Shown: positions 1 to 64,000 of the stretch, in pieces
How positions within the stretch are numbered: position 1 is the stretch's first letter
Layout of the letters: each line of letters opens with the position of its first letter
Translations under genes and position numbers: made by a program
Assembly: GCA_002783265.1 (NCBI GenBank)
Contig: PFFG01000009.1
Span: forward strand, 248,001-312,000
DNA: 64,000 nucleotides
Source of the DNA: Candidatus Gracilibacteria bacterium CG17_big_fil_post_rev_8_21_14_2_50_48_13
GTDB taxonomy: Bacteria; Patescibacteriota; Gracilibacteria; 1-14-2-50-48-13
Direction of reading: 5' to 3'
Notes under the pieces: model-generated
Told to the model about the DNA's origin: nothing
The model's input: only the letters and a program-made list of their open reading frames with translations
Databases searched by the model: none

Positions 1-3000
1 TCGTTATACTCGACGGAGTTGTGCGTGCGTAATGGAGCGGCTGGTACATTTCAAAGGCCTTCGCAGCCGGGTAGGCGAAGGTTCCCGGTGCAATTGCCCG
101 CGCCTCTACGCTCACCACCGTTGGACGAGCGCTATCTAAGTAGACGAAACTGCGATCATCGCGTAGCTCATAGAAATTTACCCAGCCTTCGTCAGTGTTC
201 ACTTGTCCTCCTTCCGTCCGAATATTGGGGTTGAGCAACTGTAGACCGGCAGGAATGAGATCTTCTATAGCCACGTGTTTTCCGGATACCACACCACCAG
301 TATTCGTCCGCAGACTCAGGCGAATGACCACCGTGTCTCCTACACGCAAGGTTCCGCGAAGCGGGGATAGGTTTTCGCCATTTTTCACAAATAGCTCGCG
401 AATCACCTGATAGTCTGTGGTGCTTTGTTGCTGTCCACTATCCAGGAGTGCATAGGAAATAGATGCATCATAGTAGAGGGTACCGCCAGCTGTATTGCTC
501 AAAGAGACAGGGAAGGCATTGCCGGTCAGCTCACGCACAGGAATACGTATCTCCTGCATAGGAGAAAGTGATCCCTCGGGGAAATTCAGAGAATACTCTT
601 TCCCAGCAATGGTCGCTTTCACCGTTTGTGCGCCACTGCTTAAAGACTCTTTGGCGATAAGTCGATTGATGCTGCGAAGCGTTAAGGCATTACTATGTGT
701 GCTGGCCCACATTCCCTCTGATCGGCTGGAGAGCAGCGTCGCAACCAGTCCTGGAATCAGGGAATCTTTAGGGTCCATAGCAACCAGAGCGTCCAGTGCC
801 GCTGCATGCATAATGGTTGTATCAAAATAGAAGTAGCCATCTTGTTCTCCTGCATTTTTGAGCTGAACTTTTCCTCCTTCAGAGACAAGATTTGCTTTCA
901 GCTCCTTGAGCATCGTTGCACCGCGATCCTTTGCACTTTGTGTCCCCGCCTTGGCATAAAATTGCAGAAGTGCACTTGCAGCCTGCACAGAAAGACTTGT
1001 GCGCTTTTGGTATAGCGTCTCCGCATAACTCTCGAGCCCTGTACTTCCCGTGTCTTGCAAAATCAGAAGCATGCTTGCCCGCGTATTTGCATTACTGACT
1101 TTTCCACTACTCAGTTGTCCCTCAAGGTACGTGCGCAATTTGCGCATACGGTTCGTATCAACGGTAAAGCCGCTGTCCATGGCCAGCTTCATGCCATCCA
1201 GTACGTAACTCGAAAGGTACGGATCAACGTTTTCGTTGCCGCCCCAAAGTGCAAAACCTCCGCCATCGGATTGATACTGGTAGAGCCGTGTCAGTGAAGC
1301 AACCACATTGTTTTCAATGGTTTTTGCATCAACGCCCGGGAGTGTTATCTTTGTCTTTTGCATAAATCCCGCAAGAAGCACATTGCCCACCATGACACTG
1401 GTGGTTTGTTCTGCACATCCATAGGGGTACTGCACCAGATACGAGAGACTCGGCAGAATACTTCCAAGAAGCCCCGTACTCACCTGCACGCTCAAGGTGC
1501 TAATATCCCGGCGAATTTGTGCATTCTGCGCAAGGGAAGGGGTTACGGAAACGCTCCCAGTCGTGGAGTAACCGCTGACTCCCGTTGCATCAAAACTCGC
1601 AGAGAGCTCCACAGGGAGCTTGCTGATAAGCTTATCCTGCATGGTAGTCCCCTTTGCTTCCGCCAGGAGTTCAATGTTCTCAGTTCCTGCTGGAATCGTT
1701 GTCTGCCAACTGACCGTTGCACTTCCTTTAGCGGGCACGTTTTCCACAGCAATATTTTTTGTGAGAGCAATATTGGGTGAGGAAAGCGTCATGCGAACCG
1801 TATCTGCTTTGTCTGTCAGATTAAAGAGCGTGTAGGTCAGTGTGACCTGATCTCCTTCACGAACGAAGCGTGGCAGAATAGGCTGAATAATCAGATCCTG
1901 CTTCGTGTCGATCGACAAACTGCCACTACCCACGAGAGTATCTTTCGTGACGCCAATGCTGAGAAGCTCCCATCTGGTGAGATTATCGGGCAGAACGAAA
2001 CGAATAGTTCCTTTTCCATTACTATCGGTCTGGATGGATGGATTCCAGTAGGCTGTATCCTTGAGAAGTCCGCGCAAAAAGGGCATACCGGAGGGACCGC
2101 CTTTTCCACTTCCTCCGACGGAACGCACGAGCCCACGTTCCACATAATGTGTGAGAGAGCTCGCTGTCCAAACGGCGAGAGATTCCATGGCATAGAAGGC
2201 GCGCATAATGTCGCGGTCGACTCCACCAGCAAGAGCAATGATACTTTCATCCACCACAGCAAGTGACACCTCTGCAGGCACTCCCAGTCCTCGATTATTG
2301 GTTGTGCTAATGGAAACATTCACCTCATCACCCGGCAGGTACTTTTGTTTGTCTGTAGACAAAGAAATAGTCAATTCCTTCTCCGCTTTATCGACCATCA
2401 TGGTTCCATAGGCTACCTTAAGCCCTTGTGCGCCTTCCTTTGGCATGATGACTGCTGACACGTAGACACTCGGTATATAAGAGGATTTGACCGGAATTTT
2501 TACCGGCATGGCATTGGATGTCAGGTCAAATGAGTAGGTGTCCAAAACCGATCCACGTTCTACGGATACCAGGGCAGTAGCCTTTGGATATGGAGAAGTC
2601 AGGACAATTTGCGCTTCATCTCCCGGCTTATACTCTGGTTTATCGAGGAGCATTTGTGCTTTATAGACATCGTCTGAAGCCCAGGAAATATATCCGTTGT
2701 CATCTTTGGGATACACATATCCGTATTCCCGAGCGCGGTTGGTGTTTCCCTTTGCATCGGTCACTGTGGCGCGTGCAAAGTATTGACCAGGGCTTCCTGC
2801 TGGGAATTGCACGACTCCGCGCCCATCACTGCCTGTCGTGAGGGTCTTTGTCGCAATAACGCGATCAATTTTATCGTTGTAGGACATCATATCGCCGGAG
2901 ACATCCTGCTTGGCAAAATTGGACCAGTCTTCCTGCACCAGTTCCACCGTCACGGTTTTTCCCGGTAAAACTGCTCCTGACGGTGTCATGGTCACTACAT

Positions 3001-5617
3001 CAAAGTTCATGGTTGATCCTTCCTTGGCCATGTAGGCCGTATTGCGAAGACCCACGTAGGCATCGGCCTTATGAACGCGCACAACTTTTTCCGCAGTCAC
3101 GACGCGGTTATTTTGATCGGAAGCCTCGACGCGGAGCGTGTAGAGTCCACCCGTTCCCGTGTCATCGAGGGCAAGCGGGCTGTTTATGCTAAACGTGCCA
3201 TCGGAGGAAAGCTTCCCTTCGCCGCTGGCCATGAATCCATTTCCTCCATCACAGTAATAGTAGCAATAGGCACTGTCGGAGAAGCTAAACCATTCACCTG
3301 AGCTGCTCGGATTAAAATACAGCGACTCGCGGGTGAGTTCCCAGGAATAGGTTCCATTTGCGACGGGTAGACCGAAGTAATAGTCCGCTTTGCCTTGCAG
3401 GGAGAGGTTTTCTCCTGTGATATAATCGGTTTTTGCATTATCCATGGTGACACGGAAGTCTGGCCGCACATACTCTTCCACTTCAAAGGTTGTCTGTATA
3501 GGTTGATCGTACGTAAACTCCTGCGAGGGTGTGCTGTCTGTGAGAATGACATTGTATTCTCCCAGTGCTGCCATGGCAGGGAGTACCATGCTGCCCGAGA
3601 AGGTTCCTTGATCGCTTGACTCCACGGGGAAACTGCTCACCAGTTTGTATTGCGAGTCATAGATTGCCGCTGTCAGTTGCAGTTTTGCTGGTACGGAGTA
3701 ACCATTTGCTTCCTTGGTGCGTACAATACCGCGCAGTCCCACTTCATGACCGGGGCGATAGATTTTTCTATCTGTATGCATAAAAACGCGATTGCCCTTC
3801 ACTTCTCCCCATGCATTTCCCCAGGCCATAGAAAGCCCGTAATTGTAGGGTTCAAGACCACTATCCCAGCTGCTTCCGACAAGGCCAAAGTGATTTGCAC
3901 CTTCAGCTACGGCAATGAGTTCCTCGCTCCATGTCAGTTCTCCTTGCATGCGGAACCGGTAAATACCCTGTGCATCCGTAGTTCCACTACTCACTTTGCG
4001 CCAGACGTTTTTCTCTTCCGTGTTTTCCACCGCATACACGGTTATATTGAGACCTGCCTGAGCCCCATTGCCATTCATGCTGGTTGCCCACACGGCCCCT
4101 TCCATAGGGCTGGTTTTGGTGGATTTGAGCGTCAGTGCGGTGTCCGCTACATACACAAGGCGATGTGCCAGAGAGGCGGAAGCTCCCATGATATCAGAGG
4201 TCCCCTGCGAATGTATGCCAAGGAAATAGACACCGGGCGTTAACTTTTCACCGAAGGTTTTTTCTATGTCGAAATCTTTTGCTACATTGTTTGTGGAGAG
4301 CCCCGTGAGATTTGCTGTCTTTGGCGATGCACAATAGGGCTTGAGGGCTTCTGCAGGCGACATCTGTACTTTGAGAGGCAGGTATTCAATTTGCATTTGC
4401 CCTGTTTCTGTTGAAACGGTGGTTCGTTTTGCTTCCTTCACAGCAACGTCGGCACTAATGTGACAGAGGTACCCTGTGGTGCGCGCGTAGACAGGGTCCT
4501 GGCTGCCTTCCAGAAGCACGGACGCTTCCAGTGTGTCACCATAGCGAAGGTATGAAGAACCACCGAGCGCTATGCTCATGGGGTTTGTCGCTGTTTTGTA
4601 GAGCAGTTTCACATCCGCAGCGAGGTTACCTCCATAAATATCCTTCGTGCCTGCCTTAATAGTAATGGTGATATTTTCGCGATCATTTATACCGGTCATG
4701 CTGAGTTTTATCTCATGGGGCCGAAAGGCGTAGTTTGCAAGGCCGGAAATGCGATCGTTATCAAAGCCCCATGCATGAGCATATACGGTCACACCAGAAA
4801 TTACCCGCCCACCGTCACCCGTGATCCGCAGGTTGTTTTTGAGCGACGAAAGATCGAGGGGTTTGGAAAAATACAAAAAGGCATTATACACACTTCCTTG
4901 CTGTAGGAGAGCGCTGCCAGGTTCATTCCATGCGGAAAGATATTGCACAGGATCCTGCATCGCCTTTGTCGCATTTTGCGCACGATACAACAGTATTGCC
5001 ACGTCTCGTCGATTCATCCCCTCCGCAAGACTGACGTAATCGAGCAATTTAAAGTCGTGGACCGTTTTCAGGTATGGTGTATACCACTCATTCTCTTTTA
5101 TACCGTATTGCAAGGCGTTTTCATTATTCCCCTGGCCGTTGTACCCCTTTCGTACCTCCGGTAAGGGAGTTTTCAAGAAGGCGATGGCAAGTTTTGCTGC
5201 CTCCTCCGACTTCACGCCATCACCGCCGCGAAAAGTACCGTCTGGATACCCCTGAACAAATTGCAGTTTTTTGGCCGTGGAAACGTAGGGCGCATACCAC
5301 GCGGTGGCAGGAACATCCGGGAAACCGTAGGCCTTATCATAGGCAGGTGTATTGGGAGCTGCGCGAAAGAGCATGGTGAGTATTTCCGCACGATTCACGA
5401 TGGCCTCAGGACGAAAAGAACCATCGGGGTTTCCTTTGATGATGCCCTGTTCCTTCAGTGCTTTTATTGCACTGTAGGCGCTGTCGCTCGTGTCACACAC
5501 ATCGTTGAACAAACAGGTGTTTTGTGCGCTGGTGAGTGGCGCGATGGGGCCAAAAATTGTTGAGACAGCATAAAGACCAAGGATCAGGCCTGTGGTCAGT
5601 CGGCGGGAGATCATCAT
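1..5617 (-). CDS. SLH-anchored alpha-2-macroglobulin family protein (C-terminal end cut by window edge)
   Basis: The frame is open from an ATG at 5617 to the left edge: 1872 codons without a stop. Residues 1-32 form a signal peptide (basic start, hydrophobic core, ending near TSAQN). Residues about 36-215 hold SLH repeats (GIIKGNPDGSFRPEAIVNRAE; FVQGYPDGTFRGGDGVKSEE; a looser third). Macroglobulin beta domains follow. The thioester motif YPYGCAEQ has Cys1401 at 1415-1417 and Gln at 1406-1408, followed by an alpha-helical thioester domain. Family members trap proteases: bait-region cleavage exposes a thioester that binds the attacker. It lies 25 bp downstream of pbpC in the same direction, the classic bacterial A2M-PBP1C pairing. 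Bacterial A2Ms are usually periplasmic lipoproteins; here there is no lipobox and SLH repeats replace the lipid anchor. The visible end reaches the usual C-terminal receptor-like domain, so little is probably missing. Confidence 0.93.
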   Translation of the reverse strand, partial: MMISRRLTTGLILGLYAVSTIFGPIAPLTSAQNTCLFNDVCDTSDSAYSAIKALKEQGIIKGNPDGSFRPEAIVNRAEILTMLFRAAPNTPAYDKAYGFPDVPATAWYAPYVSTAKKLQFVQGYPDGTFRGGDGVKSEEAAKLAIAFLKTPLPEVRKGYNGQGNNENALQYGIKENEWYTPYLKTVHDFKLLDYVSLAEGMNRRDVAILLYRAQNATKAMQDPVQYLSAWNEPGSALLQQGSVYNAFLYFSKPLDLSSLKNNLRITGDGGRVISGVTVYAHAWGFDNDRISGLANYAFRPHEIKLSMTGINDRENITITIKAGTKDIYGGNLAADVKLLYKTATNPMSIALGGSSYLRYGDTLEASVLLEGSQDPVYARTTGYLCHISADVAVKEAKRTTVSTETGQMQIEYLPLKVQMSPAEALKPYCASPKTANLTGLSTNNVAKDFDIEKTFGEKLTPGVYFLGIHSQGTSDIMGASASLAHRLVYVADTALTLKSTKTSPMEGAVWATSMNGNGAQAGLNITVYAVENTEEKNVWRKVSSGTTDAQGIYRFRMQGELTWSEELIAVAEGANHFGLVGSSWDSGLEPYNYGLSMAWGNAWGEVKGNRVFMHTDRKIYRPGHEVGLRGIVRTKEANGYSVPAKLQLTAAIYDSQYKLVSSFPVESSDQGTFSGSMVLPAMAALGEYNVILTDSTPSQEFTYDQPIQTTFEVEEYVRPDFRVTMDNAKTDYITGENLSLQGKADYYFGLPVANGTYSWELTRESLYFNPSSSGEWFSFSDSAYCYYYCDGGNGFMASGEGKLSSDGTFSINSPLALDDTGTGGLYTLRVEASDQNNRVVTAEKVVRVHKADAYVGLRNTAYMAKEGSTMNFDVVTMTPSGAVLPGKTVTVELVQEDWSNFAKQDVSGDMMSYNDKIDRVIATKTLTTGSDGRGVVQFPAGSPGQYFARATVTDAKGNTNRAREYGYVYPKDDNGYISWASDDVYKAQMLLDKPEYKPGDEAQIVLTSPYPKATALVSVERGSVLDTYSFDLTSNAMPVKIPVKSSYIPSVYVSAVIMPKEGAQGLKVAYGTMMVDKAEKELTISLSTDKQKYLPGDEVNVSISTTNNRGLGVPAEVSLAVVDESIIALAGGVDRDIMRAFYAMESLAVWTASSLTHYVERGLVRSVGGSGKGGPSGMPFLRGLLKDTAYWNPSIQTDSNGKGTIRFVLPDNLTRWELLSIGVTKDTLVGSGSLSIDTKQDLIIQPILPRFVREGDQVTLTYTLFNLTDKADTVRMTLSSPNIALTKNIAVENVPAKGSATVSWQTTIPAGTENIELLAEAKGTTMQDKLISKLPVELSASFDATGVSGYSTTGSVSVTPSLAQNAQIRRDISTLSVQVSTGLLGSILPSLSYLVQYPYGCAEQTTSVMVGNVLLAGFMQKTKITLPGVDAKTIENNVVASLTRLYQYQSDGGGFALWGGNENVDPYLSSYVLDGMKLAMDSGFTVDTNRMRKLRTYLEGQLSSGKVSNANTRASMLLILQDTGSTGLESYAETLYQKRTSLSVQAASALLQFYAKAGTQSAKDRGATMLKELKANLVSEGGKVQLKNAGEQDGYFYFDTTIMHAAALDALVAMDPKDSLIPGLVATLLSSRSEGMWASTHSNALTLRSINRLIAKESLSSGAQTVKATIAGKEYSLNFPEGSLSPMQEIRIPVRELTGNAFPVSLSNTAGGTLYYDASISYALLDSGQQQSTTDYQVIRELFVKNGENLSPLRGTLRVGDTVVIRLSLRTNTGGVVSGKHVAIEDLIPAGLQLLNPNIRTEGGQVNTDEGWVNFYELRDDRSFVYLDSARPTVVSVEARAIAPGTFAYPAAKAFEMYQPLHYARTTPSSIT

Positions 5618-5642
5618 AGGATAGAAAATCAGAAAGTATGAG

Positions 5643-8051
5643 CTACGGTGTCCGAACGTAAAATTGAAGGGTTTCTTCACTACTTTTCAGAGTATGCTCT
5701 CCGGGAGTTAGGTCAATGAAAGTCGACAGGGGAAGGGCGCCTTCCAGTGGAATTGTCTCGCCATCAAGTTCGATTTGTGTCTTTATATATCCATTTCCAT
5801 CCAGATGCACGGGAATACGCTGGCTCTTGGTAGGCAAATCTTTGTTGTAGAGAAAAACGTCGCCATTCTTTGGATGGGTAATACGAAAACTTGTCGTGAG
5901 CGGCAGGGTACTGCGTCCACTACAGGTCTCCTTTGGTGCTTTTTCCAGTAAAATACTTTCTCCCCATCGCGACAGTTCCGGCGGTAAAAAGATAAAGGTT
6001 TTGTGCACCACGTTGAGCGGGCATGTCTCATCTGCCTGCTTTCCCGTGTTCGCATCAATGCTAACGGTTCGGTGCCATGTATCGTGTTCCTTCGGTTCGG
6101 TTCCCGGTAAAAACCATTCGTCGTAGGTATTTGGGCATAGGTCTGTGGCGAGCATACCGGAAGGCGTGCAGATCCGAACTTTTGTGAGCCCCTCCCAGGT
6201 TTCGTTTCTCATGGTTTTTGCGGCGGTTTCCGTGGTGCGAAAGCGTAAAAAATCGTGCAACACGGGTATGGCGCCAGAAATGCCGGTCACGCCCTCCATC
6301 GGCGTGTTATCGTTGTTGCCTACCCAAACGCCCACGGTAATTGCGGGGGTATAACCGAAGGCCCAGTTGTCGCGGTAATCTTTTGTTGTACCGGTTTTTA
6401 CGGCCACGGCGTCAGTAATGCGCAGGCGGCTGGTGAGACCAAAGGAAATTTCTCTCGCTGCATTATCACGCAGAACATCTGTCACCATGCGAATGCTCGC
6501 TCTTAAGTGCGGATCTGTATTCACCGGACCCTGGTCGTGAGAAGTCGTGTAGACGCGTGTTCCATTTTTCTCCATATGGTCCACGATATGCCCCGTGGTT
6601 TTCTGTCCACCATTCGCGAGCATGCTATAGGCATGGGTGAGATCAGTAAGGGTCACTTCTCCGCCCCCCAGAGTAATGCCCAGTCCGTAAAAGGATGCGT
6701 CCTTATCAAAGGTGATTCCAAAGTCCTTGAGAAGGGAATAGAAGGCATCAAAACCCACCATGTCGAGCACTTTCACCGCGGGGATATTGAGAGAGCTTCC
6801 CAGTGCGGCGCGCATGGTCACAGGGCCATGGAATTTCAGGTCATAGTTTCGCGGAATATAGGGGTCACCGGAGGCAGTTGTAAAAGTGGATTCCGTGTCG
6901 TAGACAATGGACCCCGGGCTTTTTCCCTGCAGAAAGGCCGCAAGGTAGGTAAAGGGTTTGAGGCTTGATCCCGGTTGCCGCTTTGCAAGTGCAACATTAA
7001 AGGCACCATTCTCCGTAAAGTATCCTCGACTGCCCACCATGGCACGAATGGCTCCTGTTGAGGGCTCGATCACCACAGCGGCTCCGTTGGTCACATGTTT
7101 ATCCTTCAGTGTTTCAAGGCTTCGCGCAAGAACGCCGGTCAGCTCGTCGTGCCAGGTGAGATTGATAGTTGTGTAAATGTCATAGCCTCCTTCTGCAATA
7201 TCAGGGACGATTTTCTTCGCCTCTTCCAGAGCATAGAGTGCAGCGTGCGGTGCGCGAAAGGTTGTTTCCTCTGGCGCAAGAACCAAGGGAACTTCTGCTG
7301 CTTCCTTCGCCTCTTCAGTGGTAATCATACCTTCTTCCATCATTCTGCCCAGCACGAGGCTCTGGCGTGATCGCGCGAGGTCCATACGAACGGCGGGCGA
7401 ATAACGCTCTGGCGCAGGTAATAATCCTGCCAGAAGTGCAGCTTCCCCCAAAGTGAGCATGGATGGCGCTTTGCCAAAATATCCCCTCGATGCAGCACGT
7501 AGACCGATATGACCACGACCAAAGGAGACCGAGTTTAGGTAGGTCCTCAGAATCTCCTGCTTCGAGGTGACGCTATCTATGCTCATGGCCAGCAGAAATT
7601 CCCGTGCTTTTTGGAGTACCGTTCTAGGCTCCCTCGGGAAATACGTCACTTTGACCATTTGACTCGTGATGGTACTCCCGCCACGCGTACCCATGGAGGC
7701 AATAAGCGCGCCAAAATCCACACCATGATGCGCATAAAAATGCTGGTCTTCCGCTGCAATAAAGGCTTTGGAGACGTAATCCGGCAACTCGTCCATCTCC
7801 TGCGCTGTGAGGGGAACGCCCGGCAGACCGCTCCCCACGGCATACATGAGTTCTCCGCTTGCAGACAGAATGCGCGTTTGAGGCTGTCCTGCCACAGGCC
7901 CTGCCAGCAACGGAGAGAAGGTATACCAAAGAAACGCCCCCTGGAGCAGCAGAGAAAAAACAACAATATAGCGGTCTCTTTTTTGCACAATCGTTGGAGA
8001 AATTTGAATGTCTCCAGTGTAAGCGCCATTTTTTGTTTGAAAAGAGAGCAT
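5643..8051 (-). CDS. pbpC: Penicillin-binding protein 1C (bifunctional transglycosylase/transpeptidase)
   Basis: The protein has 802 residues. One transmembrane helix lies at about 28-48. The GT51 transglycosylase domain follows at about 75-240, with catalytic Glu101 in AEDQHFYAHHG, then RGGSTITSQMVK and YLNSVSFGRGHIG. The transpeptidase domain has S362-S-L-K365, S420-L-N and K552-TGT. A C-terminal beta domain of the PBP1C type covers about 690-802. It polymerises lipid II and crosslinks peptidoglycan at the outer face of the membrane. The ATG at 8051 is preceded by GGGGAGG about 13 nt upstream, one of few purine-rich ribosome sites in the window. It is first in an operon with the macroglobulin, as in E. 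coli yfhM-pbpC but in reverse order, and diverges from the dockerin protein gene. Confidence 0.95.
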   Translation of the reverse strand: MLSFQTKNGAYTGDIQISPTIVQKRDRYIVVFSLLLQGAFLWYTFSPLLAGPVAGQPQTRILSASGELMYAVGSGLPGVPLTAQEMDELPDYVSKAFIAAEDQHFYAHHGVDFGALIASMGTRGGSTITSQMVKVTYFPREPRTVLQKAREFLLAMSIDSVTSKQEILRTYLNSVSFGRGHIGLRAASRGYFGKAPSMLTLGEAALLAGLLPAPERYSPAVRMDLARSRQSLVLGRMMEEGMITTEEAKEAAEVPLVLAPEETTFRAPHAALYALEEAKKIVPDIAEGGYDIYTTINLTWHDELTGVLARSLETLKDKHVTNGAAVVIEPSTGAIRAMVGSRGYFTENGAFNVALAKRQPGSSLKPFTYLAAFLQGKSPGSIVYDTESTFTTASGDPYIPRNYDLKFHGPVTMRAALGSSLNIPAVKVLDMVGFDAFYSLLKDFGITFDKDASFYGLGITLGGGEVTLTDLTHAYSMLANGGQKTTGHIVDHMEKNGTRVYTTSHDQGPVNTDPHLRASIRMVTDVLRDNAAREISFGLTSRLRITDAVAVKTGTTKDYRDNWAFGYTPAITVGVWVGNNDNTPMEGVTGISGAIPVLHDFLRFRTTETAAKTMRNETWEGLTKVRICTPSGMLATDLCPNTYDEWFLPGTEPKEHDTWHRTVSIDANTGKQADETCPLNVVHKTFIFLPPELSRWGESILLEKAPKETCSGRSTLPLTTSFRITHPKNGDVFLYNKDLPTKSQRIPVHLDGNGYIKTQIELDGETIPLEGALPLSTFIDLTPGEHTLKSSEETLQFYVRTP

Positions 8052-8081
8052 TTGTCTATTTTGCCTCCCCTATGATACAAT
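8052..8081 (+). promoter_or_regulatory. Promoter of the dockerin/cohesin surface operon
   Basis: TTGTCT (8052-8057), an 18-bp spacer and TACAAT (8076-8081). The -10 box covers an upstream in-frame ATG at 8080, so translation most likely starts at the ATG at 8113. Confidence 0.6.
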
Positions 8082-8112
8082 GTGTAGAAATATTTCTTTT
8101 CAACACACACAC

Positions 8113-11100
8113 ATGGCCAGATTGACACACACAATTTGGAAGAAGGTCCTGCATGTCGGCGTCCTCCTTTCCTTTGCTCTCACGAGCATTGTGAGTCCTT
8201 TAACTCCTACGTTTGTTGCCTCTGCTCAGTCGACACTGACCGTCAACAACAATGCGCCGCGAGTGACAAAGGCTGAATTTGTTCGCTACAAGGAATCGCC
8301 AACGGCAGCAGAACGTCTTGCTGTACGTATTACACGCGATACTTCTCAAGCAAGTTGGAACACTGCTTTCCAGTATTATGAACTCAATCTTTTTCAGGTG
8401 GGGAACCCTGCTGTTGCCGAAGTAACGCTGAAATCAAATACGCTGACACGTATGACGACAGGCAAGGATGAATTTATCCTTCCAGTCAATACGCCAGTGT
8501 TTAGTAGTATCGACCATATAAACGATATGAAATTGGGCATACGTATCTCACCTGTATACAACATGTCTGATGGTTCATTACAGCGTGCTGTGGCAGGTAC
8601 TGAAGCAATTCTGGAGTACAATGCCCTTGAAAAGAGCAACTTTTCTACACCGACCTTTGCTAAAGAAGGCAGTGGACTTCGCCTAGGGTTTACCTATGAC
8701 ACATCACGAGAGGCAAAAAATAACAATGGAAATGGCATCAATGGCTGGATTTTTAAACAGGGAGATACCATTCTCGACCAGGGGCCTATTGGCTCATACA
8801 CGATTACTAATCCACTTCAGGAGGCTCGCTACAGTGTGGTAACGACCTTTACGGATGGGAAACAACGTGAATTTATTGTGGATAAAGTGAATAAGGATGC
8901 AAACTTTGCAAACTATGTTATGTCGCTCAACGCAAGTGCAGAGTCTGCGGCCGGCACAATTTCCTGGACCAAGGTGCCAGGTGCAGCGCGATATTCTCTT
9001 GAGCTCTACCGGTCTGGAGAGACAGCGATGCTCAAGAAAGCAGAAGCTGCGGGTGATAGTGATGGGTATCGATTCTCCGAACTTTCTCCGGACACTTTCT
9101 ACGCAGTAAGTGTATTGGCAGTTTCTTCAACAGGCCAATTCATTGCAAAGGGTGATATTCAGTTCCGTACAACGTATGTGGCGTCGACCGATCTCACGCC
9201 AAAAAATGGCGCTGTTATTTGGAAATATAACAACGATAAAACCTACCGTCTTCAGTGGGAGGGAGGTGTTGAACCATTCATTATTGAAGTCTGGAAAGGT
9301 TCTTCAAAAGTCCGAACAGAAAATAGCTGGTACACGAGAACGATAGATATTGATGTTGATACAAATGCTTCCTACGAGGTACGTGTCTTTAATAAGAGTG
9401 ACTTCGATGCCGCAAAATACGATAAGCGATCGACGATAAATTTTTCTACGGGCACTGCTGCAACAACTACCACAAATACTACAGCTGCAACCACTAAACC
9501 AACTCCTCCTTCTTCGGTAACGATTGCCTCAGAACAAGACGGTATGCGTGTATCGTGGTCACCTGTATCTAATGCAAGTTCCTACGACGTGGTACTCTAT
9601 GAAGTGACTGGATCAAAGGAAGTGAAAAAGTATTCTGGCCTTGCATCAAAAGAAGTGAAATTCCTGACCACCGACGGAACGGGTATTGCGCCTAATACAA
9701 AGTATTTTGCTGCCGTTTGGGCGAACAACAATGTAGGAACAAGTGGATATGCAGCTTCTGGAGGTGAAGCGTTCATTCCCCCAACAACGTCGAGTTCGAC
9801 CACCTCTACATCGGGCACGACAACTGCCCCAGTCATCAACAACTTAAATCAGCCAGGGAACGTTCAATTTGACGCATCAAAGAATGAGATCTCTTGGACG
9901 TCCGTAAAGGATGCTGGATCCTACAGCTATGAACTCAATCGGGGAGAATGTACGAATACATCTTCCGGTGCAAATTGTACGTGGGGATTGGTTAAGCGCG
10001 GCTCTGCATTGCAGTCACCTGTACGTATTGCAGGTTTGACTGGGAATACACAGTACCAGTTTGTTCTCCAGGCGCAGATAGAAGTGCCCGTCGATCCAGC
10101 GCAGCCTAATGGAGAAAAGAAAACCATTTCCAGTACAAAAACGATTACGCAATTTGCGACGGCAAAGGGTGCAGAAAAATGGGATGTGCAAAGTATCGGC
10201 ACACCAGACATTGTTCAAGTAGATGGAATTGAAGTACAAAATACTAACGGTGTTGTGGTGATTCGCTACAAACTTCCGAAGATGAATGCATCCACGAATG
10301 GATTAAAGCTCCAATTGCTGACGACAGACGGATCTGGATATGATCTCATGACGAAGAACTTTACGGCAACGGCGACACCGGAGGGACGCATAGAAATTCC
10401 TCTTTCCAATATTCAGGGAGTAAGCCAGATTGCACAGATTCTTCGTACAAATGGTCCATCAAATGTCTGGTTTAAGTTTGTAGGGCTCAATGGCAGTGCA
10501 ACCACCGGAGACGTTCGTACTTCAGATAGCTTCCGTCTCCCAGAACCTGGAGACGTAACAATTACCAGTAGTGCGTTTTCAACCTCCGCTGCCGGTGGAA
10601 CGAATACCTCGGCAGGTGCTTCTGCAACTGTCGGTTCTGTGAACAATCTCGCAATGGTGTACGATGCGGCGAATACCCGTATTAACATCACATGGGATCA
10701 GGCAACAGGCGCTGCTGGTTACGAAGTGATCATCTCTGGTGATATGGCCACAACAAGTTCTACAGGTGTTGCCAACTTTGAGACCTTTAGTCAGAAACTC
10801 TTCTCGACGCAGAATAAGTTTTCCATTTCTTCACCGTTGGCCGGAAAAACCTATACGGCAAAAATCCGTGCGGTGGCGACAGACGGAGTGACGATGTCTC
10901 AGCAAGTAACGAAAGATGTAACGACGCCAGTTTGGAAGCCATACCCCTCTGCGGCAGATATTAATGCACTGAATGTGACGACAACGGCAAGTGCATCTTC
11001 GCAAACTGTGACAGCAACAATCGAAGGCAGTAATGGACAAAGTGTCTCTATACCAGGAAATACCATTTCATGGACGGGCATCTCTGATACGACCTTTACA

Positions 11101-14100
11101 AACTATCGTGTCTTTATTCGAAAGAAGGAAGCGAACCCTGTCGATTGGCAGTACGCCGCTAATTATGATGCAGCGAAAGGAACAACTTATCGCGTTGTGG
11201 GTCTTTTGCCTTCAACAGACTATGAATACTACGTAGCAGCACAGTATCTTATCTTGGATACAGATGGAAAGACGACAAAAACGCTCAACAAGCGTATTAC
11301 GGACATTTTGACGTTGAAAACCCTCGCACAGGAATCGCAACCAGAAGATCCAAGTCTTTCGAATGCCTATGCACGAGCGAAAACAAACCGTGACTACACG
11401 GATCGCGAACTGAGTAACGTCACTGTGGAAGCAGGTGCATACTTGAAGTCCAAAAACTCTTCAACGCTTACTCCTCTGTATACAGTCGCGAGTAATCCTA
11501 GTGCGCTCCAGCTGCGTGCTGGAACCTTAACAGCAAAGGAACATTACAAAAAAATTACGTTAACTCCTGATCAGGCTTTAAACGCTGAAGCTGTCTATAT
11601 TCGGTCTTCAACGAACGGTGTTGGTCCACTTTCCCCTGGAGGTGGAACAAAGGCAGCATTCTGGGTTATTGACCGTACAACGAATGGTCAAGATTTGGGT
11701 AGCTGTGTCGTGAATGTCTTCCCGTACTGTAATGGAACAGGTAACGCGGGTGATTCATATCAGTACATTAAGATCGCTTTTGATAAATTGAAGGCATCCT
11801 CAAGAAATATCTTGATTGAAACCATGAGTCTTCCATCAGGCAGTCTCCGTACGTCCTACAATCCTTCAGGTGTACAGGTAACCGAAGTGGAATACAATAA
11901 CCAACTTATTGGATGGCCACTCAATTTCGAGTTTGAGATTCCAGAAGTGAGTAGTGCCGACCTTCCGCAGGTTGCGCTCCAGGATGTTCGTGGGGGTAGT
12001 GAAAATCTTTCTCTCTATCCAGGTCGTACAACAACACGAAACCTCGACATTTTGATCCAGCCTTCAGCAAATACACAGCGTTGTGAAATCCGCGAGAATA
12101 ATGGGGCATGGGAGCAAATTGCTTGTGCAAACAATAATCTTTTGCAAACCGTCCCTTACACCTTAAAGACAACAACGTCTGGAAATGTGACCTTGCAGCT
12201 TCGCGCAATCAATAACATTGCGTCAACAGAGTCTCGAGGGGTGATCATTGTCTATGACACGCAAACACCAACCATCTCGCTTTCTGGAGTTCCTGCATCG
12301 TGGTCGAGTGAAAAGGTCTTTGGTATTGAGGCAAAATGTGATGCAGGTGATGCAAATTGTCTTCAACCTTCCATTACGACGACAAATCTGCTTTCAGAAG
12401 CACAACAGTGTTCCGATTTGAAGACTATTGCGCCTGCACAGACATGGGTAGAGTGTGATGCAGACAACAACTACTGTAAGGATCTTCGTTTCGACATGGT
12501 GGCAGGCACGAACCCAACGTATATTTGTGCGAAGTCTCGCAATGCGTCGGGAGTGGAAAAGTATGCACAAAAGCAGCTTCTTCGTGTGGATACGGCAACT
12601 CCAGATTTGGACGCAACCATTGAAGGTGCACAACAAAGTGGTGCAAGTTTCTTTGTGAAAAATAACACGGTGTCCTTGAAGCTCAATCGTGCTGATGCGG
12701 GGAAATCAGGTCAGGCCTCTTGTACTATTGGTGGTGATGTGACGGGATCTCCCGCTTGTCCTACTGCTGGTCAAAGCGTCCAGCTCACGCTTTCTTCCGG
12801 TGACGGAACGAAGAAAGTGAGTGTTTCTCTTAAGAATAATGCAGGGAAAACGAAAACCCTCGAGTTCTATGTGAAGCAGGATGCTTCTGCTCCAGCGTTT
12901 GCGGCTAATACATCCATTCTTGCCTTCGATAAGTCGGCAAATGGAACGGTAAAAATTACACCAGCTATCTCGTCCGATACAAATCTCGATCGCATTGAGC
13001 TTGCCTTTACAACCGCAAGTGGCAATGTAGCGCTTCCTGCCGATCTTTTTGCGGCGGTTCTCCCAAACATCACGGTGGAAGGAAACAAGATTATTATTCG
13101 CGCAAATGAGGCTGGGGTGATTCCACAGAGTTACCTCACAGATGGACTCGCTCTTCGAGGCTTGCCGGTCGATGCTTCGGGAACGGCAATTGCCTATACG
13201 GTGACACAAAAGGTGTTTGACCGCGCCGGCAATGAATCTGAGGCGAAACAGACCCAGTTTACGCTCCGCGATGCCGTCTCTACGGAAACGGTGTCTATTA
13301 CTTCTGGATCTGTCAGTCTTCCTGCAACGGCACAGTCCTCCATTCTGCCTGTGGACATCAAGTTCTCAGCAAGCCCTGTCTATTACACGGTGACAAAGAA
13401 CGGTTCAGAGGGTGCGAAGATTGCCTTCAACGGCTCTATTGCCCTTGAACCAGGAACTTATACCGGGATTCTCGTGAAGTTCTATGATGCGCAGAATAGA
13501 AAGATTGGTAACGACTACGGTCCTTTTGCCACCACGATTTCAGCCCAGGGGGCAATAGCCGCCCTCGGTGGATCCTCCGTGATTCGTACAAAAGATCGAT
13601 ATGTCAGCATTCCTATTGAAAGTATTGATTCTACAAGCGATAAGGTGACCTATAAGGTAACTCGTGGCGGTCAAGAACTCACAACGGGTGAACGACAAAA
13701 GGCAAACTATGCAACACGATTTGATATTACCAGCGTCGCTTTGGATCCAAACTCGACAAACGATGTGTACGTAACTATGAAGGATGCGGATGGTAAGGAA
13801 ACCATCTTCAAGAAAACCTATATCCATGATGATAAGGCGCCTGTGGTGAAAAATATTCAATCTGAAATTGCGAACACGGATAAGCCAAAGTGGAAGTTCA
13901 GTGTTGAGGATGCAGCTGGAACTCCAGTAAAGACGGTACTTACCCGATTAGTAAACCTGACCACGGGAGAATATACGGATGCAAAGGCCGTGACGGCTGC
14001 AAATAACCAGTTTGATATTCAGTACGCCGACATCCCTATGCGCCCTGGACATGAATATGTGCTTGAAGTCACCACGGAAGACGAACTTGGAAACAAGGAA

Positions 14101-14619
14101 GTAACCCGCTCAACGGGTATCCTCACCAAGGGGAAAACATCTCGTGACAACCTCGATATGCTCCAGCGAGCCGTCAATATTGATACGAGTAAGATTACTA
14201 CGGACAACATTGATGTAACGCTGAGTTACGGCTCAAAGAGCTATACGGCGCGTATGCCACGCGGTAAACAGGTGGTGTTCTACGATATCCTTGCCCGCGG
14301 TAAGGAAGCAGGTTCAAACCAGAGCTTTACACGCCTTCCAGTCGGACGCTATCAGATGGTGATCAAGACAGTAGGACTTTCCCAAGATCAAACGCAGGCT
14401 ATAGATAACTTCATTGTTGAACCGTACTTTGCAGATGCAAACGGGGATCTCAACGGTGACGGAAAGATTGGTCAGTTTGATCGCGCACTGTACGTGCAGG
14501 GTGTGGCATCAGGAAAATATCCTGTCGCCGACTCTGTTCTCACGCAACTGAGCGCTACGATTGATACGAAACTTGCAGAAGTTGCCCGTACCAATGGTAT
14601 TGAATTCCTTCGTAATTAA
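8113..14619 (+). CDS. Giant exported fibronectin-III-like protein with C-terminal dockerin-like motif
   Basis: From the ATG at 8113 the protein has 2168 residues. An in-frame ATG at 8080 exists but lies inside the -10 box. Residues 1-38 form a signal peptide (ARLTHTIWKKVLHVG, hydrophobic run, ASAQS). The body is a string of beta-sandwich repeats resembling fibronectin type III and Ig-like surface modules, with Thr/Ser-rich linkers near 460-480 and 570-590. Near the C-terminus (about 2108-2128) DANGDLNGDGKIGQFDRAL matches a single dockerin-type calcium loop (D-x-N-x-D, with a final D at position 12). True dockerins usually carry two such repeats; I see one. The next gene encodes a cohesin-like SLH protein, a possible docking partner. 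Expected location is outside the cell, on the S-layer. Ligand unknown; possibly adhesion to a host cell. Confidence 0.85.
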   Translation: MARLTHTIWKKVLHVGVLLSFALTSIVSPLTPTFVASAQSTLTVNNNAPRVTKAEFVRYKESPTAAERLAVRITRDTSQASWNTAFQYYELNLFQVGNPAVAEVTLKSNTLTRMTTGKDEFILPVNTPVFSSIDHINDMKLGIRISPVYNMSDGSLQRAVAGTEAILEYNALEKSNFSTPTFAKEGSGLRLGFTYDTSREAKNNNGNGINGWIFKQGDTILDQGPIGSYTITNPLQEARYSVVTTFTDGKQREFIVDKVNKDANFANYVMSLNASAESAAGTISWTKVPGAARYSLELYRSGETAMLKKAEAAGDSDGYRFSELSPDTFYAVSVLAVSSTGQFIAKGDIQFRTTYVASTDLTPKNGAVIWKYNNDKTYRLQWEGGVEPFIIEVWKGSSKVRTENSWYTRTIDIDVDTNASYEVRVFNKSDFDAAKYDKRSTINFSTGTAATTTTNTTAATTKPTPPSSVTIASEQDGMRVSWSPVSNASSYDVVLYEVTGSKEVKKYSGLASKEVKFLTTDGTGIAPNTKYFAAVWANNNVGTSGYAASGGEAFIPPTTSSSTTSTSGTTTAPVINNLNQPGNVQFDASKNEISWTSVKDAGSYSYELNRGECTNTSSGANCTWGLVKRGSALQSPVRIAGLTGNTQYQFVLQAQIEVPVDPAQPNGEKKTISSTKTITQFATAKGAEKWDVQSIGTPDIVQVDGIEVQNTNGVVVIRYKLPKMNASTNGLKLQLLTTDGSGYDLMTKNFTATATPEGRIEIPLSNIQGVSQIAQILRTNGPSNVWFKFVGLNGSATTGDVRTSDSFRLPEPGDVTITSSAFSTSAAGGTNTSAGASATVGSVNNLAMVYDAANTRINITWDQATGAAGYEVIISGDMATTSSTGVANFETFSQKLFSTQNKFSISSPLAGKTYTAKIRAVATDGVTMSQQVTKDVTTPVWKPYPSAADINALNVTTTASASSQTVTATIEGSNGQSVSIPGNTISWTGISDTTFTNYRVFIRKKEANPVDWQYAANYDAAKGTTYRVVGLLPSTDYEYYVAAQYLILDTDGKTTKTLNKRITDILTLKTLAQESQPEDPSLSNAYARAKTNRDYTDRELSNVTVEAGAYLKSKNSSTLTPLYTVASNPSALQLRAGTLTAKEHYKKITLTPDQALNAEAVYIRSSTNGVGPLSPGGGTKAAFWVIDRTTNGQDLGSCVVNVFPYCNGTGNAGDSYQYIKIAFDKLKASSRNILIETMSLPSGSLRTSYNPSGVQVTEVEYNNQLIGWPLNFEFEIPEVSSADLPQVALQDVRGGSENLSLYPGRTTTRNLDILIQPSANTQRCEIRENNGAWEQIACANNNLLQTVPYTLKTTTSGNVTLQLRAINNIASTESRGVIIVYDTQTPTISLSGVPASWSSEKVFGIEAKCDAGDANCLQPSITTTNLLSEAQQCSDLKTIAPAQTWVECDADNNYCKDLRFDMVAGTNPTYICAKSRNASGVEKYAQKQLLRVDTATPDLDATIEGAQQSGASFFVKNNTVSLKLNRADAGKSGQASCTIGGDVTGSPACPTAGQSVQLTLSSGDGTKKVSVSLKNNAGKTKTLEFYVKQDASAPAFAANTSILAFDKSANGTVKITPAISSDTNLDRIELAFTTASGNVALPADLFAAVLPNITVEGNKIIIRANEAGVIPQSYLTDGLALRGLPVDASGTAIAYTVTQKVFDRAGNESEAKQTQFTLRDAVSTETVSITSGSVSLPATAQSSILPVDIKFSASPVYYTVTKNGSEGAKIAFNGSIALEPGTYTGILVKFYDAQNRKIGNDYGPFATTISAQGAIAALGGSSVIRTKDRYVSIPIESIDSTSDKVTYKVTRGGQELTTGERQKANYATRFDITSVALDPNSTNDVYVTMKDADGKETIFKKTYIHDDKAPVVKNIQSEIANTDKPKWKFSVEDAAGTPVKTVLTRLVNLTTGEYTDAKAVTAANNQFDIQYADIPMRPGHEYVLEVTTEDELGNKEVTRSTGILTKGKTSRDNLDMLQRAVNIDTSKITTDNIDVTLSYGSKSYTARMPRGKQVVFYDILARGKEAGSNQSFTRLPVGRYQMVIKTVGLSQDQTQAIDNFIVEPYFADANGDLNGDGKIGQFDRALYVQGVASGKYPVADSVLTQLSATIDTKLAEVARTNGIEFLRN

Positions 14620-14654
14620 TATTTTTCTCCCATACCTTACTCATCGCCCATCGT

Positions 14655-16406
14655 ATGAACGCACAAACAAAAAAACTCACCGGCGTCGTTGGACTCACAG
14701 CAGGGCTTGCCCTGACTATTATGGTCCTCTTTGCCAGCACACCTTTTGGCACCTTTCTCCAGTCTTCGCTCTTTGGTGGCCTTTATGCGGCCAAAGATCC
14801 AGGATTGTATACCGCTCGAGAAGAACAGACTTCAACGGGTAAGGTTCTCAAGGCCGACCAGGGTGTTACTTTGCGCGCTGAACCTGTGCAATCGGGTTCG
14901 ACGTATCAAATGAATGTATATCTTTCGTCACTTATCAAGGATGCAAATCTTGATGCCGACTCACTGCGCGCCATTGTGACCTATGATGCATCGCAGCTGT
15001 CAGTTGCCAATGCGTCGACAGATATTGCACCGGTAGCAACAAATGCATCTGTGGATACAAGTTTTACGCAGGTGCTCAAGAATGCACAGGGAGGAGAACT
15101 GGGTATTTTGTACCTTGGTCTTGATAAGGCATCGAACTTTGTCGAGCCTTCTGAAGAACTGCTCCGAGTTCGTTTCACAGCGAAGCAGTCGACTCCTTCT
15201 TCTGCTGAGGCCAAGCTCATTGCGGTGAAGCTCTACAAGCGAGATAACATCACGGATGCAACGAAGCCAACACTGTTTTTAACGGAAAATGAGGGAGATT
15301 ACACCGTCGCAGAGAAAGTATCTGTGGTCTATCAGGGGAATACGGTTCAGGTGACAGAGAATCTTGTTGCGGGGCAGCGTATCCGCACAGAGAATTATAA
15401 AAATGCATCTGGAGCAACCACAAAGACCATTGAGCTCACCTACGACGGGATGGGTCGCCTTCTCAAACAGGTGACAACTATTGTTGGAGGCGATACGGAG
15501 ACGCGCGTTTATACGTATAAAGATGATGGAAGTTTTACGGAACAGATTACGGCAGTGAAACAGAATGGTGCGACGACATCAACGACGCTTGCCTACGACA
15601 AAAACAAGAATTTGATGCAGAATACTCCTGGCACGACGCAGGTTGTCGCAGTATCCACGGGAACTGTTCTGCCAACAGCGACCAAAGATACAACCATCAA
15701 AACAGTCACAACAGGTGTGACCTCTGCTGTAACGAATACGACAACTACAGCGGGTTCAACCGTGACAAGTCAGAATGCAACGACAACAGGTAATACTCCA
15801 TGTACACCTTCATCGGCAGAGCGCTTCAACGATACCGTTGGACACTGGTCAGAGACGGTGGTGGAACAGGCACGTCAGAAGTGTATCATCAGCGGTAAAT
15901 CCCTTGGGCGTTTTGCTCCTGATGAACCGGTGACGCGAGCAGAACTCACGAAGATTGCTGTGGAAGCCTTCAAGGTTTCTCAGGCGTCAGGATCTGTGGG
16001 CTTTGCGGACGTATCGGATACTGAATGGTATGCGTCGTACATTCGAGCGGCAAAGGCTGCAGCGATTGTGGGTGGGTACAACGATGGTACCTTTAAGCCG
16101 AATAATCAGGTGAACCGTGCTGAGGCACTCAAGATCATTCTTGAAGCAGGTGTGAAGACGAATGCGTCGAAGCTGAGCGTGAACCTTGATAGTGTCTTTG
16201 GGGCTTGGCTCAATCAAAACCCAACCTACACGTATGTGCGGTTCCCCGATGTGAAGGTTGCCGATTGGTTTGGTAAGTATGTGTATACTGGTTCTGAGCG
16301 CGGTGTCGTAAAGGGATACAACGACCGCGGTGTCGATGTCTTCCGCCCTGCGCAGCCCGTAACGCGTGCGGAAGCCGTGAAGATGATTATGAGTATTGTG
16401 CAGTAA
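14655..16406 (+). CDS. Cohesin-like protein with three C-terminal SLH repeats
   Basis: The protein has 583 residues. An N-terminal signal anchor covers about 8-40. A cohesin-like beta domain spans roughly 65-220; its core has the expected pattern of an extended strand, LRAIVTYDASQLSV, then GELGILYLG. A short YD-repeat-like stretch (LTYDGMGRLLKQVT) follows at about 250-300, then a Thr-rich linker to about 390. Three SLH repeats end the protein: about 392-441, 450-500 and 530-583, each with the F-x-D-V...W and F-x-P-x-x-x-V-x-R-A-E pattern. SLH repeats bind cell-wall polymers, so this looks like an anchoring scaffold. It starts 35 bp after the dockerin gene and is closed by a strong terminator, so the two form one operon. 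The cohesin assignment rests on fold-like patterns only and is less sure than the SLH call. Confidence 0.85.
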   Translation: MNAQTKKLTGVVGLTAGLALTIMVLFASTPFGTFLQSSLFGGLYAAKDPGLYTAREEQTSTGKVLKADQGVTLRAEPVQSGSTYQMNVYLSSLIKDANLDADSLRAIVTYDASQLSVANASTDIAPVATNASVDTSFTQVLKNAQGGELGILYLGLDKASNFVEPSEELLRVRFTAKQSTPSSAEAKLIAVKLYKRDNITDATKPTLFLTENEGDYTVAEKVSVVYQGNTVQVTENLVAGQRIRTENYKNASGATTKTIELTYDGMGRLLKQVTTIVGGDTETRVYTYKDDGSFTEQITAVKQNGATTSTTLAYDKNKNLMQNTPGTTQVVAVSTGTVLPTATKDTTIKTVTTGVTSAVTNTTTTAGSTVTSQNATTTGNTPCTPSSAERFNDTVGHWSETVVEQARQKCIISGKSLGRFAPDEPVTRAELTKIAVEAFKVSQASGSVGFADVSDTEWYASYIRAAKAAAIVGGYNDGTFKPNNQVNRAEALKIILEAGVKTNASKLSVNLDSVFGAWLNQNPTYTYVRFPDVKVADWFGKYVYTGSERGVVKGYNDRGVDVFRPAQPVTRAEAVKMIMSIVQ

Positions 16407-16420
16407 GAAGGGGCACGAAA

Positions 16421-16446
16421 AACCCCGCCCACGGGCGGGGTTTTTT
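16421..16446 (+). terminator. Intrinsic terminator after the cohesin/SLH gene
   Basis: A 9-bp stem (16421-16429 with 16434-16442) with loop CACG is followed by a run of T. On the minus strand the hairpin is also followed by T-rich sequence, so it may work both ways. Confidence 0.9.
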
Positions 16447-16450
16447 CATA

Positions 16451-16547
16451 CACAAAAATACCCGTAGAACCGGGAGGGTCGCTATGTCCACAATATGGGA
16501 GATAGACGGAAAGCCACTCAGCGCGATATCTACGGGCAGCTATTGTG
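16451..16547. other. Structured intergenic element, unknown class
   Basis: The 313-bp gap between two SLH genes holds nested pairings: outer CACAA/TTGTG (16451-16455 with 16543-16547), CCCGTAGA/TCTACGGG (16461-16468 with 16529-16536), and an inner stem formed by GTC, TAT and TCCA with TGGG, ATA and GAC around 16479-16508. It sits right next to a terminator that could also stop a minus-strand transcript. It could be a small RNA on the minus strand, a 3' UTR structure, or part of a leader. I do not recognise a riboswitch class. The rest of the gap to 16637 shows nothing I can name. Confidence 0.4.
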
Positions 16548-16637
16548 TAACATATTCTTGGAAATTACTGCAAGAGGAAGTGTGAACTTTTGTTGCCTCG
16601 TTGCTTTTTCCCCTGCCTTATGGCACACTTGGATAGC

Positions 16638-16666
16638 TTGATTTCAGGAGTGCAATATGGTATGAT
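16638..16666 (+). promoter_or_regulatory. Promoter of the SLH protein gene at 16720
   Basis: TTGATT (16638-16643), a 17-bp spacer and TATGAT (16661-16666). The predicted leader is about 47 nt. Confidence 0.6.
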
Positions 16667-16719
16667 TACCTCTCAAAGACGAAATGCGTCAATGACCTTG
16701 CCCTCTATCTCCCCAAACC

Positions 16720-18387
16720 ATGTATAAGAACCACGTTTCACACATTGCAAAAACTGCAGCCTATACCTCAGCAGCTTGTCTTCTTGCCTTGAGTTTTCTT
16801 GCAGGGAACGCTCAGGCAGCAGTGCAGAAAGATGTTGCTGCGGATTTCTTGAAGCAGGCAAACATTATTCAGGGTGATGCAACAACAGGCGATCTTCGAC
16901 TCGATAGTGAGATTAACCGCGCGGAGCTCATGAAGATCCTCGTGAATTCAGCAACGAATACCGTCGACACTTTCACCTATCGCAACTGTTTGGCTGATAT
17001 CAATTCTGAATGGTTTGCACGCTATGTGTGCTGGGCGAATGAACATAACTATGTGGGTGGATATCCTGACGGAGCTTTTCATGCGGGGCGGTCTGTAAAC
17101 CGTGCGGAGGCACTGAAAATGGTGAGCGAGGTGTTCCACCTCGATTACAAGCGTATGGCACCCGTTGCTGATGAATCCATTTGGTATGATATTTATGTGC
17201 GCAACGCACAAAGACAGCGCATTATCGAGGCTCCTTTGACTGCTGAACAGTTGGCACAGCCTGTGACGCGCGGTGAGATGTTTGATTACCTTTTCCGCGC
17301 CATGGCGGTGAGTCATGGTGCATCGGACACTTTCACGGATGCAGAATATAAGAACTTTCCCACGGAATACTTTGCTGAGAAAGAGCAGACTGCTGCGCCG
17401 CGAACGCTGACCCCTGCAGAGGATGCATTGATTCGTGTACTTCGTGCACAACTTGCCTATGGCTATCAGCCTATGACGGGCACTGGAAGTGGTATGGTGC
17501 GGTTTTCCGGTGAAGGTGCGGGTATGACCTTTGCGGTCCGTCTCGATGCTTCCTCAACGGATAAGTATGACGGAACAAAGACAGAATTTGATGGCTTTAA
17601 TCAGGATACACAGCTGGTGCTCGATGTGGCAACCACAGGAGCAGACAATGTATCTTTCAAAACCGTAGCAGATATTTCTCTTGCGGGGAGTGGTACAACG
17701 ATGCTGTACGGAAAACTCAACAACTTTGAACTCGTTGATGTGGAGGCACCTATCGATGTGAAGCTTGCTTTAAATGAGGCAAAATCTCAGGTGGATTCCA
17801 TGAAAGACATCTGGTTCTCGCTGGATCTTTCTACTTTGTCTGAAGGTGTGCCTCTTGAAAACTCGCTCGCGACCTACCAGATGCTCGGAAGTGCGGCCAT
17901 TGATTTTCTCGAAAAGGGCATGAAGTCTTCTGCTGAACCGTACATCGATGTTATTGCCTCTGATGAGGGAACGCAGTCGACGCTGCTTTTGAAGCCTAAT
18001 GCGAATCGTCTCCATGCGTTAGTGGAGGCTATGGTCATGGGAACCAATCCAAGTGCGAATCGCTATCTGGTACGTCAAACAGAACGCACCTTTGAAAGCG
18101 CACTGAACATGTTTGCAAAAAACATGTCACTTCTCCTTACCTACGACAAGACGGATGCGCTCCTCCGCAAGGTGGCAACCATTCTCGATCCGGTGACTAT
18201 TGAACTTCCGGAAGAGCGAACCAAGTTGACACTAGAATTGGCTGCAGAGCAGTTCTACAATTACGATAAAGATTTCTCTCTTATCTTCCCCGAGTCTGCA
18301 CAGGATCTTATGACCTTCTTCCAAGGTGAATCTTCTGCGGAAGACGAAAGCATGGCGCGCCCGCCTGAGGCTCCCTTAGCCCAGTAA
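16720..18387 (+). CDS. Exported SLH-domain protein of unknown function
   Basis: The protein has 555 residues. The signal peptide ends near residue 34 (FLAGNAQA). SLH repeats occupy about 35-215: INRAELMKILV, YVGGYPDGAFHAGRSVNRAEALK, and a third ending VTRGEMFDYLFRAM. Residues about 240-530 form a soluble domain I do not recognise, followed by an acidic tail. The N-terminal SLH repeats imply surface attachment with the C-terminal domain displayed outward. It has its own promoter and its 3' end overlaps the convergent glutaredoxin gene by 12 bp. Confidence 0.88.
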   Translation: MYKNHVSHIAKTAAYTSAACLLALSFLAGNAQAAVQKDVAADFLKQANIIQGDATTGDLRLDSEINRAELMKILVNSATNTVDTFTYRNCLADINSEWFARYVCWANEHNYVGGYPDGAFHAGRSVNRAEALKMVSEVFHLDYKRMAPVADESIWYDIYVRNAQRQRIIEAPLTAEQLAQPVTRGEMFDYLFRAMAVSHGASDTFTDAEYKNFPTEYFAEKEQTAAPRTLTPAEDALIRVLRAQLAYGYQPMTGTGSGMVRFSGEGAGMTFAVRLDASSTDKYDGTKTEFDGFNQDTQLVLDVATTGADNVSFKTVADISLAGSGTTMLYGKLNNFELVDVEAPIDVKLALNEAKSQVDSMKDIWFSLDLSTLSEGVPLENSLATYQMLGSAAIDFLEKGMKSSAEPYIDVIASDEGTQSTLLLKPNANRLHALVEAMVMGTNPSANRYLVRQTERTFESALNMFAKNMSLLLTYDKTDALLRKVATILDPVTIELPEERTKLTLELAAEQFYNYDKDFSLIFPESAQDLMTFFQGESSAEDESMARPPEAPLAQ

Positions 18388-18615
18388 ACCCTTCAGTTGC
18401 CCCGCGGCATCTGCTAAAAACAGGTCGTCACATCCGCCAATATGCAGAAAAATCTGCGGAACGGTTGTCCGGCCTGTTATTTCTATGAGCTCATCGCGTT
18501 TTTCCTCGTCGTGGGTGATATCAATCTCCGTATACTCCAGCCCGAGCTCGCCTAGCTTACTTTTTGCCCGTGTGCAGTAAGGACAGTATTGGGTGGTGTA
18601 TATGATCGCTTTCAT
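18376..18615 (-). CDS. Glutaredoxin
   Basis: A 79-residue thioredoxin-fold protein with the dithiol motif C-P-Y-C at residues 11-14, the cis-proline segment TTVPQIFLHIG, and the typical GGCDDL substrate loop. Glutaredoxins reduce disulfides in the cytoplasm, normally with glutathione or a substitute thiol. The length is standard (about 80). No Shine-Dalgarno sequence is seen before the ATG at 18615. It converges on the SLH gene. Confidence 0.93.
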   Translation of the reverse strand: MKAIIYTTQYCPYCTRAKSKLGELGLEYTEIDITHDEEKRDELIEITGRTTVPQIFLHIGGCDDLFLADAAGQLKGLLG

Positions 18616-18744
18616 GGTGTGGTTTGTGCTGGATTTGAGTCAAAGTGCCCCTAGTCTAGGGAAAAATGTGCCATTTGTCATATATTTCTGTAGGAGAAAT
18701 GGGAAGAATAGGTATACTCCCATCGATTATTTACGAGAATTTTT

Positions 18745-19605
18745 ATGAGAAAATCTGGATTCATTTCCATTATTGGTCGCCCGAACGCGGGGAAATCCAC
18801 GCTGATGAATACGATCTGTGGTAAAAAAATTGCGATTGTTTCCCATATTCCGCAAACAACGCGCAATGTGATTAAGGGTATCTACACCAAGAAAGATACG
18901 CAGATGGTGTTTCTGGATACGCCCGGTATTCATGAAAGTGTGAAGCAGTTTAATCAGATTATGAGTAAACAGGCGCACATTGCTATGGATGAGTCGGATC
19001 TGGTGCTCTATGTCATTGACCTTACCCGCCGTTTCGGGAAGGAGGAGGAAATCATCCTTGCGGCTTTGCAGGAGCTTGGTAAGCCTGTTATTGTGGCGTG
19101 TAATAAAGTGGATGTGCAAGACGAGCATGTGGTCGAGAACTCCATGCGCATTAATGCGGAAATGGAAAAAAATCCGACATGGTCACTCATCTACATTTCT
19201 GCCTTGAAGCAGAAGAATATCGACGAATTACTTGCGGCAATCACTGAAAAACTCCCAGAGGGCGAGTTTTACTTTCCTGACGACATGTACACGGACAGTG
19301 CTCTCGATTTCATGGTTGCCGAGACGGTTCGGGAAAAGGTGATGCTCCAGACCTATGAGGAAATTCCCCATGCAGTGCGTGTGGAAACTGTGGAAATTGA
19401 CGATTCAGATCCAAAATTTGTTTCTGTCTTTGTTGATATTTTTGTGGAGCGGGACTCGCAGAAAGGCATGGTCATAGGCAATGGCGGCATCAAGCTCAAG
19501 CACATCGGCATGGATGCACGACGGGAACTTGAAGATTTATTCAAGAAGAAGGTCTTCTTGAAACTGAATGTGCGCATCGACAAAAACTGGCGCATGCACG
19601 CCTAG
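18745..19605 (+). CDS. era: GTPase Era
   Basis: The protein has 286 residues. The GTPase domain has G1 GRPNAGKS, a switch region ending in TT, G3 DTPG, G4 NKVD and G5 SALK. A C-terminal KH domain includes IGNGGIKLKHIG. Era binds the 3' end of 16S rRNA and helps mature the 30S subunit. Length and domain order are normal. A TATACT box at 18713-18718 sits 26 bp before the ATG, suggesting a short leader; there is no clear -35 and no Shine-Dalgarno sequence. Confidence 0.97.
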   Translation: MRKSGFISIIGRPNAGKSTLMNTICGKKIAIVSHIPQTTRNVIKGIYTKKDTQMVFLDTPGIHESVKQFNQIMSKQAHIAMDESDLVLYVIDLTRRFGKEEEIILAALQELGKPVIVACNKVDVQDEHVVENSMRINAEMEKNPTWSLIYISALKQKNIDELLAAITEKLPEGEFYFPDDMYTDSALDFMVAETVREKVMLQTYEEIPHAVRVETVEIDDSDPKFVSVFVDIFVERDSQKGMVIGNGGIKLKHIGMDARRELEDLFKKKVFLKLNVRIDKNWRMHA

Positions 19606-19625
19606 GTCTTTGTCGATGCATGAAT

Positions 19626-20849
19626 TTACTGTGGAAGCGTCGGCAGGGGAACGTTGCCCGAGTTTTTCATGAGGCGTGTCTTGGCGATATCTTCCACTCG
19701 GTGGATAATACCGCGCAGCTCCGTTCGTGTTACAGCAACGTTCGGGAAGAGGTACCGACCTGCTTTCGTGATGGTTGTTGAAAGAATCTTTTGTGAGATT
19801 GTGGTAGGCGCGATGGAGGAGTACCAGGCGCTTGGCGTAACATCGACGGCACTGGCAGGCTCTTTGTCCAGGCTCAGCAGGAAATAGCGAATGAGAATGG
19901 TTGCTGCTTCAATACGTGAGATGGGCTGATCAGGTTTATAGGTGTTGTCACCATACCCCATGACCCAGCCACGGTTATAGGCATAGGCAACATCTGCGTA
20001 GGCATAATGTTCAGGTGTGAGGTCGGAAAAGGGCAGGGTGCCATTATAGGCTGGTAGGTCAATACACTGACTTTCCAGGAGCAGCTGCACGAAGGCCCCA
20101 CGCGTCATGTAGGCACGAGGACATCGCAAGGGATCATTTCCACAGGTTTCCAGAATGTCGCGAAAGGCGACAATGTTCAGTACATTGCCGTTCTCGTCTG
20201 TGGGATGCTCTGCACAGAATGTCTGTAATTGTGCATCCAGGTCTGATCCTGCGGAAGGACGGAGAACGGGTGGTCGTGAGGAGTCCATCGCCTCCGTGTT
20301 GTCTGGCTGGTTTCCCTTAAGAGGCTCCGTGAGTACAGTATCGATCAGTTCCGGTATGTTTTCTTCGGAAAATCCACCACCGCCGCCTGAATAGGGTGAT
20401 GTGCTGGTCGTGCTGGGAAGAATTGCCTGCACAGCAAACTGTTGCACTCCACAGGTGCCGTAGTTTGCACAGTTGAAATTGATGGTGCCGGTAATGGGCC
20501 CCGTTGCCGTTCCATGAAAATAGCCGTTACTATTCATAGAAACACCGGAAAAGTCGATGTATCCCGTATTTTCACCCCATGCATAGCCGGAAAAGGTGTC
20601 ATTTGCTGCGCGCATAACGCCGGATAAGGTGGGCGCCATGTTAATCCAGCCAAGCTGCTGACTCCAGGCGTAGCCCGTGATGCGGTCTGAACGAACCTGA
20701 ACATCGCCGGCGGCACTGCCAAAGGAAATCCACCCAATGTTTTCTGACCAGGCATACTGATTGGTACTATCGATGTTTGTGGCTGCCTGTGCAATGCCCA
20801 CGGAGGAGAAGGCGAGCGCAAGACAGCAGAGGGCAAAAAGTCGTTTCAT
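19626..20849 (-). CDS. Exported AWSENIGWI-repeat protein with C-terminal SLH domains
   Basis: The protein has 407 residues. The signal peptide ends near residue 22 (GIAQA). Three copies of a short repeat follow (YAWSENIGWISF, YAWSQQLGWINM, YAWGENTGYIDF) at about 32-105; I associate this motif with CPR surface proteins. A Gly/Ser linker and a Pro-rich stretch lead to SLH-type repeats from about 240 to 390 (WVMGYGDNTYKPDQPISRIEA is the clearest). It lies 12 bp after the gene at 20862-21944 and is probably cotranscribed with it. Likely S-layer associated; the function of the repeats is unknown. Confidence 0.87.
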   Translation of the reverse strand: MKRLFALCCLALAFSSVGIAQAATNIDSTNQYAWSENIGWISFGSAAGDVQVRSDRITGYAWSQQLGWINMAPTLSGVMRAANDTFSGYAWGENTGYIDFSGVSMNSNGYFHGTATGPITGTINFNCANYGTCGVQQFAVQAILPSTTSTSPYSGGGGGFSEENIPELIDTVLTEPLKGNQPDNTEAMDSSRPPVLRPSAGSDLDAQLQTFCAEHPTDENGNVLNIVAFRDILETCGNDPLRCPRAYMTRGAFVQLLLESQCIDLPAYNGTLPFSDLTPEHYAYADVAYAYNRGWVMGYGDNTYKPDQPISRIEAATILIRYFLLSLDKEPASAVDVTPSAWYSSIAPTTISQKILSTTITKAGRYLFPNVAVTRTELRGIIHRVEDIAKTRLMKNSGNVPLPTLPQ

Positions 20850-20861
20850 TGAAGGAGAAAA

Positions 20862-21944
20862 TTAGTCTGTGAGGGCTGCATAGTCCCAACCTCGAGCGGC
20901 TCCATTACAGACATAGAGCCTGTTGTTCAGCGTGTCGATGCTAATACGGCCGCGTTCGTTGTCATTGTCGCAGTCTGCCAATGGAGGAGTTCCCGCATTA
21001 TTATCTTCGGCTTGGAGATATTTCCCATCGGGAATGTGGAGAGCGGATCTCGGGTTGATCACACCAATACCGACATTTCCAGCATTCTCCTGAAGCACAA
21101 GCGGACGATTAGAAGCATTGAGCAGGCTTCCTTCACTGGATACCTGAATTGCTCCATAGTCTGTTGAAGCAGTTTTTCCATAGATATTGACCACTGCATT
21201 TTGGCTGTCAGATTTCACCGAAAGATCCGCATCAGGAATAGAGGTCAGGCGACCAACCATCATACGGTCTTGCACATTGACGTATCCATTGGGCGCAATG
21301 CGCATTTTTACCGACTCAGCCCCGTTTTCGTAGGTATGGAAATCGAGACGTCCTGAATCATCGGCACCCGCGCGGCGACCCGATATATAGGCGATCTCAT
21401 TGGGGGCAACCATGCCGTTGTCCTGAATATAAAAACCAATTCCTGCACCAAAGCCATCCAGCGCATCTTGATCCGTGATATGCATGGAGTCGACTCCAGA
21501 ACGAGCACTTTGATCAAGCGATGTCGTACGTTCTCCACGAATCGGTGTATTGCCACTACGAACCGTGAGGGCATTTGTTGGAGAGGGGTTTCCAATGCCG
21601 ACATTTCCATCGGCATCAATAACGAACGGTGTGGTGTCACCGGGGGCGTCGTTGACGACAAAAGATTTTCCGGTGCCGTTATTGGTAACGGTGAGTTCTG
21701 TTGTCCCTGTTGTGGTGATGCTTGTCAGCGATGCAAGACTTGTGATGTCGTTGTTCGCGCCAGAAGCGGCGGGAGCAACGACGGTACAATTGGCACTTCC
21801 CGGAGCACATGTTGGACTCAGGGTTTCCCCAAGGTTATATGGAGTTGCGGGCGGAGCAGCAAATACCGTGCCAATAACGGCGAGACTGAGCACGCCAAAG
21901 GTGCCAAGCCGGAAGCTCATGTGGGAGGGAAACAGGTTTTTCAT
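20862..21944 (-). CDS. Exported surface protein with NVGIG-type repeats
   Basis: The protein has 360 residues with a signal peptide ending near residue 30. Just after it comes a GETLSPTCAPGSANCTV segment, a signature I associate with CPR exported proteins. Two NVGIG-x-x-P motifs (about 113 and 317) resemble beta-structured fibre proteins, in which they often precede shaft or C-terminal knob modules. The C-terminus ends in a small Cys-containing module (LYVCNGAARGWDY). There are no phage genes nearby, so a cell-surface fibre is more likely than a tail fibre. First gene of a pair with 19626-20849. Confidence 0.8.
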   Translation of the reverse strand: MKNLFPSHMSFRLGTFGVLSLAVIGTVFAAPPATPYNLGETLSPTCAPGSANCTVVAPAASGANNDITSLASLTSITTTGTTELTVTNNGTGKSFVVNDAPGDTTPFVIDADGNVGIGNPSPTNALTVRSGNTPIRGERTTSLDQSARSGVDSMHITDQDALDGFGAGIGFYIQDNGMVAPNEIAYISGRRAGADDSGRLDFHTYENGAESVKMRIAPNGYVNVQDRMMVGRLTSIPDADLSVKSDSQNAVVNIYGKTASTDYGAIQVSSEGSLLNASNRPLVLQENAGNVGIGVINPRSALHIPDGKYLQAEDNNAGTPPLADCDNDNERGRISIDTLNNRLYVCNGAARGWDYAALTD

Positions 21945-22042
21945 GGAAAATTAGTAAGAAACCATCACGAAATCATACCATGAGGTTACAGAGTTTTCAA
22001 GAGTGTTCCTAAGGACCTGTCCTCTCGGGGCGCTCAATGGGG

Positions 22043-23578
22043 TTAGTCCTTCGGGCGCATCATGGGGAAGAAGACGAGGTCGCGCAGGTTCTCCTGACCT
22101 GTGAGGAGGGTGGTGATGCGATCGACGCCCATGCCCCAACCACTGATGGGGGGCATACCATACTCCATGGCAGTGATGTAGTCTTCCTCCATTTCCATGG
22201 CTTCGCTGTCGCCCGCTTCCTTGGCGGAGGCTTGATCGACAAAGCGTTCCATCTGGTCGATAGGATCGACGAGCTCGCTATAGGCTTTGACCACCTCCCA
22301 TCCGTTGACGACGAGCTGGAACTGATCCACCGTGCGACCATCCTTGTCGGACTTGCGCGCCAGGGGCTGCATGGCCGTTGGATAGTTGAAGACAACCGTC
22401 GGATTGATAATATGCGGCCGATAGAGCTTCTTGTACACGTGGTCGAGAAGCGTTGTAAGTCCCATGAGATGAGCGCCTTCAATGGTTATGTTTCGTTTTT
22501 TGAGGTCTTCCAATACTTCCTCCGGTTTTGTGTAGGAAAGAATCGGGAATCCGTCATTTTCAAAGAGCTTGATGTAGTCTACCCGTGCCCAAGGTGTCGA
22601 GAAGTCGATGATACGCTCCTGCCCTTCTTTATCGCGAATCGGTCGCTTGCGGTCGAGCTGTAAATCTTCGAAGATATGATCAAACATGCGCTCCGTGAAG
22701 GCGATGTTGTCTTCGAAGTTCCAAAAAGCTGCGTAGTGTTCAATGTGCGTGTGCTCCGGCAGGTGAGAAGGGTCTATGCCTTCATTGCGAAATACCTTAC
22801 CAATTTCGAATATTTTTTCGTACCCTCCGACGATGAGTTTTTTGAGGGGGAGTTCGTGGGAAATACGCAGCACAAGATCAATGTCGAGGGCATCGTTGTG
22901 CGTTCTGTATGGATTTGCTGCAGCTCCCGTTGCCGTTTCCAGAAAGGTTGGCGTTTCCACTTCCATGAAGTTCTCCTTCCAGTAAAACTCGCGCAGAGAA
23001 CGGAGGAAGTTGCTGCGAAATCGAAATCGCTCACGTGTTTCTTCGTTTGCAATGAGGTCCAGGTAGCGTTGGCGATATTTTGTTTCCTTGTTTTCCAGGC
23101 CGTGGAATTTATCCGGCATCGGGCGAAGTGCCTTGCCAAGAAATGTAAACTTCGTGACGAGGAGAGTGATTTCCCCATGTTTTGTGCGGAAAAGGTCTCC
23201 CTGAACGCCCACCCAGTCGCCGAGGTGGACGCAGTCTTTTATAAAGCTATAGGTTTCTTCACCCAGCATATCCTGCATAAAAGCAAGCTGTATGCGCCCT
23301 GGCTCGTCTTGGAGAATGGCAAAACTGAGTTTCCCATGGGCTCTCTGCATCATAATACGACCAGCAAGAGCGTAGGTAGCGGGTTTTCTTGCTTTTAGAT
23401 CTTCCAAATCAAACAGCTGGTCCTCCGATACGTTGGTGCAGTCGATGGAATGATGGGTCTGCTGAAACTTTTCTGGATAGGGGTGTACTCCTCGCGCGCG
23501 AATTTCCGCAAGAGTCGCTAGGCGGTCTTCTCGTTCTTGTAGAGGGTTTACGGGAGTTGTTGGGTCTTGAGTAGTCAT
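22043..23578 (-). CDS. lysS: Lysyl-tRNA synthetase, class II
   Basis: The protein has 511 residues. An N-terminal OB-fold anticodon-binding domain (about 50-160) is followed by the class II core: motif 1 around FMEVETPTFLETATGAAANP, motif 2 KIFEIGKVFRNEGIDPSHLPEH, and motif 3 GWGMGVDRITTLLTGQENLRD. It charges tRNA-Lys with lysine. Its start lies 10 bp after the uppP stop, so the two are probably cotranscribed. No Shine-Dalgarno sequence is visible. Confidence 0.97.
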   Translation of the reverse strand: MTTQDPTTPVNPLQEREDRLATLAEIRARGVHPYPEKFQQTHHSIDCTNVSEDQLFDLEDLKARKPATYALAGRIMMQRAHGKLSFAILQDEPGRIQLAFMQDMLGEETYSFIKDCVHLGDWVGVQGDLFRTKHGEITLLVTKFTFLGKALRPMPDKFHGLENKETKYRQRYLDLIANEETRERFRFRSNFLRSLREFYWKENFMEVETPTFLETATGAAANPYRTHNDALDIDLVLRISHELPLKKLIVGGYEKIFEIGKVFRNEGIDPSHLPEHTHIEHYAAFWNFEDNIAFTERMFDHIFEDLQLDRKRPIRDKEGQERIIDFSTPWARVDYIKLFENDGFPILSYTKPEEVLEDLKKRNITIEGAHLMGLTTLLDHVYKKLYRPHIINPTVVFNYPTAMQPLARKSDKDGRTVDQFQLVVNGWEVVKAYSELVDPIDQMERFVDQASAKEAGDSEAMEMEEDYITAMEYGMPPISGWGMGVDRITTLLTGQENLRDLVFFPMMRPKD

Positions 23579-23588
23579 AAAGATGCAA

Positions 23589-24434
23589 TTAACGTACGAA
23601 GGTCATTATAAGAAGGAAAGCGGCGAGCGCAAAGCGGTAATACATGAAGGGGGCAAGCCCGTGCTTGTTGAGAAAATTCAGAAAAAACTTTATGACGAGA
23701 TAGCCAGAAATGGTAGAGGTCAGAACGCCGACGATAAAGAAAAAGATCAGCTGCTGACTCCAGACGATGGTACCAAGGTCCTTGAGTTTATAGAGGCCGG
23801 CCGCCATGGTCATGGGCGTGCCAAGGAGAAAGGCAAATCGTGCTGCATCTGCCTTTGAAAGCCCCATAACCAGACCGCCCGCTATGGTAGAGCCAGATCT
23901 GGACACTCCGGGAATGAGCGCGAAGACTTGGAAGAGGCCAACCACCAGAGCGTCCTTCCATGTGATGGTCAGGACTTCTTTTGTGAGTGTACGAGGTGTT
24001 TTGTCGAGGTAGAGAAGAAAGGCTCCTACAAGAACCAGAGCTGCAATGACAATGTAAATCGTTGTGCGCAGCATGTCGCCACTGAAGAGGGCTTCAATTT
24101 GTTTATCAAAAATCAGGCCTATGATACCGGCTGGGAGCATACCGAGCACGATGCCGAGTGTGAGTCGGCGCCAGTTTGTGGCCTCCCTTGGTGTAGCAAA
24201 GGTTTTGGGTGCCAGGAGACTTCTAGCCATGGTGAGAAAATCGTGCCAAAAGAAGGCGAGCAGCGCAATGGCCGTGCCGAGATGCAGCGAAGTATCAAAA
24301 ACAAGGGGAGTTTCGGGCCAAGAAAAAATCCATGGCACCACGGTGAGGTGGGCCGAGCTACTGACGGGTAAAAACTCCGTGAGGCCTTGGACGAGGCCAA
24401 GAATAAAGGCGTGGAGCAGTGAAAGAAAATCCAT
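23589..24434 (-). CDS. uppP: Undecaprenyl-diphosphatase
   Basis: A 281-residue polytopic membrane protein with the two BacA/UppP signatures: GLTEFLPVSSSAHL near residue 17 and PGVSRSGSTIAGGL near 170. It dephosphorylates undecaprenyl diphosphate to recycle the lipid carrier for peptidoglycan and other wall polymers. It is upstream of lysS with a 10-bp gap. It fits the cell-envelope genes elsewhere in the window. Confidence 0.95.
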   Translation of the reverse strand: MDFLSLLHAFILGLVQGLTEFLPVSSSAHLTVVPWIFSWPETPLVFDTSLHLGTAIALLAFFWHDFLTMARSLLAPKTFATPREATNWRRLTLGIVLGMLPAGIIGLIFDKQIEALFSGDMLRTTIYIVIAALVLVGAFLLYLDKTPRTLTKEVLTITWKDALVVGLFQVFALIPGVSRSGSTIAGGLVMGLSKADAARFAFLLGTPMTMAAGLYKLKDLGTIVWSQQLIFFFIVGVLTSTISGYLVIKFFLNFLNKHGLAPFMYYRFALAAFLLIMTFVR

Positions 24435-24495
24435 ACATGCGGTTCAAAAAATGCGCTGATACTTTACGTCCTGCGCTTTCGTGACGCAAGGCGAG

Positions 24496-24527
24496 CAAAA
24501 AAATAGACGCAGGCGGGACCTGCGTCT
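24496..24527 (-). terminator. Intrinsic terminator after the 63-residue ORF
   Basis: Read on the minus strand: a 9-bp stem AGACGCAGG/CCTGCGTCT (24519-24527 with 24505-24513), loop TCCCG, then seven T. Confidence 0.9.
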
Positions 24528-24556
24528 TGACGTTCTCGTGTGACCCTCAGGCGAAC

Positions 24557-24748
24557 CTAGGGCATGACACGAGAGTTCCAACGTTGATGTTTCTCGGTCT
24601 TTACAGGGGGCTTTAGTTCCTGCGTGATGTAGATTTTCACTCGTTCCTTACCATAGAAATTTTGACTTATTTCAATGTCCTCAATGTTTTCTAAATCTAC
24701 TCCTTGAATAATTTTGGTCAGGTCTCTTTTGCCAACACGGTTGCTCAT
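24557..24748 (-). CDS. Small conserved-looking protein, 63 residues, unknown function
   Basis: The ATG at 24748 is chosen over an in-frame upstream extension because a strong promoter (24787-24814) lies between them and GGAAGG precedes it. The product is a charged soluble protein starting MSNRVGKRDLTKIIQGVDL, with a central strand-rich piece (ERVKIYITQEL) and a basic tail. No domain recognised. A promoter and a terminator frame it as a single-gene unit, which supports it being real. Confidence 0.65.
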   Translation of the reverse strand: MSNRVGKRDLTKIIQGVDLENIEDIEISQNFYGKERVKIYITQELKPPVKTEKHQRWNSRVMP

Positions 24749-24786
24749 ACTTGTACCTTCCAGCTTGTTTTTTTTGGAACGCACGT

Positions 24787-24814
24787 AAAATAGACAGTTT
24801 TCAATTTCTGTCAA
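24787..24814 (-). promoter_or_regulatory. Promoter of the 63-residue ORF
   Basis: On the minus strand TTGACA (24809-24814), a 16-bp spacer, TATTTT (24787-24792). The -35 box matches consensus exactly. Confidence 0.7.
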
Positions 24815-24842
24815 CAATTCGTGGAGAAATTGTGAAAAGAAA

Positions 24843-25964
24843 CTACAAGGTTGGTTGGTCAATATTCTCGAGGGGAGCGTACCAGGTCTGGAAAATGCAA
24901 GGGGCTTTTTCAGCGACTATTTGTAGGTTTTGTAATGCATAGGGGAGAAAACATTCGGTGCCAGCCTCAAGGCGCGCAAGGTGCGTATGCTTCTGAAAAA
25001 TGTTCAAAACTCCAGATTCCACATACAGTGGGAGGCCCCGATCTTCGAGTGAGAGGTCTATTTGTGTTTGTACAGTGTATTCGTCCACATAGACTTCTGG
25101 TGTCCGAAATAGCGCTCTTGTGTGATTTCCGTTCTTGTCTGTCTGCTGTAATTCGGATCTATACAGGAGGTTTTCTGGGGTTGTTTCTCGGAGCATGTCC
25201 GCATGCTCCATCACTTCTATTGCACCTTCGAGATCCTCTTTCCCAGGACGCGGTGTTTTTCCATCTGTACGATCCCAAAGTGCAATGGTGGCATCTTTAA
25301 TATTGCCTTTGGCAATATCTTCTGCTCCAGGGGCTTTAGACCATTCACAAAGAAAAGAATTGCCGCGAATAGCATGGACAAGGCCTCCCGCCACAAGAAT
25401 GAGGGTGTTCTTGTCCATAGTAATGCTGTGCATGTATGCTTCAATTCTTTCATGTGTATAGATTTCGCGCAGTTTTTCCGCATTCATGGTTTCCTTCCAG
25501 CCAATATAGACATGGCCTTCACCTTTCCACATTTCCGGTTTCGAAGGCCGGCTCGGATGACCTGATTTTGGATGTACTTGCACAGATAATCCTCCCTTTT
25601 CTCGAGCGCTGTTGGTGTCCAGTTGCTTCATTATGCAGCCGAGGTAGGGGCCATACTGTTTGACGTGTTGGGGCCCAAGAATTGCCTCCGCGTGCTTTTC
25701 CAGAACCGCTGAAAATGCCACAGGCATGCCCTGCCAAAAGGTCAGACTGCCTTGCGTTTGATCATCGCTACAAAGCCATCGTTCGCTGACGATGCAGTTT
25801 TGCTCGTAGAGCTTTTGGATACCGGGCTCTGCCGATACGGTTTGAGGTAGGAGACGTAGAATATTTGACTCCTGCGCGGGTTTGCCCCAGGTGTATCCAG
25901 AGGCGGCATCTGGCGCTTCCGTACGTAGATTGGGTGTAAAAAACAGTATGGTCTCTTGGAACAT
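24843..25964 (-). CDS. manA: Mannose-6-phosphate isomerase, type I
   Basis: The protein has 373 residues from the ATG at 25964. A longer frame to 26045 is rejected because a promoter (25996-26024) lies within it. Cupin-type PMI signatures are SVQVHP, followed by KPEMW (zinc ligands and substrate site), and LVAGGLVHAIRG followed by LCEWSK. It interconverts fructose-6-P and mannose-6-P, the entry to GDP-mannose and mannosylated surface glycans. The segment around the first motif (HPKSGHPSRPSKPEMW) is longer than usual. It is divergent from the alarmone hydrolase gene. Confidence 0.88.
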   Translation of the reverse strand: MFQETILFFTPNLRTEAPDAASGYTWGKPAQESNILRLLPQTVSAEPGIQKLYEQNCIVSERWLCSDDQTQGSLTFWQGMPVAFSAVLEKHAEAILGPQHVKQYGPYLGCIMKQLDTNSAREKGGLSVQVHPKSGHPSRPSKPEMWKGEGHVYIGWKETMNAEKLREIYTHERIEAYMHSITMDKNTLILVAGGLVHAIRGNSFLCEWSKAPGAEDIAKGNIKDATIALWDRTDGKTPRPGKEDLEGAIEVMEHADMLRETTPENLLYRSELQQTDKNGNHTRALFRTPEVYVDEYTVQTQIDLSLEDRGLPLYVESGVLNIFQKHTHLARLEAGTECFLPYALQNLQIVAEKAPCIFQTWYAPLENIDQPTL

Positions 25965-25995
25965 AAACGTCAGAAAAAGCACATTGGATGCAAAA

Positions 25996-26024
25996 ATAGT
26001 ATTGGTGTTTGCCACAAACAGCAA
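25996..26024 (-). promoter_or_regulatory. Promoter of the mannose-6-phosphate isomerase gene
   Basis: On the minus strand TTGCTG (26019-26024), 17 bp, TACTAT (25996-26001), giving a leader of about 25 nt to the ATG at 25964. Confidence 0.6.
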
Positions 26025-26085
26025 TAATACTTGGATTTTTTCCACTTCGTGCTACATTGAAATCTAGCCACCTCACTTTTGATTT

Positions 26086-26991
26086 ATGCACCGCAAGGTT
26101 GACCGAGCTCTACGTCAAGCGTGTGATCACTATTCTCTAAAAGAGAGACGTCTTTTGAACAAGGCTGTAGACATTGCGTACCGTGCCCATGATGGTCAGG
26201 TGCGTAAATCGTCCAATAGTCCATACATCATTCACCCACTGGAGATAGCGTTGACATTGCAACAGCGTTTCGATCACCCACCACTCACCATTGCGGGACT
26301 GCTTCACGATGTGGTGGAGGACAGTGATGATTTTGATATTGATGAAATTTACGATGAGTTTGGTGAAGATATTGGCTTCATCGTGGATGCGGTGACGAAA
26401 ACGCATCTGCATTTTCATGCCACCTATGAACAGTTTGATTCGTACCTCGATAAGCTCTTTTATGGTGGGCTTCGGGATGTGCGTGTGTTTTTACTGAAGA
26501 TCGCCGATCGCGACAATAATTTGCTAACGCTTTCGAGTTTAAAAAATCACAAACAAATTCGTACCTCCTTTGAAACGCAGGCGGTATTTACACCTCTTCG
26601 GGATCTCCTAGGTTATGATCACGCGAGTTTCTCACTGCAGGATATTATGCATGCCTTTGTGCAGTTTGTAGATGATAATCATTTGCTGACACCATCAATG
26701 CTGCAGCAGTATCTCTTTGAGCAAACCTTTCGTGAGTTTAATCGCGAGACCTTTCGTGAAGTGTATAAAAACTCAGAAAACGTGGTTTGGGAGATCTATG
26801 ATCTGGAGAAATATGAAAAACTTTGCCAGCTCAAATCCTTTGAAGATGCTGTGCAGGTGCTGTCGCTCTACACAGACGGTACCAGTTTTCGTGTGACCTT
26901 TAAACTGCTCGGTGCCCATGTGCTCGAGCAAAAGGAGGTGGCTATGATGACCATGTCCTCCTTTCTCTATCAGGCGGATAACGTGCAATAA
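26086..26991 (+). CDS. HD-domain (p)ppGpp hydrolase, small alarmone hydrolase type
   Basis: The protein has 301 residues. The N-terminal half has the RelA/SpoT hydrolase pattern: AYRAHDGQVRKSSNSPYIIHPLEIA, LLHDVVEDSDD (the HD pair) and KIADRDNNLLTL. There is no synthetase or TGS domain, so it matches stand-alone hydrolases of the Mesh1/SAH kind, which remove pyrophosphate from (p)ppGpp. Residues about 180-300 form an extra domain of unknown role. Usual SAHs are about 180-200 residues, so the C-terminal addition is notable. A different substrate is possible. Confidence 0.8.
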   Translation: MHRKVDRALRQACDHYSLKERRLLNKAVDIAYRAHDGQVRKSSNSPYIIHPLEIALTLQQRFDHPPLTIAGLLHDVVEDSDDFDIDEIYDEFGEDIGFIVDAVTKTHLHFHATYEQFDSYLDKLFYGGLRDVRVFLLKIADRDNNLLTLSSLKNHKQIRTSFETQAVFTPLRDLLGYDHASFSLQDIMHAFVQFVDDNHLLTPSMLQQYLFEQTFREFNRETFREVYKNSENVVWEIYDLEKYEKLCQLKSFEDAVQVLSLYTDGTSFRVTFKLLGAHVLEQKEVAMMTMSSFLYQADNVQ

Positions 26992-27000
26992 GTGCAATAC

Positions 27001-28272
27001 CTACGAAAACAGGCGTGCGTCTTTTCCTAAGGCCTCTTCAATACGCAAGAGGCGGTTATATTTTGCAATGCGCTCGGAGCGCGAAAGGGAGCCTGTTTTG
27101 ATCTGCCCAAGGGAGAGACCGACGGCGATATCTGCGATAGTGGTGTCTTCTGTTTCACCCGATCGATGCGAAATGACTGCGCGCATATCGTGCTCACGTG
27201 CCAGGTGGATGGTCTCGATAGTCTCAGTTATGGAACCAATTTGATTTGGCTTAATGAGAATTGCATTGGCAACCCCTTTTTCTATGCCAAGTGCAAGGCG
27301 CTCCTTGTTGGTCACAAACAGGTCATCACCGACAAGTTGGATGATATCGTGGCTTGCGAGGGTCATGGAGATCCATCCATCCCAATCGTCTTCCGCGTGA
27401 GAATCTTCAATAGAAATGAGGGGATAGTCACGCAGGAGGCCCATATAGTACTCTGTGAGCTCCTGGGAAGTTAGGGATGTATTATCAATGGTGTAGCGAC
27501 CATCGGCATAAAATTCGGATGCGGCGGGGTCGAGTGCAAGTGCGATGTGATTGCGATGGCCACTTTTCTCTGCTGCTTCCATAATGAGGTCCAGCGCTTT
27601 GCGTGATGTACGCAGGGTTGGTGCAAAACCTCCTTCGTCTCCCACCGCTGTGCTATGTCCTTTTGCTGCGAGAATGTCTTTTAACGTGTGGAAGACCTCT
27701 GCACCAATGCGCAGTGCCTCGTGAAAGTTTTTAGCCCCCGTGGGAACGATCATGAATTCCTGAATAGCAAGGCCGCTGCTTGCATGTCGACCGCCATTGA
27801 TGATATTCATCATGGGCCGGGGAAGTAGTGTGGATGAAGGGTATACTTCACCGGTAATGTCCTCTGCTATATCGCGAATTCGTTCGTACAGCGGTATACC
27901 CGAGGCAATACTGCTTGCTTTCATAAGAGCCATGGAGACGGCCAGAATCGCATTCGCGCCGAGTTTTGATTTGTTTGGTGTGCCGTCTAGATGCAACATG
28001 GCGCGGTCAAGCTCCTTTTGATACAGGACATTTTGTCCAAGGAGAGCGGGCTTGATAATGGTATGAACGTTGTCTACTGCCTTCCGTACACCCTTGCCAA
28101 AAAAGCGGCTGGCGTCACCATCACGCAGCTCAAGGGCTTCGTGTGTTCCCGTGGACGCTCCAGAGGGAACTATGGCTGTTCCAATGCCCTTTGTCGTGTG
28201 GACTTCCACTTCAATGGTGGGTGTGCCCCGTGAATCAAGCACTTCCCGAGCAAGAATATTGGAAATTTTCAT
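27001..28272 (-). CDS. eno: Enolase
   Basis: A 423-residue protein from the ATG at 28272, matching the usual enolase start (MKISNILAREVLDSRGTPTIEVEV). An in-frame extension to 28338 is rejected because the promoter lies inside it. Key segments: GANAILAVS, GDEGGFAP, acidic metal ligands in LALDPAASEF, SIEDSHAEDDW and VGDDLFVTN, catalytic Lys in LIKPNQIG, and SHRSGETEDTTIADIAVGL. It converts 2-phosphoglycerate to phosphoenolpyruvate in glycolysis. Confidence 0.97.
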   Translation of the reverse strand: MKISNILAREVLDSRGTPTIEVEVHTTKGIGTAIVPSGASTGTHEALELRDGDASRFFGKGVRKAVDNVHTIIKPALLGQNVLYQKELDRAMLHLDGTPNKSKLGANAILAVSMALMKASSIASGIPLYERIRDIAEDITGEVYPSSTLLPRPMMNIINGGRHASSGLAIQEFMIVPTGAKNFHEALRIGAEVFHTLKDILAAKGHSTAVGDEGGFAPTLRTSRKALDLIMEAAEKSGHRNHIALALDPAASEFYADGRYTIDNTSLTSQELTEYYMGLLRDYPLISIEDSHAEDDWDGWISMTLASHDIIQLVGDDLFVTNKERLALGIEKGVANAILIKPNQIGSITETIETIHLAREHDMRAVISHRSGETEDTTIADIAVGLSLGQIKTGSLSRSERIAKYNRLLRIEEALGKDARLFS

Positions 28273-28300
28273 AGGGCAGGGGTCAGGAAAAATCACAGAA

Positions 28301-28329
28301 AGTATACCGGTGTTTTCCGTAATGTTCAA
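28301..28329 (-). promoter_or_regulatory. Promoter of enolase
   Basis: On the minus strand TTGAAC (28324-28329), 17 bp, TATACT (28301-28306). The predicted leader is about 22 nt with no Shine-Dalgarno sequence. Confidence 0.75.
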
Positions 28330-28406
28330 CAGTGGCAAAGATTTACCCTTGTCATAGAGATACAGTTTCCTTCATACTGGGGGCACTTTTTTGACGGATA
28401 ACTTTT

Positions 28407-29441
28407 ATGAAAGCTGTACTACTTGCTGCGGGACGAAGCACCCGAACATGGCCTATATCGAGAGACATTCCCAAACCGCTTCTTCCGATTCTCGGAACAC
28501 CCATTATTGGGTATACGATAGGTGGGCTGCGTACGGTGGTTGATGAATGGTTTATTGTGGTTGGGAACGGTGCTGATCTGGTGAAGGCCTATCTTACGGA
28601 AACCTTTCCCGATGTCACGATGCACTTTGTGGATGATGTCATGCAGGGAACGGGTAGTGCTTTGCTTCAGGTAGCCCCGATGTTAGCGGATGAATCTTTT
28701 CTCGTCCTTAATGCCGATGACTTGTATCACCCGTCGGATATTCGGGCTCTTGCTGAAAGTGCTTCCCCCAATGCGGGTCTTGCGAAAACCGTTTCTGATC
28801 CCGAGCGGTTTGGCATCTATACCCTCGAAAAGGACAAACCTGTTGCTCTTGTGGAAAAGCCAAAGAATTCCGTTTCCAAGTATGCAAATGCAGGTGCCTA
28901 TAAATTCCATACGGATATTTTTGCTCATGAACTAACCCTCTCTCCACGTGGGGAGTATGAAATTGTGGAATACATAAATTATCTCTTTTCTGAAGGACAG
29001 GAGTTTGCCTTGAGTGAGGTGCAGGGGTATTGGCTTCCTGTGACGTATCCGTGGGATGTCTTGGTGGCACAGCGGTATTTTATGTCGCAGGCGGATATTG
29101 CCTATCGCGTCGATCCGTCGGCGGAGGTCGATGACAGTGTGTTTTTAGGGAAAAATGTCTATGTGGGGAAAGGCTGCCGTATTGGTGCGGAGGTGGAGCT
29201 GGAAAATGTCTGTTTGATGGACGGAGTTCACGTAGGTGATTACGTGCGGCTGCACGACTGCGTGCTCGCTCCTGGCGTCACGGTCAAATCGGACACATTG
29301 GTCACACCAAAGGCGGGTGAGCATCTCCTGCCTATTGCAGCAAAAGAGCCCGTGCTCATAACGCCGCAATTTTCGGGGGCCTTTGTTGCGAATAACGAAA
29401 CCTTGGAAGGGTATGTGGATGGACCAATATTTATCGGATAG
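28407..29441 (+). CDS. Sugar-1-phosphate nucleotidyltransferase with left-handed beta-helix tail
   Basis: The protein has 344 residues. The N-terminal Rossmann-like transferase domain has AAGRSTRTWPISRDIPKPLLPI (variant of GxGTRxxPxTxxxPKP, with Ser for the usual Gly), LNADDLY (metal-binding Asp) and VEKPKN. The C-terminal region from about 230 shows hexapeptide-type repeats (VFLGKNVYVGKGCRIGAEVELENV). The layout matches GlmU-like or archaeal-type bifunctional enzymes that make NDP-sugars; the exact sugar and nucleotide cannot be told from sequence. The gene 9 bp downstream encodes an EVE protein. Confidence 0.85.
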   Translation: MKAVLLAAGRSTRTWPISRDIPKPLLPILGTPIIGYTIGGLRTVVDEWFIVVGNGADLVKAYLTETFPDVTMHFVDDVMQGTGSALLQVAPMLADESFLVLNADDLYHPSDIRALAESASPNAGLAKTVSDPERFGIYTLEKDKPVALVEKPKNSVSKYANAGAYKFHTDIFAHELTLSPRGEYEIVEYINYLFSEGQEFALSEVQGYWLPVTYPWDVLVAQRYFMSQADIAYRVDPSAEVDDSVFLGKNVYVGKGCRIGAEVELENVCLMDGVHVGDYVRLHDCVLAPGVTVKSDTLVTPKAGEHLLPIAAKEPVLITPQFSGAFVANNETLEGYVDGPIFIG

Positions 29442-29450
29442 CGAAATTCT

Positions 29451-29867
29451 ATGCACTACTGGATTGTAAAATCGGAACCCGATGCTTACTCCTTCGATCG
29501 TTTGATGCAGGAGGGAAAAACTATGTGGGACGGCGTCCGGAGTTATCAGGCGAGAAATAATTTACGGGCCATGAAGGTTGGGGATCAGGTTCTTTTCTAT
29601 CATTCTGTGACCGACAAAGCCCTGGTTGGCATTGCGGAAGTCGCAAAGGAAGCGTATCCGGATCCCACCGCGGAGTCGGGCGACTGGTCCGTCGTCGACC
29701 TTATTCCCGTGCGTCCTCTCCTGCGCACCATTTCGCTTGGAGAAATTAAGACAATGGAAGCGCTGAAGGACATAGCGCTCGTTCGGCAGGGGAGGCTTTC
29801 CGTCATACCACTGACAAAGGCTCAATTTGGTCTCCTCTGCTCCTTAGAAAATACTAAAGGACAATAA
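29451..29867 (+). CDS. EVE domain protein
   Basis: A 138-residue protein of the EVE/thymocyte-nuclear-protein-1 family: it begins MHYWIVKSEPDAYSFDRL, then WDGVRSYQARNNLRAMKVGDQVLFYHS, and ends LTKAQFGLLC. EVE domains belong to the PUA-like fold and are thought to bind modified bases in nucleic acids. It follows the nucleotidyltransferase by 9 bp, probably in the same transcript. Confidence 0.93.
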   Translation: MHYWIVKSEPDAYSFDRLMQEGKTMWDGVRSYQARNNLRAMKVGDQVLFYHSVTDKALVGIAEVAKEAYPDPTAESGDWSVVDLIPVRPLLRTISLGEIKTMEALKDIALVRQGRLSVIPLTKAQFGLLCSLENTKGQ

Positions 29868-29904
29868 TTTAAAAAAGTGTCCTGTTCTTCTTTCCCTTCC
29901 GAGG

Positions 29905-29922
29905 GCCACGTGGCGGTATAAT
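29905..29922 (+). promoter_or_regulatory. Promoter -10 box with overlapping palindrome, start of small RNA unit
   Basis: A consensus TATAAT (29917-29922) is preceded two bases upstream by the perfect 10-bp palindrome GCCACGTGGC (29905-29914). No good -35 box is present, so the palindrome could be an activator or repressor site. Confidence 0.5.
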
Positions 29923-29927
29923 ACTAG

Positions 29928-30006
29928 GAAGGTTCAGCCAGACCTTCAGCTACTGGAAAATGGAAATAAGAAACCCTGACGCGAGAGAACGTTGGGGTTT
30001 TTTGTT
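29928..30006 (+). ncRNA. Candidate small RNA of about 80 nt
   Basis: The unit starts at the expected distance from TATAAT. Stem 1 is GAAGGT/ACCTTC (29928-29933 with 29942-29947). Its loop contains CCAG, which can pair with CTGG just downstream to make a pseudoknot. A 10-bp terminator stem with two G-T pairs (29972-29981 with 29990-29999) is followed by a T run. A new promoter follows at once, so this is separate from the gene at 30060. No known family recognised. Confidence 0.5.
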
Positions 30007-30034
30007 GTTTTCGATACAAGCTGCGACGTATACT
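30005..30034 (+). promoter_or_regulatory. Promoter of the gene pair at 30060
   Basis: TTGTTT (30005-30010), an 18-bp spacer and TATACT (30029-30034). The predicted leader is about 19 nt. Confidence 0.6.
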
Positions 30035-30059
30035 GTGGGGGATTTCTTTGCTCGAATGT

Positions 30060-30539
30060 ATGTATACACTTACTCATCGTCAGATTCTCTGGATTTGCGG
30101 AGGCATTGGTCTTCTTGCCATGATCGTCTGGACTTTTCTTCTCTTTCGCTCTGTGCCGGAGGTCACCACACTACCTGATATTGTGACAGCTGGGCGTCCA
30201 ACCATAACCTATGACGATGCGTCCTTTATTCAAGAGCACCCGGAACAATTTCTCGCACAAATGCTCCCCCTCTTAGGCACGCTGGAGGCAGCTGTCACCG
30301 CAGAGGATGAAGAAAACGTTCAGGCTACAGCAACGATTCTTCGTGGATCGCTTCTGCGATGGCGCGATGCACTTCCGGTAACTCTGAAATCGGTAGCTGG
30401 CCGATATATTGAGGCACTGGATCGTCTTGTACAGGACAAGGCCGCCCTTGCGCGTGCCGGGCAAATACAGGTGCTGCGAGAAATACAAACACTGGCCCTC
30501 GAGCAGCAGCGCACATCTCTTCAAACCCTTTCTCAATAA
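30060..30539 (+). CDS. Membrane-anchored protein of unknown function
   Basis: The protein has 159 residues from the ATG at 30060; an in-frame TTG at 30048 is less likely. One transmembrane helix lies at about 9-29 (ILWICGGIGLLAMIVWTFLLF), followed by an extracytoplasmic helical domain rich in Ala, Leu and Glu. No family recognised. It is 5 bp upstream of the DUF2130 gene and likely cotranscribed. Confidence 0.7.
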   Translation: MYTLTHRQILWICGGIGLLAMIVWTFLLFRSVPEVTTLPDIVTAGRPTITYDDASFIQEHPEQFLAQMLPLLGTLEAAVTAEDEENVQATATILRGSLLRWRDALPVTLKSVAGRYIEALDRLVQDKAALARAGQIQVLREIQTLALEQQRTSLQTLSQ

Positions 30540-30544
30540 TCCTC

Positions 30545-31738
30545 ATGTCGAAACAACTTTCCATAACCTGTATTCACTGTCACCAAAGTTTTGAACTGAC
30601 GGATGCGCTAACGGATCAAATTCGCGGCACGATGCAAAGTGAGCTCACTAAGGAGTATGAAGCGCGTCTTGTTGCCGAGCGCGACGCCTACGAAAAGCGC
30701 CTTCTGGAAGAAAAAAAGACGCTCTGGGTGACGGCTCAACAAAAGGCCAACGAAAAGGCAGAAACAGAGCTGCGCGACCTCAAAGAACAGGCTCTGGAGA
30801 AGGAGAAGAAACTCATGGAAGCACAAAAACATGAACTGGAGCTGAGAAAACAGGCCAGGGAACTGGAGGAAAAATCCAAGAATATGCAGCTGGAAATGGA
30901 GCGAAAACTGGATGAAGAGCGAAAGCTTATTAGCCAAAAAATGCAGGCGGATGTGGAACAGCAGTTTGCCCGGAAAATGATGGAGAAAGACCAGCAAATG
31001 GAACAACTCAAAAAGACGATCGATGATTTGAAACGCAAGACAGATCAAGGGTCTATGCAACTGCAGGGGGACGCGCAGGAAGCTAATTTAAAGGCCTCTC
31101 TCGAAGCGGCTTTCCCCATGGATGTGGTGACAGATGTCCCGACGGGCATTAAGGGGGGCGACCTCATACAGACCGTGCGTAGCTCCTTTGGTGAGGATGC
31201 GGGAGTGATCTTGTGGGAATCAAAAAATACGAAAAACTGGAATGCGGAATGGCTCAAAAAGCTGAAGGGTGATCAACTTCTGGCGAAGGCAGATATCTGT
31301 ATTATCGCTTCTACTGTGCTTCCTGAAGGTATGAAAGGCTTTGGGCACGTGGACGGTGTCTGGATTGTGGATGTTACGTACGCCGTGGCCTTTGCGGTGA
31401 ATATTCGCTATCACCTGGTGGAAATGGCGAGAGCGCAGCGATCTCTTGTGGGGCGCGATGAAAAAATGGAAATGCTCTATCAGTATTTATCCGGGAATCA
31501 GTTTAAGAGTCGTGTGGAAAATATTGTGAGCGCCTTCCGCAGTATGAAAGAAGATTTGGAAAAGGAAAAACGTGCCTTCGAGCGCATGTGGAGCAAACGG
31601 GATAAGGAAATTGAGCGTGTCATTTCCAATACCACGGGCATGTATGGCGACATGCAGGGGATTATTGGCGCCAGTTTGCCGAGTATTCCCTATTTGGAGC
31701 TGGAGGAACCGGATCTTGATGAGCTTGGTGAAGAGTAG
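30545..31738 (+). CDS. DUF2130 family coiled-coil protein
   Basis: The protein has 397 residues. It begins with CIHCHQSFELTDALTDQI, a zinc-ribbon-like start, followed by a long coiled coil at about 45-180 rich in Glu, Lys and Gln. The C-terminal domain has the DUF2130 hallmarks: KGGDLIQTV, ILWESKNTKNW, WIVDVTYAVAFAVNIRYHLVEM. DUF2130 proteins have no firm function; the fold of the C-terminal part has been compared with nucleases. It lies just upstream of the convergent tRNA-Tyr/Thr genes. Confidence 0.88.
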   Translation: MSKQLSITCIHCHQSFELTDALTDQIRGTMQSELTKEYEARLVAERDAYEKRLLEEKKTLWVTAQQKANEKAETELRDLKEQALEKEKKLMEAQKHELELRKQARELEEKSKNMQLEMERKLDEERKLISQKMQADVEQQFARKMMEKDQQMEQLKKTIDDLKRKTDQGSMQLQGDAQEANLKASLEAAFPMDVVTDVPTGIKGGDLIQTVRSSFGEDAGVILWESKNTKNWNAEWLKKLKGDQLLAKADICIIASTVLPEGMKGFGHVDGVWIVDVTYAVAFAVNIRYHLVEMARAQRSLVGRDEKMEMLYQYLSGNQFKSRVENIVSAFRSMKEDLEKEKRAFERMWSKRDKEIERVISNTTGMYGDMQGIIGASLPSIPYLELEEPDLDELGEE

Positions 31739-31818
31739 AGAGGGATTTGCCTACCTCTCTGTACGTTTTGCATAACAAAAAAACGCCAGCTCGAGGTGGA
31801 CGGTGCGTAATAGTTGTA

Positions 31819-31904
31819 TGGTGGGCAGAGAGGGATTCGAACCCCCGAAGGCGTAAGCCAGCGGATTTACAGTCCGCCCCATTTGACCACTCTGGTATCT
31901 GCCC
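31819..31904 (-). tRNA. tRNA-Tyr (GTA), CCA encoded
   Basis: The minus strand begins GGGCAGATACC. The anticodon loop is CTGTAAA with anticodon GTA, with a long variable arm (class II) and a T arm GGGTTCGAATCCC. It ends with discriminator A and an encoded CCA at 31819-31821. Confidence 0.96.
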
Positions 31905-31907
31905 AAA

Positions 31908-31983
31908 TGGAGCCGCTTATCGGATTCGAACCGATGACCTACTGTTTACAAGACAGTAGCTCTACCAGCTGAGCTAAAGCGGC
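31908..31983 (-). tRNA. tRNA-Thr (TGT), CCA encoded
   Basis: The minus strand begins GCCGCTTTAGCTCAGCTGG, with anticodon TGT within CTTGTAA and a normal T arm. It ends with discriminator T and an encoded CCA. It lies 3 bp upstream of tRNA-Tyr, so the two are one transcript. Confidence 0.96.
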
Positions 31984-32139
31984 CCGCAATTGCTTCGTTT
32001 GCACAAAGCGCGGATATCTTAGAAGATGCCCTGCGTCGCGTCAAGGAAAAGTAGGCTGAGGAGATAAAAAGACGCGAAAATATAGTCGATAGTATTGTTT
32101 TTTCATGCTACAATAAACTAACTTTTTCCATCTCTATCT

Positions 32140-33861
32140 ATGGATATCTTCTCGCAAATTGGTCTAGGAATTATTGCAGCTGCTGTTTTGGCGACATTGG
32201 GGTCCTTTGTTCGTCAGCCAGCAATTCTTGGGTATATTCTTGCAGGTGTCTTTCTTGGGCCAACGGTTTTTGGCGTCATACAGGATCCAGAGCTCGTGAA
32301 TACCGTATCGCATATAGGTATTATGCTGCTCTTGTTTCTCATTGGTTTGGAAATGGGCGTTGATAAACTCCGCGATATGGGCCTTGTTTCCATTGCGGCG
32401 GGCGTTGGGCAAGTGCTATTTACTGGTGTTATTGGCTTAGGGATTGCGCTCTCGCTCGGTTTTCCCTTCATTCAAAGCATGTACATTGCCGTGGCTCTGA
32501 CTTTCTCCAGTACGGTGATTGCCATTAAAATCATGTCGGAGAAACAAGAACTGGGCTCCTTACATGGGCAGATTTCCATAGGTATTCTGATTATTCAGGA
32601 TCTTCTGGCTATAGTTGCTCTTCTTATTCTTGGCGGCTTTGGGGCAGGGAGTTTTCACTTTGACCCCTCCGTGTTTGGACTGCTCTTTCTGAAAGGAGCT
32701 GGCCTTGCACTTGCTGCAGCCCTCCTCTCAAAGTTTGTCATGTCCTCTCTTTTCCGACGTATTGCGGGCTCAAACGAACTTCTGATTCTCTGCGCCATAG
32801 CCTGGTGTTTTCTCGTGGCCATCGTTGGGAAAAAAATCGGCTTTTCTATGGAAATCGGAGCCTTTATTGCCGGTGTGAGCTTGGCAAATATCCCGTATGC
32901 TGCGGAAATTAGTTCCAAAACGCGCATTATCCGCGACTTTTTTGTCACCATATTTTTTGTGGCGCTCGGGGCAAGTCTTATTTTTCAGGATATCTCGAGT
33001 CTCTTCATTCCTTTTCTCGTCTTTAGTCTTTTCGTTCTGATTGGGAATCCCCTCATTATCATGCTCATTATGCGGGTACTGAAGTACGATGTGCGCACGG
33101 GTCTTTTGACGGGACTCAATATGGCGAATATCAGTGAGTTTTCCCTCATAGTTATTGCACTTGGAGCGAGCCTTGGTCATATTGATCAGACGATCACCGC
33201 GCTGATTGCCTTTATCTGTGTGGGCACCATGACCATTTCCTCCTACATGATTACCTTTGGTGAGCAGATGTACAGGTTTTTAAAACCGTATCTGACCCCG
33301 TTTGAGGTGCAGCAACAGCGTGCACACAACTTTCAAAGTAAGGCAGGGCATATTGTTATTTTTGGCTATGGAGACAGTGGTCGAGAGATTGCCCTAAATC
33401 TCCTGCGACGTGGTGTGCAGGTAGTGGTCGTTGATCACAATAATGCTGTGTTTAAGCTCATGCAAAAAGAGGGCGTTCCATGTGTTTTTGGCAGTGTGGA
33501 AGATGAAGAAACCTTAAACCTTCTTGCTCTGGAGGGGGCACGTATGGTTATTTCGACCCTTCCACATCCCGATGATATGCATTTTGTTTTGGCGTACCTT
33601 CGACGCCTGCAAAAAAAGCCACCAGTGTTCGTGACGGCGCAAAGTGGAAAAGCGGGCCTTGGATTCTTCAACAGTGGTGCGGACTACGTGGTCGTGAAGC
33701 CCCATGTAGGTGCGAAGCTGCTGCTTGAGGCAGCAAAAGACCTTCTCCCTCCAGAAAATCTTGGACATCCGAAGAACGTCTCCCTCGCTGGGGATCGTGA
33801 TATCGATTATGCGCGTTTTGTTGAGCAGATCTCGGGATTGCGTCTGAAGGAATTACAATAA
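32140..33861 (+). CDS. Kef/CPA2-type cation:proton antiporter with RCK domain
   Basis: The protein has 573 residues. About 12 transmembrane helices cover residues 1-390, with the CPA2 segments GYILAGVFLGP, LTFSSTVIAIKIM and EIGAFIAGVSLA. The C-terminal TrkA-N/RCK domain from about 405 has the nucleotide-binding loop IVIFGYGDSGREIA and ends the first beta strand pair with VVVVDHN. Such proteins exchange K+ or Na+ for protons and are gated by nucleotide or thiol ligands. A TACAAT box at 32109-32114 lies 26 bp before the ATG. Confidence 0.92.
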   Translation: MDIFSQIGLGIIAAAVLATLGSFVRQPAILGYILAGVFLGPTVFGVIQDPELVNTVSHIGIMLLLFLIGLEMGVDKLRDMGLVSIAAGVGQVLFTGVIGLGIALSLGFPFIQSMYIAVALTFSSTVIAIKIMSEKQELGSLHGQISIGILIIQDLLAIVALLILGGFGAGSFHFDPSVFGLLFLKGAGLALAAALLSKFVMSSLFRRIAGSNELLILCAIAWCFLVAIVGKKIGFSMEIGAFIAGVSLANIPYAAEISSKTRIIRDFFVTIFFVALGASLIFQDISSLFIPFLVFSLFVLIGNPLIIMLIMRVLKYDVRTGLLTGLNMANISEFSLIVIALGASLGHIDQTITALIAFICVGTMTISSYMITFGEQMYRFLKPYLTPFEVQQQRAHNFQSKAGHIVIFGYGDSGREIALNLLRRGVQVVVVDHNNAVFKLMQKEGVPCVFGSVEDEETLNLLALEGARMVISTLPHPDDMHFVLAYLRRLQKKPPVFVTAQSGKAGLGFFNSGADYVVVKPHVGAKLLLEAAKDLLPPENLGHPKNVSLAGDRDIDYARFVEQISGLRLKELQ

Positions 33862-33926
33862 AAAACCTCTACTTGGTTGTAGAAAGAGTTTGTCTTACAT
33901 CGTTCATACTTGTATTATCCAAAACC

Positions 33927-34175
33927 CTACTCTGGTTTATTGCCAAGAGCTGCTAAGAATGCCCGGAGAGTAGGTATCTCCTCTTTAAGTTTCTTCTGAA
34001 GGCCTTCGTTGGATGCAAATAACCCAGAAAGATCTTCCGGTGTTAACTTTGACGTAGTTTCTTTTGCGAGCTGTTTTGCACGTTCAGATGTTGCGTCAGG
34101 ACTCTTTTCTTTCTTTATGCTGGGCATTTCACCCGCAGAATTCATATCAAAGTATTTCTGCATCATATGTTTCAT
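33927..34175 (-). CDS. Small hypothetical protein, 82 residues
   Basis: A short charged protein, Lys/Glu rich, with a predicted helical C-terminal half (LTPEDLSGLFASNEGLQKKLKEEIP). No family recognised. It is last in a run of three small minus-strand genes (33927-34809) that are closely spaced and probably one operon. Confidence 0.55.
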   Translation of the reverse strand: MKHMMQKYFDMNSAGEMPSIKKEKSPDATSERAKQLAKETTSKLTPEDLSGLFASNEGLQKKLKEEIPTLRAFLAALGNKPE

Positions 34176-34187
34176 GGTTTGTGGCGA

Positions 34188-34508
34188 TTAAATTTTTTGT
34201 AAAAGCTGGTCGCTGGACCATTCGTCCTTTGAGCTTTCCGATTGCTCGGCTTTCTCAAAGCTCTGAAAGTCCGCCTGGCGAACTAATCCATAGGCCTTGT
34301 TGTGGACTTCTGGGTCAGACTCAATAGCCTCTGCGAGCATTTCCTCAACGCGGGCGCGGTGTGCCTCGAGTGTCGCGAGTACTTTTTCAAGCCCCGTATC
34401 GCTAATTGCGTCCCATTTGTTCCACCAGGGCATAGCGGTAAACATGTGGGCAAGAGGTGAATGCTCCACAAGAAACAGAATTTTGTTGATGGTTGCTTGA
34501 CGGTCCAT
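34188..34508 (-). CDS. Small hypothetical protein, 106 residues
   Basis: An all-helical acidic protein (LFLVEHSPLAHMFTAMPWWNKWDAISDTGLEKVLATLEAHRA appears in pieces across residues 12-52). No domain recognised. It is 12 bp upstream of the 82-residue gene and 19 bp after the 93-residue one. It may act with its neighbours, but nothing in the sequence says how. Confidence 0.6.
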   Translation of the reverse strand: MDRQATINKILFLVEHSPLAHMFTAMPWWNKWDAISDTGLEKVLATLEAHRARVEEMLAEAIESDPEVHNKAYGLVRQADFQSFEKAEQSESSKDEWSSDQLLQKI

Positions 34509-34527
34509 ATTGCGAAAGAGCAGTAAA

Positions 34528-34809
34528 TTATTTCAAATATTTTTCGTACTCACCCTGCGTGCTGTGGCCAAAAACAACATTTTTTAGTGCTGTGCTCATC
34601 TCCTTCTCCATGCCGTTGGTAAACGCATCCCATGAAAGGGCAATGACTTCATCTCGGAGATTGTTTTCCTCAATAAATGCACGAAATTGATTGACGAGGA
34701 GCTGAATGCCGTCGCGAGACTGGTCCGAATACTCAACCATATTGGTGAGGAGTGCCGCATCAATATCCTTGAGTGCGTGTGTTTTTTCGAGGGTGTTTGT
34801 GTGTGCCAT
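34528..34809 (-). CDS. Small hypothetical protein, 93 residues
   Basis: The ATG at 34809 is preferred over an upstream in-frame start because a TATGAT box lies between them (just upstream, around 34840). The product is soluble and helical with an acidic face. No family recognised. First of the three small genes. Confidence 0.6.
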   Translation of the reverse strand: MAHTNTLEKTHALKDIDAALLTNMVEYSDQSRDGIQLLVNQFRAFIEENNLRDEVIALSWDAFTNGMEKEMSTALKNVVFGHSTQGEYEKYLK

Positions 34810-34937
34810 ACAGTGGGGAATAAATTGAAATCTTGTTATCATACCGCAAAGGGCAATTATTTGCGAGAAAAATCTTTTCCAGGCCACATATGGATGGAAA
34901 TAGCGGTGAAAAGGAAAGCGTGCTTTTGGGAAAAACC

Positions 34938-34967
34938 TTGTGTTTTTTCAAAAGAACATGGTATCAT
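34938..34967 (+). promoter_or_regulatory. Promoter of the RNase J operon
   Basis: TTGTGT (34938-34943), an 18-bp spacer and TATCAT (34962-34967). It predicts an unusually long leader of about 248 nt to the rnj ATG. Confidence 0.55.
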
Positions 34968-34973
34968 AGCAAG

Positions 34974-35221
34974 GACAAGAACCACAGATCGTGTATGATC
35001 CGTACCTGCGAGCTGGCCTACAGGCTGGATATCTACGACACGTTTTCTTTCGGAGCAATAGATTTATTTTACTGCACCAATACTCCCAGAGCGCGAGAAA
35101 TACCAACGTCAACTTAATGCGTTGGTGGCCGCGCACCGCGATACCTCTGTATAACGAGATTCGCACGGCGACAGCTATTGCCACGCCCGTTTTCTAGGAG
35201 AAGTGCACCGATACATTTTTT
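34974..35221 (+). promoter_or_regulatory. Long 5' leader of the RNase J gene
   Basis: About 248 nt without a convincing gene. Two short frames (68 and about 40 codons) overlap here but look like chance. It has several GC-rich blocks that could fold. A TAGGAG lies 27 nt before the ATG, too far to be a normal ribosome site unless the gap is looped out. Long leaders occur on other RNase genes, where they mediate feedback. Confidence 0.4.
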
Positions 35222-37345
35222 ATGAACGACAGTACAAACACGCACCCACATCATGAGGGTGCTGAGGGGGGATCTCAAGGAGGGCGCCCAGAGCGGAAGC
35301 CTTCACGAGGTTTTTTTCGGCGCCGGCCACGTCATGACGACGCACGGCCTCATGAGTCAGAAAAGCCTCATGCAGGACCACATCCGAGCATTGAATCCGT
35401 TGATATTATTGCTGCAGACACAGGTCTTGAGCCTGCAAAGGCGATGACGGAAGCAGAAACAACGGCGGCGGCCCATCCTAGCTGGGATGAAATGAATGAG
35501 AGAAAAATTCCCTACGACCCGAACAAGCGGACGGCAGGGCGACCCGTGGATACCTTAAAAACCTATTTGGAGTCAAAGGACCAGCGCGGGAGAAGAAACT
35601 ACGCAGAGCAAGCGGCGCCTCGCCGCACGAATTCCTGGGTAGACTTTTGGGAAGGAACGGGGAAAAAACCTACACGAATTATGCCCATTGGTGGTCTCGA
35701 AGAAGTAGGAGGAAACTCCATGATCATTGAGTACGATCAAGATATCTTTGTGGTGGACTGTGGTGTACTCTTTGGGGGGGACGATTTGCCCGGCGTTGAT
35801 TTCATTTTGCCGGATCTTTCCTATGTTCAGGAAAATCGCGATCGTTTTCGTGGTTTTGTGATTACACACGGACATTTGGACCATATTGGAGCACTGCCCC
35901 ATTTACTGCCTGCCTTTGATTTTCCACCAATCTACGCACCGAAGCTCGCGATTGGTCTCATGAAAAAGCATCTTGAGGAGGCGGGTCTTCTGAAGTTCGC
36001 GGAGAAAAACATTATTGAATACGATGAATTTACGCCTATAAAAATGGGATCCTTCCGTATTGAAGGATTCCGTGTCGATCACTCTCTGCCTGACTGTTTC
36101 GGCCTCTACATTCAAACACCGACTGCAAAGGTTATTCATACGGGCGATTTCCGTATAGATAAAAAGTGTATGGATGAAAAGAAGGCAGATCTCGACAAAA
36201 TTGCAGCTATTGGTGATCGTGGAGTCGATTTGCTTATGGCGGACAGTACGAATGCCCTTTTGCCAGGATGGACACCGAACGAAAAAGACGTGGTGGACAA
36301 CCTGGAGGCAGCCATTGCGGAAGCGGAAGGGCGAATTATCATTACGACCTTCTCGACACTTGTGACGCGCCTGCAAAAGATTATCAATATTGCCGAAAAA
36401 CATGGCCGCAAGGTGTATGTGAATGGTCGTAGTATGATTAATAACATTACCCTCGCCCGTGACCTTGGCTTTATCAAATTTGAGCCCGGTACGGTAAAAC
36501 GTGTCACGAAACACATGCTTGGTGTCCCGGATAACAAGGTGGTCGTGGTTACTACGGGAAGTCAGGGGGAAACCCTTGCGGGTCTTACGCGCATTGCAAA
36601 TGGCTCTCACCCCGTGCTTGCACTCAAGGAGACGGATCTTGTGATTCACTCCGCAAGTATGATTCCAAGTAATGGTATGAAGTTTTTGTCAGTGGTAAAT
36701 ATGATTGCACGAAAGGGTGCAACAGTGCGTTTTAAGCTCAATAATCCAACGAGGTATCATACATCAGGACACGCGCAGGCAGAAGATTTGAAGCTGATGA
36801 TGGAACTCACGAAGCCAAAACATGTGATGCCTCTCCATGGCGAGTACTTCATGCGTCAGGCAAATGCGCAGCTCGCTGTGAGTATGGGTGTTCCTAAGGA
36901 GAACGCTCATATGGTGGATAATGGAGACGCACTGGAAATTCTGGACGGAAAGGTGCGCAAAATTGCGAACCCGCTGAAACTGGTGGATAGTGTGGTGGAG
37001 AAGGGAACGGTTGGACAGGTGAATGATCCTGTCTTCCAGGAACGCCTTACGATGCACGAAAATGGTGTGCTTGTGGTGCTGATGAAGGTGGACAGACGTA
37101 GTCGCCGCTTGGTGTCACAACCAAAGATTATTTCTCGCGGATTTCTCTTCAAAACCGTTGCGCAGCAGCGTAGTAAGGATCTTTCTGATGTTGTGCGCAC
37201 GCGCTATGACCGTCTACTGGAAAAGTTTAGCGGGCAGAAGAAACAGAAAGATATGGTGTATGCTCTACGTGCGGATTTAACACGATGGATCACGGACAAA
37301 TACGAAAAGACGCCCATCGTTATGCCAATTTTTATTGAACAATAG
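35222..37345 (+). CDS. rnj: Ribonuclease J
   Basis: The protein has 707 residues. Residues 1-150 are a charged, low-complexity extension (Arg, His, Pro, Glu) not usual in the family. The metallo-beta-lactamase core starts at TRIMPIGGLEEVGGNSMII. Metal ligands sit in THGHLDHIG (H216, H218, D220, H221) and VDHSLPDC, followed by HTGDFRID. The beta-CASP domain has STLVTRLQ, TTGSQGE and HTSGHAQ; the C-terminal domain completes the protein. It is a 5'-3' exo- and endonuclease for mRNA decay and rRNA maturation. The DUF1858 gene follows by 2 bp. Confidence 0.96.
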   Translation: MNDSTNTHPHHEGAEGGSQGGRPERKPSRGFFRRRPRHDDARPHESEKPHAGPHPSIESVDIIAADTGLEPAKAMTEAETTAAAHPSWDEMNERKIPYDPNKRTAGRPVDTLKTYLESKDQRGRRNYAEQAAPRRTNSWVDFWEGTGKKPTRIMPIGGLEEVGGNSMIIEYDQDIFVVDCGVLFGGDDLPGVDFILPDLSYVQENRDRFRGFVITHGHLDHIGALPHLLPAFDFPPIYAPKLAIGLMKKHLEEAGLLKFAEKNIIEYDEFTPIKMGSFRIEGFRVDHSLPDCFGLYIQTPTAKVIHTGDFRIDKKCMDEKKADLDKIAAIGDRGVDLLMADSTNALLPGWTPNEKDVVDNLEAAIAEAEGRIIITTFSTLVTRLQKIINIAEKHGRKVYVNGRSMINNITLARDLGFIKFEPGTVKRVTKHMLGVPDNKVVVVTTGSQGETLAGLTRIANGSHPVLALKETDLVIHSASMIPSNGMKFLSVVNMIARKGATVRFKLNNPTRYHTSGHAQAEDLKLMMELTKPKHVMPLHGEYFMRQANAQLAVSMGVPKENAHMVDNGDALEILDGKVRKIANPLKLVDSVVEKGTVGQVNDPVFQERLTMHENGVLVVLMKVDRRSRRLVSQPKIISRGFLFKTVAQQRSKDLSDVVRTRYDRLLEKFSGQKKQKDMVYALRADLTRWITDKYEKTPIVMPIFIEQ

Positions 37346-37347
37346 CC

Positions 37348-37668
37348 ATGAAACGACCCACAATTACAGGAACGGAAATTGTAGCGGATGTGATAGAGCG
37401 CCATCCAGAGCTTGTGGACGTGTTGTTTAACCACGGAATTCAATGCTTTGGATGTGGCGCCGCAACCACGGAAACTATTGCGGACGGATACCGGGGGCAC
37501 TATGGCCCCGACAGTGATGTTGCAGGGTTTCTTGAAGAGCTGAATAATGCCATGATGGTGGAAGAGTGTAGTGTCTGTCATGCTGTGTCGTCCTACGACG
37601 GGCCACTCTTTCGTATGATGGTGGAGGGGGAAGAGCGATGGATTTGTAAAGCGTGCTTTATCAAATAG
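37348..37668 (+). CDS. DUF1858 redox-disulfide protein with zinc-ribbon-like tail
   Basis: A 106-residue protein. The N-terminal DUF1858 domain has VADVIERHPELVDVLFNHGIQCFGC, with the C-F-G-C pair expected of the hybrid-cluster-associated redox-disulfide family. The tail holds two more CxxC pairs (CSVC, CKAC) like a small zinc ribbon. It starts 2 bp after rnj and is probably translationally coupled, which hints at a partner role in RNA turnover or redox sensing. That link is inference. Confidence 0.8.
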   Translation: MKRPTITGTEIVADVIERHPELVDVLFNHGIQCFGCGAATTETIADGYRGHYGPDSDVAGFLEELNNAMMVEECSVCHAVSSYDGPLFRMMVEGEERWICKACFIK

Positions 37669-37670
37669 AA

Positions 37671-37699
37671 AAAAGCCCCCAGGCGGGGGCTTTTTTTTT
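37671..37699. terminator. Bidirectional terminator between the rnj operon and tatD
   Basis: GCCCCC/GGGGGC stem (37675-37680 with 37685-37690) flanked by A and T runs on both sides. The T run contains the tatD stop codon. Confidence 0.9.
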
Positions 37700-38504
37700 A
37701 AGCGAGAGAAAAGAATCTGCGTGCGTTTTGGCTGGTGGCATCACCGATGGCCTCGGGTGTTGTTTGCCGTAGTGATGCGATGGCGTCTGCGACATGGGAG
37801 ACGAAAGCGGGCTGGTTGGTTTCTCCTCTATGCGGAACAGGTGCTAAGTAGGGACTATCTGTTTCAATGAGCAAACGATCAAGGGGGATGTAGGCTGCGG
37901 ATTCATGCACGTCGTGAGCGTTTTTAAAACTCACGATGCCACTTAAGGAAATCATGCTGTTTTTCCATGTCAGGACCGTTGCTGCTTCCTTTGGAGAACC
38001 CGTAAAGCAGTGCAGAACAAACGGAAGATCTGGGTAGTCTGATAATATGCGAAAAGTGTCGTCCCATGCATCGCGCGTATGAATAATCAAGGGTAGTTTT
38101 CTTTCCGTTGCGAGGTCGATCTGCATGCGAAAAAGCGCTTCCTGGGCTTCTTTATGATAGGTGCGATAAAAATCGAGGCCACATTCCCCAAGGGCCACAA
38201 TACAGTCAGCGTAGGTATGGATGTTTGCTAGCAACTCGACACGCAGTCTTTCGATATCATGCAGAAAATCTTCCGCTTCAGGATTATCGAAGTGATCAGG
38301 ATGAACGCCAATAGCGGCATATATTTTGGGTGATGTAGAGGCCTGTGCCACTTCCTGAATTTTGTTCAGATCCTCCGAGTGGGTGTCCGGTGAGCAGGCA
38401 ATGGAAATCACATGGGACACACCATGTTTTGTGCAGTTGCCCAAAACGTCGCTATTAGACGCGATATCAGGGAAAGTCAAATGCGCGTGAGTGTCTATAA
38501 ACAT
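37698..38504 (-). CDS. TatD family hydrolase
   Basis: The protein has 268 residues from the ATG at 38504, the usual TatD start (MFIDTHAHL); an in-frame GTG at 38513 is possible. Metal ligands are in DTHAHL, GECGLDFYR, PLIIHTRDA, VLHCFTG and IETDSPYL. TatD proteins are metal-dependent DNases/deacylases of the amidohydrolase fold. Length and motifs are normal. Confidence 0.93.
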   Translation of the reverse strand: MFIDTHAHLTFPDIASNSDVLGNCTKHGVSHVISIACSPDTHSEDLNKIQEVAQASTSPKIYAAIGVHPDHFDNPEAEDFLHDIERLRVELLANIHTYADCIVALGECGLDFYRTYHKEAQEALFRMQIDLATERKLPLIIHTRDAWDDTFRILSDYPDLPFVLHCFTGSPKEAATVLTWKNSMISLSGIVSFKNAHDVHESAAYIPLDRLLIETDSPYLAPVPHRGETNQPAFVSHVADAIASLRQTTPEAIGDATSQNARRFFSLA

Positions 38505-38649
38505 AAACTGCACAGTTAGGCAAAAAGGTGACGATACTATACAGTGACCTTTTGCCCGAGGGCAAGCGAAATGGCGCTATAGGCGCTCCAATGCGGTCAA
38601 AAAAACGCTACGTTTTCAGTTGACATTCCCTATGTTCGCTAGTACCTTT

Positions 38650-38668
38650 GGCTTATGAAAACATAGCC
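38650..38668 (+). promoter_or_regulatory. Hairpin in the 5' region of the sigma4-HARE gene
   Basis: GGC(T)TATG-AAAA-CATAGCC: a 7-bp stem with one bulge and an AAAA loop, about 57 bp before the ATG and downstream of TTGACA at about 38620. There is no T run, so it is more likely an operator or mRNA structure than a terminator. The rest of the 38505-38725 gap shows nothing I can name. Confidence 0.4.
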
Positions 38669-38725
38669 GTATTGTGTGGTTATATGGCTCCTTTTGAGTA
38701 TCTTTAGCCTTAATTTTAGAACGAT

Positions 38726-39805
38726 ATGTCCGTAACCGAGCAGTCTTTTGAGAAGATAGTGGTCAATCTTCCCGAAGTGTTACAGGACCTGTTTATGGTC
38801 CTTACTCCGAAGGAAAAGGAGATCTTGGTTGGTCGCTATAGTCTTGGAAATGAGCCCAAAAAGACGCTCGAGAGTATCGGAGCAAAGTTTAACGTCACTC
38901 GTGAGCGCGTGCGTCAGATTGAAAATATTGCCATTTCTAAACTACGCCGCACGGTTGCAAATACGAAGCTGCGCGAAATTAATATGCTGGGACGTGCTAT
39001 TCTGCAGTCTGTTGGTGGTGTTCTTCTCGAAACAAAGCTGGTGAGCTATATTTATCACCGCATTGAAAACCCCACAGATTTCGACCGCAGTATTATTAAG
39101 CTCTCTCTTCGTATCGATGAGGAGCTTTTTAAACAGGATAAGACCAGTATCTTCAATGTATTCTGGAGCCTTCGCGAGGTGCCCAAGCAGGAAATTCTTG
39201 ATGTCCTCGATGAAGCAATTCGCAATTTGAAGGCGAAGAACGACATCATGACCGAGGAGTCGCTTGTCGCAAAAATCATGAATAAGCTGTCGCTCAAGTA
39301 TGAAACCATCAACCCGGCGTTGATTGCTTCCGTTCTCGAAGTGGATGTACGTCTCAAGAAAATTGACAATGCCTGGGGCTTGTCAAGCTGGCGCCACATT
39401 AACCCGAAGAGTATTCGTGATAAGGCGTATATCGTTCTCAAGCGAGCTGCGAAGCCACTGCACTTTGTGGAAATCTCCAATGCGATTCTCGACGCGAAGT
39501 TTGATAAGAAGATGGTCACGACACAGGCTGTGCACAATGAACTGATTCGTTACGATAAGTTTGTCCTCATCGGTCGTGGTCTCTATGCACTCAAAGAGTG
39601 GGGCTATGAATCGGGTACGGTGGCTGATGTGATCGAAGCGATTCTTATCAAAAATAAGGATCCTATGACCAAGAAGGAAATTGTGAGTGAAGTGATGAAG
39701 CAGCGTAAAATCAAAGTGGGAACCATATCCCTCAACCTGCAAAACAATCCAAAATTCGTTCGTGTCGGTCGTGCGGTTTACACCTTGGCGAGTCTTGCTG
39801 CTTAG
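38726..39805 (+). CDS. Sigma-region-4 and HARE-HTH protein, putative transcription regulator
   Basis: The protein has 359 residues. Residues about 26-78 match sigma-70 region 4, including the helix-turn-helix TLESIGAKFNVTRERVRQIENIAISKLRR. There is no region 2 or 3, so it cannot be a complete sigma factor. A helical linker (80-230) leads to two HARE-HTH-like winged helices at about 240-295 and 300-355. HARE-HTH modules are known from RNA polymerase delta subunits and chromatin and restriction proteins. It may contact the RNA polymerase beta flap or -35 DNA. I associate similar proteins with CPR genomes. Confidence 0.82.
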   Translation: MSVTEQSFEKIVVNLPEVLQDLFMVLTPKEKEILVGRYSLGNEPKKTLESIGAKFNVTRERVRQIENIAISKLRRTVANTKLREINMLGRAILQSVGGVLLETKLVSYIYHRIENPTDFDRSIIKLSLRIDEELFKQDKTSIFNVFWSLREVPKQEILDVLDEAIRNLKAKNDIMTEESLVAKIMNKLSLKYETINPALIASVLEVDVRLKKIDNAWGLSSWRHINPKSIRDKAYIVLKRAAKPLHFVEISNAILDAKFDKKMVTTQAVHNELIRYDKFVLIGRGLYALKEWGYESGTVADVIEAILIKNKDPMTKKEIVSEVMKQRKIKVGTISLNLQNNPKFVRVGRAVYTLASLAA

Positions 39806-39810
39806 GTTTT

Positions 39811-41148
39811 TTAGGAGGCCTCCTCCACCGGTATCTCGACTTTGAGTTCTTTCCCTGCGCGGTAGATGGTAAGTGTCACCTTATCCTCTCCGCGCAGTTT
39901 TGTTACTGCATTCATGAGGGTCATATTCTGATTGAGCGCTACATCGTTGACCATCGTGATGATATCGCCTGGAACAATACCTGCTTTTTCTGCGGGTGAT
40001 CCGCGGAGGACTCCAGCCGTGTTCCCGTCATCCTGTAAAACATATGCGCCATTGGCTACAGGAATTTTGTAGGTTTTGGTCATGTACCCATCGAGCATAA
40101 TGTATTGTACGCCGATAAGAGGTTTGATGATGGATCCACGTTTTCTATAGCTCTCCAGAGCAGACTGGATGTACATGCTGGGAATGGAAAAACCAATATT
40201 TTCCCCGTCTTGGTCAAAGGCCGTGTTCAGTCCAACAATGCGACCCTTTGAATCGATGAGGGGGCCGCCACTGTTCCCCTGGCTAATCGCTGCATCGGTT
40301 TGAATCATATCGAACAAATCCACAACCGTATCGGCTTCGCCGTACGCCGTCACTGTGCGGCTGACTTCTGAAATAATTCCCTGACTCACGGTGTTGGGGT
40401 ATTTCCCGAGAGTATTTCCAATACTGTAAACGGTTTGTCCAATGAGTGGGGGAATGTTTTTCTCGACAAGAGCGGGTGGGGTGAATACATCCTTGTTTGG
40501 GTTTTTGATCTGAATAAAGGCAAGGTCGAGAAGTGGATCGCGAAGAATCTTCTCGACTTCGTAGACCTTATTGTCACCTGTCACCACGCGATACAAATTT
40601 TTCGTGTTTGCCACGACGTGTTTACTGGTTGCGAGCAGGCCATCGGAGGTCAAAAAAAATCCGGATCCCTGTGAGATACTAAAGGCCAGTTGTGGCCCCT
40701 TTGGAAGACTTTCATAATCCTGGCGAACGGAGGAAAGGCGGCTTAGGTATTCGTCGAGGTTATTCTTCGGGTCTGTGGAAACGACACTCACGACGCCTTT
40801 TCGTACCTGTGTTAGCATGCGAACACGTGCTTGTTCCTCAGAGGTGAGACTGCTCATGTAGGACGTGGTGGTGCGGGCAGTACTCGTGGTAGTCGTGCGG
40901 GTGGGAAGTTTTCGCAGGCCAGACGTCGTTTCTTCTGCCGTCATGACAGCAGGTTTCGCGAGACCAAACGCAAGGGCTGGCGATTTTTTGAGTTGTAGCG
41001 TTTCAACGACTGCACGAAGAAAAGAACCTTTTGTTTGCAGCTCTTTTGCTCCAACATGTAGGGCTGGGCTCATAGATGCCATGAGGCTTATACCTATGAG
41101 GGTTGCTCCTAATTTCCTGACGACATATGTATGCGTTCGCTTGTCCAT
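39811..41148 (-). CDS. HtrA/DegP-like serine protease with PDZ domain
   Basis: The protein has 445 residues. An N-terminal signal anchor at about 12-34 is followed by a Thr/Ser-rich linker at 80-100. The S1C trypsin-like domain has His177 (ATSKHVVANT), Asp208 (RDPLLDLAFI) and Ser293 (ISQGNSGGPL). One PDZ domain ends the protein (GSPAEKAGIVPGDIITMVNDV). It would degrade misfolded exported proteins outside the membrane. Its start overlaps the divergent comF start by 18 bp, so the two promoters must lie inside each other's genes. Confidence 0.94.
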   Translation of the reverse strand: MDKRTHTYVVRKLGATLIGISLMASMSPALHVGAKELQTKGSFLRAVVETLQLKKSPALAFGLAKPAVMTAEETTSGLRKLPTRTTTTSTARTTTSYMSSLTSEEQARVRMLTQVRKGVVSVVSTDPKNNLDEYLSRLSSVRQDYESLPKGPQLAFSISQGSGFFLTSDGLLATSKHVVANTKNLYRVVTGDNKVYEVEKILRDPLLDLAFIQIKNPNKDVFTPPALVEKNIPPLIGQTVYSIGNTLGKYPNTVSQGIISEVSRTVTAYGEADTVVDLFDMIQTDAAISQGNSGGPLIDSKGRIVGLNTAFDQDGENIGFSIPSMYIQSALESYRKRGSIIKPLIGVQYIMLDGYMTKTYKIPVANGAYVLQDDGNTAGVLRGSPAEKAGIVPGDIITMVNDVALNQNMTLMNAVTKLRGEDKVTLTIYRAGKELKVEIPVEEAS

Positions 41149-41853
41149 TGGTTGCGCAAAGTTGTGAGTATGTGTTTTGGATTGCTGTTTCCTGGCTGCT
41201 GCGTTGGTTGCCGAAGGCCAGGAGAGTCGCTGTGTAAAATTTGTTACAAGGAAATCTTACCACTCACATGTCAATATTGTCCAGTTTGTGGTGAGGAAAG
41301 TGTTCTCGGGAAGGTTTGCTGTGGATGCGCGGGGAATCATGATGATCTCTATGGCTTGTTGGTTGGGGCGGAATTTTGTCCCGGGTCACTCCTGCAAAGG
41401 CTTCTCCATAGCTTTAAATACAAGCATCATCCAGAACTTGCGGGTCCTCTTGTGACCAGGTTGTTTTCCGAGGATGCGCTTTGGGAGGTTGCGCAGATAG
41501 TGGATATTTGTGTGCCTGTACCGCTCCACTCTCAGCGACTAAGGGAACGGGGGTGGAATCAGGCTGAACGCCTAGCAGAAGAAATAGCAGGGAAGCAAGG
41601 GCTTGTGCATGACGCCACGCTTCTCTGTCGTGAGCGGGAAACGAAGAGTCAGGCGCATCTGCATCGATCTGAGCGATATGCGAATGTACAGGATGCTTTC
41701 GTGACACGGGGGCCTTCACCGCCGCACGTGCTTCTGGTTGATGATGTAGCGACAACTCTTGCCACGCTTGAGTCGTGTGCGAGAGCATTGAAGGAGGCGG
41801 GTGCCAAGGTTGTCTATGCCGTTGTTCTTGCCCGGAGTCGTCAGCGACAGTAG
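41131..41853 (+). CDS. comF: ComF family phosphoribosyltransferase-like protein
   Basis: The protein has 240 residues. The N-terminal zinc-ribbon region has paired cysteines (CCVGC, CKICY, CQYCPVCG, CCGC). The C-terminal domain is PRTase-like with VPVPLHSQRLRERGWNQAE and the PRPP loop VLLVDDVATTLATL. ComF takes part in DNA uptake in competent bacteria, which suits an organism thought to live from environmental or host DNA. The start at 41131 overlaps the HtrA start; an internal ATG at 41170 is also possible. Confidence 0.88.
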   Translation: MRSLVHWLRKVVSMCFGLLFPGCCVGCRRPGESLCKICYKEILPLTCQYCPVCGEESVLGKVCCGCAGNHDDLYGLLVGAEFCPGSLLQRLLHSFKYKHHPELAGPLVTRLFSEDALWEVAQIVDICVPVPLHSQRLRERGWNQAERLAEEIAGKQGLVHDATLLCRERETKSQAHLHRSERYANVQDAFVTRGPSPPHVLLVDDVATTLATLESCARALKEAGAKVVYAVVLARSRQRQ

Positions 41854-41886
41854 ACTAGGTCCACTTTGTTCATCGTATTATTTGTT

Positions 41887-42972
41887 ATGATTTGTATTGA
41901 TGCCTCACGGTTTGGTCATTTGGAACCTACAGGCGTTGAAGTCTATTCAAACTATTTATTGCCAAGGCTTGTTGCCCGTGCAGAACGAGACCACATTCCC
42001 TTGCAGTTGCTTGCTCCGCTTCCAAAAGACATCTCCTCTGCCTATGCCAAACCTGTGGTGATTCCTGGGAAGCGGCTTTGGACGTATCTGCATTTGTCGC
42101 TGTACCTTTTTCGAGAGCGCCACCGTGTAGACACGCTCTTTGTTCCCTCCCATGTCCTGCCTTTTGTATTGCCCAAAAAGTCTGTGATTACCATTCATGA
42201 CCTGGCCTTTCGGCGTCTGCCGGAGTCCTATTCCTGGGGGCAGCGCCTGCTTCTGCATTTTGCGGCAAAACGCGCTGTGCGCCACGCGTCGCAGATTATT
42301 TGTATTTCTGAGAGTACGCGAAAGGATCTCGAAAAGTTTTATGGCTGCCCAAAAGAGAAGCTTCGGCTCATTCCTCTTGGTTTTGATAGAGAAGCCTTTC
42401 TTGCATCCTTTGTTGTGCGCCCGAGGTCATTTTTAGACAAGTGGGGGCTCGTGCCCGAGAAATACTTTCTTTATATAGGAAGAATTGAAGAGAAGAAAAA
42501 CATTGCCCATTTGGTGCGCGCATTTTTGCAGACAAAAGATACGGGATGGAAACTGGTGCTGGTAGGTAAACCCGGGGTGGGCTTTCCCCTCATTGCTGAA
42601 CTGTTGGATTCTCCTGAGGCAAAGCGACGGATTATTCATACAGGTTATCTGCCCGCGGACGATGCGTACTCTTTGCTTGCCTACGCAGGCACCTTTGTTT
42701 TTCCCTCGCGGTTTGAGGGCTTTGGGATACCCGTGTTGGAGGCACAGGCACTGGATGTCCCCGTTGTTTGTTCACGTGCAGGCGCGTTGCCGGAAGTGGC
42801 GGGTAATGCAGCTCTCTATATGGACAATACAGAAGGATCGTTGATTCGGCTGCTTGAAGGTGTGCAAACGCCCGACTTTGCACGGCAAGACTATATTGCA
42901 GCTGGAAGGGAGAATATTGCGCGGTTTTCCTGGGAGCGCTGTGCGGAGGAGGTGTGGTCTACCTTGACCTAG
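41887..42972 (+). CDS. GT4 family glycosyltransferase
   Basis: The protein has 361 residues from the ATG at 41887; an upstream TTG frame at 41866 is less likely. The GT-B fold is supported by HDLAFRRLPES, the sugar-nucleotide half starting at FLYIGRIEEKKNIAHLVRAF and the EX7E-type segment FPSRFEGFGIPVLEAQ. GT4 enzymes are retaining transferases used for lipopolysaccharide, capsule or glycolipid synthesis; the donor cannot be told from sequence. It follows comF closely. Confidence 0.92.
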   Translation: MICIDASRFGHLEPTGVEVYSNYLLPRLVARAERDHIPLQLLAPLPKDISSAYAKPVVIPGKRLWTYLHLSLYLFRERHRVDTLFVPSHVLPFVLPKKSVITIHDLAFRRLPESYSWGQRLLLHFAAKRAVRHASQIICISESTRKDLEKFYGCPKEKLRLIPLGFDREAFLASFVVRPRSFLDKWGLVPEKYFLYIGRIEEKKNIAHLVRAFLQTKDTGWKLVLVGKPGVGFPLIAELLDSPEAKRRIIHTGYLPADDAYSLLAYAGTFVFPSRFEGFGIPVLEAQALDVPVVCSRAGALPEVAGNAALYMDNTEGSLIRLLEGVQTPDFARQDYIAAGRENIARFSWERCAEEVWSTLT

Positions 42973-42973
42973 G

Positions 42974-43002
42974 TTGCCGAGGGGTAGGATCAATGATACA
43001 AT
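42974..43002 (+). promoter_or_regulatory. Promoter of the 237-residue hypothetical gene
   Basis: TTGCCG (42974-42979), 17 bp, TACAAT (42997-43002), with a leader of about 37 nt. Confidence 0.6.
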
Positions 43003-43045
43003 TTGACCATTATAGAGCGTCTAGTCTTGTTAATTACCGCCCAAC

Positions 43046-43759
43046 ATGAGCGAATTTGAGAACTATATTGCACCTGATGAGGGTGCCGGTGGACGGGAGC
43101 AATCTGAGGAAGCAAAAGAGCGCTTTGCGGAGCAAATGCGCGAGGCAGCGAAAAAACTTGCTGCTTCGAAAAAAGACGAAAAGAAAGCGAAACGACGCGA
43201 TAAGCATCTGGCCAAATTGCTGGAGCACTTTATTCGGCACATGCATGGAACAGATGAGGAGCGACTGCTCAATACATTGGTGCTTTGTTTGAAAAATCAG
43301 ATGCCCACAGAAATGCTGGTCGCCTTACTGACCATAATGTACCCAACTCTCAAGGAGGTACTCTTCTCTTCAGAGGAAAATGCCGTGATGCAGGTGTATG
43401 CAGAAGAGAAGCTGCGGGTCATGAGTATACCGTATGATCCAGGGCAGGTTTCTTATGGTCCCTCAGAGTTTAATGAGCATGAGCTTCCTGAGGAGGTCAA
43501 GGTGGGGATTAATAGTTGGATTCAAAATTTGCTGGCCGCGGTGCGCATTCATCCAGACTGGCTGCTTGCCCGTGTGCTTCGAGGGGGAGAGCCCGACGCT
43601 GCTTTAGTGCAACTGACGACCATCCTCCTGGAGAAGTTTTTGCAGGTCCACAAGGTGACGGGAGAATTTGAACGCATTCGCCAATTTGCGCTCTTTATAC
43701 TTTCCGGTGTGTTAACCAAGGCGGGCCAGGAAGTAGAAAAATCTGACGGGAAACTATAG
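43046..43759 (+). CDS. Hypothetical helical protein, 237 residues
   Basis: An N-terminal highly charged helix (Glu/Lys/Arg rich, about 15-60) is followed by an all-helical soluble domain. No family recognised. It has its own promoter and a terminator after it, and lies directly upstream of the 23S rRNA unit, where 16S might have been expected. Confidence 0.7.
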   Translation: MSEFENYIAPDEGAGGREQSEEAKERFAEQMREAAKKLAASKKDEKKAKRRDKHLAKLLEHFIRHMHGTDEERLLNTLVLCLKNQMPTEMLVALLTIMYPTLKEVLFSSEENAVMQVYAEEKLRVMSIPYDPGQVSYGPSEFNEHELPEEVKVGINSWIQNLLAAVRIHPDWLLARVLRGGEPDAALVQLTTILLEKFLQVHKVTGEFERIRQFALFILSGVLTKAGQEVEKSDGKL

Positions 43760-43786
43760 ACAGAAAAATTGACTACAGACACGGGA

Positions 43787-43825
43787 AAGGCGGGCTCAAG
43801 GCGACCTGCCTTCTTTGTTGTTTTT
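43787..43825 (+). terminator. Terminator after the hypothetical gene
   Basis: An 8-bp stem with one G-T pair (43787-43794 with 43805-43812) and a 10-nt loop, followed by CTTTGTTGTTTTT. It separates the gene from the rRNA promoter. Confidence 0.65.
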
Positions 43826-43865
43826 GAGCTCCTGGGATTTTCTTTGTATTTTCCAGAAAAAGTTC

Positions 43866-43893
43866 TTGACTTTCCTTTTTTGATGGGTAAATT
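43866..43893 (+). promoter_or_regulatory. Promoter of the 23S-5S rRNA unit
   Basis: TTGACT (43866-43871), a 16-bp spacer and TAAATT (43888-43893). It lies about 140 bp before the 23S start, with a leader that includes the processing stem. Confidence 0.6.
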
Positions 43894-43985
43894 ATCGCTC
43901 GCACTTTGAGAGAGAAAACAAGATACGGCGCAACGAAATTGCGCACCTCTCAAGGTTACGATCCTTCACAATTCGGAGAAAAAAA

Positions 43986-44014
43986 TGTTATCAATATGAA
44001 TTATCAGTTAAGTC
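43986..44014 (+). repeat. 5' arm of 23S processing stem
   Basis: Pairs with 47118-47146. The inner 16 bases (43999-44014) match perfectly and the outer 7 (TGTTATC) also match, with a short internal loop between. This is the usual RNase III type stem that brackets pre-23S rRNA. Confidence 0.85.
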
Positions 44015-44031
44015 TTAGTATAGGTTAGTGA

Positions 44032-47062
<3,031 letters not shown>

Positions 47063-47117
47063 TCATTCAACCGTACTTTTCCCATCAGTTTACGAGCAAT
47101 CGCAAATTGGTGGGGTG

Positions 47118-47146
47118 GACTTAACTGATAATTTATGTCGATAACA
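47118..47146 (+). repeat. 3' arm of 23S processing stem
   Basis: Complement of 43986-44014; see that entry. It lies between 23S and 5S. Confidence 0.85.
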
Positions 47147-47161
47147 GACAGAAAAAAGGCA

Positions 47162-47285
47162 TTGTCTTGGTGATTATGCTAGCAAGGGTACACCTCATCC
47201 CATTCCGAACTGAGAAGTTAAGCTTGCTAAGGCCGATGGTACTTCCCGCGTTGCGGGCGGAAGAGTAGGTAGTCGCCAAGACAGT
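47162..47285 (+). rRNA. 5S ribosomal RNA
   Basis: TTGTCTTGGTGATTATGCTAG at the 5' end and CGCCAAGACAG at the 3' end form the terminal helix. Internal landmarks CCCATTCCGAACTGAGAAGTTAAG (shown here as two adjacent conserved blocks, CCCATTCCGAACTG and AGAAGTTAAG) and GGCCGATGGTAC are present. Confidence 0.95.
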
Positions 47286-47334
47286 GCTTTTTTTGATGCA
47301 AAGATTTGGAGTACATAGCGTGCTCCTTTTTTTT
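47286..47334 (+). terminator. Tandem terminators of the rRNA unit
   Basis: The extended 5S terminal stem runs into a run of seven T (47288-47294). A second hairpin, GGAGTAC/GTGCTCC (47308-47314 with 47320-47326, one G-T pair), is followed by eight T. Confidence 0.85.
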
Positions 47335-47429
47335 GCATACAAAAAGTGTCCAAAATCGAGAGCTTTCTTTTCTTCTCTGTAACAATTTGTGTTCTTGCAC
47401 GTTTGGAAAGATGAAACCTATCACATACT

Positions 47430-49109
47430 ATGAAGCGCAAGAATTCCTCTGCTCCAGAGCAGCCGAATCAGGATCTCATTAACCACCTCTCTGCTTATAA
47501 AGAGACTCTTTCGCCTTCCCCCTTTTTTCTTGGGCAAACGAAAGCGGAGGTCTTTCAAAAGATTGCGTCTGTTAAGCAGAATCCTGTTCGTGATCGGCGC
47601 TCCTATCTTCGCCGTATTTTAGGTGTTGTGACTTCTGCGGCGGTGCTGGCTTCAGTGCTGTTCTCTGGCCCATTATTTGCACCACGTCTCTCACTCGCTT
47701 CTGTTGGAAGCTTTGGTGAAATATCGGGTGAGGTGCATGTTCATCGTGCAAATACGGTGATTAAGGCGCAGTCGAATGATCTCCTCTATGAAGGAGACTA
47801 TATTGAAGTCTCTGGTGATTCTAGTGCGCAAATTTCTTTAGCTGGACTATCCCATGCGGAGTTAAAGCAAAACACGAAAATTCGTGTCGGCAGTGTCATG
47901 ACCATGCATCTGGATGATTCTGTTGTGACCTCTCAAGTACACCTTTCGCTCACGCAGGGAACCTTTGTGCAGAAGAAAACAGAGGATGTTTCCTCATCCC
48001 CCACCTTAATCACGCTCGCGACGCCGACGGGAACCATCAAGGCAAGCCCTTCAGCAGACTTTACAGTGACAGCGCAAACGGATGATTCCGTCGCACTTGA
48101 TGTCCACGCCAGTGGTGTGACTGTTCTTGCGAATGCAGAAACATCTTTAGATGCCGCTGGAGCCACGGTCGTTCGCGAAGGCGAACGAGTTGTTATGAGT
48201 TCTTCAAAGGATTCGGGCGATATTGTGATTGTGAGTGCACCTGTAGAGCAAGCAGAGCCCGCACTTGTTGCCCTGGAAACGACGGGGAATGCCAATGCAA
48301 ATAGTTCCCAAGTAACCCGACAAGCATCTTCGATTGGAGGACAATCGAAGACCCTGAACGCCAACGACAATGCAGCAACTATTGCTTTTGTGGATCTTCC
48401 CCCAACACCAGTGCCTGATGGCCGCTTAGCGGATTTGCTTGCCAAGCTTCGCCCGGGTCTGGACATTGCTGAAGTAAAAATGGATCAGGTTGTGGCGCTC
48501 TACTCCAAAGGCCAGAAGGAACAAGCCTTGGCAGCCATTTCGGGCTATGTCAGTACGGTCCGAGGTGTTGCTCAGACCTTGGGTGCCAATACTCCTGTTG
48601 AACGCGTTATGGCGAAGCCTGGGTCTGTTTCTATGGATATCGCCGTACGGCAAAGTCCCCTTGCTACTGCGTACCGCGAACTTGCGGGATTAAGTGATGT
48701 GGATAAGTCGTCAGAAGAGTATCACCGTGTTATGGCAACGATAGAGTTGCTGTCGAAGGCAGAAGCTGCTCTTCGTATGGACACCCAGGAGGACGCACCC
48801 ATTGCTATGAGTTCGCCTGTCTCTTCCGCACCGGCTCTCGCAAAGGAACCTGCTGCCTCAGAGCCCTTGACCACAAGAACCTATATTAAAAAAGTACAGA
48901 CGGGCATCATAGGGGAAGTGGAAGCCTTGTTACAAGATCCGGATACGAAGAATAGTACAGCACGGTTTATTGCACTGCTTGCTCGCATTCCGGACGAGCC
49001 ACGTAATACTGCGCTTTTAGAGCGTATTCAATCCATGGTTCCAGGAGCGTTGAAGGGGTTTGTTGCTGTGAAGCTCCATCGTATATCCTTCCCTGAGGCA
49101 GGAAAATAA
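47430..49109 (+). CDS. FecR-like membrane-anchored regulator/surface protein
   Basis: The protein has 559 residues. A cytoplasmic N-terminal tail (1-60) precedes a transmembrane helix (about 63-90). A FecR-like beta-helical domain follows at about 90-260: GEISGEVHVHRA, LLYEGDYIEVSGDSSAQISLAG, TLATPTGTIKA, VVREGERV. The C-terminal half is helical and Ala rich, possibly coiled coil. FecR proteins relay signals to ECF sigma factors, but no sigma factor lies beside it. It starts 96 bp after the rRNA terminator. Confidence 0.78.
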   Translation: MKRKNSSAPEQPNQDLINHLSAYKETLSPSPFFLGQTKAEVFQKIASVKQNPVRDRRSYLRRILGVVTSAAVLASVLFSGPLFAPRLSLASVGSFGEISGEVHVHRANTVIKAQSNDLLYEGDYIEVSGDSSAQISLAGLSHAELKQNTKIRVGSVMTMHLDDSVVTSQVHLSLTQGTFVQKKTEDVSSSPTLITLATPTGTIKASPSADFTVTAQTDDSVALDVHASGVTVLANAETSLDAAGATVVREGERVVMSSSKDSGDIVIVSAPVEQAEPALVALETTGNANANSSQVTRQASSIGGQSKTLNANDNAATIAFVDLPPTPVPDGRLADLLAKLRPGLDIAEVKMDQVVALYSKGQKEQALAAISGYVSTVRGVAQTLGANTPVERVMAKPGSVSMDIAVRQSPLATAYRELAGLSDVDKSSEEYHRVMATIELLSKAEAALRMDTQEDAPIAMSSPVSSAPALAKEPAASEPLTTRTYIKKVQTGIIGEVEALLQDPDTKNSTARFIALLARIPDEPRNTALLERIQSMVPGALKGFVAVKLHRISFPEAGK

Positions 49110-50114
49110 TTAGAAAGCCAGCAGGAGTGTCATAACGATACCCGCCACGACGGGTATCGTTATATTGTCGTCTACTTCCCAAGTGCCGAGTTTCATGGGT
49201 ATCGTTTCAACAAACATAGCGACCATACTTGCCGCGAAAGCAATTGGAAACGGCACAAAGATACTTGCTGCTCCCGCAGCAAAGAGGGCGCCCACGAGTG
49301 GTCCTTCAATGTTTTTATGTTTGTTATACGGGAGAGGAAAGCGACCATAGTAGCCTCCTGCAATGTTTGTGATACTATCACCGAAAGCGAGCACGAGAAT
49401 TGATGCCAGGGCGATATTATGGCTAAAGAATGCTGTTGCGAGAAAACCTCCAATAAGAAAGCAGAGACTGCCTCGCCCGGGAAACTTTTCAAAGTGATGA
49501 GCACGTTCAAAAACGAGCAAAGCTTTTTCCAGTAAGGGCAGTTGTCGTTTTTTTAACAGATAAATGAACAGGAGTGCAACAGGGATAAGCGCCCCGAGCA
49601 ACCACGTGTGCAGAATACCGTAATAGAGGAAAATGGTCATCGTTACACCGACTGTCAGGTGCATGGCCTGTCTTCTATATTCCATTTCTTTACGAAAGAC
49701 GTCCACAAGACGCTGAAAAACTGACCACTTCGTGTCGATAAAGAGGAGCGCAAAGGGGGTCATAAGCCCTACCAGAATGGAAAGAGTGAACTCGGTACTC
49801 GCCCAGGGATAGAGTGTGGATTGTCCTATAAACACGAGAAAAAAGATGCTGACGCCGAGCAGGAGCGGAAACGGGTTTTTCCCACTGGTATGCAGAATAC
49901 TGAGCGCAAGGATCATTGTGCCCCAAAGGTGGATGCTGAGACCCATAATAGCGAGTATCTCAAAGGCCAGAAGAGGAAGTAAAAGTGCGGCAAGGTCACG
50001 CACAAAATCTTTGGTGCCGTGGGGTAATCGAAAAAATGCACTCAGAGTCATATAGGCACACAAACTCAAAATGGGAAAAATTGAGCTGATCCAAATTGGC
50101 CACGTAGCAACCAT
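49110..50114 (-). CDS. SEC59/DGK1/VTE5-like polyprenol or lipid kinase
   Basis: A 334-residue polytopic membrane protein. The C-terminal half has the signatures of the dolichol kinase, phytol kinase and diacylglycerol kinase (CTP-dependent) family: EYRRQAMHLTVG, GRGSLCFLIGG, LVLAFGDSITNIAGGYYGRFPLP and NKHKNIEGPLVG, then DDNITIPVVAG. It probably phosphorylates a polyprenol or diacylglycerol in the membrane. The N-terminal 150 residues add about five extra helices. It converges on the FecR-like gene; stops abut. Confidence 0.85.
   Translation of the reverse strand: MVATWPIWISSIFPILSLCAYMTLSAFFRLPHGTKDFVRDLAALLLPLLAFEILAIMGLSIHLWGTMILALSILHTSGKNPFPLLLGVSIFFLVFIGQSTLYPWASTEFTLSILVGLMTPFALLFIDTKWSVFQRLVDVFRKEMEYRRQAMHLTVGVTMTIFLYYGILHTWLLGALIPVALLFIYLLKKRQLPLLEKALLVFERAHHFEKFPGRGSLCFLIGGFLATAFFSHNIALASILVLAFGDSITNIAGGYYGRFPLPYNKHKNIEGPLVGALFAAGAASIFVPFPIAFAASMVAMFVETIPMKLGTWEVDDNITIPVVAGIVMTLLLAF
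49132..49163. repeat. 13-bp perfect inverted repeat inside the kinase gene end
   Basis: ATAACGATACCCG / CGGGTATCGTTAT with loop CCACGA, 23 bp past the FecR-like stop. It is part of the kinase coding sequence. It could stop or protect the convergent FecR transcript; there is no strong T run. Confidence 0.6.
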
Positions 50115-50159
50115 GCGTTCTGGTAAGGAAACGTTTGGATTCTACTCGCATTCTCTATT

Positions 50160-50188
50160 TTGTAAATTGCTCTACCTCATGGTATACT
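50160..50188 (+). promoter_or_regulatory. Promoter of the RsbW-like kinase gene
   Basis: TTGTAA (50160-50165), 17 bp, TATACT (50183-50188), with a leader of about 19 nt. Confidence 0.65.
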
Positions 50189-50213
50189 GAAAAGAATTTC
50201 TTAGGTACTGGTT

Positions 50214-50984
50214 ATGGACACCCACGCTTCTGATATAGAGCTTCGACTGCCTGCAAAGCTTTCCTACTCGCACCTCGTGCGACAGACGGTAAAACATGCA
50301 CTGGAGGCTACCCCCTTGCCGGCATGTTGGGTGTACCGCCTCATGCTCGTGATCGATGAACTGTTTATGAATGCGGTGAAATACGGTTCGAATCCCAAAG
50401 GTGGTGATACTTTGGTCATTGCAATGCGTGTTACGCGATCAGGCGTTATTTTATCTGTTTCTGATGCGGGGTTTCATGGTGTTACACCAGCAAAACTCCG
50501 GGCAATTATTCGCAAAAATACAGACCGTGAAGGTCTAGCGCATCTTTCGGGACGCGGGCTTGCCCTGATTGCCGCGGCGTGGACTGACAATCTTGTGGTG
50601 CGCCGAAGTGCCATCGGTGGTCTCATGGTCGAGGTCACAAAGCACTTTGCTACAGCGGATCGGGATATTCTTCCTACCACCAAAACCTATCAGCGTGAGG
50701 CTGCCCGTGGCACAGAAACAGTGGTGCACGTCACGGAATCGCTGCTCTCAGCAGAAGCAAATCAGGAATTCCAAAGAGTTCTCGATCTTCTGAAAGATCC
50801 CATGCATCGAGAGCTGTGTTTTGATTGCTCAGAGGTGGGCGATATTTCCCGTGGGCGGACTTTCCGTTTGATAGAGCTCTATCTCGCCCTCTCCTTAGAG
50901 GGAGCGCACATTCGCTGGCAACATGTTTCCACTTCCTTAGAAAAAAAACTGCAGCACGTTCATATACTAGACAGAAACTCTTAA
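50214..50984 (+). CDS. RsbW-like anti-sigma/switch kinase fused to a STAS-like domain
   Basis: The protein has 256 residues. Residues 10-145 form a GHKL ATPase: N box with Glu49 and Asn53 (LVIDELFMNAVKYGSN), G1 box SVSDAGFHG, G2 box SGRGLALIAA. This is the RsbW/SpoIIAB type, which phosphorylates STAS antagonists and binds sigma factors. Residues about 160-250 look like a STAS domain (VVHVTESLLSAEANQEF, ELCFDCSEVGDIS). A kinase and its usual substrate domain on one chain is uncommon. A separate STAS gene follows 40 bp downstream. No sigma factor or PP2C phosphatase is in the window. Confidence 0.82.
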   Translation: MDTHASDIELRLPAKLSYSHLVRQTVKHALEATPLPACWVYRLMLVIDELFMNAVKYGSNPKGGDTLVIAMRVTRSGVILSVSDAGFHGVTPAKLRAIIRKNTDREGLAHLSGRGLALIAAAWTDNLVVRRSAIGGLMVEVTKHFATADRDILPTTKTYQREAARGTETVVHVTESLLSAEANQEFQRVLDLLKDPMHRELCFDCSEVGDISRGRTFRLIELYLALSLEGAHIRWQHVSTSLEKKLQHVHILDRNS

Positions 50985-50996
50985 GTATTGTACTAT
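50968..50996 (+). promoter_or_regulatory. Possible separate promoter of the STAS gene
   Basis: TAGACA (50968-50973), 17 bp, TACTAT (50991-50996), overlapping the end of the upstream gene. Confidence 0.45.
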
Positions 50997-51023
50997 ACAA
51001 TGTAAGTAAAACAAAAACCTCTC

Positions 51024-51383
51024 ATGAACACACAAGTACTCATCCGCATTGATCCCATTGAAGAAAAGCCAAATTTTCGTTTGGTCACTCTTTCTGGACA
51101 GGTGGATGAATCCAATCTCCATATGGTCGAAGAACAGCTGGAAACACTGGTGAACCATGACGATGTGCGGGTTCTCGTTTTCAACTTTCGAGACCTGGAG
51201 TTTATTAACAGTCGCGTGATCGGTTACCTGCTTTCTATTTATTCAAGCATGGCAGAGGCAGATAAACGCATGGCCATTGTGGAATCAAATCAAAATATCA
51301 TGTCGATTCTCTCGCTTGTGGGTCTGACAACCCTCATTGGTCATTATGGAAACCTGTCGGAAGCATTAGAAGTTTTGGAATAA
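51024..51383 (+). CDS. STAS-domain anti-sigma factor antagonist-like protein
   Basis: A 119-residue single STAS domain (RsbV/SpoIIAA type): FRLVTLSGQVDESN, VLVFNFRDLEFINSRVIGYLLSIYS. In SpoIIAA the phosphorylated serine is the second Ser of the DSSG motif; here the matching stretch is N62-S63-R64-V65, so the usual phosphoacceptor position is Arg. Phosphorylation may use S63 or may be lost. It probably works with the upstream RsbW-like kinase in a partner-switch. Confidence 0.88.
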   Translation: MNTQVLIRIDPIEEKPNFRLVTLSGQVDESNLHMVEEQLETLVNHDDVRVLVFNFRDLEFINSRVIGYLLSIYSSMAEADKRMAIVESNQNIMSILSLVGLTTLIGHYGNLSEALEVLE

Positions 51384-51417
51384 AAAAACAGCCCTCATGT
51401 GAAGGACTGTTTTTTTG
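51382..51417. terminator. Bidirectional terminator between the STAS gene and rpmE
   Basis: ACAGCCCT/AGGACTGT stem (51388-51395 with 51403-51410) with one mismatch, flanked by seven A and seven T. Confidence 0.85.
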
Positions 51418-51429
51418 CATTTCCCGAAT

Positions 51430-51687
51430 TTACGCAGCAACTTCTTCTTTTGGTGTCGTTGCTTTTGTTTCGGCAGCTGCTGCTGCATTCGCTTCCTGAC
51501 GGCGGCGGAACTTATCAACACGACCCTCCGTATCCACAAGCTTTGATTTACCTGTGTAAAACGGGTGGCACTTTGAACAGATTTCTACTTTGAGTTCAGG
51601 AAGTGTGGAACCAATAGTATGGGTTGCCCCGCAGGAACACGTGACAACACAGGCTGTATTGAACGTTGGATGAGTATCTTTTTTCAT
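51430..51687 (-). CDS. rpmE: Ribosomal protein bL31
   Basis: An 85-residue protein from the ATG at 51687 ([10 protein letters not shown]), the normal L31 start; an in-frame extension to 51714 is not needed. Zinc ligands lie in CSCG and [11 protein letters not shown], so this is the zinc-binding form. The Ala/Lys-rich tail ([20 protein letters not shown]) extends past the usual end. It has its own promoter inside the end of hemW. Confidence 0.96.
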
Positions 51688-51731
51688 AGAGAAAGGGGAG
51701 AATAAATGCGCCAAGTACGCAAAACAGAGGT

Positions 51732-51759
51732 ATTATACGCAAAATCTGGCTCTCGGCAA
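51732..51759 (-). promoter_or_regulatory. Promoter of rpmE
   Basis: On the minus strand TTGCCG (51754-51759), 16 bp, TATAAT (51732-51737), with a leader of about 39 nt. Confidence 0.7.
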
Positions 51760-51765
51760 GATAAT

Positions 51766-52848
51766 TTAGAAGAGGAGTTCTTTGAGAATGGCGGAGTGCA
51801 GTGGGTGGGCATCTTCGTTGAGCACAAGGTGAGTTTCGGTGGTCGTAACAAGCCCTTGTTGAGACAGAGACCGCGAGCGGCTTTGTAGCTGCAGAAGCTG
51901 CTCTTCTGATATGTACGGGAGAAGTGCAGACCATGCAAGGCCGTTTTTCGTGCGTGTATGTGTTGTCAGGAGAAGGTTTGCCATCTCTTGGTGCTGCAGG
52001 GGGATGGGCGTTTCCATGACATAATTTCCTTCAAGATAAAGACGAAGGTTGCGCGTATTGCTCCAAAGCTTTTGCCCTTCGAAGGAGCTGGCACCAAGAC
52101 CAAGGCCGCTATACTCTTCTCCATGCCAGTAGGTAAGATTATGCTTGCAGGCATGACCAGGTTTTGCCCAGTTGGAAATTTCCTCGTGCTCGTAGCCACT
52201 ATCTCGGAGTACTCGAGAGAAGGTTCTATAAAGGCTCACGCTTTCCTCGTCATTCTCATCAAAGGGCATAGTTGCAAGGACGGTACCCGGTTCGATGCTA
52301 AGAAAGTACGCAGAGAGGTGATGCGGTGCAAAGGCAAGAATTCGGTACAGATCCTTTTCCATGCTTGCACTTGTTGTGCCAGGAAGACCTAAAATGAGAT
52401 CCGTATTCCAGGAGAAGGGACTTTCTGCGAGCAGGGTCATGGCCTCAAAAACTTGCCTGCTTGAGTGCTGTCGATTCATTGTGCTGAGCGCGGCATCGGA
52501 AAGCGTTTGTACACCCATGCTCACGCGGGTCACACCAAGGGTATGCAGAAATTGCAGGTACGCTTTACCAACTTGTTCCGGGTTAACTTCCACGGTGACT
52601 TCGCCTGCCGCAGGAAGGCTGTTCATAAGTTCTTCGAGAAGTTTTGGTGCGAGCAAACTTGGGGTGCCACCGCCAATGTACAAGGTTTCTATCGCCTGAC
52701 TTTTGGTTATTCCTCGCGCCTGTGCTTCCGCGCGCAGCGCCTGCACATAGGCCTCCTGATGATCGGAGTTGGTCACAACAGAAAATGCGCAGTAGTGACA
52801 TTTACTGGTGCAAAAGGGAATATGGACGTACAGCGCTTTGGGTCTCAT
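51766..52848 (-). CDS. hemW: Radical SAM protein HemW-like
   Basis: The protein has 360 residues. The [4Fe-4S] site is CTSKCHYC in [16 protein letters not shown], the HemW layout (C-x3-C-x2-C); HemN has a further Cys two residues on, which is absent. GGGTPS (SAM binding) and a C-terminal HemN-like domain follow. HemW is a heme chaperone rather than a coproporphyrinogen oxidase, though a CPR cell without a heme pathway may use it otherwise. Its ATG overlaps the ruvB stop (ATGA). Confidence 0.9.
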
Positions 52849-53897
52849 GCCGAGAGAAGTGACCCCTGGGATCCACTGGGAGGCGTGAAGCCAAGGTGGG
52901 TGTAGGCGCGGTCTGTGGGTATACGCCCTCTGGGTGTGCGCTCGATAAAGCCTATCTGGAGCAAATAGGGCTCGTAGACATCTTCAATGGTGCCTTCTTC
53001 TTCTGAGGTGGCGGAAGCGAGAGTGCTCAGGCCAATGGGGCGTCCACCAAATTTTTCTATCATGGTGGAGAGAATCATGCGGTCGGACGGGTCGAGGCCG
53101 AGAACATCGATACCAAGTTCGCCAAGAGCATGCTGAGCCAGCTCTAACGAAATGGAAGAGACGCCACCAATGTGCGCATAATCCCGAACCCGTCGCAGAA
53201 GCCGATTGGCGATGCGGGGAGTTTTGCGCGCACGACTGGCGATTTCAAGAGCGGCCGTTTCTTCAACGCCGAGGCCAAGGATCTGTGAAGAACGATGAAC
53301 AATATGAGACATTTCGTCATCAGAGTAGAATTCAAGGCGGTAAACGTGACCAAAGCGGTCGCGCAGTGGCGATGAAAGCATATTGACCTTCGTGGTTGCA
53401 CCAACAAGCGTAAAGGGTGGCAGGTTGATACGCATACTGCGGGCGCCGGGCCCTTTCCCTATGACAATATCGAGGACAAAATCTTCCATGGCACTGTAGA
53501 GTACCTCTTCCACGGCTGTTTTTAGGCGATGAATTTCATCGATGAAAAGCACATCACCCGGTTGTAAATTGGTGAGTAAGGACGCAAGATCCCCTGGCTT
53601 ATCGATGGCAGGACCCGAGGTGATTTTGATATTCGCCCCCATTTCCGATGCAATGATGTGCGAAAGAGTTGTTTTGCCCAGTCCTGGTGGCCCATAGAGC
53701 AAAAGGTGTTCCATGGGTTCCTCGCGGGCCTTAGCCGCTTCGAGAGAAACGGAGAGATTACGTTTGAGTTGTTGCTGCCCAATATAATCGGCGAGACGCT
53801 GTGGCCGGAGGGTGTTTTCAAAAGCGTCCGTACGAGATGGTTCACTCTGCACGAGCCGCTGCACATCTCCTGTTTGTTGATGAAGATTCTCTATCAT
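52845..53897 (-). CDS. ruvB: Holliday junction helicase subunit RuvB
   Basis: The protein has 350 residues. AAA+ motor: Walker A GPPGLGKT, Walker B DEIHRL, sensor 1 VGATT, arginine finger SPLRDRFG. The C-terminal winged helix ends [12 protein letters not shown]. RuvB drives branch migration with RuvA. It is cotranscribed with hemW by a 4-bp overlap. No ruvA or ruvC in the window. Confidence 0.98.
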
Positions 53898-53959
53898 AGC
53901 TTGGATATTAGTGCATCCAGTCTAGCGTGAGCCTTGGTGTAAAGTAAAGGTCTCCTCGC

Positions 53960-54235
53960 TTAATTATTCCAGAAGAAAAGAAATGACGACATGGACTCAA
54001 AAAATGCCATACGATCTTTCATGGGAAGGAAAAACGTGCACCAGATGAGCAATAGAAAGAAGAGAATAATAGACGACACGAGGGTAAATATATGTATGCT
54101 TGGCACATATGCATCGAGAACAGTCTTGTAGACATACAGAAAAAAGAGACCGATCGAGAATATGGACATGGCTTTTAGCCAGGCGAAGAAGTGATACAAT
54201 CCTTTTTCTCTTAGCTCAGGCGGTTTTTTCTCCAT
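53960..54235 (-). CDS. Small membrane protein, 91 residues
   Basis: Two predicted transmembrane helices (about 22-42 and 51-70) and charged ends. No family recognised. The start overlaps the trmD 3' end by 25 bp, so it is the last gene of the trmD operon. Confidence 0.65.
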   Translation of the reverse strand: MEKKPPELREKGLYHFFAWLKAMSIFSIGLFFLYVYKTVLDAYVPSIHIFTLVSSIILFFLLLIWCTFFLPMKDRMAFFESMSSFLFFWNN

Positions 54236-54861
54236 GCATCAATATTTTTATGATGACCAGACAGCAGCGTTTCGGGGACGCTCTTTCCCCGCCACACTTC
54301 CGGGCGCGTATAATGCGGGTATTCTTTTTTTCGGCCGAGGCGTTTGGAAAAGGATTCTTCTTCTGGTGAATCGTCGTTGCCGAGTACGCCAGGCAGAAGG
54401 CGTGTGAGGGCATCAATCAGGAGAAGAGCAGGAAATTCACCGCCACTCAGGACCGCGTCACCAACGCAAAAATGATAATCGACAAAGGTTTCTAGCACTC
54501 TCTCATCAATACCTTCGTAGCGGCCACAGAGTAAAATGAGACTTGTATGGCGTTGTTTGAGCATTTCTGTGGCGTGCTGGGTCAGTCGCTTCCCCCTTGG
54601 GGTAAAGTGCACGACGGGTGCATCTGGCGCTGCCGTTTTCGCTGCTTCAATGGCGCGTGCAACGGGTTCAGGACGAAGGAGCATGCCTGCACCACCGCCG
54701 TAGGGCACATCATCAACGCGTTTATTGGGCGCTTCCTTGAAGTTTGCCAGAGAATAGTAGTGCAGACGCACAAGACCATCCGTGACGGCACGACCAAGAA
54801 TGCCGGTTTCTGTCGGGCTTTCAAAGAACTTCGGAAAGAGTGTGATGATGTGAATATCCAT
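54211..54861 (-). CDS. trmD: tRNA (guanine-37-N1)-methyltransferase
   Basis: The protein has 216 residues, somewhat shorter than the usual 240-250. SPOUT knot motifs: DDVPYGGGAGMLLRPEP, LLCGRYEGIDERV, and the SAM-binding loop VGDAVLSGGEFPALLLIDA. It methylates G37 of tRNAs to prevent frameshifting. Its ATG overlaps the stop of the cysteine desulfurase gene (TAATG). Confidence 0.97.
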   Translation of the reverse strand: MDIHIITLFPKFFESPTETGILGRAVTDGLVRLHYYSLANFKEAPNKRVDDVPYGGGAGMLLRPEPVARAIEAAKTAAPDAPVVHFTPRGKRLTQHATEMLKQRHTSLILLCGRYEGIDERVLETFVDYHFCVGDAVLSGGEFPALLLIDALTRLLPGVLGNDDSPEEESFSKRLGRKKEYPHYTRPEVWRGKSVPETLLSGHHKNIDAWRKNRLS

Positions 54862-56018
54862 TAGTAGGTGATGTTCATATGGCGAATTTGCCCAACGTGA
54901 AAGGCAAGGGAGGTGACAAGGGCGTCGATTTCCTCGCGTGTGGTGAGATGCGAAAAGGAGAGGCGCAAAGTTGCTTGTGCCAGCTCTTCAGAAATGCCCA
55001 TGGCCGTGAGTACATGAGAGACACGGCCGCTGCCAGAGGCGCAGGCTGAGGCGGTTGAAACCGCAATGCCATCAAGGTCGAGACGACGCATTAGCGACTC
55101 TCCGGAGGTCCCTGGAAAGGCGATACTCAGAATGTGCGGTGACGCAGGGGTGGTCGCGTCGATATGAAAATGGATGTCTGGAATCGTTTCCGTAAGGCAG
55201 GTGCGGGCATAGGCGTTGATTTCAACGAGCCGCTCTGTGCGAAGGGCTTGTTCTTCCTGCTGGATTTCGAGAGCCTTTTGCATACCGACAGCAAGAGGGA
55301 CATTTTGCGTGCCTGCGCGTAGGCCAAACTCCTGGCTGCCACTGATGAGAGTTTCAATTTCTACACCTGGTGCGACGTAGAGGGCAGCAATGCCCTTTGG
55401 TCCATGAAACTTGTGGGCTGCGAGCACAAAGGATGTGACGGGCAAATGTTGTAGGTTGAGGTTCATATCACCAACTGCCTGGGCTCCATCAACATGGAAA
55501 TGAATCTTCTTTTCTTTGAGTGCTTGGGCAATCGCAGAAATGGGCTGTATGGTCCCTACCTCATTTTGCACAGCCATCAGGATAGCAAGACTTGTCTCGT
55601 CGGTGCATGCTGCGAGAAATGCATCAACGTCCACGATTCCCTGAATATTAGGCTTAACGAAGGAAACAGTCCAACCTTCTCGCGAAAGGTCGTTGAGTGC
55701 GGCGAGGGTGGTGCTGTGTTCAAAAGAACTCGCAACAATATGACGACCCTTTTTCACGTGGGCTTTTGCTAAGCCCTTGATGGCCAGGTGAATTGCTTCT
55801 GATGCGCCACCAGTAAAAATGACGGATTCCTGAGCGACATGTAGAAACGCCGCGATGCTGGCACGTGCATCATTGAGTGCAATATGGGCCTCCTGACCAA
55901 AAAAATGCGTTGAAGACGGATTCCCATATTTTTCCGTGAAATAGGGGAGCATTGCATCCACGACGCGCGGATCTGTCACCGTGGTTGCTGCATTATCCAG
56001 ATATATTTTTTTGTTCAT
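54861..56018 (-). CDS. Cysteine desulfurase (NifS/IscS family)
   Basis: A 385-residue protein from the ATG at 56018 (MNKKIYLDNAATT), the normal start for the family; the frame is open to 56246 but that part overlaps the upstream gene and does not look like NifS. PLP-binding Lys203 is in AAHKFHGPKG and the catalytic Cys326 is in STASACASGSG. It removes sulfur from cysteine for Fe-S clusters or tRNA thiolation. No IscU or MnmA in the window. It is coupled to trmD by TAATG and overlaps the preceding gene by 26 bp. Confidence 0.93.
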   Translation of the reverse strand: MNKKIYLDNAATTVTDPRVVDAMLPYFTEKYGNPSSTHFFGQEAHIALNDARASIAAFLHVAQESVIFTGGASEAIHLAIKGLAKAHVKKGRHIVASSFEHSTTLAALNDLSREGWTVSFVKPNIQGIVDVDAFLAACTDETSLAILMAVQNEVGTIQPISAIAQALKEKKIHFHVDGAQAVGDMNLNLQHLPVTSFVLAAHKFHGPKGIAALYVAPGVEIETLISGSQEFGLRAGTQNVPLAVGMQKALEIQQEEQALRTERLVEINAYARTCLTETIPDIHFHIDATTPASPHILSIAFPGTSGESLMRRLDLDGIAVSTASACASGSGRVSHVLTAMGISEELAQATLRLSFSHLTTREEIDALVTSLAFHVGQIRHMNITY

Positions 56019-56487
56019 AGGGGTCTGAGATGAAGCGAATTTTGTAGAAATAGCAGCAAAGTGGACGAAGAATTTCGAGTTGCGTAAAGAGCTGCTTCTT
56101 TTGCTCTTTCGTTGCTGAGGAGTGTGCAATACTGTCCTTAAGTAACACCATATCATGCGTAAACATGGTTTCCGCATAGTCGTAATTCGCGACTTGCCAA
56201 CGGTAGGCGAGGGAGACGGTTTGCGCATAGCTATCGAGCGCGGCATAGGCCCAGTCGATCATATCTCCGTCTCGTCTCGGAATGGCACTGATGCCACTGC
56301 GAATTTCCCCAATATACAGATGAATGAGTTCGATCGCTTGTTCGCCGATGGTCTCGTTGGGTTTTGGCTGGCCAAGAATTGTGGGATACCTTTGTCGTAG
56401 ATCGTGCATTGCATCCAAGATCTGGTGCGTTGTTGCAAACTTCTGCCCTTGCAGCTCACGAAGATAGGGTGATTCCAGACGTTCCAT
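55993..56487 (-). CDS. Hypothetical helical protein, 164 residues
   Basis: The ATG at 56487 is chosen because a promoter (56514-56541) lies between it and an in-frame TTG at 56541. The product is an all-helical soluble protein (MERLESPYLRELQGQK at the start) with many aromatics (DWAYAALDSYAQTVSLAY). No family recognised. It overlaps the cysteine desulfurase start by 26 bp. Confidence 0.6.
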   Translation of the reverse strand: MERLESPYLRELQGQKFATTHQILDAMHDLRQRYPTILGQPKPNETIGEQAIELIHLYIGEIRSGISAIPRRDGDMIDWAYAALDSYAQTVSLAYRWQVANYDYAETMFTHDMVLLKDSIAHSSATKEQKKQLFTQLEILRPLCCYFYKIRFISDPYEQKNISG

Positions 56488-56513
56488 ACTGAAGAAGGAA
56501 AGATATTGCCCTA

Positions 56514-56541
56514 TGTATACCACGAACTTCTTTTCCTGCAA
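56514..56541 (-). promoter_or_regulatory. Internal promoter before the 164-residue gene
   Basis: On the minus strand TTGCAG (56536-56541), 16 bp, TATACA (56514-56519). Confidence 0.5.
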
Positions 56542-56544
56542 CGG

Positions 56545-57501
56545 TTAGCCCTTTTTCTGCCAGTCTTCTATGGCTTCTCTCAGCAAGGTTTCTTCCTCTT
56601 TTGAAAGAATTCTGCTGGAATCTGATATGCAGTACCCGAGAACACTTGCAATGACCTGACCGACGTATTTGTTGTCTTCTTCCTTCAACATTCCTGCGAG
56701 GCGTTTTCGCGCTTCAGGGTTGTCTTCATAGACAAGCGTGTGCACTGCGGCGATGCGCACATCCTCCGTCGGATGCGTTTTTGCGATTGCAAAAAGGAAC
56801 TCTCGGGTTTCCTCATCCATCACACTGCGCAGACTCATAAGCATTTCCATGGCGCGAGGAATTTCGCTTTTTTCCACAAGCCCACCAAATCGATGGGTAA
56901 AGTAGGCGCGCAGTGCCCGAATATGCATAGCGACAAGGTCTTTATCGGTTTCCTTAGCAAAAATATGGTCGAGATCTGCTCTCGCCTTGGCAATAACACT
57001 TGGTCGCCCACCATGTTTGAGTTGGTCAAGGGCTGCAAGCATTCTATGGTGATCGGAAATGAGATTTTCAATAGCATCCGGCAGCTGCTTGAAGCTTGAG
57101 GGGTAACGCTCGGAAAGTCCTTCAGAACTGAGGTGCAAGAACGACATGGCAACCAACATCTCTTGAGATTCACTGAGCTTTCGGTCTTGTAATCGTTTTT
57201 TCAATTCCAGCGTGACCAGTACAAGGAGCGTACCATTTGCCATTTTGTCTTCAAACAAGGCACAGAGAATTTCCGTAGGGGTGTCGCTTAGCTTCTCGCG
57301 AAAGGCAGCAATCTCTTCCTTTTCCTCAAGATCTCGAAGATTTTCCGGTGTCGGCAGCGTTGCACTTTCCGCGAGGATCGCCTTTTGTTTGTCCTCCTGC
57401 TCAAGGGTTATGGAGTTTTCCAGAGTATGTTCAAGCTCTTTCTGTGCGTCTACATTACGATCGAGAAAATCGCTTCGTGTGTGGGGCAGGTTTGGTATCA
57501 T
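56545..57501 (-). CDS. HEAT-repeat-like hypothetical protein
   Basis: The protein has 318 residues, all helical. The C-terminal part has short repeats like HEAT or armadillo units (EDVRIAAVHTLVYEDNPEARKRLAGML). The N-terminal 80 residues are acidic and may be coiled coil. No function can be named. First gene of the operon that leads to trmD; the next gene starts nearby. Confidence 0.65.
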   Translation of the reverse strand: MIPNLPHTRSDFLDRNVDAQKELEHTLENSITLEQEDKQKAILAESATLPTPENLRDLEEKEEIAAFREKLSDTPTEILCALFEDKMANGTLLVLVTLELKKRLQDRKLSESQEMLVAMSFLHLSSEGLSERYPSSFKQLPDAIENLISDHHRMLAALDQLKHGGRPSVIAKARADLDHIFAKETDKDLVAMHIRALRAYFTHRFGGLVEKSEIPRAMEMLMSLRSVMDEETREFLFAIAKTHPTEDVRIAAVHTLVYEDNPEARKRLAGMLKEEDNKYVGQVIASVLGYCISDSSRILSKEEETLLREAIEDWQKKG

Positions 57502-57646
57502 GGAGGTGTGTTATAGTGATGCAATTCTACACAACTTTATCGTGGTACGTCAATCGTGTTTTTTCGTGGGATTTCCCCGTATTTCTGTACAGAAGGGGAG
57601 GGCGTGAGTAGAATGCCACCGTTTCATCTGTTTTTACGACCATGCT

Positions 57647-58918
57647 ATGATCGACATTAAAGATTTACGAGAACGACCTGAATATTACCGGGAATCCACT
57701 GCTGCAAAAAATGGAGATCCATCGCTTATTGAGACGGTTCTCCAGCTCGATGAGGAACGCCGCGCCCTTATTTTTGCGCGTGATGAACTGAAGGCGAAGC
57801 AGAACTTACTCACGAAACAGATTCCAAGCGCTTCCGCGGAGGATCGAGGGCGACTTGTTGCTGAGTCAAAAGCCCTGGGTGATCAGGTGAAAGAGGCGGA
57901 TGCGAAGTCCGCTGAGATTGAAGCGGCCTATTTTTCAGCGGTGCATCAGATTCCTAATCCATTGCATCCGAGCGTACCCAAGGGGGCGAGTGATGAAGAA
58001 AACATTGTTGCGCGTGTCGTGGGTGAAAAACCAAATTTTCCCTTTCCCGTTAAGGAACACTGGGAACTGGGTGAAGATATGGATCTCATTGATATGGAGC
58101 GGGGGGCTAAGGTGTCTGGTAGCCGCTTTGTCTACCTGAAAAATGACCTTGTGATGCTGGAGTTTGCGCTCATTTCTTTTTGTTTGCAGAAGCTCTACGC
58201 AAAGGGCTTTACGCCTATGATCCCTCCTTACATGGTGCGTGAACGGGCCATGTACGGTACAGGGTATTTCCCTGATGCGGAAAATGGCGTGTATCATGTG
58301 AACCCGGGAGAAGACGATTTGTTTCTCATTGGAACCTCAGAAGTTTCTCTGGTGAATTATTACGACAATGAAGTGATTGATGTCTCCAAGCCGCAGCGCT
58401 TCGTCGGGTACAGCCCTTGTTTCCGTCGTGAGGCGGGGAGCTATGGAAAAGATGTGAAGGGTATTCTGCGCGTGCATCAGTTTGAAAAGGTGGAGATGGT
58501 GAGTTTTTGCCATCCTGATCAGAGTTGGGAAGAGCACGAATTTCTTCGCACTGTTGAGGAGGAAATTTTGAGTGACCTTGGTCTGCCATACCAGGTGCTG
58601 AATATCTGTAGTGGCGATCTTGGCGGTTCTGCAGCCAAAAAATATGATTTGGAGGCGTGGCTTCCTGGTCAGGAAAAATACCGGGAAATGACTTCCACCT
58701 CGAATACAACGGATTACCAGTCTCGTCGTTTGAATATTCGTTTCCGCGATGAAGAGGGGAATATGCAGTATGTCCATATTTTGAACGGTACGGCGACATC
58801 GATGCGTCCGCTCATTGCCATTATGGAAAACTATCAGCAGGAAGACGGTACAATTCTTGTTCCGGAGGTGCTTCGCCCTTATATGGGCAAGGATCGCATA
58901 ACCAAAACAACGGCATGA
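57647..58918 (+). CDS. serS: Seryl-tRNA synthetase
   Basis: The protein has 423 residues. The N-terminal coiled-coil arm (about 30-100) is followed by the class II core: motif 1 in IPPYMVRERAMYGTGYFP, motif 2 FRREAGSYGKDVKGILRVHQF, motif 3 NGTATSMRPLIAIMEN. It charges tRNA-Ser and its stop TGA overlaps the ABC gene start (ATGA). The 145-bp gap before it holds no clear signal. Confidence 0.98.
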   Translation: MIDIKDLRERPEYYRESTAAKNGDPSLIETVLQLDEERRALIFARDELKAKQNLLTKQIPSASAEDRGRLVAESKALGDQVKEADAKSAEIEAAYFSAVHQIPNPLHPSVPKGASDEENIVARVVGEKPNFPFPVKEHWELGEDMDLIDMERGAKVSGSRFVYLKNDLVMLEFALISFCLQKLYAKGFTPMIPPYMVRERAMYGTGYFPDAENGVYHVNPGEDDLFLIGTSEVSLVNYYDNEVIDVSKPQRFVGYSPCFRREAGSYGKDVKGILRVHQFEKVEMVSFCHPDQSWEEHEFLRTVEEEILSDLGLPYQVLNICSGDLGGSAAKKYDLEAWLPGQEKYREMTSTSNTTDYQSRRLNIRFRDEEGNMQYVHILNGTATSMRPLIAIMENYQQEDGTILVPEVLRPYMGKDRITKTTA

Positions 58919-59586
58919 CTACTCCGCTTCTCACGGTGAGTGACCTTACGCTTGGTTATCAGGAGACGCCGCTGATGTCGGACGTCTCCTTTTCTCTGCA
59001 GCCGGGTGAAGTGTGTGCGATTGTGGGGCATTCAGGGACGGGGAAAACAACTCTCCTTCACACCATTGCGGGCATTCTTCCCGTTACGAATGGCCGTGTG
59101 CATTTTCGGGATCAGGATATTTCTCTCCTGAGTGGAAAAGACCGTCAGGTGTATCTTGCACAGCGACTTGGGCTCGTGTTTCAGGCATTTCATATTGTGC
59201 CTTTTCTCTCGGTGGAGGATAACGTTGCCTTGTCTCCTGTTTTTGGCCACACCTGGCAGGGACATGAACTTTCCCAAAAGGTGCGTGAGGTACTTGATCA
59301 GGTGGGTCTTGCGGACATGGCAGGGAAATATGCCCGTGAACTTTCTGGAGGGCAGCGGCAGCGGGTGGCGATTGCGCGCGCTATGGTGAATGCGCCTGAT
59401 CTTATTTTGGCAGATGAACCAACGGGGAATCTTGACCAGCACACGGGAGATACGGTGATGGAGACGCTCGTGGATCTGGCGAGAAATCGTGGCAGCAGCA
59501 TGATTTTTGTGACCCACGAAGAAGCCTATTTGCGCCTAGCAGACAGGGTTTTTGCAGTAGAGAATGGGAAACTTTTGCAACGCTAG
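58915..59586 (+). CDS. ABC transporter ATP-binding protein, LolD/MacB type
   Basis: The protein has 223 residues. Walker A GHSGTGKTT, Q loop FQAFH, signature LSGGQRQRV, Walker B LILADEPTG, His switch VTHE. The lineage with LolD, MacB and FtsE ATPases fits its PFLSVEDNV and EPTGNLD segments. No permease gene is adjacent, so its partner is unknown. It is coupled to serS by ATGA, an unusual pairing. Confidence 0.93.
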   Translation: MTTPLLTVSDLTLGYQETPLMSDVSFSLQPGEVCAIVGHSGTGKTTLLHTIAGILPVTNGRVHFRDQDISLLSGKDRQVYLAQRLGLVFQAFHIVPFLSVEDNVALSPVFGHTWQGHELSQKVREVLDQVGLADMAGKYARELSGGQRQRVAIARAMVNAPDLILADEPTGNLDQHTGDTVMETLVDLARNRGSSMIFVTHEEAYLRLADRVFAVENGKLLQR

Positions 59587-59587
59587 T

Positions 59588-59918
59588 CGGCATGAAAAAA
59601 GTCGGGGCGTACTTCGACATATCGTATGAACGAAGGAACCCCGACTTTCTTTGTGGATTCCAGCACGCAACGACGTATCGTTCGGACCAGTCTCCTGATT
59701 TCTCCTTGCCAACCCTCTCTCTGCTAACAAGTGTTACATAGAGAGCGGCCTCTTCAAGCCTCCGGGTGAATGTGTTTTTGTTTTTTTGAGGTGTTTTTTT
59801 GTTGTTTTTGTGTTTGGTTTTTTTGTGTTTTTTTGGTTTTGTACCCGGATGAAACAAGGAGATGCAAACGCAGCGCGCTCCCATTTCCCGATTTCTGGCT
59901 AATTGCAAAGGATCAAAT
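59588..59918 (-). ncRNA. Candidate structured RNA of about 330 nt with long A/C-rich loop
   Basis: On the minus strand a promoter (59925-59952) leads into an RNA whose ends pair: CTTTG..CCAG near the 5' end (59906-59910, 59895-59898) with CTGG..CAAAG near the 3' end (59660-59663, 59649-59653). Inside, TCCGGGT/ACCCGGA (59843-59849 with 59761-59767) closes a 75-nt loop of almost only A and C. A hairpin with CTCTCT/AGAGAG and TAACA/TGTTA (59717-59745) follows, then AACGA/TCGTT near 59670-59683. A terminator ends it. It does not match tmRNA, RNase P, 6S or SRP RNA by eye. Confidence 0.5.
59595..59648. terminator. Terminator after serS-ABC and at the end of the candidate RNA
   Basis: A 10-bp stem AAAGTCGGGG/CCCCGACTTT (59598-59607 with 59639-59648) with an inner CTTCG/CGAAG stem. 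It is followed by six T on the minus strand and TTTCTTT on the plus strand, so it can serve both directions. Confidence 0.8.
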
Positions 59919-59924
59919 CATAGA

Positions 59925-59952
59925 AGTATAGCAAAAAGGGTATGAATTGCAA
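59925..59952 (-). promoter_or_regulatory. Promoter of the candidate structured RNA
   Basis: On the minus strand TTGCAA (59947-59952), 16 bp, TATACT (59925-59930). Confidence 0.6.
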
Positions 59953-60132
59953 GTTCTTTTTCCGCGAGAAGAGTCTAAAGGGGCAAAATGTATTCAGGGC
60001 AGAAAACGAGTATTCATCAACCGTAAAGCAACTTTTCGTATTGAAGAATTTCCCATGATGCTTACATTAAGCAGCGACCCATTTTATTCCCCAATGCTTC
60101 CAACCGAGGCGTTGGGAGAAAGGAGATGAAAT

Positions 60133-60648
60133 ATGGGAAACTTCTGGAAGAATCTGGTGCCCAATTGGGCGAAGAACAATTCTTCTGCAGTAACTGCAGA
60201 AGAGGTTGTCCAGCCTAAACGGACACCGATTAAGCCACCAGTACCCTCGACACCACCGCAATCAACTGCACTGACTCTAGGCAATACAGTAGAGCAGGAA
60301 GTTCTCAAGGAGCATAAGGAATTTATGCGTAAATCCGAAAGAACTTTCCAGCGCGCCTCCAAGGCGCTCACTGTCCGGCCGCAAATTGCTGAGGTTGCAA
60401 GCCCCCTCCCGGGGGTGATGATTGGTCGTCGTGAGTACGAAAATGGCTCCGCAGAGTTTACGTGCATATACAACCCCCGGTTGGTTGTGCATCACTCTGT
60501 AGGGCTAAAGCCTATGGAAGAACAAATGTCCCTACGTCGCATTGACGGCGTAGAAGACATTGAATCCTTCCTGTCCATGTTTGCCCCTCGCGTTGGACGT
60601 CCGTTCACCGCGAAGATCCCACTCCAGTGGGAGCGAATCGGGGTATAA
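60133..60648 (+). CDS. Hypothetical protein, 171 residues, with strong ribosome site
   Basis: AAAGGAGATGAA stands just before the ATG at 60133, a near-perfect Shine-Dalgarno sequence and unlike most other starts here. The protein has a Pro/Thr-rich region at 28-48, a helix with EVLKEHKEFMRKSERTFQRA, and a C-terminal soluble domain ending ERIGV. No signal peptide or known family. It may be a recent arrival or simply a highly translated gene. The 59953-60120 stretch upstream shows no other gene. Confidence 0.7.
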   Translation: MGNFWKNLVPNWAKNNSSAVTAEEVVQPKRTPIKPPVPSTPPQSTALTLGNTVEQEVLKEHKEFMRKSERTFQRASKALTVRPQIAEVASPLPGVMIGRREYENGSAEFTCIYNPRLVVHHSVGLKPMEEQMSLRRIDGVEDIESFLSMFAPRVGRPFTAKIPLQWERIGV

Positions 60649-60653
60649 AAAAT

Positions 60654-60688
60654 AAGAGGTCATCTATACGATGACCTCTTTTCTTTTT
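60654..60688. terminator. Bidirectional terminator
   Basis: An 11-bp perfect stem AAGAGGTCATC/GATGACCTCTT (60654-60664 with 60670-60680), loop TATAC, then TTCTTTTT. Confidence 0.9.
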
Positions 60689-60703
60689 GTATAATATAAG
60701 ACT

Positions 60704-61957
60704 TTAGAGCGCTTTGTGACCCATTTGTGTCGATTTTGATGCTTCGAGCGCAAGTTTATCCTGAATACTGGATTGTTTTTCACAATATTGCGCCAGGGGG
60801 TTATTGTCTATGTCGAACCCGAATGTTACTAAAAATTCTGTCACTAGGCCCCATTTAAGGGATAGATATGCCTTAGACTGGAGTTCTTCTTCCGTCCTGT
60901 CTGCAAAAAGCCCTTCCTCTTCAAACTGGGCGCGGTAGAAACGAATACTGCTTTCTTGATTTTCAGTCCATGGCTTCATAATCCCGGCTTCTATGTCAGC
61001 ATTGAAGTGATTTTCTATGGTGTCAAAAATGATTTTTGCCGTTGTTTGTGGGTTTGAGACGAAGGCATGTAAAGACTGTTTTGACTGAAAAAACTCTGGC
61101 ACGCGGGCAAATTGTTCACGGTGATTCCAAAGAATATCTTTATTTTTAGAGCCGATATAGCCAAGAAGGTGATGTTCCATAACCATAACACCGCAATCAT
61201 CGAAGAACTTCAGAAGATATTGCCATTTTTTCTTTGCATCAAAGGATTCATAGAAGCCCATTGCACGATAGTCTTGTTCAAAGGCGTTTAGTCTAGCCAA
61301 ATCCTCTTCATTCATGGGGGCTATGTCGCCGCGCTCCCTTTGTGTGTCGTAGTGTTTTCTAATGGTGTCAAAAAGCGCACCAACCGATAACTCGGGATTG
61401 TTGATAAACTGTGTTAATCCAAATTCAGTATTCATGAAGTCAGGGACTGTTGCGTGACCCACTTTACCATCGTAGTCTTTAGATTCTGAAAAGGTTGGGA
61501 TTCCTTTTTCTTTAATTTTACCCGCTGCAAAAGTCATGAGTGCACCCTTCTTGAGGGCTGCTTGCTCCTTGTCGTAGGCTTCTCGAGCAAGGCGGGCAGA
61601 TTGTATCTCAGGCAGTTTTTCTTTCGCTTCAGCAAAATCTATAATCTTCAAACTCGCTGCGTCATCTACAAACTCACCACCCCATGATTCAGGCTCGACC
61701 TGACGAGGGCGCTGGATGCGTGCGGGCTTGAGAAGATTGTTGATTTTTGTCGCCATCGCATATTCTACGCCATGAATAAAGTCCCCTGTGCGATCGACAG
61801 CATTTTTTGCCACCTGCGACACGGGCGTCTCCAAAACAGTTTTCACACGGGATGCAAAGTTCTTCACAACGCCAAAACCCTTGGAAAAACGTTCTTTCAC
61901 CCCGCTAAGGAGTGGAACTTTTTCCTCGTGTTGGTTTGTTGTATTGATTGCAGCCAT
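60704..61957 (-). CDS. Hypothetical protein, 417 residues
   Basis: The ATG at 61957 (MAAINTTNQHEEKV) is preferred; the frame is open to 62083 but that part overlaps gmk, and a TATGAT box lies just upstream. The protein is largely helical and charged. Two similar segments each pair a FDTI..HFNADIE/FDTIRKHYDTQRE type stretch with an acidic, Trp-containing helix, so there may be an internal duplication (about 190-270 and 300-370). No family recognised, no signal peptide. Confidence 0.7.
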   Translation of the reverse strand: MAAINTTNQHEEKVPLLSGVKERFSKGFGVVKNFASRVKTVLETPVSQVAKNAVDRTGDFIHGVEYAMATKINNLLKPARIQRPRQVEPESWGGEFVDDAASLKIIDFAEAKEKLPEIQSARLAREAYDKEQAALKKGALMTFAAGKIKEKGIPTFSESKDYDGKVGHATVPDFMNTEFGLTQFINNPELSVGALFDTIRKHYDTQRERGDIAPMNEEDLARLNAFEQDYRAMGFYESFDAKKKWQYLLKFFDDCGVMVMEHHLLGYIGSKNKDILWNHREQFARVPEFFQSKQSLHAFVSNPQTTAKIIFDTIENHFNADIEAGIMKPWTENQESSIRFYRAQFEEEGLFADRTEEELQSKAYLSLKWGLVTEFLVTFGFDIDNNPLAQYCEKQSSIQDKLALEASKSTQMGHKAL

Positions 61958-62054
61958 AGATTTTGGGAGAATTGTACACACAAGTTGTATCATAGTTTCT
62001 GTACTTTCGCAAAGGTTCTGGTAGTTTTTTAGTAGACATGTAACTGCAAATCTA

Positions 62055-62642
62055 ATGCCATACGAACGACGACTGATTGCCATTGCTGGTACCTCCGGAT
62101 CGGGGAAAGGAACCGTGATTGCTTCACTTAAAGAACGTCACCCAGAGTTTGTTTACCCCGTGTCCTTAACGACCAGAGCACCGAGGCCGGGTGAGATAGA
62201 TGGAGTGACGTACCATTTCGTAACAGAAGACGCTTTTCTTCGTGCGGCAGAGCAAGGCGAGCTCCTTGAATGGGCAGTGAATCACGAAAAGGAATACTAC
62301 GGCATGCTGAAAAAACCTGTGGAGGATGCCCTTGCGGCTGAGAAAACGGTGGTGAGAGAAATGAGTTTGGCGGGCATTGTCACCTTGCGCAAAACGCCTT
62401 TGGCAGAGCAGCTCTATGCAATTTTTCTGATTCCACCCTCTGAAGAGGTTATGCGTGCACGCATTCTCAAACGATCGGCGCTGCCAGAAGAGGAAGTGAC
62501 GAGGCGACTAGCGACGGCAAAGAAAGAGATCGAAATGGCCTCCATTTGTGATGTATCTATTCTGGCGGAAGAAGGAAAACAGGCAGAAATCTATGCCTTG
62601 GTGGAGGGCGCCATACGTCGATCTGCATCATCACACCTGTAA
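62055..62642 (+). CDS. gmk: Guanylate kinase
   Basis: The protein has 195 residues. P-loop GTSGSGKGT, GMP-binding SLTTRAPRPGEIDGVTYHFV, then EWAVNHEKEYYGMLKKPVEDAL and the LID region RILKRSALPEEEVTRRL. It phosphorylates GMP to GDP. The segment NHEKEYYGMLK replaces the usual HGNYYGT form, so it is somewhat divergent. The next gene starts 3 bp after its stop. Confidence 0.88.
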   Translation: MPYERRLIAIAGTSGSGKGTVIASLKERHPEFVYPVSLTTRAPRPGEIDGVTYHFVTEDAFLRAAEQGELLEWAVNHEKEYYGMLKKPVEDALAAEKTVVREMSLAGIVTLRKTPLAEQLYAIFLIPPSEEVMRARILKRSALPEEEVTRRLATAKKEIEMASICDVSILAEEGKQAEIYALVEGAIRRSASSHL

Positions 62643-62645
62643 GCT

Positions 62646-63230
62646 ATGGATCGATTTACATTTTTGGATGTACATGATGAATTGGGTGGGCTTGCGGCGT
62701 ATTTTTCAGATGAGCAGCTGCAGGTTATGAGCGAAAACGAGGCTGTACGCGATGTCTTTTTGTTTCTCTTTGCGTCTTCTTCTGTAGGAGACCCCGAGTT
62801 TTTACAACAACTTCGCGAGATGACCACCTTTCTTTTGGAAAGCGATTGGTTGCATAAGAGGGATTTAGCAGAGTTTTGTGTGTTATTAACCCATCTCCTC
62901 CACTTTTTGGAGCAGGCAAAGATTTATGTAGCGCTTCCACTCATTGCTCCTGCTCCTTCTCGTTTTGAACAGCGGAGAAGAGAACGTGATGCATGTCTGA
63001 AGGCGAAGAAACCAGCTTTGCTTGCTCGGCATAAAGCGCAGGAAATGGCGGGCCTGCTGCGAGATGGTTTGGTGATGAGTGAAACAGAAGCAATGCGGGT
63101 CATTGCTGGCGAATACCCGATTTTTCTTGCCTTTGCCGGCTGGCTGGAATCGAAGCGCCCTACCTTTGGGGACGCGCCTTCTCGTGTTGCGGACTTCTTT
63201 CACCAAAAAAGTGTTGATATTGTCTCGTAA
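62646..63230 (+). CDS. Hypothetical protein, 194 residues
   Basis: A helical, Leu- and Phe-rich soluble protein with a basic central part (SRFEQRRRERDACLKAKKPALLARHKAQE). No family recognised. It starts 3 bp after gmk and is surely cotranscribed; tRNA-Gln follows 21 bp after its stop. Confidence 0.65.
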   Translation: MDRFTFLDVHDELGGLAAYFSDEQLQVMSENEAVRDVFLFLFASSSVGDPEFLQQLREMTTFLLESDWLHKRDLAEFCVLLTHLLHFLEQAKIYVALPLIAPAPSRFEQRRRERDACLKAKKPALLARHKAQEMAGLLRDGLVMSETEAMRVIAGEYPIFLAFAGWLESKRPTFGDAPSRVADFFHQKSVDIVS

Positions 63231-63251
63231 TTAGCTACTATTGTCGCACCT

Positions 63252-63325
63252 TCGGGGATCGTCTAGTGGTAGGACTTCAGACTCTGAATCTGACTACGGG
63301 GGTTCGAATCCCTCTCCCCGAGCCA
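63252..63325 (+). tRNA. tRNA-Gln (CTG), CCA encoded
   Basis: Acceptor TCGGGGA/TCCCCGA, D arm with GTCTAGTGGTAGGAC, anticodon loop CTCTGAA with anticodon CTG, T arm GGGGGTTCGAATCCCTC, discriminator G and encoded CCA at 63323-63325. Confidence 0.93.
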
Positions 63326-63381
63326 TATAATTAACGAAGAAAATCAACTCTCTAAGTCGAGAGCTTGTTCTAGAATGTACT

Positions 63382-63522
63382 GGGGAGAGGGATTCGAAAC
63401 CAGCGCAGCGGAGGAAGGCTTTAATGCCTTCCGGAGCAAGCCTTCGGAGGCTACCGCAGGCGTGTCTGAACGACGAGCTGCAGCGAGGAAGTGAAGCCGC
63501 CGTGAGGTAGCCGAATCCCTCC
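63382..63522. repeat. Palindromic element containing an inverted copy of the tRNA-Gln T-arm end
   Basis: About 140 bp bounded by GAGGGATTCG (63387-63396) and its complement CGAATCCCTC (63512-63521). The left end (63382-63396) is the exact 15-base complement of the tRNA-Gln T arm and acceptor (CGAATCCCTCTCCCC). Inside are hairpins GGAAGGC/GCCTTCC (around 63413-63432) and GGCTACC/GGTAGCC (63449-63455 with 63506-63512). It may be a small mobile element or a tRNA-like RNA. It lies 57 bp past tRNA-Gln. Confidence 0.6.
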
Positions 63523-63563
63523 TATTTCAAATCTTTGCAATTTGGGATATTCCAGAGAAGTGG

Positions 63564-63592
63564 TTGAAAATACATATGTATTCATGTACAAT
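63564..63592 (+). promoter_or_regulatory. Promoter of the right-edge surface gene
   Basis: TTGAAA (63564-63569), 17 bp, TACAAT (63587-63592), 32 bp before the ATG. Confidence 0.7.
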
Positions 63593-63624
63593 ACTCCGAT
63601 GTGTTGTAAACCCCCACGCAAGTC

Positions 63625-64000
63625 ATGATAGCTCGCCAGATACGGTATCTAGCAATTCTCTTCTTCCTCTGTTGTAGCAGTGTCTTTTCTGTGCATGCCA
63701 GCGCTCGCATTGTCTTTCAAGACGATGATCTTGCGGATGTCTTCTCGCCCGGCTTGGTTTTGGGATCGAATGATGCGGGTGTAGAGGATACATCGATAGT
63801 TTTTGGTAAAGATCCCGTTCCTACCAATAATGGGTCTATTCGCTGGGATATTGCCTCCAGCAAATTTCAAATTGACCGGAATGTCCAGATCTCTGGGGGA
63901 ATAAAGGTTACTGGTAGTGCGGACTTTTCTACATCGACACAGACACGTATTCGGGAAGTCGCATCGGCCGCTGCCGCCACGTGTACGAATGTCAATGAAA
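63625..64000 (+). CDS. Exported surface protein, start only (cut by window edge)
   Basis: 125 codons are visible from the ATG at 63625. The signal peptide covers about 1-28 (hydrophobic run LAILFFLCCSSVFSV then HASA). After it comes IRWDIASSKFQIDRNVQISGGIKVTGSADF, a beta-fibre style seen in CPR surface proteins and similar in character to the gene at 20862-21944. Function unknown. Confidence 0.75.
   Translation, partial: MIARQIRYLAILFFLCCSSVFSVHASARIVFQDDDLADVFSPGLVLGSNDAGVEDTSIVFGKDPVPTNNGSIRWDIASSKFQIDRNVQISGGIKVTGSADFSTSTQTRIREVASAAAATCTNVNE

Follow-up and report, generated by a model that had tools for sequence, protein, structure and literature searches.

We propose that a structured RNA is likely to be transcribed from the minus strand at positions 59588-59952 of the window, by which we mean the whole 64-kb stretch of DNA that was analysed. 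The narrower reading, that this is a stand-alone, lineage-specific non-coding RNA (ncRNA) whose A/C-rich loop serves as a single-stranded landing platform, we regard as evenly balanced between right and wrong. The host genome (1.28 Mb in 11 contigs) is the sole representative of its family and of its order among the genomes compared.

The candidate RNA occupies a gap of about 360 bases between the gene for an ABC-transporter ATPase and the next frames on the plus strand, and because it has no minus-strand gene within 2 kb downstream, it is not an obvious leader. A promoter-like site, pairing of the ends, a 7-bp stem, an A/C loop, further hairpins and a terminator had been described here by an earlier note made from the sequence, and all of them lie on the minus strand within 59588-59952. 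The features of the locus and its surroundings are as follows.

58915-59586, plus strand: ABC-transporter ATPase gene, adjoining the candidate RNA region.
From 59947, plus strand: possible 60-aa frame, on the other flank of the candidate RNA region.
60133-60648, plus strand: 171-aa frame, on that same other flank.
56545-57501, minus strand: next minus-strand gene downstream of the candidate RNA, about 2 kb off.
59925-59952, minus strand: promoter-like site from a consensus scan, with TTGCAA (59952-59947), 16 nt, and TATACT in the extended -10 element TGCTATACT (59933-59925).
59590-59918, minus strand: proposed ncRNA transcript of about 330 nt, from fold z and non-coding codon statistics, with predicted start and end.
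59905-59911, minus strand: P1 5' arm, CCTTTGC, pairing with 59704-59710 in the minimum free energy (MFE) and centroid structures.
59704-59710, minus strand: P1 3' arm, GGCAAGG, in the same two structures.
59851-59895, minus strand: P2, a long irregular hairpin from the fold (z -4.07).
59843-59849, minus strand: P3 5' arm, TCCGGGT, of the stem that closes the A/C loop (pair probability 0.87-1.0).
59761-59767, minus strand: P3 3' arm, ACCCGGA, from the fold.
59768-59842, minus strand: A/C loop of 75 nt, mean unpaired probability 0.998.
59788-59793, minus strand: CACCUC within the A/C loop, where the A/C tract proper has its single U.
59747-59760, minus strand: P4, the small hairpin GGCUUGAAGAGGCC, directly 3' of P3, from the fold.
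59717-59745, minus strand: P5, hairpin CUCUCU...AGAGAG, from the fold (z -1.95 alone).
59655-59695, minus strand: P6, hairpin from the fold (z -1.5 alone).
59595-59648, minus strand: intrinsic terminator, a GC-rich hairpin followed by T6, from sequence and fold.

In this architecture P1 pairs the ends of the RNA and closes a multi-branched domain, and the loop held by P3 is open and almost purely A and C (A53 C19 T3 G0). Transcription would probably start near 59917-59919. The promoter-like site agrees with the consensus at 9 of 12 positions and carries TG ahead of the second hexamer. It had been called a good promoter, and although the extended -10 element is indeed present, the site as a whole is an ordinary match that is not significant alone, with 2 such sites found in 1 kb versus 0.8 expected. 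The terminator region, scored over the final 70 nt of the unit (59588-59657), folds with z -5.9. The terminator is absent from the list returned by an automated terminator scan, possibly through a loop exceeding the size allowed by that scan, and it is possibly bidirectional, ending the plus-strand ABC gene as well.

The computed fold is specific to one strand. By minimum free energy the whole unit gives z -4.2 to -4.9, compared with -0.6 on the opposite strand, and as the terminator alone could yield such a value it was removed before re-scoring, which left z -4.4 versus 0.03 for the same bases on the opposite strand. Removal of both the terminator and the A/C loop gives z -4.6 to -5.1. The strand-specific structure proposed earlier is thus supported. 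Of 302 windows of 192 nt that were taken as controls from the rest of the 64-kb window, four fold better than the target (z -4.6). These four are both strands of two places, and a terminator-like hairpin lies within one of the places (60501-60692). Neither P5 nor P6 is significant singly. On the plus strand the pair probability of the P3 stem is 0, and of 100,000 random flanks 139 gave a perfect stem of at least 7 bp at the tract edges (p ~0.0014). No other A/C tract in the 1.28-Mb genome reaches 36 nt. Taken together, the positions of the elements, the fold z, the control windows, the P3 stem and the unique tract indicate that the observation is real, and they support the strand assignment. 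A strand-specific fold, a terminator and non-coding sequence, the general marks of a bacterial stand-alone structured ncRNA, are all found at this locus.

A rather unlikely alternative is that there is no RNA gene here, and that the folds arose by chance in an intergenic stretch where slippage has lengthened a simple T/G tract next to a (bidirectional) terminator belonging to the ABC gene. The tract shows a weak tandem repeat with periods of 8-24 nt, which would fit such an origin, as would the placement of the hairpin at 59595-59648 directly 3' of the ABC stop codon, from where it could terminate that gene, and conservation was not detectable among the 353 genomes of the class that were searched. 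However, the one-strand fold signal persists outside both terminator and tract, the P3 stem sits exactly at the edges of the tract, and no comparable tract exists elsewhere in the genome.

Searches for relatives, by DNA comparison or by covariance model, found no homologue in these 353 genomes. Many matches were returned by the DNA search with the whole unit, the best of them mostly to the A/C tract and several within coding sequence, and we rejected these as look-alikes of the tract. A search of the class genomes with just the 3' part returned nothing convincing, its single extra match being 32 nt long (E 0.008). Model R2, a covariance model built for P4-P6 from one sequence, matched the host genome only. 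Phage records yielded nothing, nor did exact patterns in viral contigs. A synteny search of contigs with the ABC protein found distant ABC proteins only, at 27-42% identity. With no relative found wherever we searched, the locus is a good candidate to encode a new RNA, short of proof.

No Rfam family reaches its threshold at the locus, in agreement with the earlier description of an undescribed RNA. That description had also set aside tmRNA, RNase P RNA, 6S RNA and SRP RNA by eye, and the searches bear it out: the locus has no Rfam or ARAGORN match to tmRNA, no Rfam match to RNase P RNA (RF00010), and no model match to 6S or SRP RNA at E up to 10. The tmRNA and RNase P RNA of this genome resemble the candidate in length (330-400 nt) but are encoded at other places, the tmRNA (RF00023) at C1:21568-21991 and the RNase P RNA (RF00010) at C1:221264-221671 (160.7 bits). 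A literature search for ncRNAs of Gracilibacteria, Absconditabacteria or Patescibacteria gave nothing relevant, and little work appears to exist on the regulatory RNAs of deeply branching bacteria with small genomes.

The best sub-threshold Rfam match at the locus is to CrcZ (RF01675), at 16.2 bits versus a gathering score of 95 and on the A-rich part only. CrcZ and its relatives are Hfq-titrating small RNAs of Pseudomonas and Azotobacter, and in Pseudomonas CrcZ has six A-rich stretches that can be bound by the distal face of Hfq (PMC4063720). The candidate is likewise a proposed stand-alone ncRNA of 300-400 nt with a long A-rich single strand interrupted by C, and it could in principle be a protein-titrating sponge of this kind, in which the A-rich loop would sequester an RNA chaperone and so release the mRNA targets of that chaperone. 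We think this unlikely, as the covariance-model match is insignificant, the candidate has a single A-rich tract compared with six in CrcZ, and Hfq (PF17209), which would be the obvious partner for an A-rich RNA, was not found in the host genome. The last of these is a weak negative, because the same search detects Hfq in only 5 of 14 control genomes, and a divergent Hfq may be missed.

It is very improbable that the minus strand instead encodes a small protein containing a linker rich in lysine, in a frame of 168 codons at 59402-59908 with a TTG start. This frame does stay open across the entire unit, but it does so more easily because sequence made of A and C only cannot encode a stop. The codon statistics of the frame give -0.16 per codon, or -0.26 when the loop is left out, whereas the real genes within the 64-kb window, which served as the reference, score +0.19 (sd 0.11). 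The lysines of the tract are all AAA, whereas the genes use AAA and AAG in a ratio of 431:399. As the frame also continues into the ABC gene in antisense, and neither PHROGs nor plasmid searches gave it a match, we rejected it as coding; translation of this frame would have counted against the RNA put forward by the earlier note, and the frame scores as non-coding sequence.

Our preferred reading is a stand-alone ncRNA, and we infer that it is transcribed, acts in trans and offers its loop as a platform. In this model the minus strand of the gap that separates the ABC-ATPase gene from the following plus-strand gene would be transcribed into an RNA of about 330 nt, which would end at its own terminator. 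The multi-branched domain closed by P1 would display one loop of 75 nt, and the A/C composition of this loop would keep it single-stranded, so that it could serve as a landing platform for a protein that binds single-stranded RNA and is not Hfq, for a U/G-rich RNA, or for both. If true, a single long, unpairable A/C loop held by a structured RNA would be an unusual way to display a binding platform.

The CACCUC within the loop has the same sequence as the anti-Shine-Dalgarno core that is typical of bacterial 16S rRNA. We speculate that it acts as an anti-Shine-Dalgarno-like seed, which would pair with the Shine-Dalgarno sequence GAGGUG of an mRNA and block ribosome binding. This reading of the seed is post hoc, and by a calculation made by hand the chance occurrence of CACCUC, given the composition of the tract, is ~0.003-0.01. 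The fullest version of the model, in which the locus represents a new class of ncRNA of an isolated small-genome lineage, combining a structured domain, a 75-nt A/C platform and an anti-Shine-Dalgarno-like seed in translation control that is free of Hfq, is a tentative proposal that we consider doubtful as a whole.

Elsewhere in the window we made several observations that concern its other genes. The frames at 60133-60648 and 60704-62083 encode two hypothetical proteins of 171 and 459 aa, neither with a Pfam family above the cut-off nor with a PHROGs match. Past the 171-aa frame, the hairpin within 60501-60692 (AGAGGTCATC...GATGACCTCT, with a T-rich tail) is very stable (z -7.9 on the plus strand and -6.2 on the minus strand), and it is probably a bidirectional terminator. 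Ribosomal RNA genes lie at 44031-47281, comprising the 23S gene (44031-47065) and a 5S gene; no 16S gene was matched anywhere within the 64-kb window, and the 16S gene is apparently unlinked from 23S and 5S.

A separate RNA came to light among the look-alikes of the tract, three of which (L006, L024 and L025) belong to an RNA of about 450 nt that lies between genes and is common to another family of the class, here called f5. In this RNA, hairpins joined by ACAAAAAUAAAAACAAAA-type linkers accompany a hairpin-pseudoknot core, ARAGC(AUGGUGAAU)GCUYU...AAUUACC (model R1), and a terminator. Almost every one of the 48 f5 genomes carries it, although the exact count varies with the cut-off: model R1 lists 44 f5 genomes at E <=0.1, a few of them weakly, and is at best marginal outside f5, while a DNA search with L025 matched 43 of the 48, in part via the linkers. 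Its pairing is borne out by strong covariation, as 93.5% of cells pair across 28 sequences, with two-sided change in 22 cells versus 6.2 in shuffled data, and in the 3' part (22 sequences) both sides are changed in one or more sequences at 27 of the 37 predicted pairs. Of 30 loci, 29 have the RNA beside a gene resembling ligA, a gene resembling the DHH family, or both, these names being our own reading of the translated sequences. Its loci include L058 (G091:C2:6710-7210:-), L064, L067, L071, L072, L075 and L081, among others. It has no Rfam match and is probably a new RNA family. Since this RNA has A-rich single-stranded linkers, such linkers do occur in true ncRNAs of the class, and since it exists without an Rfam entry, RNA families are under-catalogued in the class.

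That the candidate RNA is itself a distant member of this f5 family is extremely improbable: the two come from the same class of bacteria, and both are intergenic and have hairpins, A-rich single strand and a terminator of their own, and an exact string of 25 nt (query 154-178 of the candidate) recurs in L006, but model R1 reaches just 8.9 bits at the candidate locus, on the A-rich part only, and has no match in the host genome, and CACCT, which lies in the loop of the candidate, is readable in L006 as a stem arm with AGGTG, so that by these tests the two are not homologous and we rejected the f5 RNA as a homologue. Their architectures are also unlike, the f5 RNA being longer, with several short U-containing linkers and a conserved pseudoknot core, and their neighbours differ, with ligA/DHH genes beside the f5 RNA and the ABC ATPase gene beside the candidate.

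Family f5 reads TGA as glycine, as judged from open frames. Together with the size of the host genome, this trait suggests that the lineage resembles small-genome groups such as Gracilibacteria, Absconditabacteria or Patescibacteria. In four places two copies of the f5 RNA lie within about 1 kb, at L100 (G084:C25), L104 (G118:C34), L099 (G119:C12) and L103 (G120:C15). In a genome of another family (G238, family f20), positions 1501-1700 of locus L019 contain hairpins separated by CAAAAAAACAAAAA linkers, with CAGGATGATAGCAATATCATCCTGTTTTT as an end that resembles a terminator, and this stretch is possibly a further A-linker RNA.
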